This document shows positions 1 to 64,000 of a stretch of 64,000 nucleotides of DNA, in pieces. The DNA lies in the NCBI GenBank assembly GCA_016125225.1, contig WGME01000003.1:744001-808000 (forward strand). The letters are read 5' to 3'. Each line of letters opens with the position of its first letter. Within the stretch, counting starts at the first letter, position 1. The DNA is from a bacterium (GTDB lineage Bacteria > Planctomycetota > Planctomycetia > Planctomycetales > Planctomycetaceae). The translations under genes were made by a program, and so were the position numbers. The notes under the pieces were generated by a model that worked only from the letters and a program-made list of their open reading frames with translations, was not told the origin of the DNA and searched no databases.

Positions 1-2
1 CG

Positions 3-602
3 CAGCTCGATCAGATTCAGGTGTGGTTGACGGAGGCCGCCGCATTACGGAATCGCATCGTCGAAGCCAACCTGAGACTGGTAGTTTCCGTGGCGTCAAA
101 ACTGAGTCGGTCACTCGATCAACTATCGGAGCTGACCAGCGAAGGGTTATTGCCATTGATGCGGGCGGTGGAACTTTTCGATGTGCAACTGGGGTTTCGG
201 TTCAGCACCTATGCGACCTGGGCCATTCGCAACCAAATCCATCGCTGTTTGAAACGTCAGCGCGGCCCGAGTGAGCTACTGCGGTTCGGTGATGACTCGG
301 ATTGGAACCACATCCCTGACCGCCGTGGTTCCGGAACCCGTGATCTCCAACTTCAGCAGCAACGGGAAGAACTGCTGTCGGAATTGATCGGTACACTAAA
401 CCCCCGCGAGCGGACGATTATTGCGGCCCGCTTTGGACTCGATGGTCAACCAGCCGGACAAAGCCTCGCGGAGATTTCCGTTGTTCTGGGATTGAGCAAG
501 GAACGTGTCAGACAACTTGCCTTAGGGGCACTGGAAAAACTGCGGGAACAGGCCACACATACCGCGATTGAACTTCCAGAAGCCTGGAGAGCGGAAGCCT
601 GA
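3..602 (+). CDS. RNA polymerase sigma-70 family factor, 5' truncated by window edge
   Basis: The frame is already open at the first full codon, so the start lies upstream of the window. About 199 codons are visible. Region 2 is clear: NLRLVVSVASKLSRSL (core binding), then SEGLLPLMRAVELFD and FRFSTYATWAIRNQIHR (-10 recognition and melting). Region 4 follows, with a helix-turn-helix ending in LSKERVRQLALGALEKLR (-35 recognition). The gap between regions 2 and 4 is short, so region 3 is reduced or absent. The family directs RNA polymerase to promoters in the cytoplasm. It resembles RpoD-related planctomycete factors more than ECF factors because it keeps the STYATWAIRNQI signature. Its regulon cannot be read from here. 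Confidence 0.9.
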   Translation, partial: QLDQIQVWLTEAAALRNRIVEANLRLVVSVASKLSRSLDQLSELTSEGLLPLMRAVELFDVQLGFRFSTYATWAIRNQIHRCLKRQRGPSELLRFGDDSDWNHIPDRRGSGTRDLQLQQQREELLSELIGTLNPRERTIIAARFGLDGQPAGQSLAEISVVLGLSKERVRQLALGALEKLREQATHTAIELPEAWRAEA

Positions 603-627
603 CGGGTACTGGTGGAAAGTCGCGAAC

Positions 628-2004
628 ATGCCTCGGTTTCTCTATCGATCATCACTGCCCGTACCTGCGAATGTGGCCTTCAACTGGCATACAAAGCCCG
701 GTGCTTTACAGCGGCTGACACCTCCTTGGGAACGCGTCAAAGTCGTGCGGTCTTCGGGTTCACTCGCACCCGGTTCGCAAGTCGAACTACAGATGAAAAT
801 CGGCCCATTCACGCAGCACTGGATCGCAGAGCATCGCCGCTACCTCCCGGGCGTCGAGTTTCAGGACGTCCAACTGTCTGGACCCTTTGCAAAGTTTGAA
901 CACACTCATCGACTGGTACCTCATGATGAAACATCCTGCTGGCTGGAAGATGACATCGACTATTCCCCGCCCCTCGGACCCTTCGGACAGTGGGTGGCTG
1001 GCGGACATATCCGCCGACAGCTTCAACGCATGTTTCGATACCGGCACGCAATCACGGCAGCGGATCTGTTTCAACATCAGCAGTACAAGCGAGAGACATC
1101 ACCAATGAAGGTTCTCATCACCGGAGCGACCGGCCTGGTCGGAAGTGCCCTGACTCCGTTACTCACGACAGGAGGGCATGAAGTGCTGCGTCTTACCCGC
1201 GGACCAGCACGCGAGGCTCAGGATGTCGTCTGGCACCCGGAACACGTGGAATTGCCGCCAGCACGCCTTGAAGGACTGGATGCGGTGGTTCATCTCGCGG
1301 GGGAAAACATCGCGGGGGCTCGATGGACTTCGTCGGTGAAAGAGCGCATTCGCAACAGTCGAGTCCAGAGCACGCGGTTGCTGTGCAAAACCCTGGCCAA
1401 ACTGAAGTCCCCGCCGCAAGTTCTGGTGTGTGCCTCGGCGATTGGGTTCTACGGCGATCGGGGAAGCGAAGTGTTGACCGAGTCGTCACCCACAGGGACC
1501 GGCTTCCTTTCCGAAGTTTGCGAGGCTTGGGAAGCGTCCTGTGAACCCGCCCGTCAGGCGGGCATTCGCGTGGTCAACCTCAGGCTGGGAGTCATCTTGT
1601 CGGCGAAAGGGGGAGCACTGCAGAAAATGCTCCTGCCCTTCAAACTGGGCGGCGGTGGGATCATCGGAAATGGCCAGCAGTATTGGAGTTGGATCGCCAT
1701 CGACGATGTGATTGGGGCGATCTACCACGCTCTGGTGACTCCTTCCCTGGTCGGTGCCGTGAATGCAACAGCCCCCCAACCTGTAACAAATTACAAGTTT
1801 ACGAAAACCCTGGGCAAGGTTCTGCGACGCCCGACGATCGTCCCGTTGCCCGGGTTTGCGGCCCGCTTGGTGCTGGGAGAAATGGCCGAAGCGTTATTGC
1901 TCGCGAGTTCCCGAGTCCTGCCAGATTCTCTGCAAAAAAGTGGTTACCAATTTCGCTTCACGGAATTGGAACCCGCGTTGCGCCATGAACTTGGGATTGG
2001 CTGA
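628..2004 (+). CDS. TIGR01777-type SDR epimerase with N-terminal SRPBCC domain
   Basis: A 458-residue two-domain protein. Residues 1-150 look like an SRPBCC (START-like) ligand-binding domain: it opens FLYRSSLPVPANVAFNWH and contains GPFTQHWIAEH. From about residue 160 a Rossmann domain begins with MKVLITGATGLVGSALT, the GxxGxxG NAD(P)-binding loop. VVHLAGENIAG and ASAIGFYGDRG are typical of the YfcH/SDR39U1 (TIGR01777) group. The substrate of this family is unknown. I chose the ATG at 628 over an upstream TTG at 568 that lies inside the sigma gene. An internal ATG at 1105 could yield the SDR domain alone, so a separate shorter product is possible. It follows the sigma gene by 25 bases. Confidence 0.85.
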   Translation: MPRFLYRSSLPVPANVAFNWHTKPGALQRLTPPWERVKVVRSSGSLAPGSQVELQMKIGPFTQHWIAEHRRYLPGVEFQDVQLSGPFAKFEHTHRLVPHDETSCWLEDDIDYSPPLGPFGQWVAGGHIRRQLQRMFRYRHAITAADLFQHQQYKRETSPMKVLITGATGLVGSALTPLLTTGGHEVLRLTRGPAREAQDVVWHPEHVELPPARLEGLDAVVHLAGENIAGARWTSSVKERIRNSRVQSTRLLCKTLAKLKSPPQVLVCASAIGFYGDRGSEVLTESSPTGTGFLSEVCEAWEASCEPARQAGIRVVNLRLGVILSAKGGALQKMLLPFKLGGGGIIGNGQQYWSWIAIDDVIGAIYHALVTPSLVGAVNATAPQPVTNYKFTKTLGKVLRRPTIVPLPGFAARLVLGEMAEALLLASSRVLPDSLQKSGYQFRFTELEPALRHELGIG

Positions 2005-2115
2005 CTGCCTTGAGATCTGCTCGAAACAGAAGATTTTCCTCAAATTCTACTGAACAATTCGCATAATACACGCAAACCCCCATCTTGCCCCCGGTCAGTT
2101 TCCTGGTTATGATAA

Positions 2116-2153
2116 AGCGTTAACGCTCTGGGGCCATGGACGTTAGGAACGTC
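2116..2153. repeat. Two short palindromes upstream of the 2174 gene
   Basis: A perfect 12-base palindrome AGCGTTAACGCT lies at 2116-2127. GACGTT/AACGTC with a 3-base centre lies at 2139-2153. Both sit 20-60 bases before the small gene at 2174 and could be operator sites. Short palindromes also arise by chance, so support is weak. Confidence 0.25.
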
Positions 2154-2173
2154 TCGGAATCAAGGGTAGTCGG

Positions 2174-2521
2174 ATGGGAAAGCAGGTTTCGCTGCGACCG
2201 GGCGATCCGGTCATTTTCTGCGTCAGTAAATTCAGCACCGATCCCGGTCCCAGGGCTGCGGATGTGCATCCGGCTGAGCACGGCGAAACCTACAGCTACA
2301 ACGTCCCTAAGTTTTGGCGAGTCATCAGCTTAGAAGATGACGGCAAGCTCATTCTCGGCACCCGACGGGGCAAGCGGCACCGGATTGATCCGGGAGACCC
2401 GCGTCTGCGGCGTGCGTCATTCTGGGAACGCTGGTTGTATGCCAACCGCTTCCCGGCCATTGAGGATTCCACCAGCGAACCCTCCCGTGAAGACCGTGTC
2501 GTTCAAAACGCCGCGTCGTAA
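2174..2521 (+). CDS. Small conserved-looking protein of unknown function
   Basis: A 115-residue basic, soluble-looking protein with no signal peptide or membrane segment. It starts MGKQVSLRPGDPVIFCVSK, which resembles the opening of a small beta-barrel. RVISLEDDGKLILGTRRGK and a Trp-rich RASFWERWLYANRFP follow. I recognise no family with certainty. Codon use matches its neighbours and it fills a gap between confident genes in the same direction, so it is probably real. The ATG at 2174 is the first good start. The last 15 or so residues look disordered. Confidence 0.6.
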   Translation: MGKQVSLRPGDPVIFCVSKFSTDPGPRAADVHPAEHGETYSYNVPKFWRVISLEDDGKLILGTRRGKRHRIDPGDPRLRRASFWERWLYANRFPAIEDSTSEPSREDRVVQNAAS

Positions 2522-2712
2522 GCTTGACGCTGTCTGTCGTTCGGAACACGATCACCCTCGAAATTGCCGGTGAGATCATCACTGGTGTCGCCGCCGCGCT
2601 TGTGTCTGCCAGTTCAGACTACTAGCATGTGCAAGCACCACGGGGTTAGTTCGTCTCCAAAACGTACGGGGCGCGGCGAACTTGGTTGCCCTTTTAGCCC
2701 CACTGTTCCGAG

Positions 2713-3270
2713 ATGGACCCGATGAAACACGTGCTTTCCGCGATTGTGATGAACCAGCCTGGCGTGCTGGCTCATATCTCCGGGATGTTGGCGTCGCGTG
2801 CGTTCAACATCGAGAGTCTCGCCGTTGGCGAGACCGAAGACCCCAAGTTTTCGCGGATGACCTTCGTTGTATCGGGCGATGACAAGACCGTCGTGCAGGT
2901 CCGCAAGCAACTCGAAAAGATCATCACCGTTGTGAAGGTGGCTGATTATCAGAATCAGGACATCGTCGAGCGTGACCTGATGCTGCTCAAAGTCAGCACA
3001 GATAACACGTCTCGCACGGAAGTCCTGGAACTGGTGCAGATCTTCCGTGGCAAAGTGGTCGATGTCGGCCATTCCCATGTGATGATGGAAATCAGTGGGA
3101 CCGAAAGCAAACTCAATTCCTTCATCGATCTGATGCGGCCGTTCGGGATTCTCGAACTGGTGCGCACGGGACGCATCGCCTTGTCTCGGCAGTCTTCCCT
3201 GTCGGTCGATCAGGCCTTGCAACCCCCGGAACCTTATGAATATGTCGAGGAGACGGCCGAAGTCGGTTGA
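2713..3270 (+). CDS. ilvN: Acetolactate synthase small (regulatory) subunit
   Basis: 185 residues, slightly longer than typical IlvN/IlvH (about 160). The N-terminal ACT domain carries VMNQPGVLAHISGM and RAFNIESLAVGETED, the valine-binding signature. A second ferredoxin-like half follows (VQIFRGKVVDVGHSHVMMEI). This subunit stabilises the catalytic subunit IlvB and gives feedback inhibition in branched-chain amino acid synthesis. The catalytic subunit gene is not adjacent; ilvC follows 107 bases downstream. Start: ATG at 2713; the ATG at 2722 (MKHVLSAI) fits the family start equally well. The last 20 residues (PPEPYEYVEETAEVG) form an acidic tail. Confidence 0.95.
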   Translation: MDPMKHVLSAIVMNQPGVLAHISGMLASRAFNIESLAVGETEDPKFSRMTFVVSGDDKTVVQVRKQLEKIITVVKVADYQNQDIVERDLMLLKVSTDNTSRTEVLELVQIFRGKVVDVGHSHVMMEISGTESKLNSFIDLMRPFGILELVRTGRIALSRQSSLSVDQALQPPEPYEYVEETAEVG

Positions 3271-3303
3271 GCCGACCGCGGTGTTCCCGCCAGAGCGTCT
3301 TCA

Positions 3304-3329
3304 GGGAAGGGGATTTGTGATCCCCTCCC
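3304..3329 (+). terminator. Hairpin between ilvN and ilvC
   Basis: GGGAAGGGGAT and ATCCCCTCCC pair around a five-base loop TTGTG with one bulged A. No U-run follows directly, so this may be a processing, attenuation or mRNA-stability element rather than a true terminator. It lies between two genes of the same pathway. Confidence 0.35.
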
Positions 3330-3377
3330 ATAATAGCAAATTTCCCACCTCTTTGTTCGCTGACGAGTGACTTATCC

Positions 3378-4382
<1,005 letters not shown>

Positions 4383-4410
4383 GAGCGGTTGGTCGAACCG
4401 TTGACATCGA

Positions 4411-4449
4411 GAAGCCCACGGGTTGCAATCCGTGGGCTTCTTTCTTTTT
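4411..4449 (+). terminator. Intrinsic terminator of ilvC
   Basis: A perfect 11-base stem (GAAGCCCACGG / CCGTGGGCTTC) around the 8-base loop GTTGCAAT, followed by TTTCTTTTT. This is a textbook Rho-independent terminator 28 bases after the ilvC stop. A near-identical stem recurs at 56806. Confidence 0.93.
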
Positions 4450-4467
4450 AGCCGATGAGCAGACATC

Positions 4468-5292
4468 ATGATTCGCAGCGCTGTGACCGTCAGTCTTGTG
4501 GAACAGGCCCGTAGCGGTCCGTTCGTCTTTCATGACGACTTAGAACTCGGAATCCGCAAGGCCGCCGATTTGGGTTACCACGCCGTCGAGATTTTTGCTC
4601 CTGGCCCCGATGCGGTCCCCGCTCCGAAATTGCAGCCATTGTTGAAATCGACCGGATTGCAGGTCGCGGCCGTGGGCACCGGTGCCGGTTGGGTCATTCA
4701 CAAGCTTTCGCTGACCAGCCCCGATGAATCAATCCGCCGCGCGGCCATCAATTTCATCAGTTCGATGATCGATTTCGGTGGTCCGTATGGCGCACCAGCA
4801 ATCATCGGTTCGATGCAGGGGCGTCATGGGGATGGCGTGACACCGGAACAAGCGCGGGACTGGTTACGATCAGCACTGGATGAACTCGGTGAAGCGGCAC
4901 TGCGTTACAATGTGCCACTTATCTATGAACCGCTCAATCGGTACGAGACCAATTTGACCAATACCATGACAGCCGGGGTCGAACTGCTGCAGTCGCTGCA
5001 GACCGATAATGTGCGACTGCTTGCCGATCTGTTTCACATGCAGATCGAAGAGGTCGATGTGGCCGCAGCGATTGGACATGGCGGGCGATTTATCGGCCAT
5101 GTCCATTTCGTCGACAGCAATCGCCGACCGGTCGGATGCGGTCACATGAACTATGGCCCGATTGTCGCGGCGTTGAACGATATTGGTTATGAGGGTTACG
5201 TATCCGCAGAAGCCTTCCCCTGGCCAGACAGCGACACCGCCGCCGCCCAGACCATGCGGGCGTATCGGTATTGGTTTGAACGGCCTGAATAA
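4468..5292 (+). CDS. Sugar phosphate isomerase/epimerase family protein (TIM barrel)
   Basis: 274 residues of the xylose-isomerase-like / AP endonuclease 2 TIM-barrel superfamily. It opens with DDLELGIRKAADLGYHAVEIFAP. The C-terminal half has the expected metal-site segments: YEPLNRYETNLTNT, VRLLADLFHMQIEEVD, and GHVHFVDSNRRPVGCGHMNY with GYEGYVSAEAFPWPD. These supply Glu, Asp, His and Glu ligands typical of hydroxypyruvate isomerase or tagatose/psicose epimerase relatives. No signal peptide, so cytoplasmic. The exact sugar cannot be assigned. It lies after the ilvC terminator and may be co-transcribed with the mutarotase at 5458. Confidence 0.85.
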   Translation: MIRSAVTVSLVEQARSGPFVFHDDLELGIRKAADLGYHAVEIFAPGPDAVPAPKLQPLLKSTGLQVAAVGTGAGWVIHKLSLTSPDESIRRAAINFISSMIDFGGPYGAPAIIGSMQGRHGDGVTPEQARDWLRSALDELGEAALRYNVPLIYEPLNRYETNLTNTMTAGVELLQSLQTDNVRLLADLFHMQIEEVDVAAAIGHGGRFIGHVHFVDSNRRPVGCGHMNYGPIVAALNDIGYEGYVSAEAFPWPDSDTAAAQTMRAYRYWFERPE

Positions 5293-5427
5293 ATCCGAAA
5301 CTCGAATGTCGAAATCCGAAAGAAACCCCAAGCACGAAATTTAATACGGCCAATCACTGAGGTTTTTGATTTAGCGTTTGAGATTTCCTTCGAATTTCGA
5401 GCTTCGGATTTCGTGCTTCGAACTTAA
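5291..5427. repeat. Imperfect inverted repeat of CGAA/TTCG-rich units
   Basis: The left arm at 5291-5331 reads AAATCCGAAACTCGAATGTC and continues with another GAAATCCGAAA unit. The right arm at 5384-5427 contains CGAATTTCGAGCTTCGGATT then TCGTGCTTCGAA. The reverse complement of the right arm aligns with the left arm over the AAATCCGAA(A/G)CTCGAA core. GCACGAAATTT at 5332-5342 also matches the complement of the right-arm TTTCGTGC. The roughly 50-base centre has no such units. This looks like a dispersed intergenic repeat able to form a long hairpin. Confidence 0.6.
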
Positions 5428-5457
5428 ATGGTCACCTGATTTCACGAACAGACCATC

Positions 5458-5904
5458 ATGCTGAAACACCAACTGTTACACCCAGAAATCACGGCAATCC
5501 TGGCTCGCGCGGGGCATCATGCGAAGGTGCTGATCGCGGATGGCAACTACCCGGCATCCACCAAGAAGGGTCCGAATGCCCAACTCGTCAGTTTGAACTT
5601 GGCACCGGGCATCGTCACCTGCAGTCAAGTACTGGCAACGTTGCTGTCGGCACTGCCTGTGGATGCCATCAACACGATGGGCATCCCGGCCGATGATCCT
5701 TATGCCATGCAAGGTGATCCGCCGGTATGGGCCGATTATCGTGGCATCATTTCTCAAGCCGGTTTGCCGCTCGTGCTGCAGCCGATTTCGAAATGGGATT
5801 TCTATGATGCCGTCGCTTCGCCCGATCATGTGCTGACCATTCAGACGGCCGATTCCGCGTTATGGGCGAATGTGTTGCTCACCATGGGTTGCCGGACCAT
5901 GTAA
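5458..5904 (+). CDS. RbsD/FucU family sugar mutarotase
   Basis: 148 residues, the family length. The opening MLKHQLLHPEITAILARAGH, the HAKVLIADGNYP segment with catalytic-type His and Asp, and the C-terminal TADSALWANVLLTMGC match D-ribose pyranase / L-fucose mutarotase proteins. These interconvert pyranose/furanose forms or anomers of sugars in the cytoplasm. The body, longer than RbsD itself, and the DPPVWADYRGI segment are closer to FucU. The sugar is not determinable. It is preceded by the inverted repeat at 5291 and by a TIM-barrel sugar isomerase, which fits a carbohydrate role. Confidence 0.88.
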   Translation: MLKHQLLHPEITAILARAGHHAKVLIADGNYPASTKKGPNAQLVSLNLAPGIVTCSQVLATLLSALPVDAINTMGIPADDPYAMQGDPPVWADYRGIISQAGLPLVLQPISKWDFYDAVASPDHVLTIQTADSALWANVLLTMGCRTM

Positions 5905-5943
5905 CGAATCGATCCACAATCGACTCCCAGGAGTTCATAATTG

Positions 5944-7446
5944 ATGACGCAGCGCGAGTGGTCAGCCCGCTGGTTAGTTGCCGACGTGCTGCTGCACCGC
6001 GATGCGCGGTTGTTGCGACCCCACTTTCTGCGGGCGACTGTACTCGCCTGGGTCTTTATGTTCGCGGTTCTGCCCGCAGCCACCACACGGACGAAGGGGG
6101 CTCCGGGACTCTATCTGCTGACTCAACTGACCATCGCTTTGTGTCTGGCTTCGGTCGGCGAGGCCAGTCGTGTTTTCAATCGCCTGCTTGATGACGAATG
6201 GACCGCTTACAATCTGGAACTGCTGCAACTGACCGGCATCAGTCCTGCGGAATTGATTTTTGCCAAAGCGCTGCCGCAGTGGTGCACCGGGCTCTCGGCG
6301 ATGCTGCTCACCTTTCCGGTGGCACTTCTGGCCGTCACTTTAGGCGGCGTGACATATACCCAGGTGATCGCCGTCTATGGCCTGATCATCGTGCTCTATC
6401 TGCTGGTCTCAGCGATGGCGCTCCTGGGGAATGCGATTGTCAACAACGTTTCTTACTCATCGCTGTTATCGTTCGCGGTCGGACTGCTCTATTTTGCTCC
6501 GTTGGGGGTGATTGATTACTTTCGTATTTCACCAGCCGCACCGAATGGCACCAGTCCTCCGCTGCTGTTCCCGGCCTTCGAATTCTTCCGGATTCTCGAT
6601 AGTACCTACAAAGGCAGCATCGTCAGTTGGCCGGTGGTGATTCATCTGGGAACCGTTGTCGGACTTTGTTGGATTTCGGGGCGGTTGCTTTCCCGTCGCT
6701 GGCACTTCGCAACGGAACAGGCACCAGAAGAACCGGTTTCCACGGAACAGCCGATCAATCCCCAACCATTGTGGCGACCGATGGTGAACCCACCGCGCTG
6801 CGACAACCATCCTATTGTCTGGAAGGATTACTATTTCACGCTGGGAAGCGACGAAATGCAGTACGGCAAATGGATCGTGCTGGGGCTGACCGCCTTGATG
6901 GCCGCGGCTTTGGCGTGGCTGGTTCATCCGGCCGTGCTGTGGCTGTTCGTCTTCCTGGGCATTTTCGGCGCCATCGGCGTGCTGACCTATTCTGCTCAGC
7001 GGTTATGGCAAATGGAATTGCAGGAGCGAACACTGGAAGCGTTGTGCTTGGTCCCCTGGCCGACCAGCGACATCGTCTATGCAAAGCTCCGCGCACTTAC
7101 AATCACCAGTCTGCCCGAGGCACTGGTTTTCGTGGTGACCGTGGCGGGACTGATCATCGTGCGACAGTGGGAAGTCGCCTGGTGCCTTTGTTATCTGGCG
7201 GTCTCGATGCCGATCATTGTCTGCACCGATGCCGGCTGGCGGTTCATTCCCCGAACCTGGCAAGGCCTGACTTCGCGATGCAAACTGGTCGGCATTCCTT
7301 TGGGTGTCTGGGTCTTGAGTGGCGTTCTGGGGGTTTTTGTCCATCCGGCAGTGGGACTGGTTGTCCTGTCGGTCGGGGTTCCCTTTGTCTGCCGCATTGT
7401 GCTGGCAGACTGTGCTCACTGGCTGCCTGAACGGGCCAGCGAATAG
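5944..7446 (+). CDS. Multi-pass membrane protein, ABC-2 permease-like
   Basis: About 500 residues with roughly ten hydrophobic segments in two groups. The first is near residues 35-55, 110-200, and the second near 310-350 and 385-485. They are separated by a soluble Pro-rich stretch (QAPEEPVSTEQPINPQPLW). The phrase LLDDEWTAYNLELLQLTGIS and the later MELQERTLEALCLVPWPTSD resemble the cytoplasmic coupling-type segments of ABC-2 permeases. No ATPase gene is adjacent, so the assignment is tentative. The ATG at 5944 is preceded by AGGAG at a 10-base spacing and is preferred over the TTG at 5941. Confidence 0.65.
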   Translation: MTQREWSARWLVADVLLHRDARLLRPHFLRATVLAWVFMFAVLPAATTRTKGAPGLYLLTQLTIALCLASVGEASRVFNRLLDDEWTAYNLELLQLTGISPAELIFAKALPQWCTGLSAMLLTFPVALLAVTLGGVTYTQVIAVYGLIIVLYLLVSAMALLGNAIVNNVSYSSLLSFAVGLLYFAPLGVIDYFRISPAAPNGTSPPLLFPAFEFFRILDSTYKGSIVSWPVVIHLGTVVGLCWISGRLLSRRWHFATEQAPEEPVSTEQPINPQPLWRPMVNPPRCDNHPIVWKDYYFTLGSDEMQYGKWIVLGLTALMAAALAWLVHPAVLWLFVFLGIFGAIGVLTYSAQRLWQMELQERTLEALCLVPWPTSDIVYAKLRALTITSLPEALVFVVTVAGLIIVRQWEVAWCLCYLAVSMPIIVCTDAGWRFIPRTWQGLTSRCKLVGIPLGVWVLSGVLGVFVHPAVGLVVLSVGVPFVCRIVLADCAHWLPERASE

Positions 7447-7575
7447 TCCTGAAGAAATCGTCCTGTGTGGGTGAATCAAAGGGAAACCCTTTGCGTCTCA
7501 ATGGTGAACACGATAACATATCGAGAAGATCGAATGCGTTAATCCGACCGTGTTGCCTCCCGCGGAAGAACTGTG

Positions 7576-8988
7576 ATGTTGCGTTGGCTGACGATCCTAG
7601 GAATCTACATGGCCTTGGGCAATGGCTTGGGGTTACGTCTGTGTGCCGACGAAACACCAGCCGAAGACGCCAAGCCGGCTAGCTTTTATCGGGAAGTTCG
7701 CCCGATTCTGCAGCGTCAATGTTCCGGCTGTCATCAACCTGCCAAAGCTGGGGGACATCTCGTCCTCACATCATTTGAGGAACTCCTCAAAGGGGGCGAA
7801 GCAGGAGCCGGTTTGACCGCCGGCAAAGCGGACGACAGCGTCATCATGCAGTACATTGTCGGCGATCCACCGGAAATGCCGCGCGGTGCCGATCCCCTGA
7901 AGCCAGAGCAGATCGAGCTGATTCGTCGCTGGATCAACGAAGGGGCCAAAGACGACACACCCGCATCAGCCCGTGATACCATTTCGGCCGAACATCCCCC
8001 GGTCTATGCGACGCCGCCGGTCGTGACGGCTTTGGCCTACTCGCCAGATAGCCAGGTGCTGGCGGTCTCAGGACATCATGAAGTCCTGCTGCACCAAGCC
8101 GATGGTACTGGTCAACTGGCACGGCTCGTCGGCCGTTCGGTGAAGATCAATTCCATCGACTTCTCGCCGGATGGCAAGTGGATCGCCGTCACCGGCGGTG
8201 CCCCCGCGGTCTTCGGTGAGGTCCAACTGTGGGATGCCGCCACCCATGAACTGAAAGTCTCTCAACAGATTTCGTTCGACACCTTGTTCGGAGGCAGCTT
8301 CAGCGACGACAGTCAACAGTTCGCGTTTGGCGGATTCGATAATAAAGCCCGGGTGATGGATGTCGCGACGGGCAACATTATCATGACGCTCGATGCCCAT
8401 TCCGATCTGGTCTTCGATACGACATTCTCATTGAAGCTGGACCATCTGATTACGGTCAGCCGCGATATGGCGATGAAACTGACCGAAATCAAATCGGCCC
8501 AGTTTATCGACAACATCACCAGCATCACCCCCGGGGCCTTGAAGGGGGGCTTGATGGCCGTGCAGCGACACCCTAAGGAAGAGCAGGTGCTGGTCGGCGG
8601 GGCCGATGGGGAACCGAAACTCTATAAAATCTTCCGCACGGAAGCCCGCAAAATTGGTGACGATTTCAATCGCATTCGCGGCTACGCCGTGCTGCCAGGT
8701 CGGATTGTCAGCCTGCAGTTCAATGCGGACGGTAGTAAATTCGTGGTAGGCAGCAGCAATGCCACCAGCGGAGCCGCCCGCATTTACAGCACCGATGATG
8801 CAAAGCTGTTATATGAATTGCCGGGACATACCGCCGGGGTTTTCGCCGTGGCTTTTCGACCAGATGGTAAGCAGGTCGCGACCGCAGGTTTCGATGGCAA
8901 GGTCCGCTTGTTCGATGTCGAAACGGGGCAGCTCGTCACGGAGTTTCTACCGGTCGACATCACCCCGGCGGTTGCTGCGACACCCTGA
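7576..8988 (+). CDS. Planctomycete cytochrome-domain (PSCyt1) WD40-repeat protein, exported
   Basis: About 470 residues. A signal peptide (MLRWLTILGIYMALGNGLG) is followed by a planctomycete cytochrome C domain with canonical haem motif in RQCSGCHQPAKAGGHLVL. PPEMPRGADPLKPEQIELIRRWI is the usual domain end. From about residue 150 come WD40-type blades, for example LAYSPDSQVLAVSG, SIDFSPDGKWIAVTGG and VAFRPDGKQVATAGFDGKV. Such proteins are periplasmic or cell-surface and their function is unknown. It sits 63 bases before a DUF1549/DUF1553 gene; the two families are routinely paired in planctomycetes. GTG at 7573 and ATG at 7576 are both possible starts. Confidence 0.9.
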   Translation: MLRWLTILGIYMALGNGLGLRLCADETPAEDAKPASFYREVRPILQRQCSGCHQPAKAGGHLVLTSFEELLKGGEAGAGLTAGKADDSVIMQYIVGDPPEMPRGADPLKPEQIELIRRWINEGAKDDTPASARDTISAEHPPVYATPPVVTALAYSPDSQVLAVSGHHEVLLHQADGTGQLARLVGRSVKINSIDFSPDGKWIAVTGGAPAVFGEVQLWDAATHELKVSQQISFDTLFGGSFSDDSQQFAFGGFDNKARVMDVATGNIIMTLDAHSDLVFDTTFSLKLDHLITVSRDMAMKLTEIKSAQFIDNITSITPGALKGGLMAVQRHPKEEQVLVGGADGEPKLYKIFRTEARKIGDDFNRIRGYAVLPGRIVSLQFNADGSKFVVGSSNATSGAARIYSTDDAKLLYELPGHTAGVFAVAFRPDGKQVATAGFDGKVRLFDVETGQLVTEFLPVDITPAVAATP

Positions 8989-9051
8989 AGATTCGCTTGG
9001 ATATCACCACTGATCTTTCTTCTCACAGTCTCTGGCCAGGAACGTTGATTT

Positions 9052-11493
9052 ATGCTCTCACTCACTCGACTGAGCCACTGTGTGCTGGCCTTCTGCTGTT
9101 CAATGACAATGCTGCTGGCTGAAGAAGCCGCTTCACCGCAGATTGTGTCGATTCAAACCTGGCCCGAAAAGCTGGTGCTGCACGATGTGCGCGATGCACG
9201 GGGCCTGCTGGTCATCGGTCGTGATGCCGCAGGGAAAACCTATGACTTGACTGCCGATGCAGTCGTCTCCGCGACCACACCTCACATCGAGATCGATGCG
9301 GAACGTTTCGTCAATCCGCGCGAAGTCGGGTCTAGTGAGGTGATCGTCACGGCGAAAGGCCATGAGCAACGCGTGCCGGTTGTGGTGGAAAACGTCGAAC
9401 CGCGGTCGATCGATTATGTGCGCGACTTTCTACCCCACCTCAGCAAGCACGGCTGCAATCAGGGAACGTGCCATGGTGCCCAGCAGGGTCGCAAAGGTTT
9501 CAAGTTGTCGCTGCGAGGTTATGATCCGCTCTACGACTATCGGGCGTTGGTCGATGATGTGTCAGGACGCCGCTTCAATCGGACCGAACCGGCACAAAGC
9601 CTGATGTTGCTGAAGCCCACTCAGGGGGTACCGCACGAAGGGGGCTTCCTCTTCGATGAACAATCACGAGCCTATCGCGATATTGCCCAGTGGATCGCTG
9701 AGGGTTGCCAGTTTTCTGAGACGACCCGGCCTGTGCGACTGGAACTGTTCCCCAGCGCTCCCACGCTCGATCGTCGCGGCGAACGGCAGCAAGTTCAGGT
9801 GATTGCCCATTATGACGATGGTCAATCACGGGATGTCACCCGCGATGCGATGTTTGAAGCTTCGAATTTTGAAGTCGCCACGGTCACCAAAGGGGGACAG
9901 ATTCAGGCTGTCCGCCGTGGTGAAACCGCCGTGCTGGTACGATATGAGGGAGTATATGGCAATCTGAATGTCACCGTACTGGGCAACCGTGAGGGCTTTG
10001 TCTGGCAACCGGCTCCCGAATTCAATTTCATTGATCAAAAAGTGAACCAGAAGCTGGAACGGTTGAAAGCGTTGCCATCGGCTGTGTGTACCGATGCCGA
10101 ATTCCTCCGGCGAGTCACTCTCGACCTGACGGGCTTACCTGCTTCCGCTGACCAAACACGGGCATTTCTCGATGACTCTCGTGACTCACGGTCGAAGCGC
10201 GAGGCATTGATCGACGATCTCCTGAACTCCCCCGAATATGTCGATCACTGGACGCTCAAATGGAGCGACCTGCTCCTGTCGAACCGCAAGTTCATTAAGG
10301 AACAGGGGGTCTGGGGCTTCCGCAACTGGATTCGACAGTCGCTGGCGGAAAACAAACCTTATGACCAGTTCGCTTTCGAATTGATGACAGCGTCAGGGAA
10401 CTCGCTCGAAAACCCTGCCGCCAACTACTACCGCATCGCCCGGGAACCACGCGAGGTCATGGAGAACATGACGCAGGTCTTTCTGGGGACGCGATTCGTC
10501 TGTGCTCAATGCCACGACCATCCGTTCGAAAAGTGGACTCAGACCCAATACTTCGAACTGTCGGCCTACTTTGGTGGTGTCGGACGAAAAGCGCAGGGGA
10601 CGGAAGCCGAAGTCATCTACGATTTGCGGAACCCTCAAACGGTGATGCACGGAGGCACGGGACAACCTGCCCCGCCAAAGTTCCCCTTCACCGTCACCGG
10701 GTATGAAGCGTCCGGCAGCGATGTTCCCCGACTGCAACTTGCCAAGTGGCTCGTCTCGGCGGAAAACCCCTACTTCGCCAAGAGTCTGGTGAATCGTTAC
10801 TGGAGCTACCTCCTCGGCCGCGGAATTATCGACCCGGTCGATGATATCCGTCTGAGCAATCCCGCTTCGAATCCTGAACTGCTGGACGCCTTAACCGCTG
10901 ACTTCATCGCCCATGATTTTGACCTGAAGCATCTGCTGCGGACGATCGCGGCGTCGCAGACGTATCAGCGCAGCTTCATCACCAATGAATGGAACAAAGA
11001 TGATGATGTGAACTATTCGCACGCATCTCCCCGGCGACTCCAGGCAGAGCAGTTGTATGATGCCATCATGGTGGCGACAGGAGCCCCGATGGGAGTACCG
11101 GGAGCACCCACCGGCTTCCGGGCTTCTCAACTTCCCGATGCCGCTGTGAATGTGCCGTTCCTCGATATGTTCGGCCGTGCCCCGCGCGAGTCACCGTGTG
11201 AATGTGAACGATCTTCTGAAGTTAGTCTGGCCCAGACGCTGACGCTCATCAACGGCCCGACCATTTCCGATGCCATTGCTCATCCGCAAGGTCTGGTGCA
11301 GAAACTCGTCACACAGAATGTGACCCCAAAGGAAGCCGTGGCCGAGATTTATCTGTCCGTGCTCAACGGCTTGCCGGACGACACCGAATCGAATCAGGGA
11401 ACAGCTTACGTCACTGAACATGGGCTGCTGGTGGGTGGTCAGGACCTGATGTGGGCCTTGATTAACAGCCCGGCGTTTCTGTTTAATCGGTGA
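9052..11493 (+). CDS. Ig-like / DUF1549 / DUF1553 exported protein with haem motifs
   Basis: 813 residues. The signal peptide ends near LLAEEAASPQ. An N-terminal Ig-like domain is followed by GCNQGTCHGAQQGRKGFKLS, a C-X4-CH site. A BIG2-like beta domain (about residues 245-310) ends VLVRYEGVYGNLNVTV. DUF1549 (VNQKLERLKALPSAVCTDAE onward) has CAQCHDHPFEKWTQ, a canonical CXXCH. DUF1553 has LAKWLVSAENPYFAKSLVNR, ending ALINSPAFLFNR. These abundant planctomycete surface proteins have no settled function; co-occurrence with sulfatases and polysaccharide genes has suggested roles in polymer degradation. Probably an operon with the WD40 protein upstream. Confidence 0.93.
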   Translation: MLSLTRLSHCVLAFCCSMTMLLAEEAASPQIVSIQTWPEKLVLHDVRDARGLLVIGRDAAGKTYDLTADAVVSATTPHIEIDAERFVNPREVGSSEVIVTAKGHEQRVPVVVENVEPRSIDYVRDFLPHLSKHGCNQGTCHGAQQGRKGFKLSLRGYDPLYDYRALVDDVSGRRFNRTEPAQSLMLLKPTQGVPHEGGFLFDEQSRAYRDIAQWIAEGCQFSETTRPVRLELFPSAPTLDRRGERQQVQVIAHYDDGQSRDVTRDAMFEASNFEVATVTKGGQIQAVRRGETAVLVRYEGVYGNLNVTVLGNREGFVWQPAPEFNFIDQKVNQKLERLKALPSAVCTDAEFLRRVTLDLTGLPASADQTRAFLDDSRDSRSKREALIDDLLNSPEYVDHWTLKWSDLLLSNRKFIKEQGVWGFRNWIRQSLAENKPYDQFAFELMTASGNSLENPAANYYRIAREPREVMENMTQVFLGTRFVCAQCHDHPFEKWTQTQYFELSAYFGGVGRKAQGTEAEVIYDLRNPQTVMHGGTGQPAPPKFPFTVTGYEASGSDVPRLQLAKWLVSAENPYFAKSLVNRYWSYLLGRGIIDPVDDIRLSNPASNPELLDALTADFIAHDFDLKHLLRTIAASQTYQRSFITNEWNKDDDVNYSHASPRRLQAEQLYDAIMVATGAPMGVPGAPTGFRASQLPDAAVNVPFLDMFGRAPRESPCECERSSEVSLAQTLTLINGPTISDAIAHPQGLVQKLVTQNVTPKEAVAEIYLSVLNGLPDDTESNQGTAYVTEHGLLVGGQDLMWALINSPAFLFNR

Positions 11494-11577
11494 TAACAAG
11501 CAGGGGCAGATCGGCCGATATCACTGGCGTGTCGGGTCGGATATTTGTCCGATTTCACAAGTGGATATCGGCTGGTC

Positions 11578-12504
11578 ATGTTGCCTCGATCTGAGAAAAG
11601 CCGCATCAATCAGAGTGCCGCATTTATCGGCTTGTTCGTGAATGTGTGCCTGGTGATTGCCAAGTTGCTGGCGGGCATTCTGGGGCACTCCTATGCCCTG
11701 GTGGCAGACGCTGTCGAGTCCTCCACCGATGTCATTGGTTCGCTGGTGGTGTGGGGTGGTTTGCGGATTTCCGCGCGACCTCCCGACGATGCGTATCCTT
11801 ATGGATATGGTCGGGCAGAATCTTTAGCCGTGGCCGTGCTGGCTCTTCTACTGCTCAGTGCCGCGGTGGGGATTGCGACGGCCTCGATTCATGAAATCCT
11901 GACACCGCACCATACCCCCGCGGCCTATACATTGGCGGTCCTGGCGGGGGTGATCGGGATCAAGGAAGGGTTGTTTCGCCGCGTGCAGAATGTGGCGCTG
12001 GAAACCGAGAGTCTGGCGGTACTGACCGACGCCTGGCATCACCGCAGCGATGCAATTACATCCGCTGCAGCGTTTGTCGGTATCGCATTAGCTATCTGGG
12101 GTGGGCCCGGTTGGGAAGCGTCCGATGACTGGGCGGCTTTACTCGCTGCGGGGATCATTGGCTGGAATGGCTATCGCTTTCTGCGAGTCGCGGTAGAGCA
12201 GTTGATGGACCGTCAGCCGGCCAGTGAAATTTTGAATGCGATTGCCTTGGCTACCCAGAGTGTGCCTGAAGTGCAACAGTACGAGAAGTTGCGAGTGCGG
12301 CCGGCCGGCGACGAGTGGTATGTTGACCTGCACATTCAAGTTGCCCCCCAGACGCCGCTGTTTGTCGCGCACCAGATCAGTGGCCGGGTCAAGAGTGCCA
12401 TCCGCGAGCAGGTACCGTCCGTCCGCGACGTGCTCATTCACATCGAGCCTTACTGGGAACCAGCATCGGCCGTGCTCGATGGCCCTCCACCCGCCACCCA
12501 TTGA
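11578..12504 (+). CDS. Cation diffusion facilitator family transporter
   Basis: 308 residues. An inner-membrane divalent metal/proton antiporter with about six membrane segments. Metal-site motifs are in LVADAVESSTDVIGS (helix 2) and LTDAWHHRSDAITS (helix 5). The C-terminal cytoplasmic ferredoxin-like domain contains VRPAGDEWYVDLHIQVAP. The His-Asp pair in helix 5 is compatible with Zn2+, but specificity cannot be fixed by inspection. The ATG at 11578 is preferred to an upstream TTG at 11545, because the residues in between look non-coding. No adjacent metal-responsive regulator is visible. Confidence 0.9.
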   Translation: MLPRSEKSRINQSAAFIGLFVNVCLVIAKLLAGILGHSYALVADAVESSTDVIGSLVVWGGLRISARPPDDAYPYGYGRAESLAVAVLALLLLSAAVGIATASIHEILTPHHTPAAYTLAVLAGVIGIKEGLFRRVQNVALETESLAVLTDAWHHRSDAITSAAAFVGIALAIWGGPGWEASDDWAALLAAGIIGWNGYRFLRVAVEQLMDRQPASEILNAIALATQSVPEVQQYEKLRVRPAGDEWYVDLHIQVAPQTPLFVAHQISGRVKSAIREQVPSVRDVLIHIEPYWEPASAVLDGPPPATH

Positions 12505-12725
12505 TTGGGCCTCAGTCGATCTGATGGAGAATCATTGGGGTGAACAGGCGGTATGTTATTGCGCTGATCCCATGTCTCATGGGGCGATTTCCTGCTCCAG
12601 CATCGACGTCGTTGATTATATTCGGTTCAATACAGCCTGCCATTCCCCGGAAGCGTGACTGAATGACAGGAATTCGACAGTCACACCTTCTACCAGCAAG
12701 ATTTCATTTGGACGGAGCCTCGGAC

Positions 12726-14567
12726 ATGTCCCCGGAAACACCTGGCCCACTGCTGATTAGCATCCAGGGAGCGGTCGCCTCTCAACGCCTTGAATTGGCG
12801 CTGCAGGTGGGGGAGACAGTACGACTCGGACGGCAACCGCAATCGGGCTGGGCTGTCCCTTGGGACAAGATGATTTCTCGCGAGCATGCCGACCTGCAAT
12901 GGAATGGCAAGCAGCTTGCCATCCATGTCGCACCGGCGGCCCGCAATCCACTATTGCATCATGGTCGTCAGACACGCACTCTGGAAATTGAGGTTGGTGA
13001 CTGGTTTCAGATCGGCCAGACAAACTTTCACACACGCTGGCTCGACGAGCCGGAAAGTCCGCCCCCGCTGGAAGCCACCACTTCGTTTCTCACGGAGATT
13101 TCCGAAGGTTATTCCGCAGCCGAACTGCGCAAGATTCAGTTTCAGAATGCCGCCCAGCAACTCGACCTGTTGTCGGAATTGCCTGAGACCCTGAGAAAGG
13201 CTGCATCCGATCTGGAATTGTGTGGTACCTTGTCGCGTTTGTTATTGACCGCTTTGCCACAGGCGGTTGCCGTGGCGGTCTCGCACTACGACGTCAGCCA
13301 GTTGCCCCCCGATCCTTATGTGCTGACCAACTTCCCCAAACCGCTGACGATGCGTACTGAATTGCGTGAAGATTATACCGGCCGGTTTCAGCCGAGTCGG
13401 CGAATGATCTGGAAAACGTTGAAGCATGGTCGCAGCCTGATTCACATTTCTTCCGGCACCGGCGATGAAGACTCCGGCGTGACATTGAGCGAGGGGTTAG
13501 GCTGGTCGTTCTGTTGTCCGGTGCGGGGAGAGGCGACCACGGGTTGGTGTCTGTATGTTTCCGGTCGAGGTACCCGTTCGGGTTCCATGATCATGACCGA
13601 TTCGGACCTGATGCCCGACTTGCGTTTTACCGAGTTGGTGGCTCAGTTCATTGGTGCGGTGCGACAGATCCGCTTGCTGCAAGATCAGAAGACGCAACTC
13701 AGTACCTTCTTCTCACCCAAGGTTATTGAAAGTATCAATGACTCTCGTCGGTCGGTCGAACTTTTGTCACCGGCGGAACGGAGCGTCACGGTGCTGTTTT
13801 GTGATGTCCGTGGCTTCTCGCGGAAATCGGAAGAACACCAGGGAGATCTGCTTGGGCTGCTGGATTCCGTTTCCGCCGCCTTAGGTGTGATGGCTAAGGG
13901 TATCCAGGAGCACGATGGAACCATCGCCGATTTTCAAGGCGATGCCGCACTCGGATTCTGGGGCTGGCCTGTTCCGCTGGAGGAAGGGCCCTGGCCTGCC
14001 TGCCAGGCAGCCATCCAGATCTTGCGGGAATTTCAGTCCAGATCGCAACAACCAGACGACCTCCTGTGCGGTTTCTCGGTGGGGATCGGCATTGCCCATG
14101 GCCGGGCAGTGGCTGGCCGCATCGGCACCGACCGTCAGTCGAAGGTGGGAGTGCTGGGACCAGTGGTCAATCTTGGTTCGCGATTGGAAGGACTGACCAA
14201 GCATTTCGGCGTACCCATCTGCATCGACGAAACCTCAGCAAAGACACTGAAGTCACAGTCCCGATCTCGAGAACTCCTCATCCGGCGTCTGGCCATGGTG
14301 CGTCCAAAGGGAATGGATTCCCCCATTACGATTTATGGGCTCTGGCCACACGAATGTCTTGCCCCCGGGCTGTCGGCAGAAATTCTCGCAGAAGCCGACG
14401 CGGCAATCGATTCGATCATTCAAGGTGACTGGGCCCGAGCCAGGAAAATTCTGGAATGCTTCCCGGTAACTGACGGTCCGAGCCAGCAGCTTTTGAAGTT
14501 AATGGCGGGGACTCACTACCAACCACCAGCCGATTGGGATGGGGCATTTTCCCTTTCGAACAAATAG
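12726..14567 (+). CDS. FHA-domain class III nucleotidyl cyclase
   Basis: About 613 residues. N-terminal FHA domain (about 8-115) with VRLGRQPQSGW and ISREHADLQWNG, a phosphothreonine-recognition fold. The middle (about 150-325) resembles a GAF-type sensor region. The class III cyclase domain starts near residue 350: FCDVRGFS gives metal Asp360, and FQGDAALGFWG gives metal Asp406. VNLGSRLEG gives the transition-state Asn and Arg. The purine-specifying positions are unusual (Asp402 and Pro479), so cAMP versus cGMP is open. GGAG eight bases before ATG 12726 supports this start; ATG 12663 is an alternative. Signalling genes follow. Confidence 0.88.
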   Translation: MSPETPGPLLISIQGAVASQRLELALQVGETVRLGRQPQSGWAVPWDKMISREHADLQWNGKQLAIHVAPAARNPLLHHGRQTRTLEIEVGDWFQIGQTNFHTRWLDEPESPPPLEATTSFLTEISEGYSAAELRKIQFQNAAQQLDLLSELPETLRKAASDLELCGTLSRLLLTALPQAVAVAVSHYDVSQLPPDPYVLTNFPKPLTMRTELREDYTGRFQPSRRMIWKTLKHGRSLIHISSGTGDEDSGVTLSEGLGWSFCCPVRGEATTGWCLYVSGRGTRSGSMIMTDSDLMPDLRFTELVAQFIGAVRQIRLLQDQKTQLSTFFSPKVIESINDSRRSVELLSPAERSVTVLFCDVRGFSRKSEEHQGDLLGLLDSVSAALGVMAKGIQEHDGTIADFQGDAALGFWGWPVPLEEGPWPACQAAIQILREFQSRSQQPDDLLCGFSVGIGIAHGRAVAGRIGTDRQSKVGVLGPVVNLGSRLEGLTKHFGVPICIDETSAKTLKSQSRSRELLIRRLAMVRPKGMDSPITIYGLWPHECLAPGLSAEILAEADAAIDSIIQGDWARARKILECFPVTDGPSQQLLKLMAGTHYQPPADWDGAFSLSNK

Positions 14568-14662
14568 TTCCTCCGCTCGGTCAAACCCGGTTAATCCCGT
14601 TGCCAACTGCCAAAGTGTTCGGCTTAACGCTGTAGAAAATCTCGGTGTTCGTAGGGCATTCA

Positions 14663-14687
14663 GGCTGACGGCATCAGTACGTCAGCC
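14663..14687 (+). terminator. Hairpin between cyclase and histidine kinase genes
   Basis: A perfect 8-base stem GGCTGACG / CGTCAGCC with a 9-base loop, 95 bases after the cyclase stop. No T-run follows, so it may be a Rho-type or processing structure. The rest of the 14568-14828 gap is AT-rich and probably carries the kinase promoter. Confidence 0.35.
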
Positions 14688-14828
14688 ATAAATCCGAGTT
14701 CCCGCTCCGGCATGAACAATCTCTTATAGTTTCTTTGAGGCATCATTCCTCTCGCAATTCAGTGAATTTCACCTTACAATTTTGTTTCATTTTTCATGTC
14801 AGTTGTTTGACAATCGGAATGTTCTGTT

Positions 14829-17192
14829 GTGACGACCTCACACCCTACTGAGATCGCGCCTGCATCAACTGATTCGATCAACTCCGATGGTTCGTTAGAC
14901 CGTGGTGAATTGTTTCAAGCCTTGCTGAAACATACTCCGACCGTCGTCTGGCAAATCGATGCGGCGGGGCGTTTCACCTACTCAGAAGGTCGGGGACTCC
15001 AGAGTCTGGGACTTCAATCGAGCGAGGTAATTGGCCAGAGTGTTTTCCAACTCTATCGCGATCTGCCCCATGTGGTCGATGCTCTACACAAAGTTCTGAA
15101 TGGTGAAGAACAACAACTACTCACAGAGGTTCGCGGTGTCCATTTTGAAAGCTGGATGACTCCGCTGCGGAATGCCAACGGCGAGACGATTGGTGCCATG
15201 GGTGTTGCACATGATGTGACCAGTCGAGTGCGGGCTCAGGAGTCGGAACGCAGCAGTTCGGAACGATTTCTGAAAGCCTTTCATGCCTCGCCGGCGGGGA
15301 TTCTACTCACGGAACTGCCTCTCGGCCGAATTTTGGATGCGAATGCTGCCTTCGCGAAGTTGTATGGCCTCTCGCGTGAAGAACTGGTCGGTAAAACGAC
15401 ACTGGAAATCGGACTATGGCCCGATGCGGCCACGCGAGAACGGTATCTGCAACCTGCCTTGGAACGGAACGAGCAAGTACAGTTTCGTTATCAACTACAA
15501 ACCAAGCAAGGAGCGGTCAAGCCCGTCCAGGTTGTCACAGAAGTGGTCGAACTCGACGGCCGACCTTGCGCCCTGTTCATCGTACGGGAAGCCCAACGCT
15601 ATCAGCGAATCCGCCGCGCTTTAGCCCGCAGTCAAAAACGATATCGCTCGTTATTAAAGTTGGCACCGGTCGGTATCTTCCGAGCAAACCAAAAGGGGCA
15701 GATTGTCGATTGTAACCGGTATTGCCTGCAGCTCTTTAACACCAGTCGCGAAGCCTTGCAGACACGCGGTTGGTGGCCGTTTATGCCAGCCGACTATCGA
15801 AAGGCACTCAAGACCCAATGGATGAAGTCGCTGGAGACACGTCAGGCACTGACCGCAGAATTTCCAGTGACCGTGAATCAGGCCGATGTCTGGCTGCAAT
15901 TAAAACTCGAACCAGGGCGCTCGCATCGCAACTTTTTTGGATCGCTTACCGACATCACACAGCGGAAGCTGATGGAGTTGGAACTGCAGAATGTCAATGA
16001 GCGTCTGGAAGAGAATGTGCGTGTTCGCACCGACCTGTTGACGCGCGCCAGCATAACTTTGGAAGAACAGATTTTCCAACGTCGCCGGACATATATTGAA
16101 CTGGAAAAATCAGAAGAGCGGTGGCGGGCTCTCGTGCAACATGCTCCCGATGTGATCCTGCTGGTGAATCCTGATGGGGACATTACGTTTATCAACCACA
16201 CTGCCATTCCACGTGAACATGGGACAGCCGATGTGATTGGGCGGTCCATTTATGATTTCACGTTGGAAGAATTCCACGAAGAAACGCGTGAGGTCATGGC
16301 CCGAGTCTTTCAGGGTGGGGAATCGGTGACCCATGAAGTCCAGGCACCGGGCGTACAAGGGGAGCGACGCTGGTTTCAAAGCCATCTGTCACCGATCTAT
16401 CACGAAGGGCAGGTGGTTGGCGCCACCGCAGTCGTTCGCGATATTACCGATGCACGACATTCTGCAGAGCAACTGCGTCAAACCGAAGATTTGCTGGCCC
16501 ATTCCGGCCGAGTACGCATGGTCGGCGAAATGACCGCTGGGTTTGCTCATGAACTCGGTCAACCGCTGTCGGCAATTTCGACATACCTGGAAGCCTGCCT
16601 CATTCGTCTGCGACGCGATGGCCAGACGTCGAGCGAGATTCTGGATGCGATGCAGGAAGCGGTGAAGGAAGCGCAACGGGCCATCCGAGTCGTCCGCGGA
16701 CTGCGCGAATTCCTCCAGCGGAATGAACTGCAAAGGCATTCAGAAAACCTGAACCAGATCGTGAAAGATGCGCTGCGGTTAGGGGAAGTCAGTCTCCGCA
16801 AATACCAGGTCGATCTGCAACTCGAACTTGATCATCATTTGCCCAACGCCCAACTCGATAGCATTCAGGTAATGCAAGTGCTGCTCAACCTGATGCTGAA
16901 TGCTGCTGAAGCCATGCACGAAGCCCGCAGTCCGTTACGTACAATTCGGATTGTGACACGTTGCGTGCAAAACAAATGGGTCGAATGTGAGGTGGCAGAT
17001 TCAGGTCCAGGCTTGCCTGAGACCGCGGCAAATGCGATCTTTGAGACGTTCTTTACCACCAAAAAAGCAGGATTGGGATTAGGCCTAGCCATCAGTCGAC
17101 GCATTGTTGAAGCCCATGGCGGGCAAATCAATGCTGGGAATCAGCCAAATTCGTCCGGAGCTAGTTTTCTTGTTCGTCTACCCGTTAAGTAG
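14829..17192 (+). CDS. Multi-PAS sensor histidine kinase
   Basis: 787 residues with no membrane segment, so cytoplasmic. Four PAS-type units are visible, starting near 28 (LKHTPTVVWQIDAAGRF), 150 (AFHASPAGILLTELPLGRIL), 277 (LLKLAPVGIFRANQKGQIVD) and 437 (LVQHAPDVILLVNPDGDITF). A coiled coil (about 385-430) precedes the last. The kinase core has the H-box GFAHELGQPLSAIS (His about 574), the N-box LNLMLNAAEAMHE, VADSGPGLPE, and FFTTKKAGLGLGLAISRR. The HELGQPLSAI form is that of FixL/DctB-type kinases. The partner is the FixJ-like regulator 17 bases downstream. GTG start at 14829. No haem-PAS histidine can be asserted. Confidence 0.94.
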   Translation: MTTSHPTEIAPASTDSINSDGSLDRGELFQALLKHTPTVVWQIDAAGRFTYSEGRGLQSLGLQSSEVIGQSVFQLYRDLPHVVDALHKVLNGEEQQLLTEVRGVHFESWMTPLRNANGETIGAMGVAHDVTSRVRAQESERSSSERFLKAFHASPAGILLTELPLGRILDANAAFAKLYGLSREELVGKTTLEIGLWPDAATRERYLQPALERNEQVQFRYQLQTKQGAVKPVQVVTEVVELDGRPCALFIVREAQRYQRIRRALARSQKRYRSLLKLAPVGIFRANQKGQIVDCNRYCLQLFNTSREALQTRGWWPFMPADYRKALKTQWMKSLETRQALTAEFPVTVNQADVWLQLKLEPGRSHRNFFGSLTDITQRKLMELELQNVNERLEENVRVRTDLLTRASITLEEQIFQRRRTYIELEKSEERWRALVQHAPDVILLVNPDGDITFINHTAIPREHGTADVIGRSIYDFTLEEFHEETREVMARVFQGGESVTHEVQAPGVQGERRWFQSHLSPIYHEGQVVGATAVVRDITDARHSAEQLRQTEDLLAHSGRVRMVGEMTAGFAHELGQPLSAISTYLEACLIRLRRDGQTSSEILDAMQEAVKEAQRAIRVVRGLREFLQRNELQRHSENLNQIVKDALRLGEVSLRKYQVDLQLELDHHLPNAQLDSIQVMQVLLNLMLNAAEAMHEARSPLRTIRIVTRCVQNKWVECEVADSGPGLPETAANAIFETFFTTKKAGLGLGLAISRRIVEAHGGQINAGNQPNSSGASFLVRLPVK

Positions 17193-17209
17193 CCATCAGG
17201 AGATCGGAC

Positions 17210-17899
17210 ATGACCGCCGTCATGAATAGCACAGCGACAGAGATGACCGTCTTTGTGGTCGATGACGATCCCGCCGTCCGCGGAAGCCTGCGGTTTCTCA
17301 TGGAATCGGTGGGATTGTCGGTCCAGACATTTGGTTCGGCTCAAGAATTCCTGGCCACTTTCGATGCGGATCAGGCGGGCTGCATTGTGACCGATGTCCG
17401 CATGCTCGGCATGACGGGCCTGGAGTTGCAGGAGCGGTTGCGCGAGATGAGCTGTCAGATCCCCATGATCCTGATCACGGCCTATGCCGATGTTCCGATG
17501 GCGGTTCGTGCTATGAAACATGGTGCCATCCATTTCTTTGAAAAGCCCATCAACAATCATCTGCTGCTGGAACAAATTCATCAGGCAATGGCAGACAATC
17601 AGGAGCGTCTGGAAGGCCTGCAGAAGTCACAACACATCGAAGTGAAATATCGCAAGCTGACCCCGCGTGAAGCCGAAGTGATGGACGAAGTGGTGGCTGG
17701 CTACTCCAGTAAAGAAATTGGGCAGCGGCTGGGTGTCAGCTTCAAGACGGTGGAAGCCCATCGCGCAAAAATCATGCGCAAGATGGAAGTCGATAATGTT
17801 CCACACCTGATTCGTAATTTCCTGGAAATTCGTCCGGAGAAGCGAGTTCGGCGAGAATCCGAACATTCTGGTGATTCAGAAGCCCATTCGAATGAATAA
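17210..17899 (+). CDS. FixJ/NarL-type response regulator
   Basis: 229 residues. The receiver domain (about 12-125) has the acidic pair in VVDDDPAVRG, the phospho-acceptor Asp in CIVTDVRMLGMTG, Thr in ILITAYADVPMAV and Lys in FFEKPI. The LuxR-type DNA-binding domain reads LTPREAEVMDEVVAGYSSKE then GVSFKTVEAHRAKIMRKM. Phosphorylation by the upstream kinase should switch DNA binding and so transcription. It lies 17 bases after the kinase gene, so they form a two-gene unit. The last 20 residues are a charged tail. Confidence 0.95.
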   Translation: MTAVMNSTATEMTVFVVDDDPAVRGSLRFLMESVGLSVQTFGSAQEFLATFDADQAGCIVTDVRMLGMTGLELQERLREMSCQIPMILITAYADVPMAVRAMKHGAIHFFEKPINNHLLLEQIHQAMADNQERLEGLQKSQHIEVKYRKLTPREAEVMDEVVAGYSSKEIGQRLGVSFKTVEAHRAKIMRKMEVDNVPHLIRNFLEIRPEKRVRRESEHSGDSEAHSNE

Positions 17900-17942
17900 C
17901 GGCTCCACCTGCCTCGCCTGAGACATCTTTGAATGACTCCGA

Positions 17943-18881
17943 ATGACAGTCAGTATGCTTCCAGTGGCCACACGATGCTGTAGCCACGTTCCGGTCGAAA
18001 ACACGTTTGCCGAAGCTTTTCCCATGACGGCGGCGCGGCTGATTTTTACGGCCGTGAATGAACGGTGGGCTGAGACGGCGGCGAATGTCTTTTGTGGTTA
18101 CGCCAGCAGCGTCATCGGGTGCGATCTGGAAACCGCAGTTGAACGGCGGGTGCCCACCGAGGAAACACCGGACGGCCGGCCCGGTGTGAGCGTGCTCGCC
18201 TTTGCCTTCAGTCGTGATCGTCTGGCGACTGCGTTGGTCAATCGGGTGGGACAGTGTATTCTCACCTGCCCCACAACGGCCTGCTACAACGGCTTGTCGG
18301 CGACGCGTGATCGTGAGGTTTCGGTCGGTGGGCAAATCCGTTTCTTCGGCGATGGATATCAATCGTCCAAAGTGATTGCTGGCCGACGATACTGGCGCGT
18401 TCCCGTGATGGATGGCGAATTCCTCTGTGAAGACCGCTTTGGCACGACCAAAGGCGTGGCCGGGGGGAATCTGCTCTTTTGTGGCACCACGGCGGCAAGC
18501 ACACTGGCAGCTGCCGAGCAGGCCGTAGCCGCGATCTCCAGGTTGCCTGATGTCATTCTGCCATTTCCCGGTGGCATCGTCCGTAGTGGCAGCAAAGTCG
18601 GGTCTCGTTACAAAGCTCTGCGGGCCAGCACGAATGATGCCTATTGCCCGTCTCTTCGCGGCCGTGTCACCACGGCGTTGCCTCCCGAATCGCAGGCCGT
18701 TTACGAACTGGTGATCGATGGCCTGACACCAACCGCGGTTGCCGCCGCGATGCGAGCCGGCATGTACGCCGCCGCGGAAATGCCCGGCCTGTTGCAGATC
18801 ACTGCCGGAAATTACGACGGTAAACTTGGCCCACATCATTTTCAGCTCTACGACCTTTTGGACGACGCCCCCGCGGCATAG
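17943..18881 (+). CDS. mch: Methenyltetrahydromethanopterin cyclohydrolase
   Basis: 312 residues, the normal Mch length (about 315). It hydrolyses methenyl-H4MPT to 5-formyl-H4MPT in the cytoplasmic one-carbon oxidation pathway. Recognised by CPTTACYNGLSATRDREV, GTTKGVAGGNLLF and the C-terminal AGNYDGKLGPHHFQLYDLL. Mch is known from methanogens, methylotrophic proteobacteria and planctomycetes. No other H4MPT genes (fae, mtd, fhc/ftr) are in the window. The next gene starts 12 bases downstream and may be co-transcribed. Start ATG 17943; ATG 17955 is an alternative. Confidence 0.95.
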   Translation: MTVSMLPVATRCCSHVPVENTFAEAFPMTAARLIFTAVNERWAETAANVFCGYASSVIGCDLETAVERRVPTEETPDGRPGVSVLAFAFSRDRLATALVNRVGQCILTCPTTACYNGLSATRDREVSVGGQIRFFGDGYQSSKVIAGRRYWRVPVMDGEFLCEDRFGTTKGVAGGNLLFCGTTAASTLAAAEQAVAAISRLPDVILPFPGGIVRSGSKVGSRYKALRASTNDAYCPSLRGRVTTALPPESQAVYELVIDGLTPTAVAAAMRAGMYAAAEMPGLLQITAGNYDGKLGPHHFQLYDLLDDAPAA

Positions 18882-18893
18882 TACATTAGGCTC

Positions 18894-20984
18894 ATGAACT
18901 CTCTCCCCGTGCTGAACACCGATCCCGATGCCTGCTTGCACCGCGAGACACCAACCCGATGGCAAACATTGGCGGTGGTGCTCTTGATTACCATTTCTGC
19001 CGTGCTGCATGCCGTCATGATCTGGCACGCGGCTCCGTTACAAAGCGCCAACGACCGTTCTCGGTGGTGCACGGTGCGTGCCTTATGTGAAACCGGAAGC
19101 TACGAAATCGATGAGGTGCGTCAGCGTCCCGGCTGGGACACGATCGATCTCATCCGTCGTGACGGACATTTCTATTCCACCAAGCCGCCCCTGCAGGCCA
19201 CATGGGTGGCCGCCGTAGTCGCTGTTTTGCAACGAGTGACCGGGTGGTCGTTCGATCGTGACCTGGGACAGATTCATGCTGTCACGCTCTTGCTGATTAA
19301 TGGTCTGCCATTTGTGATCGGGCTGATGGGTTTAGCGGCGTGGTATCACCAAACCGACGCCACGCCTCAGGTTTGTCTCGTGGGACTTTCTGTGGCTGCT
19401 TTTGGGACGTTGATTTCACCGTTTCTGACGTCACTGAATAATCATACTCCGGCCGCTTGGGGCGTGTTGATTGCCACGCTTTGCTGGCAGTGGCCGCCGC
19501 CGTCGCGGGAAGGGTGGCAGGGCATACGGTTTCTGCTCTGGGGGTTTTCTGCCAGTTGGGCCGCTGCACATGATTTGCCGGCTGCCGCCTTTGCCGCGGC
19601 CATGGGGCTCTTTGCGCTTCGCGAGAACTGGCGATGGACACTGGCTGCCTTTGTTCCGGCCGCAATCATCCCCGTCGCAGCCTCCCTGGCTTGCAACGTG
19701 GCGGCATTGGGCACCTGGAGACCTGCCTATGCGGGTTATGGCACCGACTCGTACCTCTTCATCGAACAGGGGGTCCCAAGTTATTGGCTGCAGCCGCAAG
19801 GGATTGATCGGAATCTCGATTCGCCGGCCATGTACTTGATGAACTGTCTGATCGGGCACCACGGCTGGTTCTCGCTGACACCCATCTGGTTACTGGTCGC
19901 CTGGAAGAGCTGGGCAACCGCAGCCAATATTACAGCGGAGCGCCGCCTCTATCTGCGTGTGATGTGGCTGCTGAGTGCCATCGTGATCGGCTTCTACCTG
20001 ACACGCACCGAAAACTACAACTATGGCGGCGTCAGTTGTGGACTCCGTTGGGCCATCTTTCTGATTCCGTTGTGGATCATCGGTCTCAGCTATGTCTTCT
20101 CACAAATGACCTGTGCTTGCTGCCAGATCGGTTGCACCGCCGTGTTGCTGGGGCTTTCGGTCTACTCGGCCTGGTCGCCCATGAGCAAGGCCTGGCAACA
20201 ACCGTGGCTGTATCAACTGGCCGAGCAGCAGGGCTGGATCGCCACCAAAGATCCGCCGCCAGCGTTCGATCATCTCCTGTACAGCTGGTTCGATCATCTG
20301 CCTGAAACTACCAGCGAACAGCCGGTGTGGGTGGAATTTGCCCGAGCCGACGATCAAGACGCCGCGACCCGCATCCGCTTGACTTGTGTGGGTGATATAC
20401 GACTAGCGGGACGCAACTGTGCTGATGTCCGCTGGTCGCGTTATGAGTACGAGGTCCTGGTTGAGGAACGCCGTTGGCTGATCGATCGTGAGCACTTTGC
20501 CGCCGGACGACCTTCCGCGGAATGTCTCCGGTGGGCCGATGCAGACGTCACCCCGCAGGCACAACAGGCCGACCTAGCACATTATCGTGGGCTGCCGCTG
20601 CTGAAAGCCTACCATCCCGGTTATGAACGCTACGTCCAGACACCCCTGCGAACCGATGCCTTTGCGTGTCAACGGGCCGCCGCCCAATGCGATGTTGCCG
20701 ATGAGGTTACCAGTCGAGTCTACCGACACCGGAGCGACATCTGGCTCTCACGCGAGATTCCGTTTGGAACGGCCCGACGAGAAGTGACTGTCTCGGATGC
20801 CCGTTCTGGCGAAGTCTTACGCCGAGAGATCTGGGAAACTATTGCCTGTGAGCCCGCCGTCTCACCAACCAGTCCGGTTACTCGCGAAATGTTCACAAAA
20901 CCGGTACCCATCTTTCGTCAGGTTGCGTCTCCAGCTCGTCGGGCTGTGCGAGTGCAACCGGAAGAATTGATGAACTCTCAATGA
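18894..20984 (+). CDS. Large multi-pass membrane protein, possibly GT-C-like
   Basis: 696 residues. A short N-terminal cytoplasmic part precedes the first membrane helix (LAVVLLITISAVLHAVMIWH). An extracytoplasmic loop then reads RSRWCTVRALCETGSYEIDE and FYSTKPPLQATW. About ten helices run to residue about 430, followed by a soluble C-terminal domain of about 260 residues. The loop after helix 1 with acidic residues and the YSTKPPL segment resemble GT-C (PMT/ArnT-like) glycosyltransferases, but this is inference from layout. It begins 12 bases after mch, so the two may share a transcript; no functional link is obvious. Confidence 0.65.
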   Translation: MNSLPVLNTDPDACLHRETPTRWQTLAVVLLITISAVLHAVMIWHAAPLQSANDRSRWCTVRALCETGSYEIDEVRQRPGWDTIDLIRRDGHFYSTKPPLQATWVAAVVAVLQRVTGWSFDRDLGQIHAVTLLLINGLPFVIGLMGLAAWYHQTDATPQVCLVGLSVAAFGTLISPFLTSLNNHTPAAWGVLIATLCWQWPPPSREGWQGIRFLLWGFSASWAAAHDLPAAAFAAAMGLFALRENWRWTLAAFVPAAIIPVAASLACNVAALGTWRPAYAGYGTDSYLFIEQGVPSYWLQPQGIDRNLDSPAMYLMNCLIGHHGWFSLTPIWLLVAWKSWATAANITAERRLYLRVMWLLSAIVIGFYLTRTENYNYGGVSCGLRWAIFLIPLWIIGLSYVFSQMTCACCQIGCTAVLLGLSVYSAWSPMSKAWQQPWLYQLAEQQGWIATKDPPPAFDHLLYSWFDHLPETTSEQPVWVEFARADDQDAATRIRLTCVGDIRLAGRNCADVRWSRYEYEVLVEERRWLIDREHFAAGRPSAECLRWADADVTPQAQQADLAHYRGLPLLKAYHPGYERYVQTPLRTDAFACQRAAAQCDVADEVTSRVYRHRSDIWLSREIPFGTARREVTVSDARSGEVLRREIWETIACEPAVSPTSPVTREMFTKPVPIFRQVASPARRAVRVQPEELMNSQ

Positions 20985-21114
20985 ATCGATGGATGCCCGA
21001 TATTTGGAATGCTGTTTGAACACAGGAACTCGGTAAACTGCGAGTCGTATTCCCTCAAAATTCCTGGACCAACTGACCGTTTCAACATCTCTCTCTCGCT
21101 GCCGAGATGACAAC

Positions 21115-22044
21115 ATGATCTCGTTCGATGAGCGTCCACCATCGACCAACTGGGAAGCGATTTCGCTGGGCAATTCGTCATTGGCGCTCTGGTCCTGGTT
21201 CAAGCCGACCCATGCCCCGCACTCCGTGGCCATCCGCTTGCCGCCGGAACTCTGGCAGACGCCCGGCTACGCGTCCCTGCTGACCATTCGGGAGTTGGCC
21301 GAGGCTGCGGGGATTGATTGGCTCATTGGATGGACACTCTACGGCCAGTATTTTCCCGTGGATGAACGCACGGCCGCTTATCTCGACATGCCCCTCACCC
21401 CGGCGGCTGCCGGGATCGATCCGCTGCTGATTCTCTGGTCGCAACCGGTCGCGATGCCCCAATCCATCCCGGCGATGGCACCGGCACCTGCCTTCCAGGC
21501 TGGTGCCTCGGACCTGGCACCTGGCGAAGACCCACGGCCCTACTGGGAATCCATGGCCTATCACTGGGATGGCTTCCTGAAAATCGAAAACGATCTGAGG
21601 CGGATTCGCATGCAACTGGAACAATCGGCTTCCCGGTTGTCGTCGTTGAATCGTGATTTGAACAGCGATGAAGCCAACGCGGCGGACAATCTTGATAAAA
21701 AAGACTGGCAGGATGCCCGCCGGTTCTTGCGGGATTCCGCCAGCGTCCTGTCGCGATCGATCAAGGAAATTGATGTCGGGTTGACAAGCGGGGCTGGTCA
21801 ACGCCACAAGTTCGCGGACATCGTCTCGCAGTACCTGGAACGCCGGGTTCCCTTTGTCGGCATGAAACAGACCGCCGTCGATTTTGAAATGTATCATCGC
21901 TCGGCTCAGAACACGTTATCGGCGGCACAGTCTGCCCTTACCAAGGGAAGTGCCGACGGCGAACGCCGAGCCAGTCTGGTTCTGAATCGCATCGCTGGCA
22001 AAGTTCGTCAGAAGCGAAACAAGGCTCGCGGGATGAACAGTTAA
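21115..22044 (+). CDS. Unknown protein with helical C-terminal half
   Basis: 309 residues, no signal peptide or membrane segment. The N-terminal half (1-120) is Trp- and Pro-rich (SLALWSWFKPTHAPHSVAIR) with an Ala/Pro linker (MAPAPAFQAGASDLAPGEDP). The C-terminal half is predominantly helical and charged (NDLRRIRMQLEQSASRLSSL; DARRFLRDSASVLSRSIKE), suggesting a coiled coil. I do not recognise the family. Codon use matches neighbours, so I think it is real. The gap before it is 130 bases and the next gene is convergent. Confidence 0.6.
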   Translation: MISFDERPPSTNWEAISLGNSSLALWSWFKPTHAPHSVAIRLPPELWQTPGYASLLTIRELAEAAGIDWLIGWTLYGQYFPVDERTAAYLDMPLTPAAAGIDPLLILWSQPVAMPQSIPAMAPAPAFQAGASDLAPGEDPRPYWESMAYHWDGFLKIENDLRRIRMQLEQSASRLSSLNRDLNSDEANAADNLDKKDWQDARRFLRDSASVLSRSIKEIDVGLTSGAGQRHKFADIVSQYLERRVPFVGMKQTAVDFEMYHRSAQNTLSAAQSALTKGSADGERRASLVLNRIAGKVRQKRNKARGMNS

Positions 22045-22075
22045 CCGGGACGGCCAAAGGTGTGAACTCGTTACG

Positions 22076-22339
22076 CTAACCGCCACCGATTGCCGGCAAG
22101 AAATGAATTTCGTCAGAGGCTGTCACCGGCGCTCGCAATCCCTGAGAACTGAACGTGCCGTTAATCGAAACCATCAATCCCGCACGCAGTTTACTGCCTT
22201 GGATAAGATGAGTTTCGATCCCCGGAAATTGGCCATTCAATTCCGTGACGGCATCAGCCACCGTGCTGGCAGTCACTGTAAGCTGACTGACCCCGTGGGT
22301 AAGGACACGCAGCTCTGCCGGAATAAAGACTGTCGCCAT
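22076..22339 (-). CDS. MoaD/ThiS-family sulfur carrier
   Basis: 87 residues with the beta-grasp fold pattern (TVFIPAELRVLTHGVSQLTV; VADAVTELNGQFPG) and the C-terminal IHFLPAIGGG. The di-glycine terminus is adenylated and thiocarboxylated in MoaD/ThiS proteins; here one extra Gly follows. It lies directly downstream of the molybdenum hydroxylase large subunit on the same strand (gap 41 bases), so a role in molybdopterin sulfuration for that enzyme is likely. General sulfur-carrier roles are also possible. Confidence 0.85.
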   Translation of the reverse strand: MATVFIPAELRVLTHGVSQLTVTASTVADAVTELNGQFPGIETHLIQGSKLRAGLMVSINGTFSSQGLRAPVTASDEIHFLPAIGGG

Positions 22340-22380
22340 ACTGGCTGCTCTCTACGATCGCTGATCCAATGGGCGGGCGG

Positions 22381-24654
22381 TTATTTTTTCTGCTTGAGCA
22401 GCTCCGCCATGATTTTCGGTGGCGACATCGGTAGCGTTGTCATCTGTACCCCCACCGCATTCGCGATCGCATTGGCAATGGCAGCAGGGGGCGGACAGAT
22501 CGGGACTTCGCCAACGCCACGGACCCCATACGGATGGCTCGGGTCGGGCACTTCCACGATGATGGCATCAATCATTGGGACGTCGTAACAGGTCGGCATG
22601 CGATAGTCGAGGAAAGTCGCATTCCGCAACAGGCCTTTCGGGTCGTACCAGAACTCTTCGTTGAGAGCCCAGCCAATTCCCTGCACCGCTCCTCCTTGAA
22701 TCTGCCCTTCGACATAGCTCGGATGAATCGCGGTCCCGCAGTCCTGAGCGGCAGTGTAACGTAGAATTTGCACCTTGCCGGTTTCGGGGTCGACTTCCAC
22801 ATCGACACAGTGCGTGCCGAACGCTCCGCCCTGGGCCTCTTTGCCCGATGTTCCCTGGCCGATGACCGGGCCACCAAGTTCATGCAATTCGGCGGCCAGT
22901 TCTTTGAAGGTCAGGCGTTGCCCATCGGAGCAGGTGACGCCGCCATCGATGTATTGCACTTTGTCGGGTGTGGTCTGCCAGTGAATCGCGGCCCGCTCGA
23001 TCAATTGCTGCTTGATATCATTCGCGGCATTGACCGCCGCAATCCCTGTCGAGAAGGTCGTGCGGCTGCCACCGGTAACGTCGGTGTAACCAATGCTATC
23101 GGTATCAACCACGCTGGGATGTACATCTTCGCACGGGATGCCCAGGGTCTCTGCGAACTGCATGGCGATCGACGTGCGTGTGCCCCCGATATCTGTGGAG
23201 CCTTCCAGCAGCGACACCTTGCCATCGAGATTCAGGGTCGCGGTGACCGAAGACTTGAGTCCCACGTTGAACCAGAAGCCGGTTGCGATACCACGCCCCC
23301 GGTTCGGCCCCGGTAACGGCGATTGATAATGAGCACTGTCGCGAATCGCCTCGACCGTTTCGGCCATACCAATGCGGCTATACTTCGGTCCGTCAACCCG
23401 CCGCGTGCCTTCCTTGGCCGCATTCAGCAGGCGAATCTCTGCGGGATCGAGTTTCAGTTGTTTCGCAATTTCGTCCAACACGGTCTCCATAGCGAAGGCC
23501 GCGTTCGTCGATCCCGGTGCCCGGTAGGCATTAGTCCGTGGCTTGTTCACGCACACGTCATAACCTTCGACGCGGGCGTTGGGAATGTCATAGCAGGAGA
23601 AGATGCACATGCAGCCGGGGCCGATTGGCGAACCCGGATATGCCCCCGCTTCATAGGCCAGATAGGCATCCGCAGCGATAATGCGGCCCGACTTGTCGGT
23701 TCCGACTTTCACACGGATGTAGGAACCGGGCGTCGGTCCCGTGGCGAGCAGCACCGCGGCTCGATCCATCACAAGTTGCACCGGACGGCCCGAAAGTTTC
23801 GAGAGCATCGCCGCAACGGGTGGCAGATAGACGGAGATCTTGCCGCCAAAGCCGCCCCCGATTTCCATCGGCACCACTTTGACATCTGAAACGGGAATGC
23901 GCAGCAGTTCGGCGGTTTGCTGTCGCGCTGTGAACGTGCCTTGCGTGCTCATCCAGACGGTGACTTTGCCGTCGGCATTCCACAGGACGGTCGCGTTGTG
24001 AGGCTCAATATAGCCCTGATGAACCGTCGCCGTGTGGAATTCCCGTTCGACGACCACTGCGGCATCCGCAAAACCCTTTTTGATGTCGCCCTGCTCGAAA
24101 TAGATGCGGCTGGCTACGTTGGTCGGTTGATCGGCACTGCCCGGGCCACCGGCGACATATCCTTTGGTGCGCACATCGGTATTCAGCACCGGAGATTCCG
24201 GCTTCATGGCCGAGAGCGCGTCCTGCACGGGGGGCAGTACTTCGTACTCGATCTCGATCAGTTCGACGGCCTGCTGTGCGATGTGAATGGAGTCGGCAGC
24301 GACGGCGGCAATCGCATGACCATGATAGAGCACCTTGTCATGCGCCAATACATTGGCTGCGAGGTGCTTCATGTTGACCGAGCCTTCGCCCAGTTCCACC
24401 AGACGATCGCCCTGATCGGGGAAGTCCTTCGAGGTGACCACCGCCCGCACACCCGGCAAGGCCTTTGCTTTGCTGGTATCGAGCCGGGTGATTTTGGCAT
24501 GGGCGTGGGGACTGCGGAGCATCGCGGCCCACAGCATGCCCGTGAGGCGGATATCGGCACCATACTTCGCACGGCCGGTGACTTTATCGACCCCATCATG
24601 ACGAATGGGTCGCGTGCCGATCACTTTGTAGCTGGGCTTTTCGACAGTCGACAT
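22381..24654 (-). CDS. Molybdenum hydroxylase large (molybdopterin) subunit
   Basis: 757 residues of the xanthine dehydrogenase family. The N-terminal domain opens IGTRPIRHDGVDKVTGRAKY. The molybdopterin-binding loop GGGFGGK lies near 266, TNAYRAPGSTNAAFAMETVL follows, and GVRGVGEVPICPPP near 713 carries the catalytic-type Glu. The family hydroxylates N-heterocycles, aldehydes or aromatic CoA esters, passing electrons to the Fe-S and FAD subunits encoded just upstream. The substrate is unknown. ATG 24654 is chosen because the upstream frame overlaps the end of the Fe-S subunit gene and lacks family sequence. No Tat signal, so likely cytoplasmic. Confidence 0.93.
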   Translation of the reverse strand: MSTVEKPSYKVIGTRPIRHDGVDKVTGRAKYGADIRLTGMLWAAMLRSPHAHAKITRLDTSKAKALPGVRAVVTSKDFPDQGDRLVELGEGSVNMKHLAANVLAHDKVLYHGHAIAAVAADSIHIAQQAVELIEIEYEVLPPVQDALSAMKPESPVLNTDVRTKGYVAGGPGSADQPTNVASRIYFEQGDIKKGFADAAVVVEREFHTATVHQGYIEPHNATVLWNADGKVTVWMSTQGTFTARQQTAELLRIPVSDVKVVPMEIGGGFGGKISVYLPPVAAMLSKLSGRPVQLVMDRAAVLLATGPTPGSYIRVKVGTDKSGRIIAADAYLAYEAGAYPGSPIGPGCMCIFSCYDIPNARVEGYDVCVNKPRTNAYRAPGSTNAAFAMETVLDEIAKQLKLDPAEIRLLNAAKEGTRRVDGPKYSRIGMAETVEAIRDSAHYQSPLPGPNRGRGIATGFWFNVGLKSSVTATLNLDGKVSLLEGSTDIGGTRTSIAMQFAETLGIPCEDVHPSVVDTDSIGYTDVTGGSRTTFSTGIAAVNAANDIKQQLIERAAIHWQTTPDKVQYIDGGVTCSDGQRLTFKELAAELHELGGPVIGQGTSGKEAQGGAFGTHCVDVEVDPETGKVQILRYTAAQDCGTAIHPSYVEGQIQGGAVQGIGWALNEEFWYDPKGLLRNATFLDYRMPTCYDVPMIDAIIVEVPDPSHPYGVRGVGEVPICPPPAAIANAIANAVGVQMTTLPMSPPKIMAELLKQKK

Positions 24655-24719
24655 CGCACCGATCCTTCCAGAAGCCGTATGGTCGATTGTATTCAGTTTG
24701 AGATGAGACTGGATTCGAA

Positions 24720-25208
24720 TTACTTGTGACAGGCACCCGCACGGCGTTCCGCCGCACATTGCACCGCCCGCACGATCTTATCGTAGCCGGTGCAGCGACA
24801 CAGATTGCCCGCCAGATGAAAACGGATTTCCTCTTCCGTCGGTGTGGGATTGCAGGCCAGCAACGCTTCCGTCTGCATGATGAAGCCCGGCGTGCAGATG
24901 CCACATTGCAGGGCAGCCCCTTCCAGGAAGGCCTGCTGAACTTCATCGAGTTCCGAGCCGCGTGCGACTCCTTCGATGGTCCGCAGCTCCACCCCCTCGG
25001 CTTCCACACCCAGCACCAGGCAACTGGTGACGGGTTTGCCGTTCATCAACACGGTGCAGGAGCCACAGTTGCCGTTGCCGCAGCCCTCTTTGGTGCCGGT
25101 CATTTCCAGCACATCGCGCAGGATTTCGAGCAATGTTTGCCGCGGTTCGCACAGGAACTCGACGGCATCGCCATTGATCGTGGTGGAAACGATACGTTTC
25201 TTAGCCAT
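24720..25208 (-). CDS. Molybdenum hydroxylase small (2Fe-2S) subunit
   Basis: 162 residues carrying two [2Fe-2S] clusters. The plant-type cluster ligands are in EGCGNGNCGSCTVLMNG and the later GKPVTSC. The helical-domain ligands are in QCGICTPGFIMQTEALL and LAGNLCRCTGYDKIV. The start MAKKRIVSTTINGDAVEFLC fits CoxS/XdhC-type subunits. It transfers electrons between the molybdenum site of the 22381 protein and the FAD of the 25264 protein. It is the middle gene of the operon, 55 bases after the FAD subunit and 65 bases before the large subunit. Confidence 0.95.
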   Translation of the reverse strand: MAKKRIVSTTINGDAVEFLCEPRQTLLEILRDVLEMTGTKEGCGNGNCGSCTVLMNGKPVTSCLVLGVEAEGVELRTIEGVARGSELDEVQQAFLEGAALQCGICTPGFIMQTEALLACNPTPTEEEIRFHLAGNLCRCTGYDKIVRAVQCAAERRAGACHK

Positions 25209-25263
25209 GGGAGTTCACCTTGATCGGTGGTGCAGAAACGAGGGTGTCAGTTCAGGATGTCTG

Positions 25264-26160
25264 CTAGTGACCGGGTTTGTAATTGGGACATTCGCCTTTA
25301 GCACGCGCGACGGCCGCCTGCAGAGAGCGCACCAGCAACACGCCCACCAGATGAATGCGGTAGTCTTTGGTCCCCCGCATGTCATTAATTGGTGTGGCGA
25401 CTTCCCGGGCGAGTGGCACGGCTTTCTGGTAGGTCTCGTCGGTGGCTGGTTGACCGATCAGGGCCTGTGCCGCTGCGGTCGCCAGAATCGGTGTGGGGCC
25501 AACCGCTCCGAGGGCAATCCGGGCCGCGGTGATGATCTTCAAGGTGTCGTCGAGCGTGACGGAAACCCCGATGCCCACCACGGCGATATCCATTTCATTA
25601 CGCGGAATAAAGCGGCGATAGTGCGAACCGGTATGCGGTGCCGGGGCCGGGAAACGCAGTTCGACGAGCAATTCGCCCGGCTTGAGGACGTTCTTGCCTG
25701 GACCCGTGCAGAAATCTTCAGCGGCGACTTCCCGTGTTCCTTGAGCGCCGGTGATCACGCAACGACCGCCCAAGGCGATGACGCTGGGCGTGGAATCGGC
25801 CGCAGGGCCGGAGTTGCACATGTTGCCACCGACACTGGCCCGGCTCTGAATCTGCACGCCACCAATAATCTGGCAGCTATCGACCAAAGCCGTGTACTGA
25901 GCCTGTACGGCCTGATGTGCGGCGATGGTGGCACAATTCACCGCCGCACCCAGTCGCAGCCCGTTCGGACCGGCCTCCAGCAGGTTCAGTTCTGGAATTT
26001 TCTTGATGTCCACCAGCACATCGGGTGACAGGCGACCATTGCGGACATGATCGATGAGGTCGGTGCCGCCAGCGAGTGGCCGGGCTTGTCCCGCAGGTTT
26101 GGCCAACAGTTCCACGGCCTGTTGTAAACTGGTCGGAGCCACGTAATCAAAGTCGCGCAT
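25264..26160 (-). CDS. Molybdenum hydroxylase medium (FAD) subunit
   Basis: 298 residues of the CoxM/XdhB FAD-binding family. The start MRDFDYVAPTSLQQAVELLA and the FAD loop AGGTDLIDHVRNG are standard, as is ASVGGNMCNSGPAADSTPS for flavin binding. CO dehydrogenase FAD-subunit C-terminal segments follow (RMGTKDYRIHLVGVLL-like, here MRGTKDYRIHLVGVLLVRSL). First gene of the FAD / Fe-S / Mo / MoaD-like operon on the minus strand. Promoter elements should lie in 26161-26394, shared with the divergent HIT gene, but I see no convincing boxes. Confidence 0.94.
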   Translation of the reverse strand: MRDFDYVAPTSLQQAVELLAKPAGQARPLAGGTDLIDHVRNGRLSPDVLVDIKKIPELNLLEAGPNGLRLGAAVNCATIAAHQAVQAQYTALVDSCQIIGGVQIQSRASVGGNMCNSGPAADSTPSVIALGGRCVITGAQGTREVAAEDFCTGPGKNVLKPGELLVELRFPAPAPHTGSHYRRFIPRNEMDIAVVGIGVSVTLDDTLKIITAARIALGAVGPTPILATAAAQALIGQPATDETYQKAVPLAREVATPINDMRGTKDYRIHLVGVLLVRSLQAAVARAKGECPNYKPGH

Positions 26161-26394
26161 CAGGAGATCCTCAGGATGAACGTCACGATCTCAACAGAGA
26201 AGCCGGCATGCTGACTGATGTTGTTCCCTGCATCATCGGTTTGCGTCACCAATCTTGCAACATCACCACCCGAGATTTTGTGATCGCCCCGTAAGGGCGT
26301 GAATTGTCTTTCCGGAACCGTTCTGCTACGTTCCGACAAGCCGTCGATGTTACGGTATGCTCGATGCAGGACTGACAGGCGAAGGGCCATGCAG

Positions 26395-26742
26395 ATGGCG
26401 ACCGGAAAAACCATCTTTCAACGGATCATCGACCGGGAGATTCCGGCGGAGATCGTCTATGAAGATGAGCGCTGTCTCGCCTTTCGCGATATCACCCCGC
26501 AAGCCCCGACCCATGTGCTGGTGATTCCCAAGCAGCTCATTCCCTCGCTCGCCGATGCCACCGATGCTGACAGCGAACTGCTGGGACATCTGTTGACCGC
26601 CGCCCGCAAAGTTGCCGTTCAACTGGGGCTGACGAACGGTTACCGAACCGTGCTCAACTGCGGTCGCGATGGTGGGCAATCGGTCGATCATTTGCATATT
26701 CACGTCCTTGGTGGCCGGCCGATGAGCTGGCCTCCCGGTTAA
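26395..26742 (+). CDS. HIT family nucleotide-binding protein
   Basis: 115 residues, typical for the HINT branch. It opens [20 protein letters not shown] and ends with the histidine triad [19 protein letters not shown]. These small cytoplasmic proteins hydrolyse purine nucleoside phosphoramidates and adenylyl conjugates. GAAGGG eight bases upstream supports ATG 26395; ATG 26389 is also possible. The longer upstream frame back to 26299 does not look like family sequence. Divergent from the molybdenum hydroxylase operon. Confidence 0.96.
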
Positions 26743-26812
26743 GCCTCCATTAGATTGCCATCCATCCCCAACCAACTTCCCGTGCCATCACGACTTCAGG
26801 AAACGACAACTC

Positions 26813-27832
26813 ATGGGACCACGCAAACTGCTTTTGTCGACGTTGGTACTGGTCACTTGCGGTGCGATGTTGATCGCTCAGGCACCGCAAGCCGCTCAGA
26901 GCGGAGCCGTGATGATCGGTGCCGCGAATGCGTTTCTGGCCACTTTGACGCCGCCGCAGAAACAGCAGGCGACGTTTGCCTTTGATGACGCCGAGCGCCT
27001 CAACTGGCACTTCATTCCGCGGGAACGCAAGGGGCTGCCTCTCAAAGCTCTTGAAGGCGAGGCCCTGAAAGCCGCCCATGCGATGATCCGCAGCGGCCTG
27101 TCTGATGCTGGGTACGATCAGGCTCTCAATGTGATGAGCCTGGAAGAGGTGCTGTACCTGCTCGAAGGAGGCGAACGCGAATACCGCCGCAACCGCCGCG
27201 ATCCGAACAACTATTACCTCAGCGTCTTCGGCACACCGGCGGGAACCGGTAGCTGGGGCTGGCGTGTGGAAGGGCATCACCTCTCACTGAACTTCACCAT
27301 CAAGGATGGCAAAGTCGTCTCCAGTACGCCGGAGTTCTTTGGGGCCAACCCGGGAACCGTGAATGCCGGTCCCGGCCGTATGATTCGCGTGCTGGGCACC
27401 GAAGAAGACATTGCCCGCCAGATTCTGAAACTGTGTGATGCCGAGCAATCGAAGCTGGCCTGGATCAGCAAAACCGCTCCCGATGAAGTGCCCGGTCCGG
27501 GGGCAGCCCAACCGGTGGTCGAGACGGCGGTTGGTTTGCCGGTCAGCAAGATGTCGCCGCAACAACGAGACCTGCTGCAACAGTTGCTCGAAGAGTACCT
27601 GAAGAATCTCGCCAGCGACATGTCGGCCGAACGCCGCGAGTTGATCAACTCCGCGGGGATCGACAATGTCTACTTTGCCTGGTGGGGCGATGCCGATCTG
27701 AACCAGCGGCACCACTACCGTGTCCAAGGGCCGACATTCGTGATTGAGTACAACAATACTCAGAACGAAGCGAACCACGTCCACTCGATGTGGCGGAATA
27801 TCGGCGGCGACTTTGCCATTCCCGTGCAATAA
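26813..27832 (+). CDS. DUF3500 exported protein
   Basis: 339 residues with a signal peptide (RKLLLSTLVLVTCGAMLIAQ). Family signature: TFAFDDAERLNWHFIPRERK, AHAMIRSGLSDAGYDQALNV, GSWGWRVEGHHLSLNFTI and, near the end, ADLNQRHHYRVQGPTFVIEY. DUF3500 proteins are secreted and of unknown biochemical function. The conserved His/Arg/Trp residues suggest an enzymatic or binding site. It is followed 29 bases later by the aminotransferase at 27862, so co-transcription is possible. Confidence 0.92.
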   Translation: MGPRKLLLSTLVLVTCGAMLIAQAPQAAQSGAVMIGAANAFLATLTPPQKQQATFAFDDAERLNWHFIPRERKGLPLKALEGEALKAAHAMIRSGLSDAGYDQALNVMSLEEVLYLLEGGEREYRRNRRDPNNYYLSVFGTPAGTGSWGWRVEGHHLSLNFTIKDGKVVSSTPEFFGANPGTVNAGPGRMIRVLGTEEDIARQILKLCDAEQSKLAWISKTAPDEVPGPGAAQPVVETAVGLPVSKMSPQQRDLLQQLLEEYLKNLASDMSAERRELINSAGIDNVYFAWWGDADLNQRHHYRVQGPTFVIEYNNTQNEANHVHSMWRNIGGDFAIPVQ

Positions 27833-27861
27833 CCATCATCGTTCTTTCGGCCGGAAATTGT

Positions 27862-29220
27862 ATGCCGCAGGCCCGCATCGCTGAATTGTTTGCGGAACGC
27901 TATCCGCGTTCCCTGGAACTGGCAGAGCAAGCCCGACAGTGTTTCCCGAGCGGCGTCACGCACGACAGCCGCTATCTCGAACCCGGTCCAGTCTTTGTCG
28001 ATCGCGCGGCAGGCAGCATCAAGTACAGCGTCGAAGGCCATCCGATCATCGACTACTGGGTCGGGCACGGGGCCTTGCTGCTGGGGCATAGTCCTTCCAC
28101 AGTCGTGCAGGCCGTGCAGGAACAGATGGCACGCGGCACCCACTTCGCCGCCAACCATGAACTCGAAATCCGCTGGGCGCAACTGGTCCAGCAACTGATT
28201 CCGTCTGCCGAACGGGTACGGTTTACCAGCAGCGGGACTGAAGCCACCTTGATGGCCTTGCGGATCGCGCGCCTGGTGACCAGTCGTCAGAAGGTCGTCA
28301 AACTGACCGGGCATTTTCATGGCTGGCACGACTTCCTTGTGCCTCAGGCGTATGCCCCGTATGTCGGTCCTGATAACGCGACGCCGGGCATTGCCGACGG
28401 GGTCTTGTCCGATGTGATCTCGATTCCGCCGAACGATGTGGCAGCGCTCGAACAAGCGTTATCGGAACATCATCCGGCCTGCGTGATCATCGAAGCGACC
28501 GGCGGTCATTGGGGAGCCGTCCCCGTCTCGGGTGAGTACCTGCACGCGGCGCGAGAACTGACGCAGAAGTACGACGTGCTGTTCATTCTCGACGAAGTCA
28601 TTACTGGCTTCCGTGTTGATCCGGGTGGTGCCCAGGCGTTTTATGGCGTGCAGCCCGACATGACCACGCTGGCGAAAATTCTCGCCGGGGGCTTGCCCGG
28701 TGGTGCTCTCGCCGGTCGCGCCGATCTGCTTGATGCCCTGGCCTTCAACAACCGATATGGCCGCAAGATTCCGCACCCCGGTACCTACAACGCAAACCCC
28801 TTGTCTGCCGCGGCCGGCATTGCGGTACTGGAACAGGTGGCTACGGGGGAACCCTGCCGCATCGCCAATGAACGGGCGAGCGAACTCCGCCGCCGATTGA
28901 ATCAGCTCTTCATCGATAAGCGGGCGAACTGGATCGCGTATGGCGAGTTTTCCATGATCCATATCCTGCCCGATTACGATGGACCACGGCCGGATTCCGA
29001 GACGTTCATCCCCTATGAAGGTCAACATCTGAAGCTGGATGGTGCCCGCAACGCCAAGTATAAGCACGCCTACCGGGCTGCGCTGCTGCTGAATGGTGTC
29101 GACTGGTTCGGTTGGGGGGGGCTGACTTCCGCAGCTCATAGCAAGTCGGACCTGGACGCAACCGTTGAAGCCTTTGATCGCGCGATTGGTCTGTTGCGGG
29201 CGGACGGTTGGTTACCGTGA
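27862..29220 (+). CDS. Class III aminotransferase, glutamate-1-semialdehyde aminomutase-like
   Basis: 452 residues, PLP fold type I. Motifs: DYWVGHGALLLGHS, RFTSSGTEATLMALRIAR (phosphate cup), KLTGHFHGWHDFLV, ILDEVITGFR (PLP Asp) and TTLAKILAGGLPGGALAGR (Schiff-base Lys). The FHGWHD segment and the longer C-terminus suggest a HemL relative rather than true HemL of tetrapyrrole synthesis. ATG 27862 replaces an upstream frame start inside the DUF3500 gene. The stop overlaps the likely GTG start of the MATE gene by 3 bases (GTGA), indicating translational coupling. The substrate amine is unknown. Confidence 0.88.
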   Translation: MPQARIAELFAERYPRSLELAEQARQCFPSGVTHDSRYLEPGPVFVDRAAGSIKYSVEGHPIIDYWVGHGALLLGHSPSTVVQAVQEQMARGTHFAANHELEIRWAQLVQQLIPSAERVRFTSSGTEATLMALRIARLVTSRQKVVKLTGHFHGWHDFLVPQAYAPYVGPDNATPGIADGVLSDVISIPPNDVAALEQALSEHHPACVIIEATGGHWGAVPVSGEYLHAARELTQKYDVLFILDEVITGFRVDPGGAQAFYGVQPDMTTLAKILAGGLPGGALAGRADLLDALAFNNRYGRKIPHPGTYNANPLSAAAGIAVLEQVATGEPCRIANERASELRRRLNQLFIDKRANWIAYGEFSMIHILPDYDGPRPDSETFIPYEGQHLKLDGARNAKYKHAYRAALLLNGVDWFGWGGLTSAAHSKSDLDATVEAFDRAIGLLRADGWLP

Positions 29221-30629
29221 CCGGGACGCTGGATCAGCCCGAACGGGTCACCGATGTCACGTCTATGCCTCGCCTGGAACTGCCGACGCTGGACGAGTTG
29301 CCCGGTGCGATTGCCCGGTTGGGTCTCCCGGTTCTCGCGGAACAACTCCTGTCGTTCTGCGTCAGCTTTTTTGATGTCTATCTCTCCGGACGGCTGAATA
29401 CCGAAGCAACGACGGCGATTGGTCTCGCTGCGTATGTCAGTTGGCTGGCCTCCATGATTTCCGGTTTGATCGGAACAGGAGCCGCTGCGCTCGTCGCTCG
29501 TTCGGTCGGTCGTGGTGACTGGCAGGAAGCCCGGCAATTGACCGCCCGTAGCCTGACGCTCGCGTTCGTCCTGGGAATTGGATTGATGCTGGTGCTGTGG
29601 TCGGGAGCCCCCTACTTCACGTATTTGCTGGGGATTCAGGGGACGGCACGGCATGGCGTGGTTGAGTATCTACGGTTCGATGCCTTCAGCCAGTTATTCG
29701 CCTGCATGACCTTGGTCGCTGCGGCTTCCTTGCGCGGATCGGGCGATATGAAAACGCCGCTGTTGGTACTGGGGCTCACCAACGTGGTCAACATGCTGGT
29801 CTCCAGTCTGTGCACGTTTGGATGGGGCCCGATTCCCGCGCTGGGCATGCGGGGCATTGTGCTGGGAACGGTCACGGCACAGGCGGTCGGCTGGATCTTC
29901 ATGATGACCGTGTTGCTGCGCGGGCTGTCCAAGTTGCATCTGAAATGGTCCGACCTCCAATGGCATCGCGACACCACTTTGAGGGTCATGCGAATTGGTG
30001 GACCAGCGGCCCTCGATGGTTTGATTACCTTCACCGGCCACTTTCTGTTCCTGATGGTGATTGCACGACTATCACCGGCGGGATTCGATGGCCCCATCTT
30101 CGCGGCACATATTATTGGCGTGCGCGTGGAAGCCGTCTCGTATTTGCCCGCCGTTGCCTGGGGTGCCGCCTCGGCCAGTCTGGCAGGGCGATACTTGGGG
30201 GCGGGGCAACTTGAACTCGCACGGCAGACGGGGCATGTGGCCGTCCGTCAGTTTCTGCGGTATTCGATCAGCATCACGGTGTTGTTCTTCGTCGCCGCAC
30301 CGGTCATCTATCAGGGCATGCACAGTGACCCCGCTGTGGCCGCAGCGGGCGTGCCGGCATTCCGCTGGATGGCCGCCTATCAGGTACCGACCACGACGCT
30401 TATCATCTACATGCTCACCTTACGCGGAGCAGGAGACACCCGGTTCCCATTGTGGTGTGCGTTGGTGTCGATTCTCGGCGTGCGCGTGCCGGTCGCCTGG
30501 CTGGGGGGCATCTGGTTTCAACAGGGCTTGACCGGTGCCTGGTTTGGCATGGGGGCGGACAATACCCTGCGCATGCTGCTCATCAGCTGGCGCTACCGGG
30601 CCGGGCACTGGCGCGAGACCAAAGTCTGA
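29217..30629 (+). CDS. MATE family efflux transporter
   Basis: About 470 residues with twelve predicted membrane helices in two six-helix halves. It has family-like segments GLPVLAEQLLSFCVSFFDVY, ISGLIGTGAAALVARSVGRG, RGSGDMKTPLLVLGLTNVVN and, in the second half, AWGAASASLAGRYLGAG. MATE proteins export cationic drugs or metabolites using Na+ or H+ gradients. GTG 29217 overlaps the aminotransferase stop; ATG 29265 is an alternative and would also fit. Coupling to an aminotransferase hints at export of an amine product. Confidence 0.92.
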   Translation: MTGTLDQPERVTDVTSMPRLELPTLDELPGAIARLGLPVLAEQLLSFCVSFFDVYLSGRLNTEATTAIGLAAYVSWLASMISGLIGTGAAALVARSVGRGDWQEARQLTARSLTLAFVLGIGLMLVLWSGAPYFTYLLGIQGTARHGVVEYLRFDAFSQLFACMTLVAAASLRGSGDMKTPLLVLGLTNVVNMLVSSLCTFGWGPIPALGMRGIVLGTVTAQAVGWIFMMTVLLRGLSKLHLKWSDLQWHRDTTLRVMRIGGPAALDGLITFTGHFLFLMVIARLSPAGFDGPIFAAHIIGVRVEAVSYLPAVAWGAASASLAGRYLGAGQLELARQTGHVAVRQFLRYSISITVLFFVAAPVIYQGMHSDPAVAAAGVPAFRWMAAYQVPTTTLIIYMLTLRGAGDTRFPLWCALVSILGVRVPVAWLGGIWFQQGLTGAWFGMGADNTLRMLLISWRYRAGHWRETKV

Positions 30630-30654
30630 CGCCGAGTGCCCACATCTCTACCGT

Positions 30655-32205
30655 TTAGCGGTTGATGGTCTCAAGTGCTGAAATCGGTCCTCGATCATTC
30701 GCTGGCTGCACCACAGGTGCCGATGGATTTGGCTGAGGCAACCGCGGAGCCGACGGATCGATGTTGCTTGCTGTCGGAGCCGGCGCCGCAACGGCTGCGG
30801 ACTTCGGTGCCAACGGGAACGGCTCGATGACCATAGCCGGGGCCGGTGTCGTCGGAGCCATGCCGATTGGCTTGGCGACAATCCGCTCAGTTGTCGGTTT
30901 CGGTGTTTCCGCCGGAGTAGCGGTGACCGCGTCTTTCGCCGATGGAGCGGGCAAGCCGGGCTGCAGCAACGGAACAGGAATCGGCAGCGGAGTTGTCTCG
31001 GGGGCTGTCACCACGGGAGCAGGTGTCATTGGAGCGGGCGACGTGGGTGCTGGTGGCAAGGTTGTAGCCGGGGTTTCCGGGGTAATAACGGCGGTCATGG
31101 TCTTCGGCGGTTGTACCCGATCACGATAGATCCGCAATGCATTGAGAGAATGGTACAGCGGACCACAATCGACCGAGGCCTTGCGGTGAGTAATCAACTC
31201 TGATGACAACACATGCACGGCATTCCGCACCCATTGTTCCTGCAGACGTTCCTGCGGCAATGCCACCGAGAGGAACTCCATGGTGTGACCGGTCGTGTTG
31301 AACCGCTGGTTCATGTCCTGTGTGTAACCCGGCCCCTTGTAAAATTCTTTCGAGAAGGAACCGTCCGAGTTCTGCATCCGCCGGGCGTATTCGACGTATT
31401 GTTTGACCTTCTGATCGGCTTCCAGCCACGGACCACGCAAGGTGCGACCGCTGGCGATGTATTTGTCGCGAGCACGGGTCAAGGCAAACAGGTTGTGATT
31501 GCCGCCGCACGGGCCATACGGAGTATTCATGCGGACCTCGTGTTGCACGAGGGTCTCCATGCTCCAGGCTTGTCCCCACTGGTTGGTCCACTGGGCATCA
31601 ACTTTGAGATAGTTGATCAGGGCCCATAACACCCAGGTCACTTCCCCGCCGGTGTTGACTTCCATCATGGTGCCATTGAGCAGGTCGCCAATGGTGACTT
31701 CGCCCTGATCGGTTTTGAACTTGTAATCGACCGGCAAATGCGATTCAGAGAGCAGCGCCAAAGTTTGCGCGGGGTGTCCTTCAAACGCCATCGGTCGCGT
31801 GAAGGGATGGAACTTGGCCCCGTGCTGAGTTTTGAGGAACAGGGGCTGGCCATCGAACCGCGGGTTGGCCGTGGCCACCCATTCAATCGCCGAGACTTTC
31901 TGTTCGCCGAGCTTTAATTGAAAGTCCTGGTGATAGGCCAAAATGCCATGAAAGATTTGCCAGGGGCTATGGTAGTTCGCGGTGAGATACCGCTGCCCAT
32001 TCAGACGGATGGCCTCATCGATCTGTTCGATCAATGGATCTTTGGCAGTTTGCACGTCAGCAATCGGCTGAGCGTCAGACACCTGTGTAATGGGCAAACG
32101 CTGGGGCGGCACCCCGACCTCGGGCGCTTGCGCCCAAGCGGATGAAAGCGGCAGACTCAAGACACACACACTCGCCAACCGGGCGGCCCGACACCCTGAC
32201 TTCAT
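30655..32205 (-). CDS. Exported protein with Pro/Ala/Thr-rich C-terminal tail
   Basis: 516 residues. A signal peptide (AARLASVCVLSLPLSSAWAQ) is followed by a 350-residue helical domain: PWQIFHGILAYHQDFQLKL, GGEVTWVLWALINYLKVDAQ, MNTPYGPCGGNHNLFALTRA and RRMQNSDGSFSKEFYKG. The repeated helices and QNSDGSF motif are reminiscent of alpha/alpha-toroid (prenyltransferase or squalene-cyclase-like) folds, though I would not assign an activity. Residues about 385-515 are a low-complexity tail (TTLPPAPTSPAPMTPAPVV), likely a cell-surface spacer. The downstream start at 32205 gives a clean signal peptide, so the longer frame is rejected. Confidence 0.75.
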   Translation of the reverse strand: MKSGCRAARLASVCVLSLPLSSAWAQAPEVGVPPQRLPITQVSDAQPIADVQTAKDPLIEQIDEAIRLNGQRYLTANYHSPWQIFHGILAYHQDFQLKLGEQKVSAIEWVATANPRFDGQPLFLKTQHGAKFHPFTRPMAFEGHPAQTLALLSESHLPVDYKFKTDQGEVTIGDLLNGTMMEVNTGGEVTWVLWALINYLKVDAQWTNQWGQAWSMETLVQHEVRMNTPYGPCGGNHNLFALTRARDKYIASGRTLRGPWLEADQKVKQYVEYARRMQNSDGSFSKEFYKGPGYTQDMNQRFNTTGHTMEFLSVALPQERLQEQWVRNAVHVLSSELITHRKASVDCGPLYHSLNALRIYRDRVQPPKTMTAVITPETPATTLPPAPTSPAPMTPAPVVTAPETTPLPIPVPLLQPGLPAPSAKDAVTATPAETPKPTTERIVAKPIGMAPTTPAPAMVIEPFPLAPKSAAVAAPAPTASNIDPSAPRLPQPNPSAPVVQPANDRGPISALETINR

Positions 32206-32686
32206 GAGATCAAATCCTGATTGAAGATTCACAAGGGAAGGAGTGACAAGCGGCGACAATGTCCATGCGGGGCGCTGCACAGGCGATGGTCGGCAGGAAT
32301 CCGTTCTCCGGGAAAACATCGGTTGATTCAGCATCGATCCGCATCATTCCCATAATCACTTCGGCATGACCATCCAGTAGGTTAGGTCGGCAAGACATAA
32401 TCCCTTTCCCGAGAATAACCGGAGCGAAGAGCCACCTTTCCCGAAAAGGAACAATTCCCGCAGAAATCCCATTTTGACCTTGGTTCACGATTTCTTTTGC
32501 AGCGGACCAGTCCGTTGCCGCCGACATGATTGTCAGAGGGTCTGGAAGGAAGCGGCAAGTTGTGGCGGTTGGGAGTAGTCGAGCGCCACGCTCAGCGTCA
32601 TAATGGGTAAACATTATCGACAATAGCAGATGTGCTGACCTGAAGGCATCGATCCAAAGTAACGCTGGGTGATCAGGGGGACAGAT
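32206..32686. other. 481-base divergent intergenic region
   Basis: Between two divergently transcribed genes, so it should hold both promoters. An open frame on the minus strand fills most of it, but its translation shows no family features and I treat it as chance. I see no RNA gene, long repeat or convincing promoter box. Confidence 0.5.
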
Positions 32687-33451
32687 TTGGACTTCTTGCA
32701 GACAGCCGAAGAGGCAGCACGTATTGGTGGCCAGGTGCTACGCAGTTGGGCATCGCGTTTCACGGTTCAGGAAAAGAGTCGGGCGAATCTCGTCACCGAA
32801 GCAGATCATGCTTCGCAGGCGGCGATTTTTGAGTTCATCTCGAGACGGTACCCGCAACACAGTTTTCTGGGCGAAGAAGGGCTGACCACGAGTGGTCCCG
32901 ATCCCCGGTACCGCTGGATCATTGACCCCCTCGATGGGACCACAAACTACGTTCATAGCTTCCCGTACTACGCCGTCTCGATTGGACTGGAACAGGATGG
33001 GGAATTGATCGCCGGGGCGGTGTACAACCCGGTTTCTGATGAGATGTTTCTGGCCAGTGCCGGAAGGGGCGCCTGGTTGAACCGCCGCCCTTTGCGTTGT
33101 TCCGGGGTGGAAAGGCTTGATCAGGCGATGGTCATTGCCAGTCTGCCGGTTGTCAGCGGACCCCAAGATCCGGCCGTACAACGCTTTCTGAAAGTTCTGG
33201 GATGCGTGCAAACGGTTCAGCGGACCGGATCGGCCGCCATGAATCTGGCGTATCTCGCGGCTGGACGGATCGACGCTTTCTGGTCGACCAGCTTGAAACC
33301 CTGGGACATGGCGGCGGGGGTGCTGCTGGTCCGCGAAGCGGGGGGAAAAGTGACACAAATCAACCAACAAACATTTGACGTGAACCATCCGAACCTGTTG
33401 TCGAGTAATGGTTCCGGTATTCACGAGGAGTTATCGCAGCTCTTGATTTGA
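32687..33451 (+). CDS. Inositol monophosphatase family phosphatase
   Basis: About 254 residues. Li+-sensitive Mg2+-dependent phosphatase fold. Metal-binding motifs: FLGEEG, WIIDPLDGTTNYVHSFPYYA (Asp-Pro-Leu-Asp-Gly-Thr) and, near the end, SLKPWDMAAGVLLVREAGG. The family removes phosphate from inositol-1-phosphate, 3'-phosphoadenosine phosphate or sugar phosphates; this one looks like SuhB-type IMPase. TTG 32687 has AGGGGG six bases upstream; GTG 32669 is the alternative. No operon partner on either side. Confidence 0.93.
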   Translation: MDFLQTAEEAARIGGQVLRSWASRFTVQEKSRANLVTEADHASQAAIFEFISRRYPQHSFLGEEGLTTSGPDPRYRWIIDPLDGTTNYVHSFPYYAVSIGLEQDGELIAGAVYNPVSDEMFLASAGRGAWLNRRPLRCSGVERLDQAMVIASLPVVSGPQDPAVQRFLKVLGCVQTVQRTGSAAMNLAYLAAGRIDAFWSTSLKPWDMAAGVLLVREAGGKVTQINQQTFDVNHPNLLSSNGSGIHEELSQLLI

Positions 33452-33587
33452 CGACCAGAATCGGGGGATTTTCCCCGGTTTTCCGGATCAGAAAAGAGTA
33501 TGAAACAGCAAGCCTTCAGTCACTTTCAGCCATTTGACGGCTGATCCCGGGCTGAAGCGATCTTGATGATCGAGCGGCGAGTCCATT

Positions 33588-36500
33588 TTGTTGTCGACCG
33601 AAACTACTCACGCTGCCCTTGGTTCGTTCCGGCAGGAACGGATTGCGACGTCGGTGCGCCCGCTGACTTTCGGTTCTGGCTGTCGGTTGCTTTTTGCCTT
33701 GGCATGGGCCTGGTTGTGCTGTCCGCATGTGGGTTGGACGCAGGAGACAACTGGTTCCAAACCCCCGGCAGCGGCGACAACGCCTCCGTCGGCCCCATTG
33801 CAGGTCGCCCCCACCATCGGCCCAGCAGTGGCCCCAGGTACGAAACCCTCGGAGGGTTTAGGTCTGCTGGAGACCAAGGTTCGCTACCTGTTCAACTCGC
33901 AAGGGGACTTAGTGCCTGTGCCCCTGGATGCTCGGCTGGAAGACTTTTTGAAGTCGTTGGAGCAGGACCGGGATGCGACGGTGAGAGTCAATCCCGTGGT
34001 GTCGGTCACCAGTCTGGAATTAACCGGGACCGCTGATGATCAGTTAGCCACGCTCGATGCCATCGTGCGGGTGCAGGTAACGGGTTCGAATCAACCCCTG
34101 CTCTTTCCGCTGGGCTTCAACGAAGGCGTGCTGCTGCAGGAAGCCAAAATCACCGGACCCGGCCGTGTCGTCTTCGGCGACAAAGACCCTCAGCAGGGGT
34201 ATCGCTGGTGGTTCGATGGCAACGGTAGTTATGAAATGCAGTTACGACTCGCGGTACAGGTGCGTCGCGTGTCGCCTTGGCGACGGTTGCAACTGGCGTT
34301 ACCCAACTCGCCCGTGACGACGTTACAGGTCACGCTTCCCGAAGCAAAACCGGTCATCAAGCTGCCGGAAGAGATCGTGTGGGAAACGAAGTCACCCACG
34401 GAATCGACCACGTCGGTTCGTGCGCTGGGGATTGGGAATCGTCTTGATCTGCAATGGCAGCCCACAATTCCTGTTGATAACCAGCGCACCTCCTTCGATG
34501 TGAATACGACCTTGCTGGTGCGTCCCGATAGTCGTGGCTTTCTTCTGGAAGCCACGCAATATGTGCGCGCTTTGCAGGGAACCTTCAGCGAATACACGGT
34601 CCATTTGCCTGAACACGCCGAACTGCTGCAGGCCGAAGGAACCGAAGTCAAACGCACCCGCATGGTCCCGGAATCGCAAAACCAGATTGTGGTGGAACTG
34701 AATTCCCCCACGCGTGGTCCCGTGATTGTGAAGTGGAAACTGCATCTGACTCATAAGACCAGCAAACGCAGCATACTCAAGGGATTTCAGGTCGATCAGG
34801 CACAAACCGAATCGGGCGAAATCGGGTTATTGTCTCCCGATACCGCACGCTGGTCGAATGTCGAGACCGCCAGCCGCAATCTGGAACGCATGAATGCCGG
34901 CGAACTACGCAGCACACTGGGGGGCGCACAGATTGTGCGGGCCTACCGTTTCTATGACCAGCCGTTTGAACTTCCTTTAGAACTGCAGGCCGCCGATCCC
35001 TATCTTGATGTCCGCCCAACCTTGGTGCTTTACGCGTCGAGAGACGAACTCCGTTTAGATGGCCGCTTTGAGATCCGGTCCTTTCGCGGGCAATTGAATG
35101 AGTTGTCTTTGGATTGGTCCGGTTGGAAGAACGACGGTTGGAAGCTGGAACCCGCTCCCAGCAATGAGACGTTTTACTCCAGCTTTCCCGTGGAAGATCC
35201 GCAAGATGCAGACCGTCTGCTGATTCCGATTGAGAATCCTCCGAATACTTCGTTCGTCGTACGCTTCACCGCAGTGAAACAGGCTATCAACAAACAAACC
35301 GCGTTGAATCTGCCTCGGTTGTTGAATGCCGCTCTATCCCGCACACGTCTTGTCTTTCTGCATGCCGAGAACGTCGATGCGGAATTGATGCCGCGTGGTG
35401 AGTCCGTGCTCCGGCTGGCGAGTCGCGACGATTCCGTGACGTCTGAAGCCGTTGGCTATGATGCCGGGTTGGAAACAAAGCTCTACTGGCTGGAGTCGGA
35501 TGAGCGGCAGTTTGCCATCACGGTGACTCCGCAACCGATTCATGTGACGGTGCAGAATCAATCGCAGGTGGCCATCAGTGATTGGCATTTGCAGATTACG
35601 CAGGCATTGCAGCATCACGTGCAGTACGAACGCTTATCGACAGTCACGATTGCCGTGCCGACCGAGATCGCACAAGCCGTGCAGTTCCGGCTGGGCGATG
35701 AAGAATTGCGACCGCAATGGCTGGTGCCGGAAGACCCGAAGGTTCGCTGGGCACAGTTGACGTTGCCGCGACCGACTCTGGGTCTGTTTGAACTGCAGGC
35801 AAGTTGGGAACAACCCTTGCCGGTCGATCTCCGTAGTGAGAAAGATGCCGCGCTGGTGATTCCGTTTCTGAAAAGTCTCTCGGGAAACATCACGTCACAG
35901 AGTCTCGAATTTCTTCGACCCGCCTGGTACGAGATCTCCTCGGTGGACGCACAGTGGCAACTGGTCCATTCCACGCGTGAATCGAACCGTTGGACCGATA
36001 CCACTGGCAGTGATTCCTTCACGGGATTGATCATTCCGACGACGGGCAACGATGGGGCGGAATTCGTCACCCAACGTGCCTGGATTTCCGTGATCAATGA
36101 CCGTACGGGATTGCAGCAGTACCGCGTGCAGATGCGGCTCTCTGGCTCCGCACCCGGGCTCAATGTGCAGCTTCCAGCCGCCAGCCTGGTCACACAGTTC
36201 TATCGAGATGGAGAACTCATTCCCGAATCGCAGATCATCGAATCTCCGACAGGCTCGCGGCGATTCACTCTGTCTTGGTCGACCAATGCCACGGAACCGG
36301 CGGACCGCTGGTTGACTATCGAATATACCTTGAAGCAACCACCGATCACCGGATTGTCGGCACTCGTGCGGACAGAGGGCCCGACATTCCCACAAGTTCG
36401 CTGGGCATCGCGGGTGCTCTGGCAGATTCAGGTGCCGAACGATCAGCATGCGTTCCGTCTTCCCGACAATGCCGTGCCGTTGTACGAATGGAGACGGGCT

Positions 36501-37070
36501 GGAGTCGTCTGGCAACGTGAGTCGGCTATCACCACCGATCAGTTGCAGGCTTGGCTGGGCGGACCATTGCCATTCTCCTCGGAGCGTCTGGTTTCCTCCG
36601 GTCATGAATACACCTTCAGCCAGTTCGGCCCGATTGAAAACCTGCGACTAAGAACCTTGAGCAGCGCCATGTTGTTGGTGTGCGGAGCGGGCAGCACGCT
36701 TCTGCTCGGATTCCTGGTGATCAAAGTTCCCGCGATGCGCTCGCTGTTGGCGGTGTTATTGATGTTGAGTGCCGGGATGGCGGCGGCCTTATGTTTCCAA
36801 CCAGAACTCGAACTGCTGTTACAACCGATGGTCATCGGAGGTTTGTTAGCGGGGCTATTGGGACTGCAGGAATATCTGAGTACGCGGCATCAGCGCGGTA
36901 CCATCCTGACATTGTCCGGTTCGCCCAGCGAGTTGCGGATCGATCCGCGAGACGGTTCTGCCACGCATAGTCTGCTGGTCCGTTCGCATGATTCGGCAAC
37001 CGTCTTCCGCACCGCCTCCAGCGAAGACGGGTCGCAAGGACGGATTCCTGTAGAAAGCCATGCCGGATGA
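33588..37070 (+). CDS. Giant exported/membrane-anchored protein, one module
   Basis: 1160 residues, function unknown. A signal peptide near residues 30-50 (LLFALAWAWLCCPHVGWTQ) is followed by about 970 extracytoplasmic residues of mainly beta-type sequence. A motif VQLPAASLVTQFYRDGELI sits near residue 857, then QVRWASRVLWQIQVPND. A cluster of three membrane helices follows (about 1028-1100: LLVCGAGSTLLLGFLVIKV; LLAVLLMLSAGMAAALCF; MVIGGLLAGLLGLQEY), then a short cytoplasmic tail. The same order recurs twice in the next gene, with which it overlaps by 4 bases. The exact start is unsure: TTG 33588 or GTG 33654, the latter giving a compact signal peptide. Confidence 0.85.
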   Translation: MLSTETTHAALGSFRQERIATSVRPLTFGSGCRLLFALAWAWLCCPHVGWTQETTGSKPPAAATTPPSAPLQVAPTIGPAVAPGTKPSEGLGLLETKVRYLFNSQGDLVPVPLDARLEDFLKSLEQDRDATVRVNPVVSVTSLELTGTADDQLATLDAIVRVQVTGSNQPLLFPLGFNEGVLLQEAKITGPGRVVFGDKDPQQGYRWWFDGNGSYEMQLRLAVQVRRVSPWRRLQLALPNSPVTTLQVTLPEAKPVIKLPEEIVWETKSPTESTTSVRALGIGNRLDLQWQPTIPVDNQRTSFDVNTTLLVRPDSRGFLLEATQYVRALQGTFSEYTVHLPEHAELLQAEGTEVKRTRMVPESQNQIVVELNSPTRGPVIVKWKLHLTHKTSKRSILKGFQVDQAQTESGEIGLLSPDTARWSNVETASRNLERMNAGELRSTLGGAQIVRAYRFYDQPFELPLELQAADPYLDVRPTLVLYASRDELRLDGRFEIRSFRGQLNELSLDWSGWKNDGWKLEPAPSNETFYSSFPVEDPQDADRLLIPIENPPNTSFVVRFTAVKQAINKQTALNLPRLLNAALSRTRLVFLHAENVDAELMPRGESVLRLASRDDSVTSEAVGYDAGLETKLYWLESDERQFAITVTPQPIHVTVQNQSQVAISDWHLQITQALQHHVQYERLSTVTIAVPTEIAQAVQFRLGDEELRPQWLVPEDPKVRWAQLTLPRPTLGLFELQASWEQPLPVDLRSEKDAALVIPFLKSLSGNITSQSLEFLRPAWYEISSVDAQWQLVHSTRESNRWTDTTGSDSFTGLIIPTTGNDGAEFVTQRAWISVINDRTGLQQYRVQMRLSGSAPGLNVQLPAASLVTQFYRDGELIPESQIIESPTGSRRFTLSWSTNATEPADRWLTIEYTLKQPPITGLSALVRTEGPTFPQVRWASRVLWQIQVPNDQHAFRLPDNAVPLYEWRRAGVVWQRESAITTDQLQAWLGGPLPFSSERLVSSGHEYTFSQFGPIENLRLRTLSSAMLLVCGAGSTLLLGFLVIKVPAMRSLLAVLLMLSAGMAAALCFQPELELLLQPMVIGGLLAGLLGLQEYLSTRHQRGTILTLSGSPSELRIDPRDGSATHSLLVRSHDSATVFRTASSEDGSQGRIPVESHAG

Positions 37071-40000
37071 ACCGCAGACTGCTGTGGCTGGCTGTGGGCC
37101 TGGTAACAGGATGGGTGGTGACGGTCCGCGCGGCTGAGGAAGCGCCACCGCGACTAACGAAAATCGAAGTCCCGGCTGAGTATCCCGAGAAGTGGCCCGC
37201 CTACTGGAGAGAACTGAACGCCGTTCCGCGAGCCGAGTTTGAACGAGTCTGGACGGCACTGCAACGTCAGGGACAGCAACAGCCAGTCGTGTCTCTGGAG
37301 CACGTCACTTATTCCGCCACATTGGATGGGCATTCGCTGGTGGATGGTCAGGGACATCTTGCACTGAGTCCCACCTCCCAGCCCACTCGCTGGTTGACCT
37401 TCTCGCCGTGGAATATGGCCATCTCCTCGATGCACTGGGCGAAGTCGACTGAGCCAGCATTATGGGGCGTCAGTAGCGATGGGCAGTTCTGGCTGGCTGC
37501 CGATGATTCGGCGAGAGAATTGGATTTTACGTGGTCACACCGGGGGACTGCCGTTGGTCAGCGCACCGTCTTTGATTTGCAGCTTCCCATGGCGCAGGCG
37601 AGCCATCTGCGTTTGCGTGTTCCCGCTCATATTACACTGAGCAGTCCACAGGTTCCCGTACGTCAGGTGCTTGCGACCGAGTCCACGGCGAGTGGCTGGA
37701 ATGAGTGGGAAGTTTTGTTGGGGAGTGACAGTCGGGTCTCGTTGATTGCGGAGCCTTTGGCCAACGTGGCTCCTCAGCCGATGGTCTGTTATCGCCGCCA
37801 GATGATGGCGGCACTGCGCGAAGACCACATGCGTTTTGAGGCCACCTTTCAGTTAGAGGTCTTGAACGGGGAAATCCGTGAACTGGAACTGACAACACCA
37901 GCCGCCGCTCATGTGTATGCCATTACCTGGGGCAACAATCTGCCGTTGGAATGGTCGCGCGTCTCCACGTCTGGGCCACGCGACAGCTTGCGCATCCGGT
38001 TTCCCGATCCGCAAGCGGGCGTGTTACGGTCCATTCGCCTGGAAGGCATCGTCAGCCAACGGCCAGGAGCCGCGATTTCTCTGCCTCAGATTGAATTGCC
38101 CAACGGTGTTTTCCGATCCGGGGAAATCCAGGTGTCTGTCGCCAGACCGCTCATGCTCAGCACGCAGCGGATGACAGGATGCCGCCCATTGGCCCCGATG
38201 CTGGCCTCTTCGGAAGGCGAAACGCATCAATTTTTGCAAACGACCTCGCTGGTTCAGTTGATCGTGGAAGTAAGACGACCACGATCGCTGATTCATGCCC
38301 AGGTCTTCTCGACGTTAAAGCTGTCGGCCGATGAATGGGCCTGGAACAATGAACTGCTCTGGACTTCAACATCGGGGACGGCCTTTCAACTGGCGGTCAA
38401 GGTTCCCGAGGGTTGGAATGTCACCGAGGCTTCCACGCTGTCCGCGACAGGAGAGATTCAGCCGATCCATTGGGACGCCACCACGGAGACCGATGGCAGC
38501 CAGCGGCTTGCGCTCGAATTGCTGGAAGGAGTCACGCCAGATCGTCCCCGTCGGATTTTTATCGCGACGCGTCGAACCGTGCAAAGCGGCCAATCGCAGT
38601 TTGCCTGTCCGGTGCTGGAACCGCTCGACTGCCAAAGCGTAGCCACGCTGGTCTGTGTCGATGGCGGTGAAAATTATGCCATCTTCCCCACGGCACCGGG
38701 GAACTGGACCGAGTGGACGCGCGCCGAATTGCCCGAAACGTGGCAGCAGATGATCTCGACACCGGTGCTGGACGCCGCACTGGAAACGTCCCGATGGTAT
38801 GAAATTCCGCAAGGACGTTCCGATCTGGCACTGACGTTGTATTCGCAACCCGAACCGGTCACAGCCGATATTCACATTCAGGCCGAAGCCAAAGAAGGCT
38901 TACTGACGGAGACCATTCGACTGCGTGTGAAGCCTGCGTCGGTCTCGCATCTCACCCGATTACTGGTGGCCTTTTCTGAACTGAGTACCGATGTCGCCTG
39001 GACGGTCCGCGAGCCAGACCATTTGAGTCTGATCAGTTCACGCATTCCGGTTTCTCATAGCCCCAGCCGCGATACGCTGCCCGCTGGAGAATTGTGGGAA
39101 TTGCAATTGCCGGACACCGATGCTCCAGAACTCACGATTGAAGGGGTTCGAACACGGCCGCTCTCGTTACCTTCCGCAGTGGGATTGGCCTATCTGCCGC
39201 AGGCGCGAGTTTATTCGGCCACTGTTTCGGTCAGCACGTCCGAAACTTCGGGCCTGCAACCGCTGACACGTGGCATGATCGAAATCCATTCGGGGGCGAC
39301 AAAGACCGTTTCGAGCCCTGCCACCGCCATGAATACCCAAACATGGGGCTACGATTCTCATGATGCGCAACTGATGCTGGTCTCGCGGCGCAGTTCGCTG
39401 CAGGAAGCCCCCTGCCTGGCGCATCTGCATCTGCAATCGACGTTATCAGCCTTGCAATCAGGAGCGGACTTTCATCGCCTGGTGATCAGTCTGTCGGCCC
39501 ATGCGAAGTCTCTGCGGATACTTCTGCCAAAGCAGGCCGATATCGAATCGATCATGCTCGATGGTCAGGTACTAACGGTTGCCGACGACCAGACAATCGT
39601 CATCCCGCCACAGGTGACACCAGCTCACAGTGAACTGCGAATTCAGTTTCGACTGAGGCAAACTCCGGGTTTCCTGCGAGACCTGCGACAGGTTCCACTG
39701 CCAATTTGCGAAGATGTGGTATGGACGGAATGCCAATGGGATTTTTCTCTCCCTCCCGCAGCCATGCTGGTGCGGGAACCGAAGGGACTGCGGCTGACAA
39801 CGGCCGTCCGCGAACCGAGTTGGTTTGATCGAATTTTCGGTCCGATGGGCCGTAGCACTTCTCCTCTGTTTCAGCCGTGGAATCCTTCGACGTGGGTAAC
39901 CCTTTCCGGCAGAAACCCGACTGCACTCAACGCCGATCCGGTTCAATTCGATGAGTTTCAGGTTCCGGCACAATGGCAGAAGCTGACGGCCTATACCCCC

Positions 40001-43000
40001 GCACCGGCGCCGATCTGGGTGGTCGAATCCTGGCATCGGGGGCGCATGCGAATCCTGGCCTGGTTGGCCATGGTGCTGACCTCGATCGTGGTGATCTCCA
40101 TTCGCCAGGCCGGTCTGACGGTCCGCACGCGCTTTGCGTGTGTCTGGTTTGCAGTCTGGATCGGCATTGCCGTGGCCATTATGCCTCCTTGGGAAGAACC
40201 GGTTGGCGGGGTTATCGCGGGGTCCATCATTGCCTGGCTGCTGCCACGCCGGTGGCTATGCTGGCAAGCACCGAAAGCCATCGAAGAACCGGTCGTGCCG
40301 GTCGGCAGCACCCAGAGTTTTCTCTTGCCCAAACAGGTGGTGACTTCTGGACTCGTATTGGCTTCGCTGGGACTAACATCCTGGGCCGAACCTCGGCTGC
40401 CTGTCACCGCTGGCATCGAAGAAATTGTCCTGGCGCCGGTCGATTCAGACGGCACACCTGCCCGCAAGCTGTCCCTGGTGTATCTCCATCCGCGCACCTG
40501 GAGTCAGCTGCGCGAACGGGCGGCTCGTTTGAAACCGAGTAGTCCTGATCTGCTCCTACAGTCGGTCTGGATCACGGCCAAACCTGGTTCCGGATCGCGC
40601 GTGCCCGTGAAGCTGGAAGCCGATGTGCTGGCGTTTGGCAGCGATCCCGTTTGTGTCCTTGATCTGCCCAGTGCGATGTTTGCCTCGTCAACGAGTCAAC
40701 TTTGCCGCGTGGATGGAGCACCGGCGAGTCTGACGCCGCAGCCATCCCGCATCGGTCAGCAGGTAACCTGGCCACGCCCCTCCACACCAGTGAGTGCGTT
40801 AGGGAGTCCGGTCCCCAGCCGACATCGATTGACGCTCGAATGGCAACAACCGTGGCAACCCGCCGGACCTCGTAACACCATGGATCTGTCCCTGATCCCA
40901 GCGGCTATCACCACGGCAGAACTGGTCATGGGGGAATCCACTCTCCCAATGACCGTACCGACTGTCGATCACAAAGTTTCGACTGTGGTGATCGGGCATG
41001 CCCAGCCAAAGTTGCAGCTCGACTGGCCCGCCGACGCGCGAGCGATTGCAGCGACCGAGATTCATGTGGATGTGGTGGAAGCGTGCGAGCTGACGGGCGA
41101 TGTGCTGGAGACTCGCAGTCGCTTGACCGCACGACCACGGTCCGGAGCACTGTCGGCCTTCTCGATTCAACTGCCGCTCCACGCCGTCGTTCGTCGCTGG
41201 AACTGCAACCAGACCGCTGATTGCCGTTTTGTAGCCGCGCCTGATGGACGGCTGACCGCTGAGACACAACTCGAACTCCTGACCGAAGCCGACGTGGTGA
41301 TGGAACTGGAATATGTCACTCCCATCAAACCCTTCCAGTCAGAATTGGCATGGAGCGGTTTGGAAGTCCTGGGAACACCCTCTTTGCGGGTAAGTGATCT
41401 GCAACGCTGGTTCAGTCTGTATGCCCCCATCGATTATCAGGTGCAGCCATTAATGCCTGAAACGACGGGATTAATCCTCAGCAACTACAATCAAGTCGCG
41501 GACCGTTTTCGAGGTCTGGTGCAGGATCGCATCCCGCAACTGACTTACCAGATCTTGCAGCGCAATCCCCTGACACTGCAATTGCTGCCCAACACGGCGA
41601 AGAGGAAGCTCTTGCAATGGCAGCAAACGGGTACCATTCAGGGGGACCGCTTGAAGTGGGAGATTGAAGGCGAAATTGAAGCCTCGGGCGTTCCGGTCTA
41701 CACCCACCAACTGCTGGTCGATCGCCGCCTGACGATCGACTCCATCTCCATTCGCGAGCGGGGCACCGAGCGTTTGGCGGCCCGTAGTGGCATCCGTTCC
41801 TCCGGAAACTCTGGCTCCAATCGCATCACACTCTATCTGACAGATCCCGTCAGTGAAGTGCAGAAGATTACCATCTCGGCGAGCATGCCGATCAGTTCCG
41901 ATAATTCTCTTTCGCTGCCGAATGTGCGTTGCGAAGATGCCGAACTCGTCCAGGGACGCGTGACCTTACGAACCAATGATGCCTTTGATATCCACTGGCT
42001 CAGTGCCCGTGGCTTGCGCGAGCGGCCCGTTGATTCCCAGTCATCGCCCGCAACTGATGATCAACGTCATGAATGGCAGTTCCAACAACTCGATCTGGAC
42101 TGGCGTGCCACGGTCAAGGTTTCAACTCCGGTCAGCCGCACTCAGGCTCGGGCTGTCCATGTGATTTCCAGTGATGATCCCCAGTCGCTGCAGTGTCAGT
42201 CGCTTTGGCGGATACCGGCAGAACGCTTGCGAGGGGCTTCCGCGATTCTGGTCCCGGCTCCTTGGGAAATCGCTTCCGATTCCGCGATCATCGGAGGCAG
42301 TTTTCAAGTGACACGCTCTCCGCAAGGAGAATGGAGTGTTGGTCTGGAAGCCGATCCGACGGCCTCGGATGTCTTCGTCAAGCTGCGACTTCGCATTCAA
42401 CGCGGGGCCTTGAAGTCGGATCACATCCCGCTGCCTCGCCCGTTGGGAGATATCGCTGAAGATCTGGAAATCTGGACGGCTGAGCATACCCGTTTACCTC
42501 AATCTCCGTTATTGAAGATCTCTTCGACGGAGACCGCTACCGGTCCCGAGGATTGGTCGCGCGGTGTCTGGCAGATGCCCGTTCCTCAGGAAACGGACCG
42601 CTATCGTTGGCTGGCGACTCCCACGGAAACCGTGGAATTGCTGCCAGCCATCGACGCGACGGCTGCATCGCTGCAGGTGCCCTGGGTTGAGCATCTGCTT
42701 TGGCGAGGCACCACCAAGGCCGTCCGTGGAATGACGCAGATTCGGCTGGCGTCGCCGCAGCTCACTCTCACGGTACAGATGCCCCACGAGATTCGCTTTC
42801 AAGCCGCCGTCATTGATGACCAGCCGGCAGAAACCCGTGTGGAGACCGAGGGGGAAGTGCAGATGTCGTCCAAAGACGGCCGGCCATTTCGCAGTGTCCG
42901 GCTGATCTGGGACCAGGCCTTCGCCGAATCGGCCAGTCCGCTGGGTGTCTGGGAGTGCCAGTGGCCACATCTGGCCCATGCTCAGGTCCAGCAGTTGGCC

Positions 43001-43693
43001 GTCTGCGTGATCCCGGAATCGACCACCCAGGTCCGTGGGCGTGGTGACTGGACCGCCGGCGATTGGATTGATCGGTTGCTGCTGCGATTAGAAGTTCAGG
43101 GCGATACCTTGGCCACAGCGCAAAATTCGCCCGATTTCCAGCCCGAAGTGGAAGAATTCCGGGAGCAATATGCCGAAGCTGCCACGGAATTGGGAGATGA
43201 GCACCAGCAGTTTGATCAGGCTTCTCCTCAGCGACATTCTCGCTGGAAATCGATCGTCGAGGCCGTCAATAGTCTGCAACCAGTCTCGAACGGAAGTGGC
43301 ATCCAGCGCGAGAATTACTTTGAACCCCGCTATCCTATGATGCTGGTTGCCAAACGCGATCTGTCGTATGGCATGGTTCAGCCGGCGGATCAGAATTGTC
43401 GCTGGTGGTTATTCGATCGTCATTGGCTGTACGGGTTGCGGGGCCTGTTGCTGACAATGATTACCTGGCCGCTGCTGATTCTGGCTTCGGGCCCTGTGCG
43501 CAGTCCCTGGTGGCAAGCCCACCCCTATGTCACCACGGCCGTACTGGGGTTGGTATGGTGGATCTGCCTGATCCCCAGCCTCTTCGGGTTTGCCTTGCTG
43601 GCGTTCGGGCTGTACCGAATCGCGTTTCCGCCCGCCTCAGATCAAGGCGGTTCATCTGCCTCGACCAGTTCGGCCCCTGCCGTTGCTTCGTGA
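37067..43693 (+). CDS. Giant exported/membrane protein, two tandem modules
   Basis: 2208 residues, function unknown. The signal peptide is LLWLAVGLVTGWVVTVRA. Module A: about 950 beta-rich residues, motif ILLPKQADIESIMLDGQVL near 819, then WTECQWDFSLPP and membrane helices near 990-1065 (ILAWLAMVLTSIVVISI; WFAVWIGIAVAIM). A new hydrophobic segment (VVTSGLVLASLGLTSWAEP, about 1090-1110) starts module B: a second large beta-rich region, motif VQMPHEIRFQAAVIDDQPA near 1904, WECQWPHL, and C-terminal helices about 2121-2190. ATG overlaps the previous stop (ATGA), so the two genes are coupled. The 3' end overlaps uppP by 52 bases. Confidence 0.88.
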   Translation: MNRRLLWLAVGLVTGWVVTVRAAEEAPPRLTKIEVPAEYPEKWPAYWRELNAVPRAEFERVWTALQRQGQQQPVVSLEHVTYSATLDGHSLVDGQGHLALSPTSQPTRWLTFSPWNMAISSMHWAKSTEPALWGVSSDGQFWLAADDSARELDFTWSHRGTAVGQRTVFDLQLPMAQASHLRLRVPAHITLSSPQVPVRQVLATESTASGWNEWEVLLGSDSRVSLIAEPLANVAPQPMVCYRRQMMAALREDHMRFEATFQLEVLNGEIRELELTTPAAAHVYAITWGNNLPLEWSRVSTSGPRDSLRIRFPDPQAGVLRSIRLEGIVSQRPGAAISLPQIELPNGVFRSGEIQVSVARPLMLSTQRMTGCRPLAPMLASSEGETHQFLQTTSLVQLIVEVRRPRSLIHAQVFSTLKLSADEWAWNNELLWTSTSGTAFQLAVKVPEGWNVTEASTLSATGEIQPIHWDATTETDGSQRLALELLEGVTPDRPRRIFIATRRTVQSGQSQFACPVLEPLDCQSVATLVCVDGGENYAIFPTAPGNWTEWTRAELPETWQQMISTPVLDAALETSRWYEIPQGRSDLALTLYSQPEPVTADIHIQAEAKEGLLTETIRLRVKPASVSHLTRLLVAFSELSTDVAWTVREPDHLSLISSRIPVSHSPSRDTLPAGELWELQLPDTDAPELTIEGVRTRPLSLPSAVGLAYLPQARVYSATVSVSTSETSGLQPLTRGMIEIHSGATKTVSSPATAMNTQTWGYDSHDAQLMLVSRRSSLQEAPCLAHLHLQSTLSALQSGADFHRLVISLSAHAKSLRILLPKQADIESIMLDGQVLTVADDQTIVIPPQVTPAHSELRIQFRLRQTPGFLRDLRQVPLPICEDVVWTECQWDFSLPPAAMLVREPKGLRLTTAVREPSWFDRIFGPMGRSTSPLFQPWNPSTWVTLSGRNPTALNADPVQFDEFQVPAQWQKLTAYTPAPAPIWVVESWHRGRMRILAWLAMVLTSIVVISIRQAGLTVRTRFACVWFAVWIGIAVAIMPPWEEPVGGVIAGSIIAWLLPRRWLCWQAPKAIEEPVVPVGSTQSFLLPKQVVTSGLVLASLGLTSWAEPRLPVTAGIEEIVLAPVDSDGTPARKLSLVYLHPRTWSQLRERAARLKPSSPDLLLQSVWITAKPGSGSRVPVKLEADVLAFGSDPVCVLDLPSAMFASSTSQLCRVDGAPASLTPQPSRIGQQVTWPRPSTPVSALGSPVPSRHRLTLEWQQPWQPAGPRNTMDLSLIPAAITTAELVMGESTLPMTVPTVDHKVSTVVIGHAQPKLQLDWPADARAIAATEIHVDVVEACELTGDVLETRSRLTARPRSGALSAFSIQLPLHAVVRRWNCNQTADCRFVAAPDGRLTAETQLELLTEADVVMELEYVTPIKPFQSELAWSGLEVLGTPSLRVSDLQRWFSLYAPIDYQVQPLMPETTGLILSNYNQVADRFRGLVQDRIPQLTYQILQRNPLTLQLLPNTAKRKLLQWQQTGTIQGDRLKWEIEGEIEASGVPVYTHQLLVDRRLTIDSISIRERGTERLAARSGIRSSGNSGSNRITLYLTDPVSEVQKITISASMPISSDNSLSLPNVRCEDAELVQGRVTLRTNDAFDIHWLSARGLRERPVDSQSSPATDDQRHEWQFQQLDLDWRATVKVSTPVSRTQARAVHVISSDDPQSLQCQSLWRIPAERLRGASAILVPAPWEIASDSAIIGGSFQVTRSPQGEWSVGLEADPTASDVFVKLRLRIQRGALKSDHIPLPRPLGDIAEDLEIWTAEHTRLPQSPLLKISSTETATGPEDWSRGVWQMPVPQETDRYRWLATPTETVELLPAIDATAASLQVPWVEHLLWRGTTKAVRGMTQIRLASPQLTLTVQMPHEIRFQAAVIDDQPAETRVETEGEVQMSSKDGRPFRSVRLIWDQAFAESASPLGVWECQWPHLAHAQVQQLAVCVIPESTTQVRGRGDWTAGDWIDRLLLRLEVQGDTLATAQNSPDFQPEVEEFREQYAEAATELGDEHQQFDQASPQRHSRWKSIVEAVNSLQPVSNGSGIQRENYFEPRYPMMLVAKRDLSYGMVQPADQNCRWWLFDRHWLYGLRGLLLTMITWPLLILASGPVRSPWWQAHPYVTTAVLGLVWWICLIPSLFGFALLAFGLYRIAFPPASDQGGSSASTSSAPAVAS

Positions 43694-44493
43694 TGGCCTT
43701 CCGCAGTTGGCAGTGACGCATTCACAGCCAGCGTGATCAGTCCCACAGTCGCACAGTAGATGGCGAACCAGTGCAGCTTCCGCTGCGAGATCAGGCGGAT
43801 CAGCCATTTCAGTGTCAGCCAGCCCGTCACAAAAGAGACCAACATTCCCACCAGCAAAGGCCCGAGGCCAGTCACCATTTCGGGTTCTTCCCAGACATCT
43901 TTTGCCGTCAGCAAAATAGCACCGCTCGTCACGGGGATCGCTAACAGAAAGGAAAACCGTGTGGCACCCAATCGATCGACGCCGGTGAGCAACCCCCCGG
44001 AAATCGTGCTGCCCGATCGCGAGATTCCCGGCATCAACGCCAAAGCTTGAAAACAGCCGATGATGATGGCCACGCTCCACGGCATCTCAAGATCACTCAT
44101 GCGGGCGCGTTCCAGTGTCTGCCCCAGTGTCAGTAACACGGCGGTGATCAACAGCCCAAAGCCGACCACGAGCGGACTATCGAACGCCGTTTCAAACCAG
44201 TCTTTCAAAGTTAACCCGACAATCCCGGCGGGAATGGTGGCAACAATCAGCAGGCCACACAACCGCGGGCTCCGTAAGGTCCGCACGAGGTCTCCGAAGT
44301 AGACCAGCACAATGGCGGCCAATGTCCCCAGGTGCAGCATTACCTCAACGGTCTTGCCTTCCGCGAGCGATTTCCCCCCGAAGTAGCCGAGCAATTGCTC
44401 GGTCAGCACGAGATGCCCCGACGAGCTGATCGGCAGAAATTCGGCGATGCCCTGCACCACGCCCAACAGAATCAATTGCAGATAATCGCCCAT
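43642..44493 (-). CDS. uppP: Undecaprenyl-diphosphatase
   Basis: 283 residues with about eight membrane helices. It dephosphorylates undecaprenyl pyrophosphate to recycle the lipid carrier for cell-wall and surface polysaccharide synthesis, and confers bacitracin tolerance. Active-site segments: GIAEFLPISSSGHLVL and MPGISRSGSTISGGL, both canonical for BacA/UppP. The last 17 codons overlap, in the opposite strand, the end of the giant gene at 37067. The C-terminus (HHEATAGAELVEADEPP) is hydrophilic and poorly conserved-looking. Confidence 0.97.
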   Translation of the reverse strand: MGDYLQLILLGVVQGIAEFLPISSSGHLVLTEQLLGYFGGKSLAEGKTVEVMLHLGTLAAIVLVYFGDLVRTLRSPRLCGLLIVATIPAGIVGLTLKDWFETAFDSPLVVGFGLLITAVLLTLGQTLERARMSDLEMPWSVAIIIGCFQALALMPGISRSGSTISGGLLTGVDRLGATRFSFLLAIPVTSGAILLTAKDVWEEPEMVTGLGPLLVGMLVSFVTGWLTLKWLIRLISQRKLHWFAIYCATVGLITLAVNASLPTAEGHHEATAGAELVEADEPP

Positions 44494-44621
44494 TGCCGTC
44501 GCCGCCAGTTATCCAGAATGTGTCTCAGGTTCCGCGCGGACGTTAGCACGAATTCGAGGTTGACGTCTATCGGAATCCCCGTTGAGATACCGACTTCGAA
44601 GAACTCTGAAGGACAAACTCC

Positions 44622-44885
44622 GTGAACATCCGACAGGCATTGGCGAGAAATCTGGCCTTGGGGCTGATCTGCCTGGGCATGGCGCTGCTCGCTGGCTTGT
44701 TGGCTTTGCTACTGCACGCGGGGGGCGATGTTACGGGGACGTCGGCCGTTCTTGGGGTGTTCTGGGTGATGGGCACGGCGGCGGTCGTGTCGTTTCTGGC
44801 ACAGATCGTGTTGTTGAGCTGGCATGTGCTGGCACTCGCTGAAATGGCCGACACAAAATCGGTTCGTCCGGAAACCGATGCGTAG
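44622..44885 (+). CDS. Small two-helix membrane protein
   Basis: 87 residues. Two hydrophobic segments (LALGLICLGMALLAGLLALL and SAVLGVFWVMGTAAVVSFLA) are followed by a short hydrophilic tail (ALAEMADTKSVRPETDA). GTG start at 44622. It lies 128 bases downstream of the divergent uppP start and 87 bases before the zinc-ribbon protein gene. No family recognised. Its size and context give only modest support, but the clean two-helix hairpin makes it plausible. Confidence 0.55.
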   Translation: MNIRQALARNLALGLICLGMALLAGLLALLLHAGGDVTGTSAVLGVFWVMGTAAVVSFLAQIVLLSWHVLALAEMADTKSVRPETDA

Positions 44886-44972
44886 TCATCGCCGGTGAAG
44901 TGTGCGACACTGCACCGCATGCCTGCCTCAGGGTGGCTCACCGTTCCCGTCTTTCTGCGAGTCGACACAGCC

Positions 44973-46031
44973 ATGCCGATCAAATTTCGGTGCAACTATT
45001 GCCGACAGTTTCTCGGTATTTCCCGCAACCGTGCGGGGGGCGTGGTCGATTGCCCCACCTGTGGCCGCACCATTCGTGTCCCCGATCTCGATGGGTCACT
45101 GGCCCCAGTGCCGACGCCGGGACTCAACGCCGAGGACGAACACTTAGCACGCGCTCTCGCCGAGTTGGGGGCGCTGGCCCATGTCGATGTGTCAGCCCTG
45201 CCGGTCGCGGAAGATCTTGAGGAACCTGACGACGAGATTCCGCAGCCTTTGCCCGAACCCGTGCCGATGGAAATTCCGATTCCCATCACGCCCTCGGTTG
45301 TCAGTCTCGATCTGCCGGCCATACCGTCCTTACAAACCGCACCGACATCGCAAGCACAAAGCGATCTTCTTGCGGAACTGGCCGCGGCGAGCCCTCATGA
45401 GTTTCCGGTTTCTCAGCCAACGGTCATCACGCCTCAGATCAGTCCGAAAGGGCTGATCCTCGTGGCGTTCGCTCCGGTGATCAGTCTGCTGCTGGGCTTC
45501 GGTCTCGGCTGGTGGTTCAGCAGTCTATGGCGTCCGGCGAATGGGGAATCACTGGCAGCCGTTCCTGTGGCGGCGAAGGAACAAACCGCAGATGTGCGGG
45601 GTCGCATCAGTTATCAAACGGAGGATGGAGCCATCGAGCCCGATATCGGTGCCACGGTGTTATTGCTACCCGATAACTGGGATGCCGCCAGTCGTTTGGG
45701 ACCAGCGGGGTTACGTCCGGCAGATGCCGAAGCCGATCAGCACTTTGTCGCTGCTGCCATCACGGGAATGGATGGGCGTCTGGGACTGACCGACGCGCAG
45801 GGCGAATATCAAATCTCATTGCCACACGCGGGCGCTTACCGCATTCTGGTCATCTCACGGCTGTCAGCCCGAGCCGATGAGGTGGCAATCGCCGACATGG
45901 ATCTCGCGAACCTCCAACATTATCTGCAAGACCCCGAAGTCACGATCGGTCAACGGTCGTATCTTCTTAAAAGCGTGGAAGTCCGCGATGGTCACGCTAC
46001 GGTGTGGGATCATCAATTCTCACAACCGTAG
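44973..46031 (+). CDS. Zinc-ribbon single-pass membrane protein
   Basis: 352 residues. An N-terminal zinc ribbon (KFRCNYCRQFLGISRNRAGG then DCPTCGRTIRVPDLDG: two CxxC pairs) should be cytoplasmic. An acidic Pro-rich linker follows (EEPDDEIPQPLPEPVPMEIP), then one membrane helix near 170-190 (LILVAFAPVISLLLGFGLGW). The outer domain of about 150 residues resembles a carboxypeptidase-regulatory/Ig-like fold: GRISYQTEDGAIEPDIGATV, LTDAQGEYQISLPHAGAYRI. This ribbon-linker-helix layout is frequent in planctomycetes. ATG 44973 is chosen because it opens directly on the ribbon. Function unknown. Confidence 0.8.
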   Translation: MPIKFRCNYCRQFLGISRNRAGGVVDCPTCGRTIRVPDLDGSLAPVPTPGLNAEDEHLARALAELGALAHVDVSALPVAEDLEEPDDEIPQPLPEPVPMEIPIPITPSVVSLDLPAIPSLQTAPTSQAQSDLLAELAAASPHEFPVSQPTVITPQISPKGLILVAFAPVISLLLGFGLGWWFSSLWRPANGESLAAVPVAAKEQTADVRGRISYQTEDGAIEPDIGATVLLLPDNWDAASRLGPAGLRPADAEADQHFVAAAITGMDGRLGLTDAQGEYQISLPHAGAYRILVISRLSARADEVAIADMDLANLQHYLQDPEVTIGQRSYLLKSVEVRDGHATVWDHQFSQP

Positions 46032-46040
46032 CCGATGTCG

Positions 46041-48962
46041 CTACTGCCAATCGAGCGTGCCCTGCCAGGCGGCCTTGAGATCTCTGATCGAACTGTCGAT
46101 CAAAGTGTTGCCATCGGTGCCAAAGACCTTGAGGCGATCATGGGCGGTAACCTCTCCCAAGGGGAGGCATGGCAAGTCTTGCCACAAGGCTTCGAAGGAC
46201 CGGGTCTGTTCCGGCGCGACTTCCACCAGAAACCGGGTGTTGCTTTCCGAGAAGAGCAGCACCTCGGGGATGTCGAGTCCGGTGGCTTCCATCATCAACG
46301 GCAGGTCGAGTTCCATTCCGTACCCCCCGGCGAAAGCCATCTCTGCGGCGGCTACGGCCAGGCCCCCTTCGCTGAGGTCGTGGCAACTGCTCACGAGTCC
46401 CTGCGAAATGGCCTGATGCAAGGCTTTGAAGATCTGGGGAGCCAAGGCCGTTTTCACTTGGGGTACAGTGCCGCCGGTGGCCCCGGTCACCAGGTTGAAA
46501 TGGCTGCCACCCATTTCCGGATGAGTTGCGCCCACGAGATAGATCATGTTCTCCGGGCGTTTCAGGTCCATCGTCACGGCCTGCTCGACGTGCTCCATCT
46601 GCCCCATGGCACTGATGAGCAGCGAGGGCGGGATCGCCACGCGCGAGGTGACTTCGCCTTGTGCATTCTTCACGGCGAATTCGTTGTTCAAACTGTCTTT
46701 GCCACTGATGAATGGCAGCCCGTAAGCGATCGCAATATCGTGGCAACCGAGGGCGGCCCGCACCAGTGACCCTAACGTTTCTGGTCGATCGGTGTTGCCC
46801 CAGCAGAAGTTATCCAGGATGGCGATGCGGCTGGGATCGGCTCCCACCGCGACGGCATTCCGCACGGCTTCATCAATGGCCGAGGCCGCCATCCAGTACG
46901 GGTCGAAATCGCCATATCGGGGGTTCATCCCGTTGGACAGCACCAGTCCACGGGAACTGGTGAGCAACGGTCGAACCACGGCAGCATCGGAGGGACCATC
47001 GCAGCCTGCTCCCACGAGCGGCTTCACCACACTGCCCGCCTGCACTTCATGATCGTACTGGCGAATGATCCAATGCTTGCTGCACACGTTCGGTGAGGCC
47101 AGGATCGCTGAGAGGACATCGTCGTAACGAGACTGCGGTGCACCGGAAAACGGAGCCGCTTCTGGTGGCTGATAGTTCGCTTCCCGAATCACGGGTGGGC
47201 GGCCATCGTGCAGGAAGGCCATTGCCACCTCGCCGACCTGCTGTGAGCCATATTTCAGCACGAGCTGCTGAGTATCGGTGAATTGTCCGATGACCGTGGC
47301 TTCCACGCCTTCCGCCGCACAAATCTGCTCGAATTCCTTCCAGTTTTCAGGAGGCACCGCGAGAACCATGCGTTCCTGAGCTTCGGAAATCCAGATTTCG
47401 GTGTAGGACAGGCCGGGATACTTGAGCGGACATTTTTCGAGCCAGACTTCCGCGCCCGAATACTCGCCCATTTCGCCGACGGCACTGCTGAACCCACCGG
47501 CACCACAATCGGTAATCGCCCGATACAAGCCGCGATCGCGGGCCTGCAGAATGACGTCCATCATCTTTTTCTCGGCGACGGCATTGCCAATCTGAACCGC
47601 ACCGGCCGATTCCGTTTCGCTTTCGTCGTCGAGTTGAATCGATGAAAACGTCGCGCCATGAATACCGTCCAGCCCGGTCCGTCCGCCGACCGACACGATG
47701 TAATCGCCGGCTGCGACCTGCTTCTCGACTCGGTCGACTGGTAACAAGGCCGCCGTGCCACAATAGACAAGCGGGTTGCCGAGGTATCGCTCATCGAAGA
47801 AGACGGCCCCATTGACAGTGGGAATGCCCATGCGGTTGCCGTAGTCGCGAACGCCAGCGACGACACCCTGGGCGACCGCTTTCGGATGCAGCACACCTTT
47901 GGGCAGAGCATCGAACGGCGTATCGGGCGGGGCAAAGCAGAAGACATCGCTGTTGCAGACCGGCTTGGCCCCGAGTCCGGTCCCCAGCGGATCGCGAATC
48001 ACGCCCCCCAACCCGGTGTTGGCTCCCCCATAGGGTTCAATCGCCGACGGATGGTTATGCGTTTCGACTTTGAAGCAGGCGTGGTAATCGTCCGTGAATT
48101 TGACGACTCCCGCGTTGTCCTGAAACACGCTGACACACCAGTCATCAGTTCCGAGTGTTTGACGAATCGTCTGTGTCGCCGCGAAGACGGTTTCCTTCAG
48201 CATGTTCTCGAAGTGCCGTTCGCCCTGTTCATCGCGGTAACGGATACGCCCTTTGAGCGTTTTGTGCGAACAGTGTTCGCTCCACGTCTGGGCAATCGTT
48301 TCGAGTTCGATGTCCGTCGGATCGCGCTGCAGGTCCACGAAATACCGCTGTACCGTCTGCATCTCGGCGAGGCTCAAATGCAGTGTTCCGGTCTCGCTGT
48401 AGGTGACGAGTTCGCCATCCGACTTGGCACGCAAGGGCACGGTCTTCAGTTCGAATTCATAAGAATGGCCGACATCCAGGGTCCGTAACCGCAAGGCATC
48501 CCGCATCACGCGTTCAATGGCCTGATTGAACAGCAACTTATCGGTGACGCGCTGCACATCGGCCGCGGACGTCGTGGCGGGAAAGCGATAAGCCCGGGCC
48601 GTGGCGACGGCGGTGACAGGAAATTCCAGATCGAGCAATGTCTTGCGGGTACTTTCCGCCGTGTTGTCGGTGACACCGGGCTTAAAGAGGACATAGATCG
48701 TCACACCGTCCGGGGCTGATGGCGATGAGGGTTCAGCCAGCACCGGGCGAATGTCGGCCTGTTCCGCGACCGGATCGACGAGCAATTTCGCAGCGGCCGC
48801 CGAAACCTGGGCCTCCGTCAGTTCCCCTTCCAGCAGAAAGAGTCGGCTGGCCACGACAGCCGTGACGGTCGCGGCTCCTAACTCACGGGCACTCAGGACG
48901 ACGCGTTCGCCTTCACGATCGACTTCACCAGACGCGGGATGAATCTCAACGGCCCACAACAT
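46041..48962 (-). CDS. purL: Phosphoribosylformylglycinamidine synthase, PurS-PurS-PurL fusion
   Basis: 973 residues. It makes FGAM from FGAR, ATP and ammonia in purine synthesis. Residues 1-80 and 85-165 each resemble Pur[21 protein letters not shown] with KLLVDPVAE; then [20 protein letters not shown] with [15 protein letters not shown]. The PurL core follows: [73 protein letters not shown]. No glutaminase domain is present at the C-terminus, so a separate PurQ must supply ammonia. ATG 48962; the upstream TTG is not needed. Convergent with the 44973 gene, 9 bases apart. Confidence 0.95.
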
Positions 48963-49018
48963 GCTGATCAACCTGCGATTTCAAAACGGAGTTGGAGGGA
49001 ACGGTGCGACGATTGGTG

Positions 49019-49474
49019 TCAGGCACTGATGATTGGTAGCTGCGGCAAAACGACGGCTCCCGACTTGGACTTCTTCGTGCCTTTCTTGGCCCGCCGGGGC
49101 GGCAATATTGCCTCGGCATACTCCCACACCTGCTCCGGCGTTTCGAAGTATTTGTCATAGCAGCCGTCGTTGTCGTATTCGCAATTCTCGAAAGAGTAAT
49201 CGCGGCAGATCTGCGGGCGATCTTCGTAATTCCCGCAGCGATTATCCGGAAGCAGGTACTGACAGTCGCCAAAGACCAGCAGGAACCAAGTGCCATCGTC
49301 GACAAATAAGGCCGTGCGGCCATGCATGATGTACCAGCGGCAATGATCGAAATCGTCCCAGGTCGTGGGGGTCTCGATGGGCAAGGCATAGTACCGGCAG
49401 CATTTCGCCGTGCAGTGAGCACACAGGTTTTCGCCCGGTTTCAGATCTTTGCGTTGGAATCTCTGTTTGGCCAT
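49019..49474 (-). CDS. YkgJ-type cysteine-cluster protein
   Basis: 151 residues. The N-terminal cluster LCAHCTAKCCRYYALPIE (C-X2-C-X3-CC) and the later CQYLLPDNRCGNYEDRPQIC and FENCEYDNDGC match the YkgJ / UPF0153 zinc- or iron-binding family. Function is unsettled. A Lys-rich patch near the end (RRAKKGTKKSKSG) may bind nucleic acid. It lies 38 bases downstream of the DUF1015 gene and 56 bases upstream of purL, all on the minus strand, suggesting a shared transcript. Confidence 0.9.
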   Translation of the reverse strand: MAKQRFQRKDLKPGENLCAHCTAKCCRYYALPIETPTTWDDFDHCRWYIMHGRTALFVDDGTWFLLVFGDCQYLLPDNRCGNYEDRPQICRDYSFENCEYDNDGCYDKYFETPEQVWEYAEAILPPRRAKKGTKKSKSGAVVLPQLPIISA

Positions 49475-49512
49475 CGGTTTCCGTCCCTCTTCGAAGTTCC
49501 ACTTCGATCGAA

Positions 49513-50832
49513 TCAGCCCGCGCGATCTTCCAGACTGTAGAAGACTAACCCGGTGAGCAACTTGGGATAAAAGTAGGTGCTCTTCGGGGGCATCGTTTCG
49601 TGACCACCAGCGATCATTTCGACATCATCGATACTGGCTGGTTGTACGAGGCAACCGAGTTGTGCCTCATTCGCCTGCAAGGCCGCGGAGACTTCTTCCC
49701 ATTGATGCACATACCGGCATTGGGGTTGAGCCTGCGGGAACCGACGCGGCAACAGGTCTTCAAGCACCAGTTTATGGAGTTGGCTGACCCCCAGACTGCG
49801 CCAGGCTTCACTTTTGTCAGGAGCCAATTCGGGCATGCGGCGCGGATCGACCAACCGGGCGAACAACCAGCCCCCATCGGCCGCACTGCCAAAACCAAAG
49901 GCAGACTGGGAACCATCAGCGGTCACCATGTCCCAGGTGTCACGAGCGGCGGATTCACCGACGCCCATGAATTCCAACTCAAAATACTCATCCAGCGCGT
50001 GCTTGAGTTCCTGTGTGGTGATGGTCGGTAATCCACTGACCAGACGATGCGTCGGCAGAACCTGTAAGCCCGGGTCCTGCATTCCCACCAGATGCATCAT
50101 CACGAAATTCGCGGGATCATACTCGCCATTCAGACGGCCCTGCTGCTGCAGTTCGCGGCGATAGTTCAATCCGGTTTCATAGCGATGGTGCCCATCGGCA
50201 ATGAAAACCGAGCGTTCCCGCATGGCGGCACGGACCGAGTTGATCACGGCGGAATCACTGACGGGCCACAGGCGGTGAATGACGCCGAGATGATCAGTGG
50301 CCTGCAGCGGGGTCAAGGTGATACAGGCATCGGACAGTCGCTGCTGCACCTCTTGCTGGCTATCGGGATAGAGTCCAAAGATCGGGGAGAGATTGGCTTT
50401 GCACGCTTGAAACAATGCCAGCCGGTCGGCCTTCGGTCCGGAGAGTGTCTGCTCGTGCGGGAAGATCGAACCCGCGCCGAATTCTTCCAGACGCACCCGG
50501 CCCAGGAATCCCTGCCGAGTGAATTCCTGCCCTTCCCACGTAAAAGTTTGGGAGTAGACATAAAGCAGGTCGTCCGGGTCCTGCCGTAAGACTCCGTCGA
50601 TCCGCCAGTGCTTCCAGAAGGACGCGGCACGACGGTAACGATCGTTACTATCGGCATCACCGGGTTCGGCGCGATTCAGTTCCAGGCGGATGACGTTGCA
50701 GGGGTGCCGCTTGTACAACTCGGTTTGAAAGTTTGGGTCGATGACGTCGTAGGGCGGGCAGAGGACGTCTGACAGATCTCCCACTTGCGAGAGATCGTAA
50801 CGCCAACCGCGAAAAGGAGATACATCGACCAT
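49513..50832 (-). CDS. DUF1015 family protein
   Basis: 439 residues, the family length. Characteristic motifs: VDVSPFRGWRYDLSQVGDLS, VLCPPYDVID, YVYSQTFTWEGQEFTRQGFL, IFPHEQTLSGPKADRLALFQ and VFIADGHHRYETGLNYRRE. The ADGHHRY motif is invariant in DUF1015 and looks like an active site; some members have been linked to serine-kinase-type (SerK) chemistry, but this one cannot be assigned. ATG 50832 begins at the conserved N-terminus. First gene of a likely DUF1015-YkgJ-purL unit. Confidence 0.94.
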   Translation of the reverse strand: MVDVSPFRGWRYDLSQVGDLSDVLCPPYDVIDPNFQTELYKRHPCNVIRLELNRAEPGDADSNDRYRRAASFWKHWRIDGVLRQDPDDLLYVYSQTFTWEGQEFTRQGFLGRVRLEEFGAGSIFPHEQTLSGPKADRLALFQACKANLSPIFGLYPDSQQEVQQRLSDACITLTPLQATDHLGVIHRLWPVSDSAVINSVRAAMRERSVFIADGHHRYETGLNYRRELQQQGRLNGEYDPANFVMMHLVGMQDPGLQVLPTHRLVSGLPTITTQELKHALDEYFELEFMGVGESAARDTWDMVTADGSQSAFGFGSAADGGWLFARLVDPRRMPELAPDKSEAWRSLGVSQLHKLVLEDLLPRRFPQAQPQCRYVHQWEEVSAALQANEAQLGCLVQPASIDDVEMIAGGHETMPPKSTYFYPKLLTGLVFYSLEDRAG

Positions 50833-51114
50833 GCTGACTCGGTTTTCTGGGCAGATCACCTCCCGGAGTGACTTTCAAACCGTGGCGCCTGTCCCGGTTG
50901 GCAGTTTACCAAGGTGGCACAGGAAACTCACTCGTGTACGGAGAAGATGCGAAGAAGTCCCCCGACGAGACCGCGCCGGAGTTGCAAAACCACCCCGTTT
51001 CGACTCTGCTTAGGCGTTCAAAATGGCACGTCCGCCTGTCATGGGGGGATGTGAGGGCTGGGATTCTTTCCAGGCAGTGGGTGTCTGGCAGGAACCTCAC
51101 GAGAGTCAGCAACG

Positions 51115-52428
51115 GTGACGGTATCTGTGAACGATCGCGAAGTAGTCATAACAGGTATTGGTGCGGTCAGTCCCTTCGGAATGGGGATCGATGCCCTGTG
51201 GGAAGGGGTGTCTCAACAACGCTCCGGGATTCGCCATACCACTCTGTACGCTGGATTAGCCTCTCCCGATCAGGCGGGGGGCGAAGTCCGGGAATTTACC
51301 GATGAGTCGGCCCGCAAGGTTTATCTCAAAGACCATCGCAAGAACCTCAAGGCCATGTGCCGCGAGATTCAACTCGGCGTCTGCTCGGCCTCGCTGGCGT
51401 TGCAGAACTCCGGTCTCGATCTGAAGACCATCGATCATGAACGGTTGGGGGTCGAGTTTGGTGCCAACTTAATGCTGAGCACCCCCATGACTCTCAGCCC
51501 CTCGGTGAAAGCCTGTTCGACCACCGATTCGCACGAATTTCATTTCGAACAATGGGGTCCGTTGGGTTTCGAGCAGATGGAGCCCTTGTGGCTGCTGCGC
51601 TACCTCCCCAATATGCCAGCCTGCCATATCAGCATTGCCTCGGATGCCCGTGGCCCGAGCAATTCGCTGACCCTCGATGACTCGGCCTGCAATGTCTGCA
51701 TCGGGGAAGCCAGCCGGATCATCCTGCGGAATGCCGCTGATATGATGATCACCGGCAGTACGGGCACTTCGCTGCATCCGCTGAAAACGCTGCATCTGGC
51801 GTTGTGGGATGAAATGGCCACCTCGCCCACCGAACCGGAACGTCGGGCCCGTCCCTTCGACCGTGATCGCAACGGCAAGGTGCCAGCAGAAGGGGCCTGC
51901 AGCCTGATTCTGGAAGACCGCCAGCATGCCGATGCCCGCCAGGCCCGCATCTGGGGTCGGGTGCTGGGAACGGGTGCCTCGACGGTGACTGACCGCCAGG
52001 GCAAACCCCTCTTCCGCAAGGCCTTGGCTCAGGCCATGCGGGCTGCCCTCAAGTCCGCGGGTGTGGCTCCCGAAGAGATTGGCCATCTCAATGCTCATGG
52101 GGTCGGCTTGAAAGAGACCGATCTGCAGGAAGCTTTCGCCATTCACGATGTGTTCGGTGAACTGGCGACCCGTGTTCCCGTCACCGCGATCAAGAGTTTC
52201 CTGGGTTCCGCTGGAGCGGGATCGGGTTCGTTGGAAATTGCAGCATCTTTAATTGCCTTGTCGCATGGGGTAATTCCTGCCACGCTCAACTATGAGAACC
52301 CCGATCCCGATATGCCCAAGCTGAACATCGTCACTGGTGAACCCCGGGCGGTGGCCAACAAGGTCTTCCTCAGCATCAACGTGACGCGGTTAGGGCAAGC
52401 GAGCGCTTCGGTCATCGAAGCCGTTTAA
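51115..52428 (+). CDS. Beta-ketoacyl synthase family protein lacking one catalytic His
   Basis: 437 residues of the FabF-type thiolase fold: VVITGIGAVSPFGMGIDALW at the N-terminus, nucleophile-type Cys192 in LDDSACNVCIGEASRI, first His328 in HLNAHGVGLKETD and Lys360 in AIKSFLGSAGAGSGSLE. FabF enzymes have GH after KSxx, where this protein has Gly-Ser365, so the second catalytic histidine is missing. It could be a divergent condensing enzyme, an acyl-transfer protein or a chain-length-factor-like partner. No acyl carrier protein or other lipid gene is adjacent. GTG start at 51115. mutL follows after 45 bases. Confidence 0.88.
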   Translation: MTVSVNDREVVITGIGAVSPFGMGIDALWEGVSQQRSGIRHTTLYAGLASPDQAGGEVREFTDESARKVYLKDHRKNLKAMCREIQLGVCSASLALQNSGLDLKTIDHERLGVEFGANLMLSTPMTLSPSVKACSTTDSHEFHFEQWGPLGFEQMEPLWLLRYLPNMPACHISIASDARGPSNSLTLDDSACNVCIGEASRIILRNAADMMITGSTGTSLHPLKTLHLALWDEMATSPTEPERRARPFDRDRNGKVPAEGACSLILEDRQHADARQARIWGRVLGTGASTVTDRQGKPLFRKALAQAMRAALKSAGVAPEEIGHLNAHGVGLKETDLQEAFAIHDVFGELATRVPVTAIKSFLGSAGAGSGSLEIAASLIALSHGVIPATLNYENPDPDMPKLNIVTGEPRAVANKVFLSINVTRLGQASASVIEAV

Positions 52429-52473
52429 CGCTGGCAGATCCCAACGGACCCGCCAGCAGGATGCAACACGGCG

Positions 52474-54357
52474 ATGCCTCGAATTCAAGCTCTGTCACCA
52501 TCGGTTATCAATAAGATCGCCGCGGGCGAGGTTATCGAACGCCCGGCCAGCGCGGTGAAAGAGCTTCTCGAGAACAGCATTGATGCCCTGGCGACCCACA
52601 TTGAAGTCGATGTCGTCGCCGGGGGAATGGAACTGCTGCGGATCGTCGATGATGGCGAGGGCATTCATCCCGACGACTTGCCGCTGGCCATCGCCAGTCA
52701 TGCCACCAGCAAAATCAGGGCGGCAGACGATCTGTTTGATGTCCACACGTTCGGATTCCGCGGCGAAGCCCTCGCCTCAATCGCCGAAGTGAGCCGTTTC
52801 CGTATCCGCAGTCGCCAGGCCGACCAATCTCATGGCTCGGAACTCGAAGTAGTGCATGGTGTCGCCGAACCACAACGCGAATGTGGTTGCCCCTTTGGCA
52901 CAGCCATCGAGATTCGCAACCTCTTTGAGAACGTACCGGTCCGTCGCAAGTTTCTGAAATCGGCGTCGACCGAATTCGGGCACATCTCCGAACAATTCAC
53001 GCGCATGGCGATTGCTCATCCGCGACTGCACATGGTACTCCGGCACAATGACCGGGTGGTTTATCAGTTGCCACCGGTCGATCGTCCACTGGACCGTTTG
53101 CGCGTCTTCTACGGCGACGATCTCGTCGAACAACTCATTCGCATCGAGTCAGAAGTGGGCGGCGTGAAGCTGTGGGGCTATGTCGGCCATCCCAGCGTCA
53201 GCAAGGCGACGCGGAAGCAGCAATACCTCTTTCTAAACGGCCGTTGGATTCAGGATCGCACCCTGCAGCACGCTTTGACGGAAGCCTACCGTGGCTTGTT
53301 GATGGTGGGGCGTCAACCGGTCGCTTTCCTGTTCTTCGAATTGCCGACCGACCGTGTCGATGTGAATGTGCATCCCACCAAGTCGGAAGTTCGCTTCCAG
53401 GATGCTCAGCCATTGTTTCGACAGTTGCTGGCCGCGTTACGCAGCAAGTTCCTGTCACTCGACTTGCAAAGCCGACTGACATTACCGACATCGACGACCA
53501 CGCCCGGCTTGAGCCTGACTCCGTCTCACGTAGCCAGACCTTCCGAAGCCCAGCGGCAATTGGAAACGGAATTCGCGGCCTGGACGACTGCTCGTTTAGC
53601 CAACTGGTCCCCCGAAGAACCAGCGACGCTCACCGATGCCGCTGATCGGGGTTTGGAAGAGCTATCGGCACCCATTGTCGAAACCTGGGACACGGAGCCA
53701 ACTTCCCCCGGCATCCCACATGCCACCTCGATCATGCCGGCCACGGATGTGGTGGCCCAAACTGCGTCATCGACGACTTCACTTGGTCATTCCGCCCGCG
53801 CGATGCAGGTGCATGATTGTTACATCGTGGTGGAAACGGAAGAGGGGCTGACGGTCATCGATCAGCATGCCCTGCACGAGCGCATCTTGTATGAGCAGTT
53901 TCGCGAGCGGGTCCTGTCCGGAGTGGTCGAAGCCCAGCGGCTACTCATGCCTCTGCCGATTGAACTCTCCGCGAAAGAAGCCGGTCTGGTTCTCGAGCAG
54001 GCGGAGATGCTCAATCGGCTGGGCATTGGCGTCGAGGAGTTCGGTAAAGATACGGTCCTGCTGACGAAGCACCCGGTATTGCTCCGTCAGCACGATCTTG
54101 CGGCATTAGTCCGCGATGTCGCTGAGAAGCTGGACGGCCCGGCCCCGAACCGCCGCGACCTGCTCGACGAACTGTTGCACATGATGTCGTGCAAAGCCGC
54201 AGTCAAAGCGGGGCAACGGTTATCGTCGGAGGAGATCGATGCACTCCTCACGCAACGGCATCTGGTCGACGATGCCCACCATTGCCCACATGGCCGGCCG
54301 ACAGCGCTCAAGCTCAGCCGGGCCGAACTCGATCGCCAGTTCGGCCGACTGGGATAA
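52474..54357 (+). CDS. mutL: DNA mismatch repair protein MutL, endonuclease type
   Basis: 627 residues. GHKL ATPase N-terminus: NKIAAGEVIERPASAVKELL, IVDDGEGIHPDDLPLA, FGFRGEALASIAEVSRFR. The middle linker (about 340-430) is low complexity. The C-terminal domain has IDQHALHERILYEQF, fitting the DQHA(X)2E(X)4E metal-dependent nicking motif, plus HMMSCKAAVKAGQRLS and HCPHGRPTALKLS. MutL couples MutS mismatch recognition to strand excision; endonuclease-type MutL does not need MutH. mutS is not in the window. Convergent with the gene at 54370, 12 bases apart. Confidence 0.97.
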   Translation: MPRIQALSPSVINKIAAGEVIERPASAVKELLENSIDALATHIEVDVVAGGMELLRIVDDGEGIHPDDLPLAIASHATSKIRAADDLFDVHTFGFRGEALASIAEVSRFRIRSRQADQSHGSELEVVHGVAEPQRECGCPFGTAIEIRNLFENVPVRRKFLKSASTEFGHISEQFTRMAIAHPRLHMVLRHNDRVVYQLPPVDRPLDRLRVFYGDDLVEQLIRIESEVGGVKLWGYVGHPSVSKATRKQQYLFLNGRWIQDRTLQHALTEAYRGLLMVGRQPVAFLFFELPTDRVDVNVHPTKSEVRFQDAQPLFRQLLAALRSKFLSLDLQSRLTLPTSTTTPGLSLTPSHVARPSEAQRQLETEFAAWTTARLANWSPEEPATLTDAADRGLEELSAPIVETWDTEPTSPGIPHATSIMPATDVVAQTASSTTSLGHSARAMQVHDCYIVVETEEGLTVIDQHALHERILYEQFRERVLSGVVEAQRLLMPLPIELSAKEAGLVLEQAEMLNRLGIGVEEFGKDTVLLTKHPVLLRQHDLAALVRDVAEKLDGPAPNRRDLLDELLHMMSCKAAVKAGQRLSSEEIDALLTQRHLVDDAHHCPHGRPTALKLSRAELDRQFGRLG

Positions 54358-54369
54358 GAACGCGCGTTG

Positions 54370-55272
54370 TTACGCGCCATAACCCGCGAAGATTTTGTCC
54401 ATCCGCTCGGAAACTTCGGTCAGACGGGCGCGGTCGCCGCCGCGGACTTCGGCGGTGGCCCAGCCACTGAAGCCGATGTCTTTGAGGGCGGCCATCACCG
54501 CTGGCCAGTCGCAGCCATCTTCGCCGTCACCAATCTCGGCACGGAAGCCCTTGCCTACGCCTTCATCGTTGGCGATCTTGCGGCTGTATTCCTTGATGTC
54601 GAGCTTGCCGATGCGATGGCCGAGTGTGCGAATCCATTGTTCCGGCCAGCCATAACGGACAACGTTGCCGACGTCGAAGTACACTCCCACCAGCGGGCTT
54701 TCGAATTCATCGATGTACTTGGCATATTCCAACGGGCTCAACAGAAAGTTGTTCCACACGTTCTCAAAGAGAATGCGGATGTTGAGTTCCTGGGCCAAGG
54801 GCAAGGCTTTGCGGATTTCTGCCTGAGATCGCGTGTAGGCATCGGCATAAGAGACTTGCTTGCTGACCACGGCAGGAACCAGCAAGACCGAGGTGCCCCC
54901 GTAGGCATGGCTATCGCGAATGGCGGTCTTCAGGCCTTCCAGACCTGCTTCGCGGACTGCAGGATCGGGCGAGGACAACGGCTGCCCCCAATGAACCCAA
55001 TCGACCACACCATGCACCACTAAGCCGGAGGCTTTTTGTGCGGCATTCACTTCGTCATGGTCGGCAGCACGATCGATATCGACTCCTTCGAAACCGATCT
55101 CTTTCAGCATCTGGAACTTTTCGACCAGCGGGGCATTGCCCCCCACCATGCCGAGTTTCACGGCTTTATGGAGCTTCAACGGGGCCTTTTCAGCGGCGTG
55201 AGTCATGGGGGCTCCGAGCATCGCAGCACCGGCAGCAAGGCCGGTCACCTGCAGAAAATCGCGGCGATTCAT
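54370..55272 (-). CDS. Tat-exported sugar phosphate isomerase/epimerase family protein
   Basis: 300 residues. The start MNRRDFLQVTGLAAGAAMLG is a twin-arginine signal. The TIM-barrel body has KLGMVGGNAPLVEKFQMLKE, IGFEGVDIDRAADHDEVN, ILFENVWNNFLLSPLEYAKY, VGVYFDVGNVVRYGWPEQW and FSGWATAEVRGGD. These keep the metal-site Glu, Asp, His/Glu pattern of the xylose isomerase-like family. Such exported members are common in planctomycetes and are thought to act on sugars in the periplasm; substrate unknown. Divergent from the Tat-exported oxidoreductase at 55425, with which it probably shares a role. Confidence 0.9.
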   Translation of the reverse strand: MNRRDFLQVTGLAAGAAMLGAPMTHAAEKAPLKLHKAVKLGMVGGNAPLVEKFQMLKEIGFEGVDIDRAADHDEVNAAQKASGLVVHGVVDWVHWGQPLSSPDPAVREAGLEGLKTAIRDSHAYGGTSVLLVPAVVSKQVSYADAYTRSQAEIRKALPLAQELNIRILFENVWNNFLLSPLEYAKYIDEFESPLVGVYFDVGNVVRYGWPEQWIRTLGHRIGKLDIKEYSRKIANDEGVGKGFRAEIGDGEDGCDWPAVMAALKDIGFSGWATAEVRGGDRARLTEVSERMDKIFAGYGA

Positions 55273-55424
55273 GAGAGTTTGTTCCTACAGCGGTGGTACA
55301 CCACTTGACAGATGCTAACCTGATTTTTCGAGGCGGCGAACTCGCATCAGGTCTCTGGCATAGGTAACATACCCAGTGCGCTGTGACAACTCACTCCCTC
55401 CTCAACCGTTGGATCAGTTTTGCC

Positions 55425-56729
55425 ATGGATCAGCCCACCGCCTCGACCCGCCGCGAGTTTTTGCAGACCACGTCAGCCGCGACTGTTGCCGGTAGCCTCG
55501 CCTTGAATGCTTCGCTCGCCTCATCGGTTTATGCAGCGGGAGACGACACCCTCAAAATCGGTTTGGTGGGTTGTGGCGGCCGTGGAACCGGTGCTGCGAA
55601 TCAGGCCTTGCACGCCGACAAGAACGTCAAGCTGGTCGCTGTGGCTGATGTCTTTCGCCCGCAGCTCGATTACAGCATCGAGAACCTGAAGAGCAATGCC
55701 GAGATCGCCGACAAAGTGCAGGTCGATGAAGACCACAAGTTTGTTGGTCTCGATGCCTACAAGTCGGTGGTCGATGCCTGTGATGTTGTCCTGCTGGCCA
55801 CGCCTCCCGGTTTCCGTCCGGTGCAACTGCGCTATGCGGTCGAACAGAACAAGCACATCTTCACTGAAAAGCCGATGGCAACCGACGCTCCGGGTTGCCG
55901 TTCGGTGATGGAATCGGTCAAGCTCGCTAAGGAAAAGAAGCTCGGTATCCTCGCCGGTTTCTGCTGGCGATACGACTATCCCCGCCGCGAACTTTTCAAG
56001 CGGATTCATGAAGGCCAGATCGGCGATGTCGTTTCGATCTATGGCACCTACCTCACCAACCCGGTGAAGCCGATGCCCGCTCCGGATACCCGTCCCGACG
56101 GCATCACTGATCTCGAGTGGATGGTTCGCAACTGGTACAACTTCGTCTTCCTCTCGGGCGATGGCCTCGTCGAACAGGCGATTCATACCGTCGACTGGTT
56201 GGCTTGGGTGATGAAAGATCATCCGCCCGCCGCCGCCGTCGCCGTGGGTGGTCGGCAGATCCCGCAAGAAGGGGGCAACATCTGGGACCATATCGAAGTC
56301 AATTACGAGTGGGACAACGACCTTGGCACGCGTGGCTTCCTTGCCCAGCGGCAGATCTCGGGTTGTCACAATGAAAACGGCCTGATCGTGCAGGGCACCA
56401 AGGGGACCGCTCACATCGGCGGTCGTGGCGTGCAGATCACCGGCGAGAACCCCTGGAAGTACATGGGCGACCGGCCGGATATGTACCAAGTCGAGCACAA
56501 CGAATTCTTCGCTTCATTGCGTGAAGGCAAGCCCCTCAACGATGGCGACCGCATGGTGACCAGCACGCTGATGGGCATTCAAGGCCGCATGGCGGGCTAC
56601 ACCGGCCGCAAGATCACTTGGGAAATGGCGATGAATTCGCAGGAAGTTCTGGTCCCGGAAATCAAGGACTGGAACACCGAAGTGAAAGTCCCGCCAACCG
56701 CTCAACCGGGGATTACGCAGTTCTCGTGA
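55425..56729 (+). CDS. Tat-exported Gfo/Idh/MocA family oxidoreductase
   Basis: 434 residues. Twin-arginine signal STRREFLQTTSAATVAGSLA. NAD(P) Rossmann loop KIGLVGCGGRGTGAANQALH; the family Lys-Pro motif is in HIFTEKPMATDAPGC. The C-terminal domain contains WMVRNWYNFVFLSGDGLVEQ and AIHTVDWLAWVMKDHPP. These enzymes oxidise or reduce sugars; the Tat route implies folding with cofactor before export. ATG 55425 removes an upstream extension that lacks the signal. Followed by a terminator at 56806. The divergent TIM-barrel protein is a likely partner in carbohydrate processing. Confidence 0.94.
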   Translation: MDQPTASTRREFLQTTSAATVAGSLALNASLASSVYAAGDDTLKIGLVGCGGRGTGAANQALHADKNVKLVAVADVFRPQLDYSIENLKSNAEIADKVQVDEDHKFVGLDAYKSVVDACDVVLLATPPGFRPVQLRYAVEQNKHIFTEKPMATDAPGCRSVMESVKLAKEKKLGILAGFCWRYDYPRRELFKRIHEGQIGDVVSIYGTYLTNPVKPMPAPDTRPDGITDLEWMVRNWYNFVFLSGDGLVEQAIHTVDWLAWVMKDHPPAAAVAVGGRQIPQEGGNIWDHIEVNYEWDNDLGTRGFLAQRQISGCHNENGLIVQGTKGTAHIGGRGVQITGENPWKYMGDRPDMYQVEHNEFFASLREGKPLNDGDRMVTSTLMGIQGRMAGYTGRKITWEMAMNSQEVLVPEIKDWNTEVKVPPTAQPGITQFS

Positions 56730-56805
56730 TGTGCATTGGCATAGCCTCAATCGCCGAGTGGCGGTTATCGTATCCACGCGGAGCCGGGGACGAGGCATAG
56801 AAATT

Positions 56806-56839
56806 AGAAGCCCGCGGCCATCATGCCGTGGGCTTCTTT
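56806..56839 (+). terminator. Intrinsic terminator after the oxidoreductase
   Basis: Stem AGAAGCCCGCGGC / GCCGTGGGCTTCT (13 pairs, one G-U), loop CATCAT, followed by TTC and an AT-rich stretch. It is nearly the same stem as the ilvC terminator at 4411. The rest of the gap to 57019 holds nothing I can identify. Confidence 0.85.
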
Positions 56840-57019
56840 CATAATAGCAACCGGTTTCTTGCATCTCCGGCTGTTTCGCCGCTAAGAACCTTGCTCTTCA
56901 GTCAGGTCGGCAGTCGCATAGCGCAAACACGCTGTTTTTCCTGGCGAACTGAAGGGAATGCCTCGTTGCAGGTCTCTTGCTTGGACCAGTCTCAGCGCGT
57001 ATGCTGTATCAACCAAAAG

Positions 57020-57035
57020 ATTCAAACATTTGAAT
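57020..57035. promoter_or_regulatory. Palindromic candidate operator upstream of the ArsR gene
   Basis: ATTCAAACATTTGAAT is a perfect 7+7 inverted repeat with a 2-base centre, ending 22 bases before the regulator start. It fits the ATTC-N8-GAAT spacing reported for SqrR/BigR-type ArsR operators. Autoregulation of the regulator and control of the carbonic anhydrase gene downstream are likely. Confidence 0.65.
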
Positions 57036-57057
57036 GTGACAGCAATTGGTAGCGGTC

Positions 57058-57405
57058 ATGCCTCATCGCACTCTGGTCACCAAGGAACTCGCGGAGTTTT
57101 TCGGAGTTCTCTCGCATCCTCATCGCATCCGTATTGTTGAGGAATTGCGGGACGGAGAGCATGACGTGAATTCGCTGCGGGTATTGTTGGGCATCACTCA
57201 CTCCGGGGTTTCGCAGCATTTGATGGTTCTACGTGCGAATCGGTTGGTGTCCGAACGTCGACAGGGACGCCGTGTTTTTTACCACCTTCGGCAGCCAGAG
57301 ATTGCAAAATGGCTGCTGGAAGCGACACATTTTCTCGAACGAGGAAGTGCCGAGGCAGCGGACCTGCGCAAGGCCATCGTCAAAACTCGCAAGGAATGGA
57401 CGTAA
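57058..57405 (+). CDS. ArsR-family winged-helix regulator without cysteines
   Basis: 115 residues. The winged helix is clear: FFGVLSHPHRIRIVEELRDG, DVNSLRVLLGITHSGVSQHL (recognition helix), and the wing LVSERRQGRRVFYHLRQPEI. ArsR/SmtB repressors usually sense metals or thiol oxidation by Cys residues. This protein has no Cys at all, so it must use another signal or His/Asp/Glu metal sites. A palindrome lies 22 bases upstream and a carbonic anhydrase gene starts 48 bases downstream in the same direction, suggesting one regulated unit. ATG 57058 is preferred to TTG 57046. Confidence 0.93.
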   Translation: MPHRTLVTKELAEFFGVLSHPHRIRIVEELRDGEHDVNSLRVLLGITHSGVSQHLMVLRANRLVSERRQGRRVFYHLRQPEIAKWLLEATHFLERGSAEAADLRKAIVKTRKEWT

Positions 57406-57453
57406 TTCCGTCTCAACAGGCTGTCACGAAACTCCGGAGGAAACGCAGGGCAT

Positions 57454-58125
57454 ATGCAAAAGCTGATTCAGGGCATTCACCAGTTCCGCACGGAACATTT
57501 TCGACCCATGCAAGGTCTGTTCGAGCAATTGGCGAAGGGCCAGAACCCGGAGACCTTGTTTATCACTTGCTCGGATTCGCGCATCGATCCCAGCTTGCTC
57601 ACGAGATCTCAACCGGGTGACCTCTTCATCCTCCGCAATGCGGGGAACATAGTCCCCGCTCATGGGGCGGTCAACGGCGGTGAAGCCGCCACTATTGAAT
57701 TCGCCGTGGCAGGCCTGGGTGTGCACGACATCATCATCTGTGGCCACTCCCATTGCGGAGCGATGCGGGGATTACTCAATCCGGAAACGATGACACCCTT
57801 TCCTGCGGTGGCTTCATGGCTGGAACATGCGGAAACCACCCGCCGGATCGTGCGTGACAATTATACCCATCTGCAAGGGGACCGGTTAATTACAGCCGCG
57901 GTCGAGGAAAATGTGCTGGTCCAGTTGGAGAATCTGCGGACACTGCCGTCGGTGGCCTCTCGTCTGGTCAAGGGCGACCTGCATTTGCATGGCTGGGTCT
58001 ACAAGATCGAGACGGGGGAAGTCTTCGCCTATGACACGGCGTCCGGTCAATTCGTCCCTCTGGCGCAGTACCAGTACCAACCCAGCGAAGCCGCCGTCCG
58101 CCGCCGAACAACAGGCACGATCTGA
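57454..58125 (+). CDS. Beta-class carbonic anhydrase
   Basis: 223 residues. Interconverts CO2 and bicarbonate with a zinc site formed by Cys and Asp of [14 protein letters not shown] (CxDxR) and His/Cys of [35 protein letters not shown] is also diagnostic. The start [20 protein letters not shown] is normal for the family and no signal peptide is seen, so cytoplasmic. It follows an ArsR-type regulator gene. Roles in supplying bicarbonate for carboxylations or in pH balance are usual; control by an ArsR protein is not. Confidence 0.96.
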
Positions 58126-58174
58126 TCGGCTCTCATGCGAAATGCAGGCAGCCGAATTTCCGGACCGCTCGGCT

Positions 58175-58351
58175 CTACTTTCCGGTCTTCTGATGGCCGT
58201 GCTTGGCTTGCCGTTGCATCCGCGCGCGGGCCACGATGTCGTCGGGTTGCTGCTGGCTGGCAGCGGCATGGGCTGCCTTTTGCGATTCTTCCTTGCGGCG
58301 TTGTTCGCGCTGTTGCATCCCTTCCGCATCTTTTGAGAAATGGTAGGCCAT
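58175..58351 (-). CDS. 58-residue hydrophilic basic protein
   Basis: A short ORF with a good ribosome site (AAAGGAG, ten bases before ATG 58351). The sequence MAYHFSKDAEGMQQREQRRK is followed by an Ala/Gln-rich, charged helix and a Lys/His/Arg tail (RARMQRQAKHGHQKTGK). Probably disordered or nucleic-acid-binding; no family recognised. It lies 26 bases after the Cys-rich protein gene on the same strand, so the two are likely one operon. It is convergent with the carbonic anhydrase gene. Confidence 0.6.
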   Translation of the reverse strand: MAYHFSKDAEGMQQREQRRKEESQKAAHAAASQQQPDDIVARARMQRQAKHGHQKTGK

Positions 58352-58377
58352 GATGTTGGCTCCTTTCTGAGCAGAGG

Positions 58378-58611
58378 CTATTCGCGATCCTTGATACTCA
58401 CGGCACCGGCATGGGTGGCGCAGTGAGCGCAACAGTAGATGCCGTCGTCTGTCTCCACACCGTGCCCGATCACTTTGCAGTCGCAGTGGGAGCACGTAGG
58501 AGCGAGATCCTGAATCGCACATTCGAAACAGTCGTAAGTATGTTCTTCACCATGCATGGTCACGGTGAAGGCTTTGTCGTAATCGTTTCCACACTGATGG
58601 CAGACAGCCAT
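58378..58611 (-). CDS. Small Cys-rich zinc-binding-like protein
   Basis: 77 residues with nine Cys and several His: VCHQCGNDYDKAFTVTMHGE, DCFECAIQDLAPTCSHCDCK, VIGHGVETDDGIYCCAHCAT. The paired CxxC motifs suggest two zinc sites. It matches a widely distributed small family I remember from proteobacteria, sometimes labelled metallothionein-like, whose function is unproven. GG-rich ribosome site (AAAGGA) precedes ATG 58611; a TTG six bases upstream is also possible. Operon partner: the 58-residue basic protein downstream. Confidence 0.85.
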   Translation of the reverse strand: MAVCHQCGNDYDKAFTVTMHGEEHTYDCFECAIQDLAPTCSHCDCKVIGHGVETDDGIYCCAHCATHAGAVSIKDRE

Positions 58612-58784
58612 GGTCAATTTCCTTTCTGCAGATCACATCGCATGACATGACCGCACGGCGGCATTCACCCCGGTGCGGTGGAAAGTCTGAAAGCAAGGAC
58701 GTCCCATTTCCTGTCACCGTCTTCCTGGGAAAAGACGCTGTGAGAGTCCATGGGACGCGATAGCTGCAACCGTTGCAGCGTCTA

Positions 58785-59324
58785 TCAGTCGACGGCACGG
58801 CGAATCGCGCGGGTGGCCCGGCGAATGGCACGTACTTCAGCGGGACGATTGATCGGACCATAGTAGGAAGTCACTTGAGGAACGTAGGCGTTCCATTGGG
58901 TATAGGTCATCGTGGGCAGTTCCTGACGGGTAATCGTCGGAGCTTTCACGAATTGTTCGCGTTCCATGCCGACCACGACATACTGGTCATCGGCATTCTC
59001 ACCCTGATACAGAGCCAGCGACTTCCAAGGCATCGGATAGAGTTCGCGGCTGTCCTTTTCTGGGGCGACCAGCACATATTCGACCTGGCCTGAGGTCTTA
59101 TTGAGCAGCAGGTCATCGATCACGCCGTACGATTCGCCCGCTTCATTCAGAATTTCGAGACCGAGCAACTCACGAACGCGTGTGACACGTCCAGTTTGTT
59201 CCGCGGCGGATGCGGAGGCAGAGCTTGTGTCGGGCTTGCGTGCCGTCACTTGCTGAGCATTGAGTTGCGTTGCAGCGGTGACAATAAGGGCAACCGCCGC
59301 CAAAGCTAAGGTGCGATGAGACAT
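58785..59324 (-). CDS. Exported PRC-barrel domain protein
   Basis: 179 residues. The signal peptide LALAAVALIVTAATQLNAQQ is followed by a Ser/Ala-rich linker. The PRC-barrel domain runs about 50-120: LLGLEILNEAGESYGVIDDL, SGQVEYVLVAPEKDSRELYP and PWKSLALYQGENADDQYVVV. PRC-barrels bind proteins or RNA; exported ones are common in bacteria with unknown roles. The C-terminus is Arg/Ala-rich (RAIRRATRAIRRAVD). Stands alone in its strand neighbourhood. Confidence 0.9.
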   Translation of the reverse strand: MSHRTLALAAVALIVTAATQLNAQQVTARKPDTSSASASAAEQTGRVTRVRELLGLEILNEAGESYGVIDDLLLNKTSGQVEYVLVAPEKDSRELYPMPWKSLALYQGENADDQYVVVGMEREQFVKAPTITRQELPTMTYTQWNAYVPQVTSYYGPINRPAEVRAIRRATRAIRRAVD

Positions 59325-59703
59325 CAGAGATCCTTTCCGAGAGGGAATCCACCTGCATACCTTCTCTTTGAAGGTTGGCCGGGTTTAAAGAAGTGCATGC
59401 GGAGATGTCATCTGCCACAAGATTCAGGAGCAGACGCCGCGTTTCTGATCGCATCACAGCCCATGCAAGCGGCGTGCCCGACCCGCATCACGGCTTTTTC
59501 AGCGTTTAGAGCAGTTTCGATTGAGCGCTGAACGTCCAGAGTGGGCGGTGGTGAGCCAGATTGAACGAGCTATGGATCATTGATGTGGGTTGCGACCATC
59601 AACCCTCGACCAGATGCTTTTGGTCGACAGGCAGTCCCTGAAGATCAGGCTGCGCAAGTCTTTGGTTGTTTCCTCAGATGCGAAACAGGATGGATCGAAG
59701 ATC
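59325..59703. other. 379-base intergenic region
   Basis: Upstream of the PRC-barrel gene and downstream of the 59704 gene (both minus strand). It should contain the PRC gene promoter. Open frames here are short and without family features. No RNA gene or repeat is evident. Confidence 0.5.
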
Positions 59704-60549
59704 TCACTGATCTAACTGTTGCAGCACCGACTTCAACCCCGCCAGTTGCTCCGTGGTGCCATAGGCGACCAGCGAGTTTGTCCGTTCATCGGTGGAGAAT
59801 CGCAGTTCGTCCTCGGCGAAGATCTGCGAGAGAAACTCTTGAGTCGGTTTGGCTTTCAGTTTCTGTAGGGCGAACACTTGCAGCAGCTTTGGCGAAACCT
59901 GCGCTGACTTCACAGGGACGGCCGCACCGACTTTGGCCGTGGCAATCATCACGCTGGAGATGCTCTTCTCTTTAACCACTTTGGTGAGCACACCGCCAAT
60001 TACTATGGGCTGATTCTCGGGAAGCAGCACGCGAGTTTTCACAACCGAGGTTTCTTTTTCCGGCAGCACCAACGCATCCTGGCTCTCGCCTTGAGGAGCG
60101 GGCTTCACAAACTTCGATTGTTCGAAGGTCAGATCGGCCATCACGCCGGCTGCGGTCACTTCTGTGGTCGCTGAAAAAATGGTTCCGGCTTGCTCGCGGG
60201 TGTAAACCGGTACGCTGTTCGCCACGCCCGGTCCGCCGGGGGCCGTGCGACTAAAGCCTCCCATATAATTCCGCCCGGTCATGATCGACTCAGTCGTGCC
60301 GAAGTGGCAACTGGCCAACTGCCCCTCGATCGCGGTCAACTGGATGTCCATGGCGGAGAGCAATTTGCCAGCGGCGGCCCAATCGCTTTCGGCCTTAAGA
60401 ATGGCAGAGGCATCGGCCTGGGGATCGAGTTCGACCCCTTCCGCCGAGATGACATGCAACGTTAGAGAGACGATGTGCTTTTGATCGTCGGCTGTCGCCA
60501 GATTTGTCAGGGTTAGCAGACATCCCCAGATCGCCCAGCACTTCGGCAT
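59704..60549 (-). CDS. Exported secretin-N-like protein
   Basis: 281 residues. Signal peptide CWAIWGCLLTLTNLATADDQ. The body contains VSLTLHVISAEGVELDP and TSVVKTRVLLPENQPIVIGG, of the type seen in the outer-membrane secretin domain region. At the end LRFSTDERTNSLVAYGTTEQ with LAGLKSVLQQLD is the N-domain repeat signature of GspD/PilQ secretins. It is far too short for a full secretin and no secretion-system genes are adjacent, so it may be a stand-alone paralogue. ATG 60549 gives a clean signal peptide. Confidence 0.75.
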   Translation of the reverse strand: MPKCWAIWGCLLTLTNLATADDQKHIVSLTLHVISAEGVELDPQADASAILKAESDWAAAGKLLSAMDIQLTAIEGQLASCHFGTTESIMTGRNYMGGFSRTAPGGPGVANSVPVYTREQAGTIFSATTEVTAAGVMADLTFEQSKFVKPAPQGESQDALVLPEKETSVVKTRVLLPENQPIVIGGVLTKVVKEKSISSVMIATAKVGAAVPVKSAQVSPKLLQVFALQKLKAKPTQEFLSQIFAEDELRFSTDERTNSLVAYGTTEQLAGLKSVLQQLDQ

Positions 60550-60711
60550 TTTTCCGGTCCTACTTGAGGAGCTTCCATTCCTGGCATATTTCACCACGTG
60601 CATTAAACCGGAAAGCAGCGGAGCGGTTCCTTAGAAATCTGATGGCAGCGACAAAATGGCGAAAGAACCACCATCACTTTTGAAGCAGGATTGTGGGAAT
60701 GCAACAAACTG

Positions 60712-61470
60712 CTACAGCGATCGCAATGCTCGTTTCACAATGTAGCGAGTTTCCGCAGTGGGACTTTCTTGTTCCCAGCTTTGACACAATTCGCGCACCC
60801 AGGCCGGTTGCGATTTGGCGGCATCATTCAGCCAATTCCCCACGGAATCACGCACGTACTTGCTGTCATCTGACCTTAAGGGCTCAAGCAGTGGCAGCGC
60901 GAGTTCCGGCTGCTCTTTCAATTCCGCGATGTGCGTGCACCAGACACCGCGAGGCCGGGTCACTTCACAGGCAAAACGACGCGTGTTGGGTGATGCAGAC
61001 TTCACCCACGGCTTGAGATGCCGAAGTGCCGATTGGATATCGGCTGCGACAGCAGGACGCACCGCCATCCAGGCCCATTCGCGGACTCCGAAATGGTCGT
61101 CATCACCCAGCGGTTGCATGAACTTGAGCCGCTGCGTCAGCGTCAGATCAGGAGGGGCCGCTATCATGTAAGCCGACCAGCCTCGGACAGTATCGGAAGT
61201 ATGTTGGCGGAAACGGTCGATTTCACCCAGGCCGTAATGCTCGAGCAAAATGCTGCCCGCAGTTTGCATCCGCAGTTTGATGCCATCCGTGGGTCGGAGT
61301 GTTTGCGCGAGTCGAGGCGGCAATTCAGGAGCCACATGCTTCAGCAAAACGGCGAAATCGATTGCCAGTCCTTCCGACAATGTTGCCGCCGCTAATGTGC
61401 CGGCATTGAGCTGAGCGAGGATCTCGGGCGGAATTGCGTTCCGTGAGCGGGCACCCTTGCGTTCAGCCAT
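60712..61470 (-). CDS. AlkC/AlkD-like HEAT-repeat DNA alkylation repair protein
   Basis: 252 residues, predominantly helical with repeated HEAT-type pairs. FGVREWAWMAVRPAVAADIQ and SPNTRRFACEVTRPRGVWCT resemble the AlkC/AlkD glycosylase family, in which a HEAT-repeat groove flips alkylated bases (3-methyladenine, 7-methylguanine). The catalytic-type Asp is not obvious, so activity is not certain. MAERKGARSRNAIPPEILAQ is the expected short basic start. Neighbour genes give no further clue. Confidence 0.8.
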   Translation of the reverse strand: MAERKGARSRNAIPPEILAQLNAGTLAAATLSEGLAIDFAVLLKHVAPELPPRLAQTLRPTDGIKLRMQTAGSILLEHYGLGEIDRFRQHTSDTVRGWSAYMIAAPPDLTLTQRLKFMQPLGDDDHFGVREWAWMAVRPAVAADIQSALRHLKPWVKSASPNTRRFACEVTRPRGVWCTHIAELKEQPELALPLLEPLRSDDSKYVRDSVGNWLNDAAKSQPAWVRELCQSWEQESPTAETRYIVKRALRSL

Positions 61471-61623
61471 TCCATCCGCCTGCTAATTCCGCTAACGACC
61501 CTCACGATGCGCACAAATGATCACTAATTTCGGCCATTGAGAGTAGTGACTGGTGAACTTTAAGGAAATGTGGTCGAACGGCAACATCCTCTCAGGAAGA
61601 AAAATTGCAAAAATCGCTTGAGA

Positions 61624-62298
61624 ATGGTCATGCCAGAGATCAGCATACGGAGCATGTTGCAAATAGCCACCGACACACTGCCCCAATCGCTGTTGAGCTA
61701 CCTAGCCTTCCGGGTGGCTCTGCGCCAAACCGCTGAAGCTCTCACGCATGAGGGGTCAGCCTTATGGGAAAGTGGCGACCAGGCGGGACATCATTATCTG
61801 GCCGAAGTCCCCTTCCTGAAAGAAGTTCCGCCGCAAATTCAGTTGGAGCTTCTAGCTGAGACCTGGGATCGGCATATTTCGCGGGAAACGGTCACAGCCA
61901 CACTGGTCGACGAAGCGGTAGTCTATGCCGTGTGCGAGTTTACGGCTCAACTGGCCGAGCATGACCCGGAGCGGCTGACCTGGTGTCTACGTGGCGGACC
62001 CATTGATGTTACGGTTCCCGTGGATCACCACCTTTCCGCAGAATTACGGGCTTTGTACCTGAATCTTTCCAATGAAGGCGATTTCCTGCTGATCAGCCAG
62101 TTTCTGGATTTGCCTCCCGAAGAGGCCAGCGACTGGAAAGAACGCCTGGGATTGGATGAAGCCCGCATCGCGACACTGTTCGATGTGCTGGAACGCTGGC
62201 ATCCAGCCCCCGAATTGTTGGGGAATCTGCAGGGATTGGTGAGTGTTGGCGAAGCCCAGCGGTTAGCCCGGTTGCTCCGCGTGCCCATTCCCGCCTGA
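61624..62298 (+). CDS. Unknown soluble protein
   Basis: About 224 residues, no signal peptide or membrane segment. Mostly helical: LLSYLAFRVALRQTAEALTH, PPQIQLELLAETWDRHISRE. It has an acidic stretch and a C-terminal LLGNLQGLVSVGEAQRLARL. No family recognised. ATG 61624 or 61630 fits better than the upstream GTG at 61570, whose N-terminus is basic and low-quality. The upstream AT-rich 150 bases look promoter-like. I think it is real from length and codon use. Confidence 0.65.
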   Translation: MVMPEISIRSMLQIATDTLPQSLLSYLAFRVALRQTAEALTHEGSALWESGDQAGHHYLAEVPFLKEVPPQIQLELLAETWDRHISRETVTATLVDEAVVYAVCEFTAQLAEHDPERLTWCLRGGPIDVTVPVDHHLSAELRALYLNLSNEGDFLLISQFLDLPPEEASDWKERLGLDEARIATLFDVLERWHPAPELLGNLQGLVSVGEAQRLARLLRVPIPA

Positions 62299-62419
62299 AC
62301 GATTTTTTTCTGGCGAATTCTTACCGAACTCAACTGCAAGTTGACCGTACGGCCCGGTCGATTTAGCATATGAGATTCTACTGATGTTTCCCCGTCGTCC
62401 TTCGCAAGGAGCGCGTCCG

Positions 62420-63982
62420 ATGCGAAGCCTTTTGTCTTGTGCCGTGGTCTTGGTCTCGGCTGCGGGCAGTGTCTCTGCTGCGGAACGTTTAACGCCAGAA
62501 GCGTTGGAAACCTCATTACGGGCTGAGGTCCCTGCCGCCTCGGACGGCAGCATTTCTGACGAACAGTTCCTGCGTCGCGCGACGCTTGATCTGCTAGGTC
62601 GACAACCCACCGCAATGGAACTGGAAGAGTTTCTCGCCAGCGATTCAGCTGATCGGCGATCGCAAGAAATTGAGCGGTTGCTCGCCTGTCCCGAGTTTGG
62701 CCAGAACTGGGCGAACTACTGGGTTGATACGATTGCCTTCCGTGTCCCGCCCCCGGAACTCACCTTTCTGAATTACGATCCGCTGCGGACTTGGCTCGCC
62801 GAAAAGCTGAATACCAACACTGGTTGGGATGCCATCGTCCGTGACATTCTTTCAGCGACGGGCAAAGTCAAAGACAATCCACCGGTGACCTTCGTGGCCT
62901 ATCATGAGGCTCATCCGCAACGGCTGGCATCGGAAACGGCTCGCATCTTCATGAGCGTGCAGATCGGGTGTGCTCAATGTCACGACCATCCGTTCGATGA
63001 TTGGAAACGCGAGCAGTTCCACGAACTGGCTGCCTACTTCGTGCGGGCCTCGGTCAAGTTCCCCTGGAATGAGGGAGCCGAGACTGAAGTGAAGGACAAA
63101 GGCAAAGGCGAATACACGATGCCGAACGTCTCTGACCCGACGCAAAAAGGGACAGAGATGACACCGGCCTTCCTCACCGGCAAGGCTCTCGAAAAAGGCA
63201 AAAGCGATGCCGAACGTCGGGATGAGTTGGCACAACTCGTCGCCAATCCCGCAAATCCCTGGTTCGCAAAATCGTTCGTCAACCGAGTCTGGTCGCGACT
63301 GATGGGACGTGGGTTCTACGATCCTGTTGACGACTTTGGCCCGGCCAACCTCGCCTATGTCGAATCGGTGCATGAACAACTCGCCGCAGACTTTGTTGAC
63401 TCCGATTTCGACGTCAAGCGGACTTTCCGTTTGATCATGAACACACCGGCCTATCAGCAGCCGCTGCCGAGCCATGTATCGACGGCCCAGGATCCTTTCA
63501 CAACCGCGACTACCACCAAATTGCGTGGTGACGAAGTTTATGCGTCACTGGTGACGGCGATTGAATTGCCAAATGTCACACCCCCAAAGATGGAACCGAC
63601 GAAAGAGATCCGCTTCCCCCCACCGCCGAAAAGCACGCGAGATGTTGTGGCCGAAACGTTCAGTTTTGATCCCTCAGCCCGCCCACAGGATGTCGCCCGC
63701 ACTTTGCAGCAGGCGATGCTCATGATGAACAATGAGCAGTTGCAGCGTCAGATCGATGCCCGTCCGGAAAGTGGAACTGTCCTGGCGAAGTTGCTGCAAA
63801 CCGTGCCTGAGAATCGCGACCGGGTCGAAGAGCTCTTCCTGTCGGTCTTGGCCCGTCGCCCGACCGATAAAGAAATCACCATCGCCATGGAGCACGTGAG
63901 TGTCGCCGAAGACCGCAACATGGCCTTCGAAGACCTGCTTTGGAGCCTGATCAATTCCGCGGAGTTCACGACCAAGCGGTAA
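62420..63982 (+). CDS. DUF1549 / DUF1553 exported protein
   Basis: 520 residues. AAGGAG eight bases before ATG 62420 selects this start over ATG 62384 and gives a clean signal peptide (LLSCAVVLVSAAGSVSAAE). DUF1549 runs about 30-220, with ATLDLLGRQPTAMELEEFLA and the haem motif IGCAQCHDHPFDDWKRE. DUF1553 starts near 270 (AKSFVNRVWSRLMGRGFYDP) and ends SLINSAEFTTKR. It is a shorter relative of the 9052 protein without Ig-like domains or C-X4-CH site. Typical downstream partners (DUF1501 proteins) may follow just outside the window. Confidence 0.93.
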   Translation: MRSLLSCAVVLVSAAGSVSAAERLTPEALETSLRAEVPAASDGSISDEQFLRRATLDLLGRQPTAMELEEFLASDSADRRSQEIERLLACPEFGQNWANYWVDTIAFRVPPPELTFLNYDPLRTWLAEKLNTNTGWDAIVRDILSATGKVKDNPPVTFVAYHEAHPQRLASETARIFMSVQIGCAQCHDHPFDDWKREQFHELAAYFVRASVKFPWNEGAETEVKDKGKGEYTMPNVSDPTQKGTEMTPAFLTGKALEKGKSDAERRDELAQLVANPANPWFAKSFVNRVWSRLMGRGFYDPVDDFGPANLAYVESVHEQLAADFVDSDFDVKRTFRLIMNTPAYQQPLPSHVSTAQDPFTTATTTKLRGDEVYASLVTAIELPNVTPPKMEPTKEIRFPPPPKSTRDVVAETFSFDPSARPQDVARTLQQAMLMMNNEQLQRQIDARPESGTVLAKLLQTVPENRDRVEELFLSVLARRPTDKEITIAMEHVSVAEDRNMAFEDLLWSLINSAEFTTKR

Positions 63983-64000
63983 GCGTTGTAGCGGACCTGC

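Follow-up and report, generated by a model that had tools for sequence, protein, structure and literature searches.

Overlapping giant genes of a planctomycete encode three homologous repeat modules with a predicted ribophorin I-like fold

Two overlapping giant genes of a planctomycete, A and B, encode three copies of one large module, one in A and two in B (B1 and B2). Each module is a tandem array of about five repeats of ~170 aa, followed by membrane helices. This module architecture is well supported; the role of the proteins we infer. Within the window (the whole stretch of DNA analysed, 64,000 nucleotides), the two ORFs encode proteins of 1160 aa and 2208 aa and overlap by 4 nt, as stated in the preliminary description. 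The features are as follows.

33588..37070, + strand: gene A, one-module giant protein of 1160 aa (ORF, TTG start)
33675..33737, + strand: hydrophobic N-terminal segment of A (signal peptide or anchor), residues about 30-50 (sequence, by eye)
33996..36533, + strand: five repeats of A, ~170 aa each, residues about 137-982 (self profile comparison, model strand pattern)
36663..36896, + strand: C-terminal membrane helices of A (three or four), residues about 1026-1103 (hydropathy; helices in model)
36897..37067, + strand: C-terminal tail of A, probably cytoplasmic, containing DSATVFR
37067..43693, + strand: gene B, two-module giant protein of 2208 aa (ORF, ATG start; 4-nt overlap with A)
37139..40291, + strand: B module 1 (B1), residues about 25-1075, with membrane helices from 994 at its end (hhalign to A; hydropathy)
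40322..40384, + strand: hydrophobic re-entry segment of B ahead of module 2, residues about 1086-1106 (by eye)
40379..43690, + strand: B module 2 (B2), residues 1105-2208, with membrane helices 2121-2180 at its end (hhalign to A)

Because of their C-terminal helices, the data argue for membrane-anchored proteins with periplasmic repeats. We infer this topology of A and B, as well as their complex formation, binding and regulation. The signal peptide proposed earlier for A stands in part: a hydrophobic N-terminal segment was seen by eye but not flagged in the hydropathy scan. The N-terminal hydrophobic segment of B was flagged by the scan. The pair is flanked by an inositol monophosphatase (IMPase) gene upstream and a BacA/UppP gene downstream. 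The earlier picture of beta-rich modules with envelope-type topology, from Planctomycetota and with no described function found, agrees with our results; our literature search found, among the records listed, no published description of the A/B genes or of the sigma/vWA linkage described below.

Profile-profile comparison (hhalign) bore out the claim that the two coupled genes contain three homologous modules. A and B1 matched at 99.9% (E 1.6e-31), with A 104-1090 aligned to B 44-1058, A and B2 at 99.9% (E 4.2e-31) and B1 and B2 at 99.5% (E 3.1e-22). When one profile was reversed in the same three comparisons, the values were at most 3.6%, ruling out chance recurrence of short motifs as the source of the likeness. 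Leaving out five A/B rows chosen by size alone still gave 99.9, 99.9 and 99.6%. As judged from these profiles, A, B1 and B2 are full-length collinear homologues. An LP...DG motif, at A 860, B 818 and B 1903, begins at column 1000 of a 9-row module alignment in all three modules. The membrane helix clusters begin at A 1027, B 994 and B 2121 by hydropathy, so that the motif precedes them by 167, 176 and 218 residues, in keeping with the 170-220 residues noted previously. The proposed common order of motifs holds for LP...DG but not for ECQW: the two ECQW strings occupy columns 1082 and 1069 and are not equivalent, and the second, which is coincidental, is not conserved. Of 23 aligned B rows, 20 retain the W of the first ECQW.

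The ~170-aa repeat structure is a feature that the preliminary description had missed. Self profile comparison of A gave an offset of 168 aa, and the repeats start near residues 137, 297, 472, 651 and 826, positions that include our interpretation of the strand pattern in the model. An HMM built from the repeats of A', a counterpart of A described next, matched two repeats in A (E 3.2e-9 and 7.0e-9) and B module 2 once (window positions 41702-42118, E 1.5e-4).

The same genome carries a second pair, A'B'. Between the two kinds of pair, A and A' as well as B1 and B1', two of the three modules, were reciprocal best matches; the split between A and B1 thus predates that between the two kinds of pair. 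The modules of two distant genomes were encoded by three tandem one-module genes, which best matched A', B1' and B2' in order. Both comparisons hold without the loci L090, L092 and L093, whose genes, wherever they gave a score, favoured the A or B profiles over those of A' or B'; the B gene of L092 matched no profile, the profiles having been built without these three loci. On this sequence evidence the module duplication is old. The idea that duplication was internal to this pair is thereby contradicted, and a recent duplication confined to the window pair is ruled out by A'B' and the split one-module genes.

To examine the fold of the modules, AlphaFold2 models were made of A (mean pLDDT 73, pTM 0.38) and of B2 (mean pLDDT 55, with residues 231-350 at 78-90; pTM 0.30), both built on the same nine sequences. 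Because of the low pTM values, the domain arrangement in the models is unreliable. The best Foldseek matches of both were oligosaccharyltransferase (OST) chains (E 2.3e-8 for A, 1.0e-10 for B2), which we take to be ribophorin I/Ost1, the PDB entries naming only the complex. By VIA superposition, which covers only structures ranked by Foldseek, ribophorin I/Ost1 and the N-terminal domain of M1 aminopeptidases were the best matches of both models (Z 10-16). Among the predicted segments, A 135-293 superposed on ERAP1 with Z 12.4 (rmsd 3.5 over 153 residues), A 821-1025 on malarial M1 with Z 11.9 (rmsd 3.4 over 158 residues), and B2 on a human OST chain with Z 15.8 (rmsd 6.5 Å over 317 residues). 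The predicted A model matched a ribophorin I chain with Z 12.5 but an rmsd of 18.5, the domains being arranged differently. The first and last repeats of A and the second and third of B2 superposed on the M1 N-domain at 3.4-4.0 Å over ~150 residues.

The predicted models resemble ribophorin I/Ost1 in having tandem beta domains of the same fold ahead of membrane helices. They differ in number, with about five domains in each of three modules as against two domains, and in carrying several membrane helices per module. According to a review, the luminal part of Ost1 comprises a pair of similar beta-sheet domains, and the protein has a single membrane helix (PMC7226087). From the M1 aminopeptidases (PF17900; ERAP1, APN, LTA4H, PepN), whose N-domain is superposable on the predicted A and B2 models, A and B differ in having no recognised catalytic domain and no member among the PF17900 matches listed. 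Inter-alpha-inhibitor heavy chain 1 was also found by Foldseek as a beta-sandwich match (ITIH1, E 2.7e-4); its superposition is partial or poor, with an rmsd of about 14 Å, and A and B, unlike it, contain no vWA domain by Pfam. On these models, the likeness of A and B to ribophorin I and the M1 N-domain is a fold resemblance, and fold alone does not establish function.

At the level of sequence families, no scored A, B, A', B' or repeat sequence reached a curated Pfam or NCBIfam cut-off. PF04597 (Ribophorin_I) had no match in any of 40 genomes at E<=10 and was absent among the matches listed for 22 A and 17 B proteins. PF17900 (M1_N) gave 15 matches over cut-off in 13 of the 40 genomes, all in other genes (14 in frames of 600-975 aa); A/B family members were absent from its matches in these genomes, and PF17900 was absent among the matches listed for 27 scanned repeats. 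Fourteen M1_N sequences compared with the merged A' repeats, in register, scored 77% with L090, L092 and L093 and 30% without them; reversed controls gave 0.1-0.2% and single repeats 0.5-69%. No Pfam catalytic peptidase domain was among the matches listed for A or B proteins. For the other alignment members (best E-values only), the lowest value, 2.7e-5, was that of TgpA_N; two of the 22 A proteins had this match, which we take to be one of membrane helices. In the searches made, the sole PDB match by sequence was streptavidin (E 0.65), with no M1 or OST chain.

Matches to A were found in 27 and to B in 22 of the 40 genomes, the window's own included in both counts. The A profile matched at least 103 of 294 sampled Planctomycetota genomes, a lower bound with two candidates scored per genome. 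A profile scan of genome contigs gave two named loci, L097 and L098, and a scan of viral contigs gave none. The gene pair is conserved: A and B lay at most 54 nt apart in all 23 loci with both genes called, among 26 examined. Their sequences evolve fast, A being 35% and B 29% identical to the counterparts in two other genomes of the same genus. Giant, fast-evolving beta-repeat proteins of this kind, with integrin alpha chains among the Foldseek beta-sandwich matches (poorly superposed, at 17 Å or more among the matches listed), could be adhesins, or could build crateriform pits, stalks or another surface structure from stacked beta domains. We consider this distinctly unlikely: membrane helices close every module, which is not typical of surface adhesins, a sorting signal was not recognised, and the conserved neighbours are genes for proteases, UppP and sigma/vWA proteins.

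Among the 26 AB loci, HtrA/Deg-type proteases were encoded convergently downstream in 10, BacA/UppP downstream in 6 and inositol monophosphatase upstream in 12. The proteases, together with the OST chains as best fold match of both models, would fit substrate-handling subunits that deliver clients to an envelope enzyme or protease, as ribophorin I may do for oligosaccharyltransferase. We consider this proposal very unlikely to be correct, given that convergent genes need not be functionally linked, that no envelope enzyme gene was observed repeatedly on the same strand in the AB loci, and that inositol monophosphatase is usually a cytoplasmic enzyme. The scanned neighbours of the window pair included no HtrA gene.

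Outside the window's family, a vWA/YfbK gene lay upstream in 18 of 60 loci, preceded in 13 by an ECF sigma gene; the 60 loci were hand-selected from the matches rather than drawn at random, and some of them belong to the same family. The vWA gene was absent in the other 42, 9 of which had less than 600 nt upstream. Among 13 complete vWA proteins scanned, zf-HC2 was above cut-off in 7, below cut-off only in 2, and without a match at E<=0.01 in 4. Distant A/B relatives lie directly behind genes for an ECF sigma factor and a zf-HC2/vWA/YfbK_C anti-sigma; to our knowledge, giant module proteins belong to no known system of this type. In 8 outside loci, a single module gene of ~2100-2300 aa, without a separate A, follows the vWA gene. 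In contrast, these genes are absent beside the window genes. A vWA gene of this type was beside the pair in none of 16 loci of the window's class and none of 23 further ones, among which L097 alone had a sigma gene. Sigma and vWA profiles had no match in the 64 kb window. The sole YfbK gene of the window's genome lies elsewhere, with neither an A-type module gene nor a sigma gene of this type near it. Because no vWA gene lies beside the pairs and the sole YfbK gene is elsewhere, sigma/vWA regulation of the window pair is unsupported.

The gene order ECF sigma - vWA - module, and the lone module genes behind vWA genes, would suit a sensor arm: its repeats would respond to a ligand or to strain and relay this to the vWA anti-sigma, which would then release the ECF sigma. 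We regard this as unlikely, since window-class loci lack the vWA gene although the window's genome retains two pairs, and three giant modules are much for a sensor.

In conclusion, the explanation we favour, to which we give an even chance of being right, is an inner-membrane-anchored periplasmic scaffold of ~15 non-catalytic binding domains that serves envelope homeostasis and is linked elsewhere to sigma/vWA control. A and B would be made together from the overlapping genes and, anchored in the inner membrane, would jointly display a periplasmic arm in three copies. Every such arm would consist of about five beta-sandwich domains of the M1-N fold, arranged in tandem as in ribophorin I/Ost1, giving ~15 such domains in total with no catalytic domain recognised. 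In the planctomycete envelope the proteins may thus form a scaffold without catalytic activity, or a hub that binds clients. For related systems in other Planctomycetota, we propose that an ECF sigma, bound by an anti-sigma with a vWA domain, either controls them or receives their signals, and that they would in this way serve envelope homeostasis.

It is improbable that the proteins are true and much enlarged bacterial relatives of ribophorin I, forming an envelope client-binding hub of ~15 domains to which, in much of the phylum, an anti-sigma with a vWA domain is coupled. If so, they would represent a type of envelope quality control different from that of RseA/DegS. Were the likeness to ribophorin I due to ancestry, not convergence, it would bear on the origin of a non-catalytic eukaryotic glycosylation subunit. 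A 2016 study describes the function and evolution of these subunits as little known (PMC4973528). The planctomycete periplasm is unusual and enlarged, and giant genes without known function are numerous in these bacteria. For one such family, the fold prediction, the repeat unit, the spread across the phylum and the regulatory context together make its role testable.

The preliminary description took A (one module) and B (two modules, B1 and B2) for coupled genes, and both are real open reading frames (ORFs) with a mutual overlap of 4 nt. The pair and its surroundings in the window are:

30655-32334, minus strand, 559-aa protein, secreted-looking, ending in a long tail rich in Pro and Ala
32669-33451, inositol monophosphatase (IMPase) gene, same strand as A, directly upstream of A
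33588-37070, gene A, ORF of 1160 aa
36897-37067, C-terminal tail of A, probably cytoplasmic
37067-43693, gene B, ORF of 2208 aa
44895-46031, 378-aa protein with a zinc-ribbon match below threshold

No Pfam or NCBIfam family matched window A or B at E<=1, no family matched the 559-aa protein at this threshold, and a PDB sequence search with A and B yielded nothing past streptavidin (E 0.65). A relative of the 378-aa protein lies upstream of IMPase-A-B in locus L064. The A tail carries a SEDPTxLR- or DSATVYR-like motif in 10 of 23 A proteins (a pattern written post hoc), a possible phosphorylation or docking site.

The modules were compared by hhalign using family alignments of 23 (A), 23 (B1) and 19 (B2) rows. 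A 104-1090 aligned to B 44-1058 at 99.9% (E 1.6e-31), A to B from residue 1090 on at 99.9% (E 4.2e-31), and B1 to B2 at 99.5% (E 3.1e-22), against a best value of 3.6% when one profile of each comparison was reversed. After rows first picked by size were dropped, the three comparisons gave 99.9, 99.9 and 99.6%. These HMM-HMM comparisons bear out the proposal of three copies of one module, and the three LP...DG motifs noted with it fall into one common column of the module alignment. ECQW, which had been read as recurring in both halves of B, does not hold up: its second copy is neither equivalent to the first nor conserved in this alignment. We hold the three-module repeat architecture of A and B with high confidence.

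The window's own genome encodes a second, related pair at locus L081:

A', 1131 aa
B', 2696 aa (modules B1' and B2')

In sets without three loci misfiled as A'B' (L090, L092, L093), 19 of 20 A matched A' best, and all nine A' in turn matched A best; likewise, B1' was the best match of 19 of 21 B1, and B1 that of all nine B1'. Thus, A and B1 were already distinct before the pairs split. Among 17 B2, five favoured B2' and 10 A', while two of nine B2' favoured B2 and seven A; for an equally early B2, it is the common gene layout that speaks. Loci L103 and L107 have three tandem genes with best matches A', B1' and B2' in this order. By single-protein search A occurred in 27 of 40 genomes including the window's own, and in 24 of the 25 from its family; for B the counts were 22 of 40 and 21 of 25. 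In two further genomes, G007 and G015, the gene behind A scored 230 and 314 bits, respectively, against a B profile built without it. Across the phylum, the A profile matched at least 103 of 294 genomes sampled.

The modules are themselves repetitive. In profile self-alignment, A 103-792 matched A 271-964 at 98.7%; double that offset gave 95.8-96.0%, and near the triple offset the match was weak (30-41%). Repeats 2, 3 and 4 of A' were related to one another at 95-97%, with no significance for repeats 1 and 5 on their own. An HMM built from 27 A' repeats of nine genomes matched two repeats of window A (E 3.2e-9 and 7.0e-9) and one in B2 (E 1.5e-4). It found matches in 32 of 59 genomes of the window's class, those listed all lying in frames of at least 1100 aa except one of 861 aa. 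In genomes G340 and G343 matches occurred on two or three contigs, indicating more than one module locus each. Repeat number per gene may vary. By our reading, the strand pattern in the predicted A structure begins anew near residues 48, 208, 383, 562 and 737 of the model, which indicates modules of about five repeats; extended from this model to all three modules, the total would be perhaps about 15.

AlphaFold2 models of A and B2 were both built from one nine-row alignment, which combined the A, B1 and B2 sequences from the window, L097 and L098; as they share these sequences, they are not independent. The A model had a mean pLDDT of 73 (pTM 0.38), and the B2 model 55 (pTM 0.30), with residues 231-350 at 78-90, 351-400 at 63-76 and poorly predicted repeats beyond residue 600. 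Foldseek ranked chains of the oligosaccharyltransferase (OST) complex first for both (6s7o_E, E 2.3e-8, for A; 6s7t_E, E 1.0e-10, for B2), which we take to be ribophorin I/Ost1. In VIA-align, A 135-293 superposed on the N-domain of ERAP1 with Z 12.4 (153 residues, 3.5 A), and A 821-1025 on an M1 enzyme from a malaria parasite with Z 11.9 (158 residues, 3.4 A). A also matched yeast Ost1 with Z 12.5 over 309 residues at 18.5 A, indicating a different mutual arrangement of domains. B2 matched a human OST chain (Z 15.8, 6.5 A over 317), with M1 enzymes lower (Z 9.9-11.1).

Sequence comparison gave a weak link: ribophorin I (PF04597) had no match in any of 40 genomes, and M1_N (PF17900), the N-terminal non-catalytic domain of M1 aminopeptidases, matched other genes there and no A or B gene. 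A profile built from 14 M1_N domains of planctomycetes matched merged A' repeats at 30% (E 5.6e-4, one comparison, clean set), or 77% with the three misfiled loci included (reversed, 0.1-0.2% either way). Against whole A', misfiled rows included, it gave five weak matches (0.3-31%; residues 107, 274, 450, 620 and 827), each in the first part of the M1_N profile; against A itself it reached 1.8% at best. The models suggest a resemblance in fold to M1_N and ribophorin I, with ancestry unproven, and the repeats probably adopt an M1-N-type fold.

We examined 26 AB-type loci (L079, L090, L092 and L093 left out; L098 shares its contig with L064). In 23 of these, both genes were called; their spacing ran from -577 to +54 nt and was exactly -4 in nine, and large overlaps result from the longest-ORF rule. 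At L077 an antisense ORF made the script miss A, yet A adjoins B by single-protein search; the stretches fetched for L087 and L088 contain A but no B. In 12 of the 26 loci the gene preceding A encodes an IMPase and reads in the same direction. Convergent genes downstream of B encode BacA/UppP in six and one to three trypsin/PDZ (HtrA-like) proteins in 10; all nine proteins scanned from this cluster had both domains. L064, L068 and L075 carry three HtrA/Deg-type protease genes of differing sizes in tandem downstream of B.

Outside the window's family we compared 60 loci, of which three belong to its class and 57 to other classes. In 18 of the 60 a vWA gene lies upstream of the module gene (within 400 nt in 17), preceded in 13 by an ECF sigma gene; in eight of the 18 a single ~2100-2300-aa module gene follows, without separate A. 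All 17 vWA proteins scanned with Pfam (L150 left out) had VWA and YfbK_C, and seven had zf-HC2 above cut-off, four of the 17 lacking their start. Among the 13 complete proteins, seven passed for zf-HC2, L142 and L153 fell below cut-off, and L131, L141, L145 and L149 had no zf-HC2 match. Sigma domains were Pfam-confirmed in three proteins (L097, L109, L117) and otherwise assigned by profile. Neither gene occurred at 16 loci of the window's class (nine A'B'-type, seven AB-type); 23 further class loci, whole window included, had no vWA gene and one sigma gene (first line below). L117 has a divergent ECF sigma gene, 155 nt upstream of A'. The window genome's only YfbK-type vWA gene (second line) has no A-type module gene and no same-type sigma gene nearby.

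L097:8854-9414, minus strand, ECF sigma gene divergently upstream of A (Planctomyces sp. MAG D1_MAG_00055)
L179:9105-11111 (contig C12 of G000, the window's genome), YfbK-type vWA gene

Among the literature matches listed, none described the A/B module family. A review states that Ost1 binds glycosylated peptides, that malectin and ribophorin I associate with misfolded glycoproteins, and that functions of non-catalytic OST subunits are still not clear (PMC7226087). A study of the essential genes of Planctopirus limnophila counts among them a phylum-specific operon with secretion genes (PMC10632474).

The anatomy, an N-terminal hydrophobic segment, a long beta-repeat part and C-terminal helices, fits a membrane protein that extends an arm into the periplasm, and tandem M1-N-type domains without an enzyme fit binding or scaffolding. 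The sigma/vWA and protease neighbourhoods, neither universal, would both point toward envelope homeostasis. From anatomy, domain type and neighbourhoods together, our confidence descends from architecture through fold to role: we give even chances to A and B acting as a scaffold or binding hub in envelope homeostasis.
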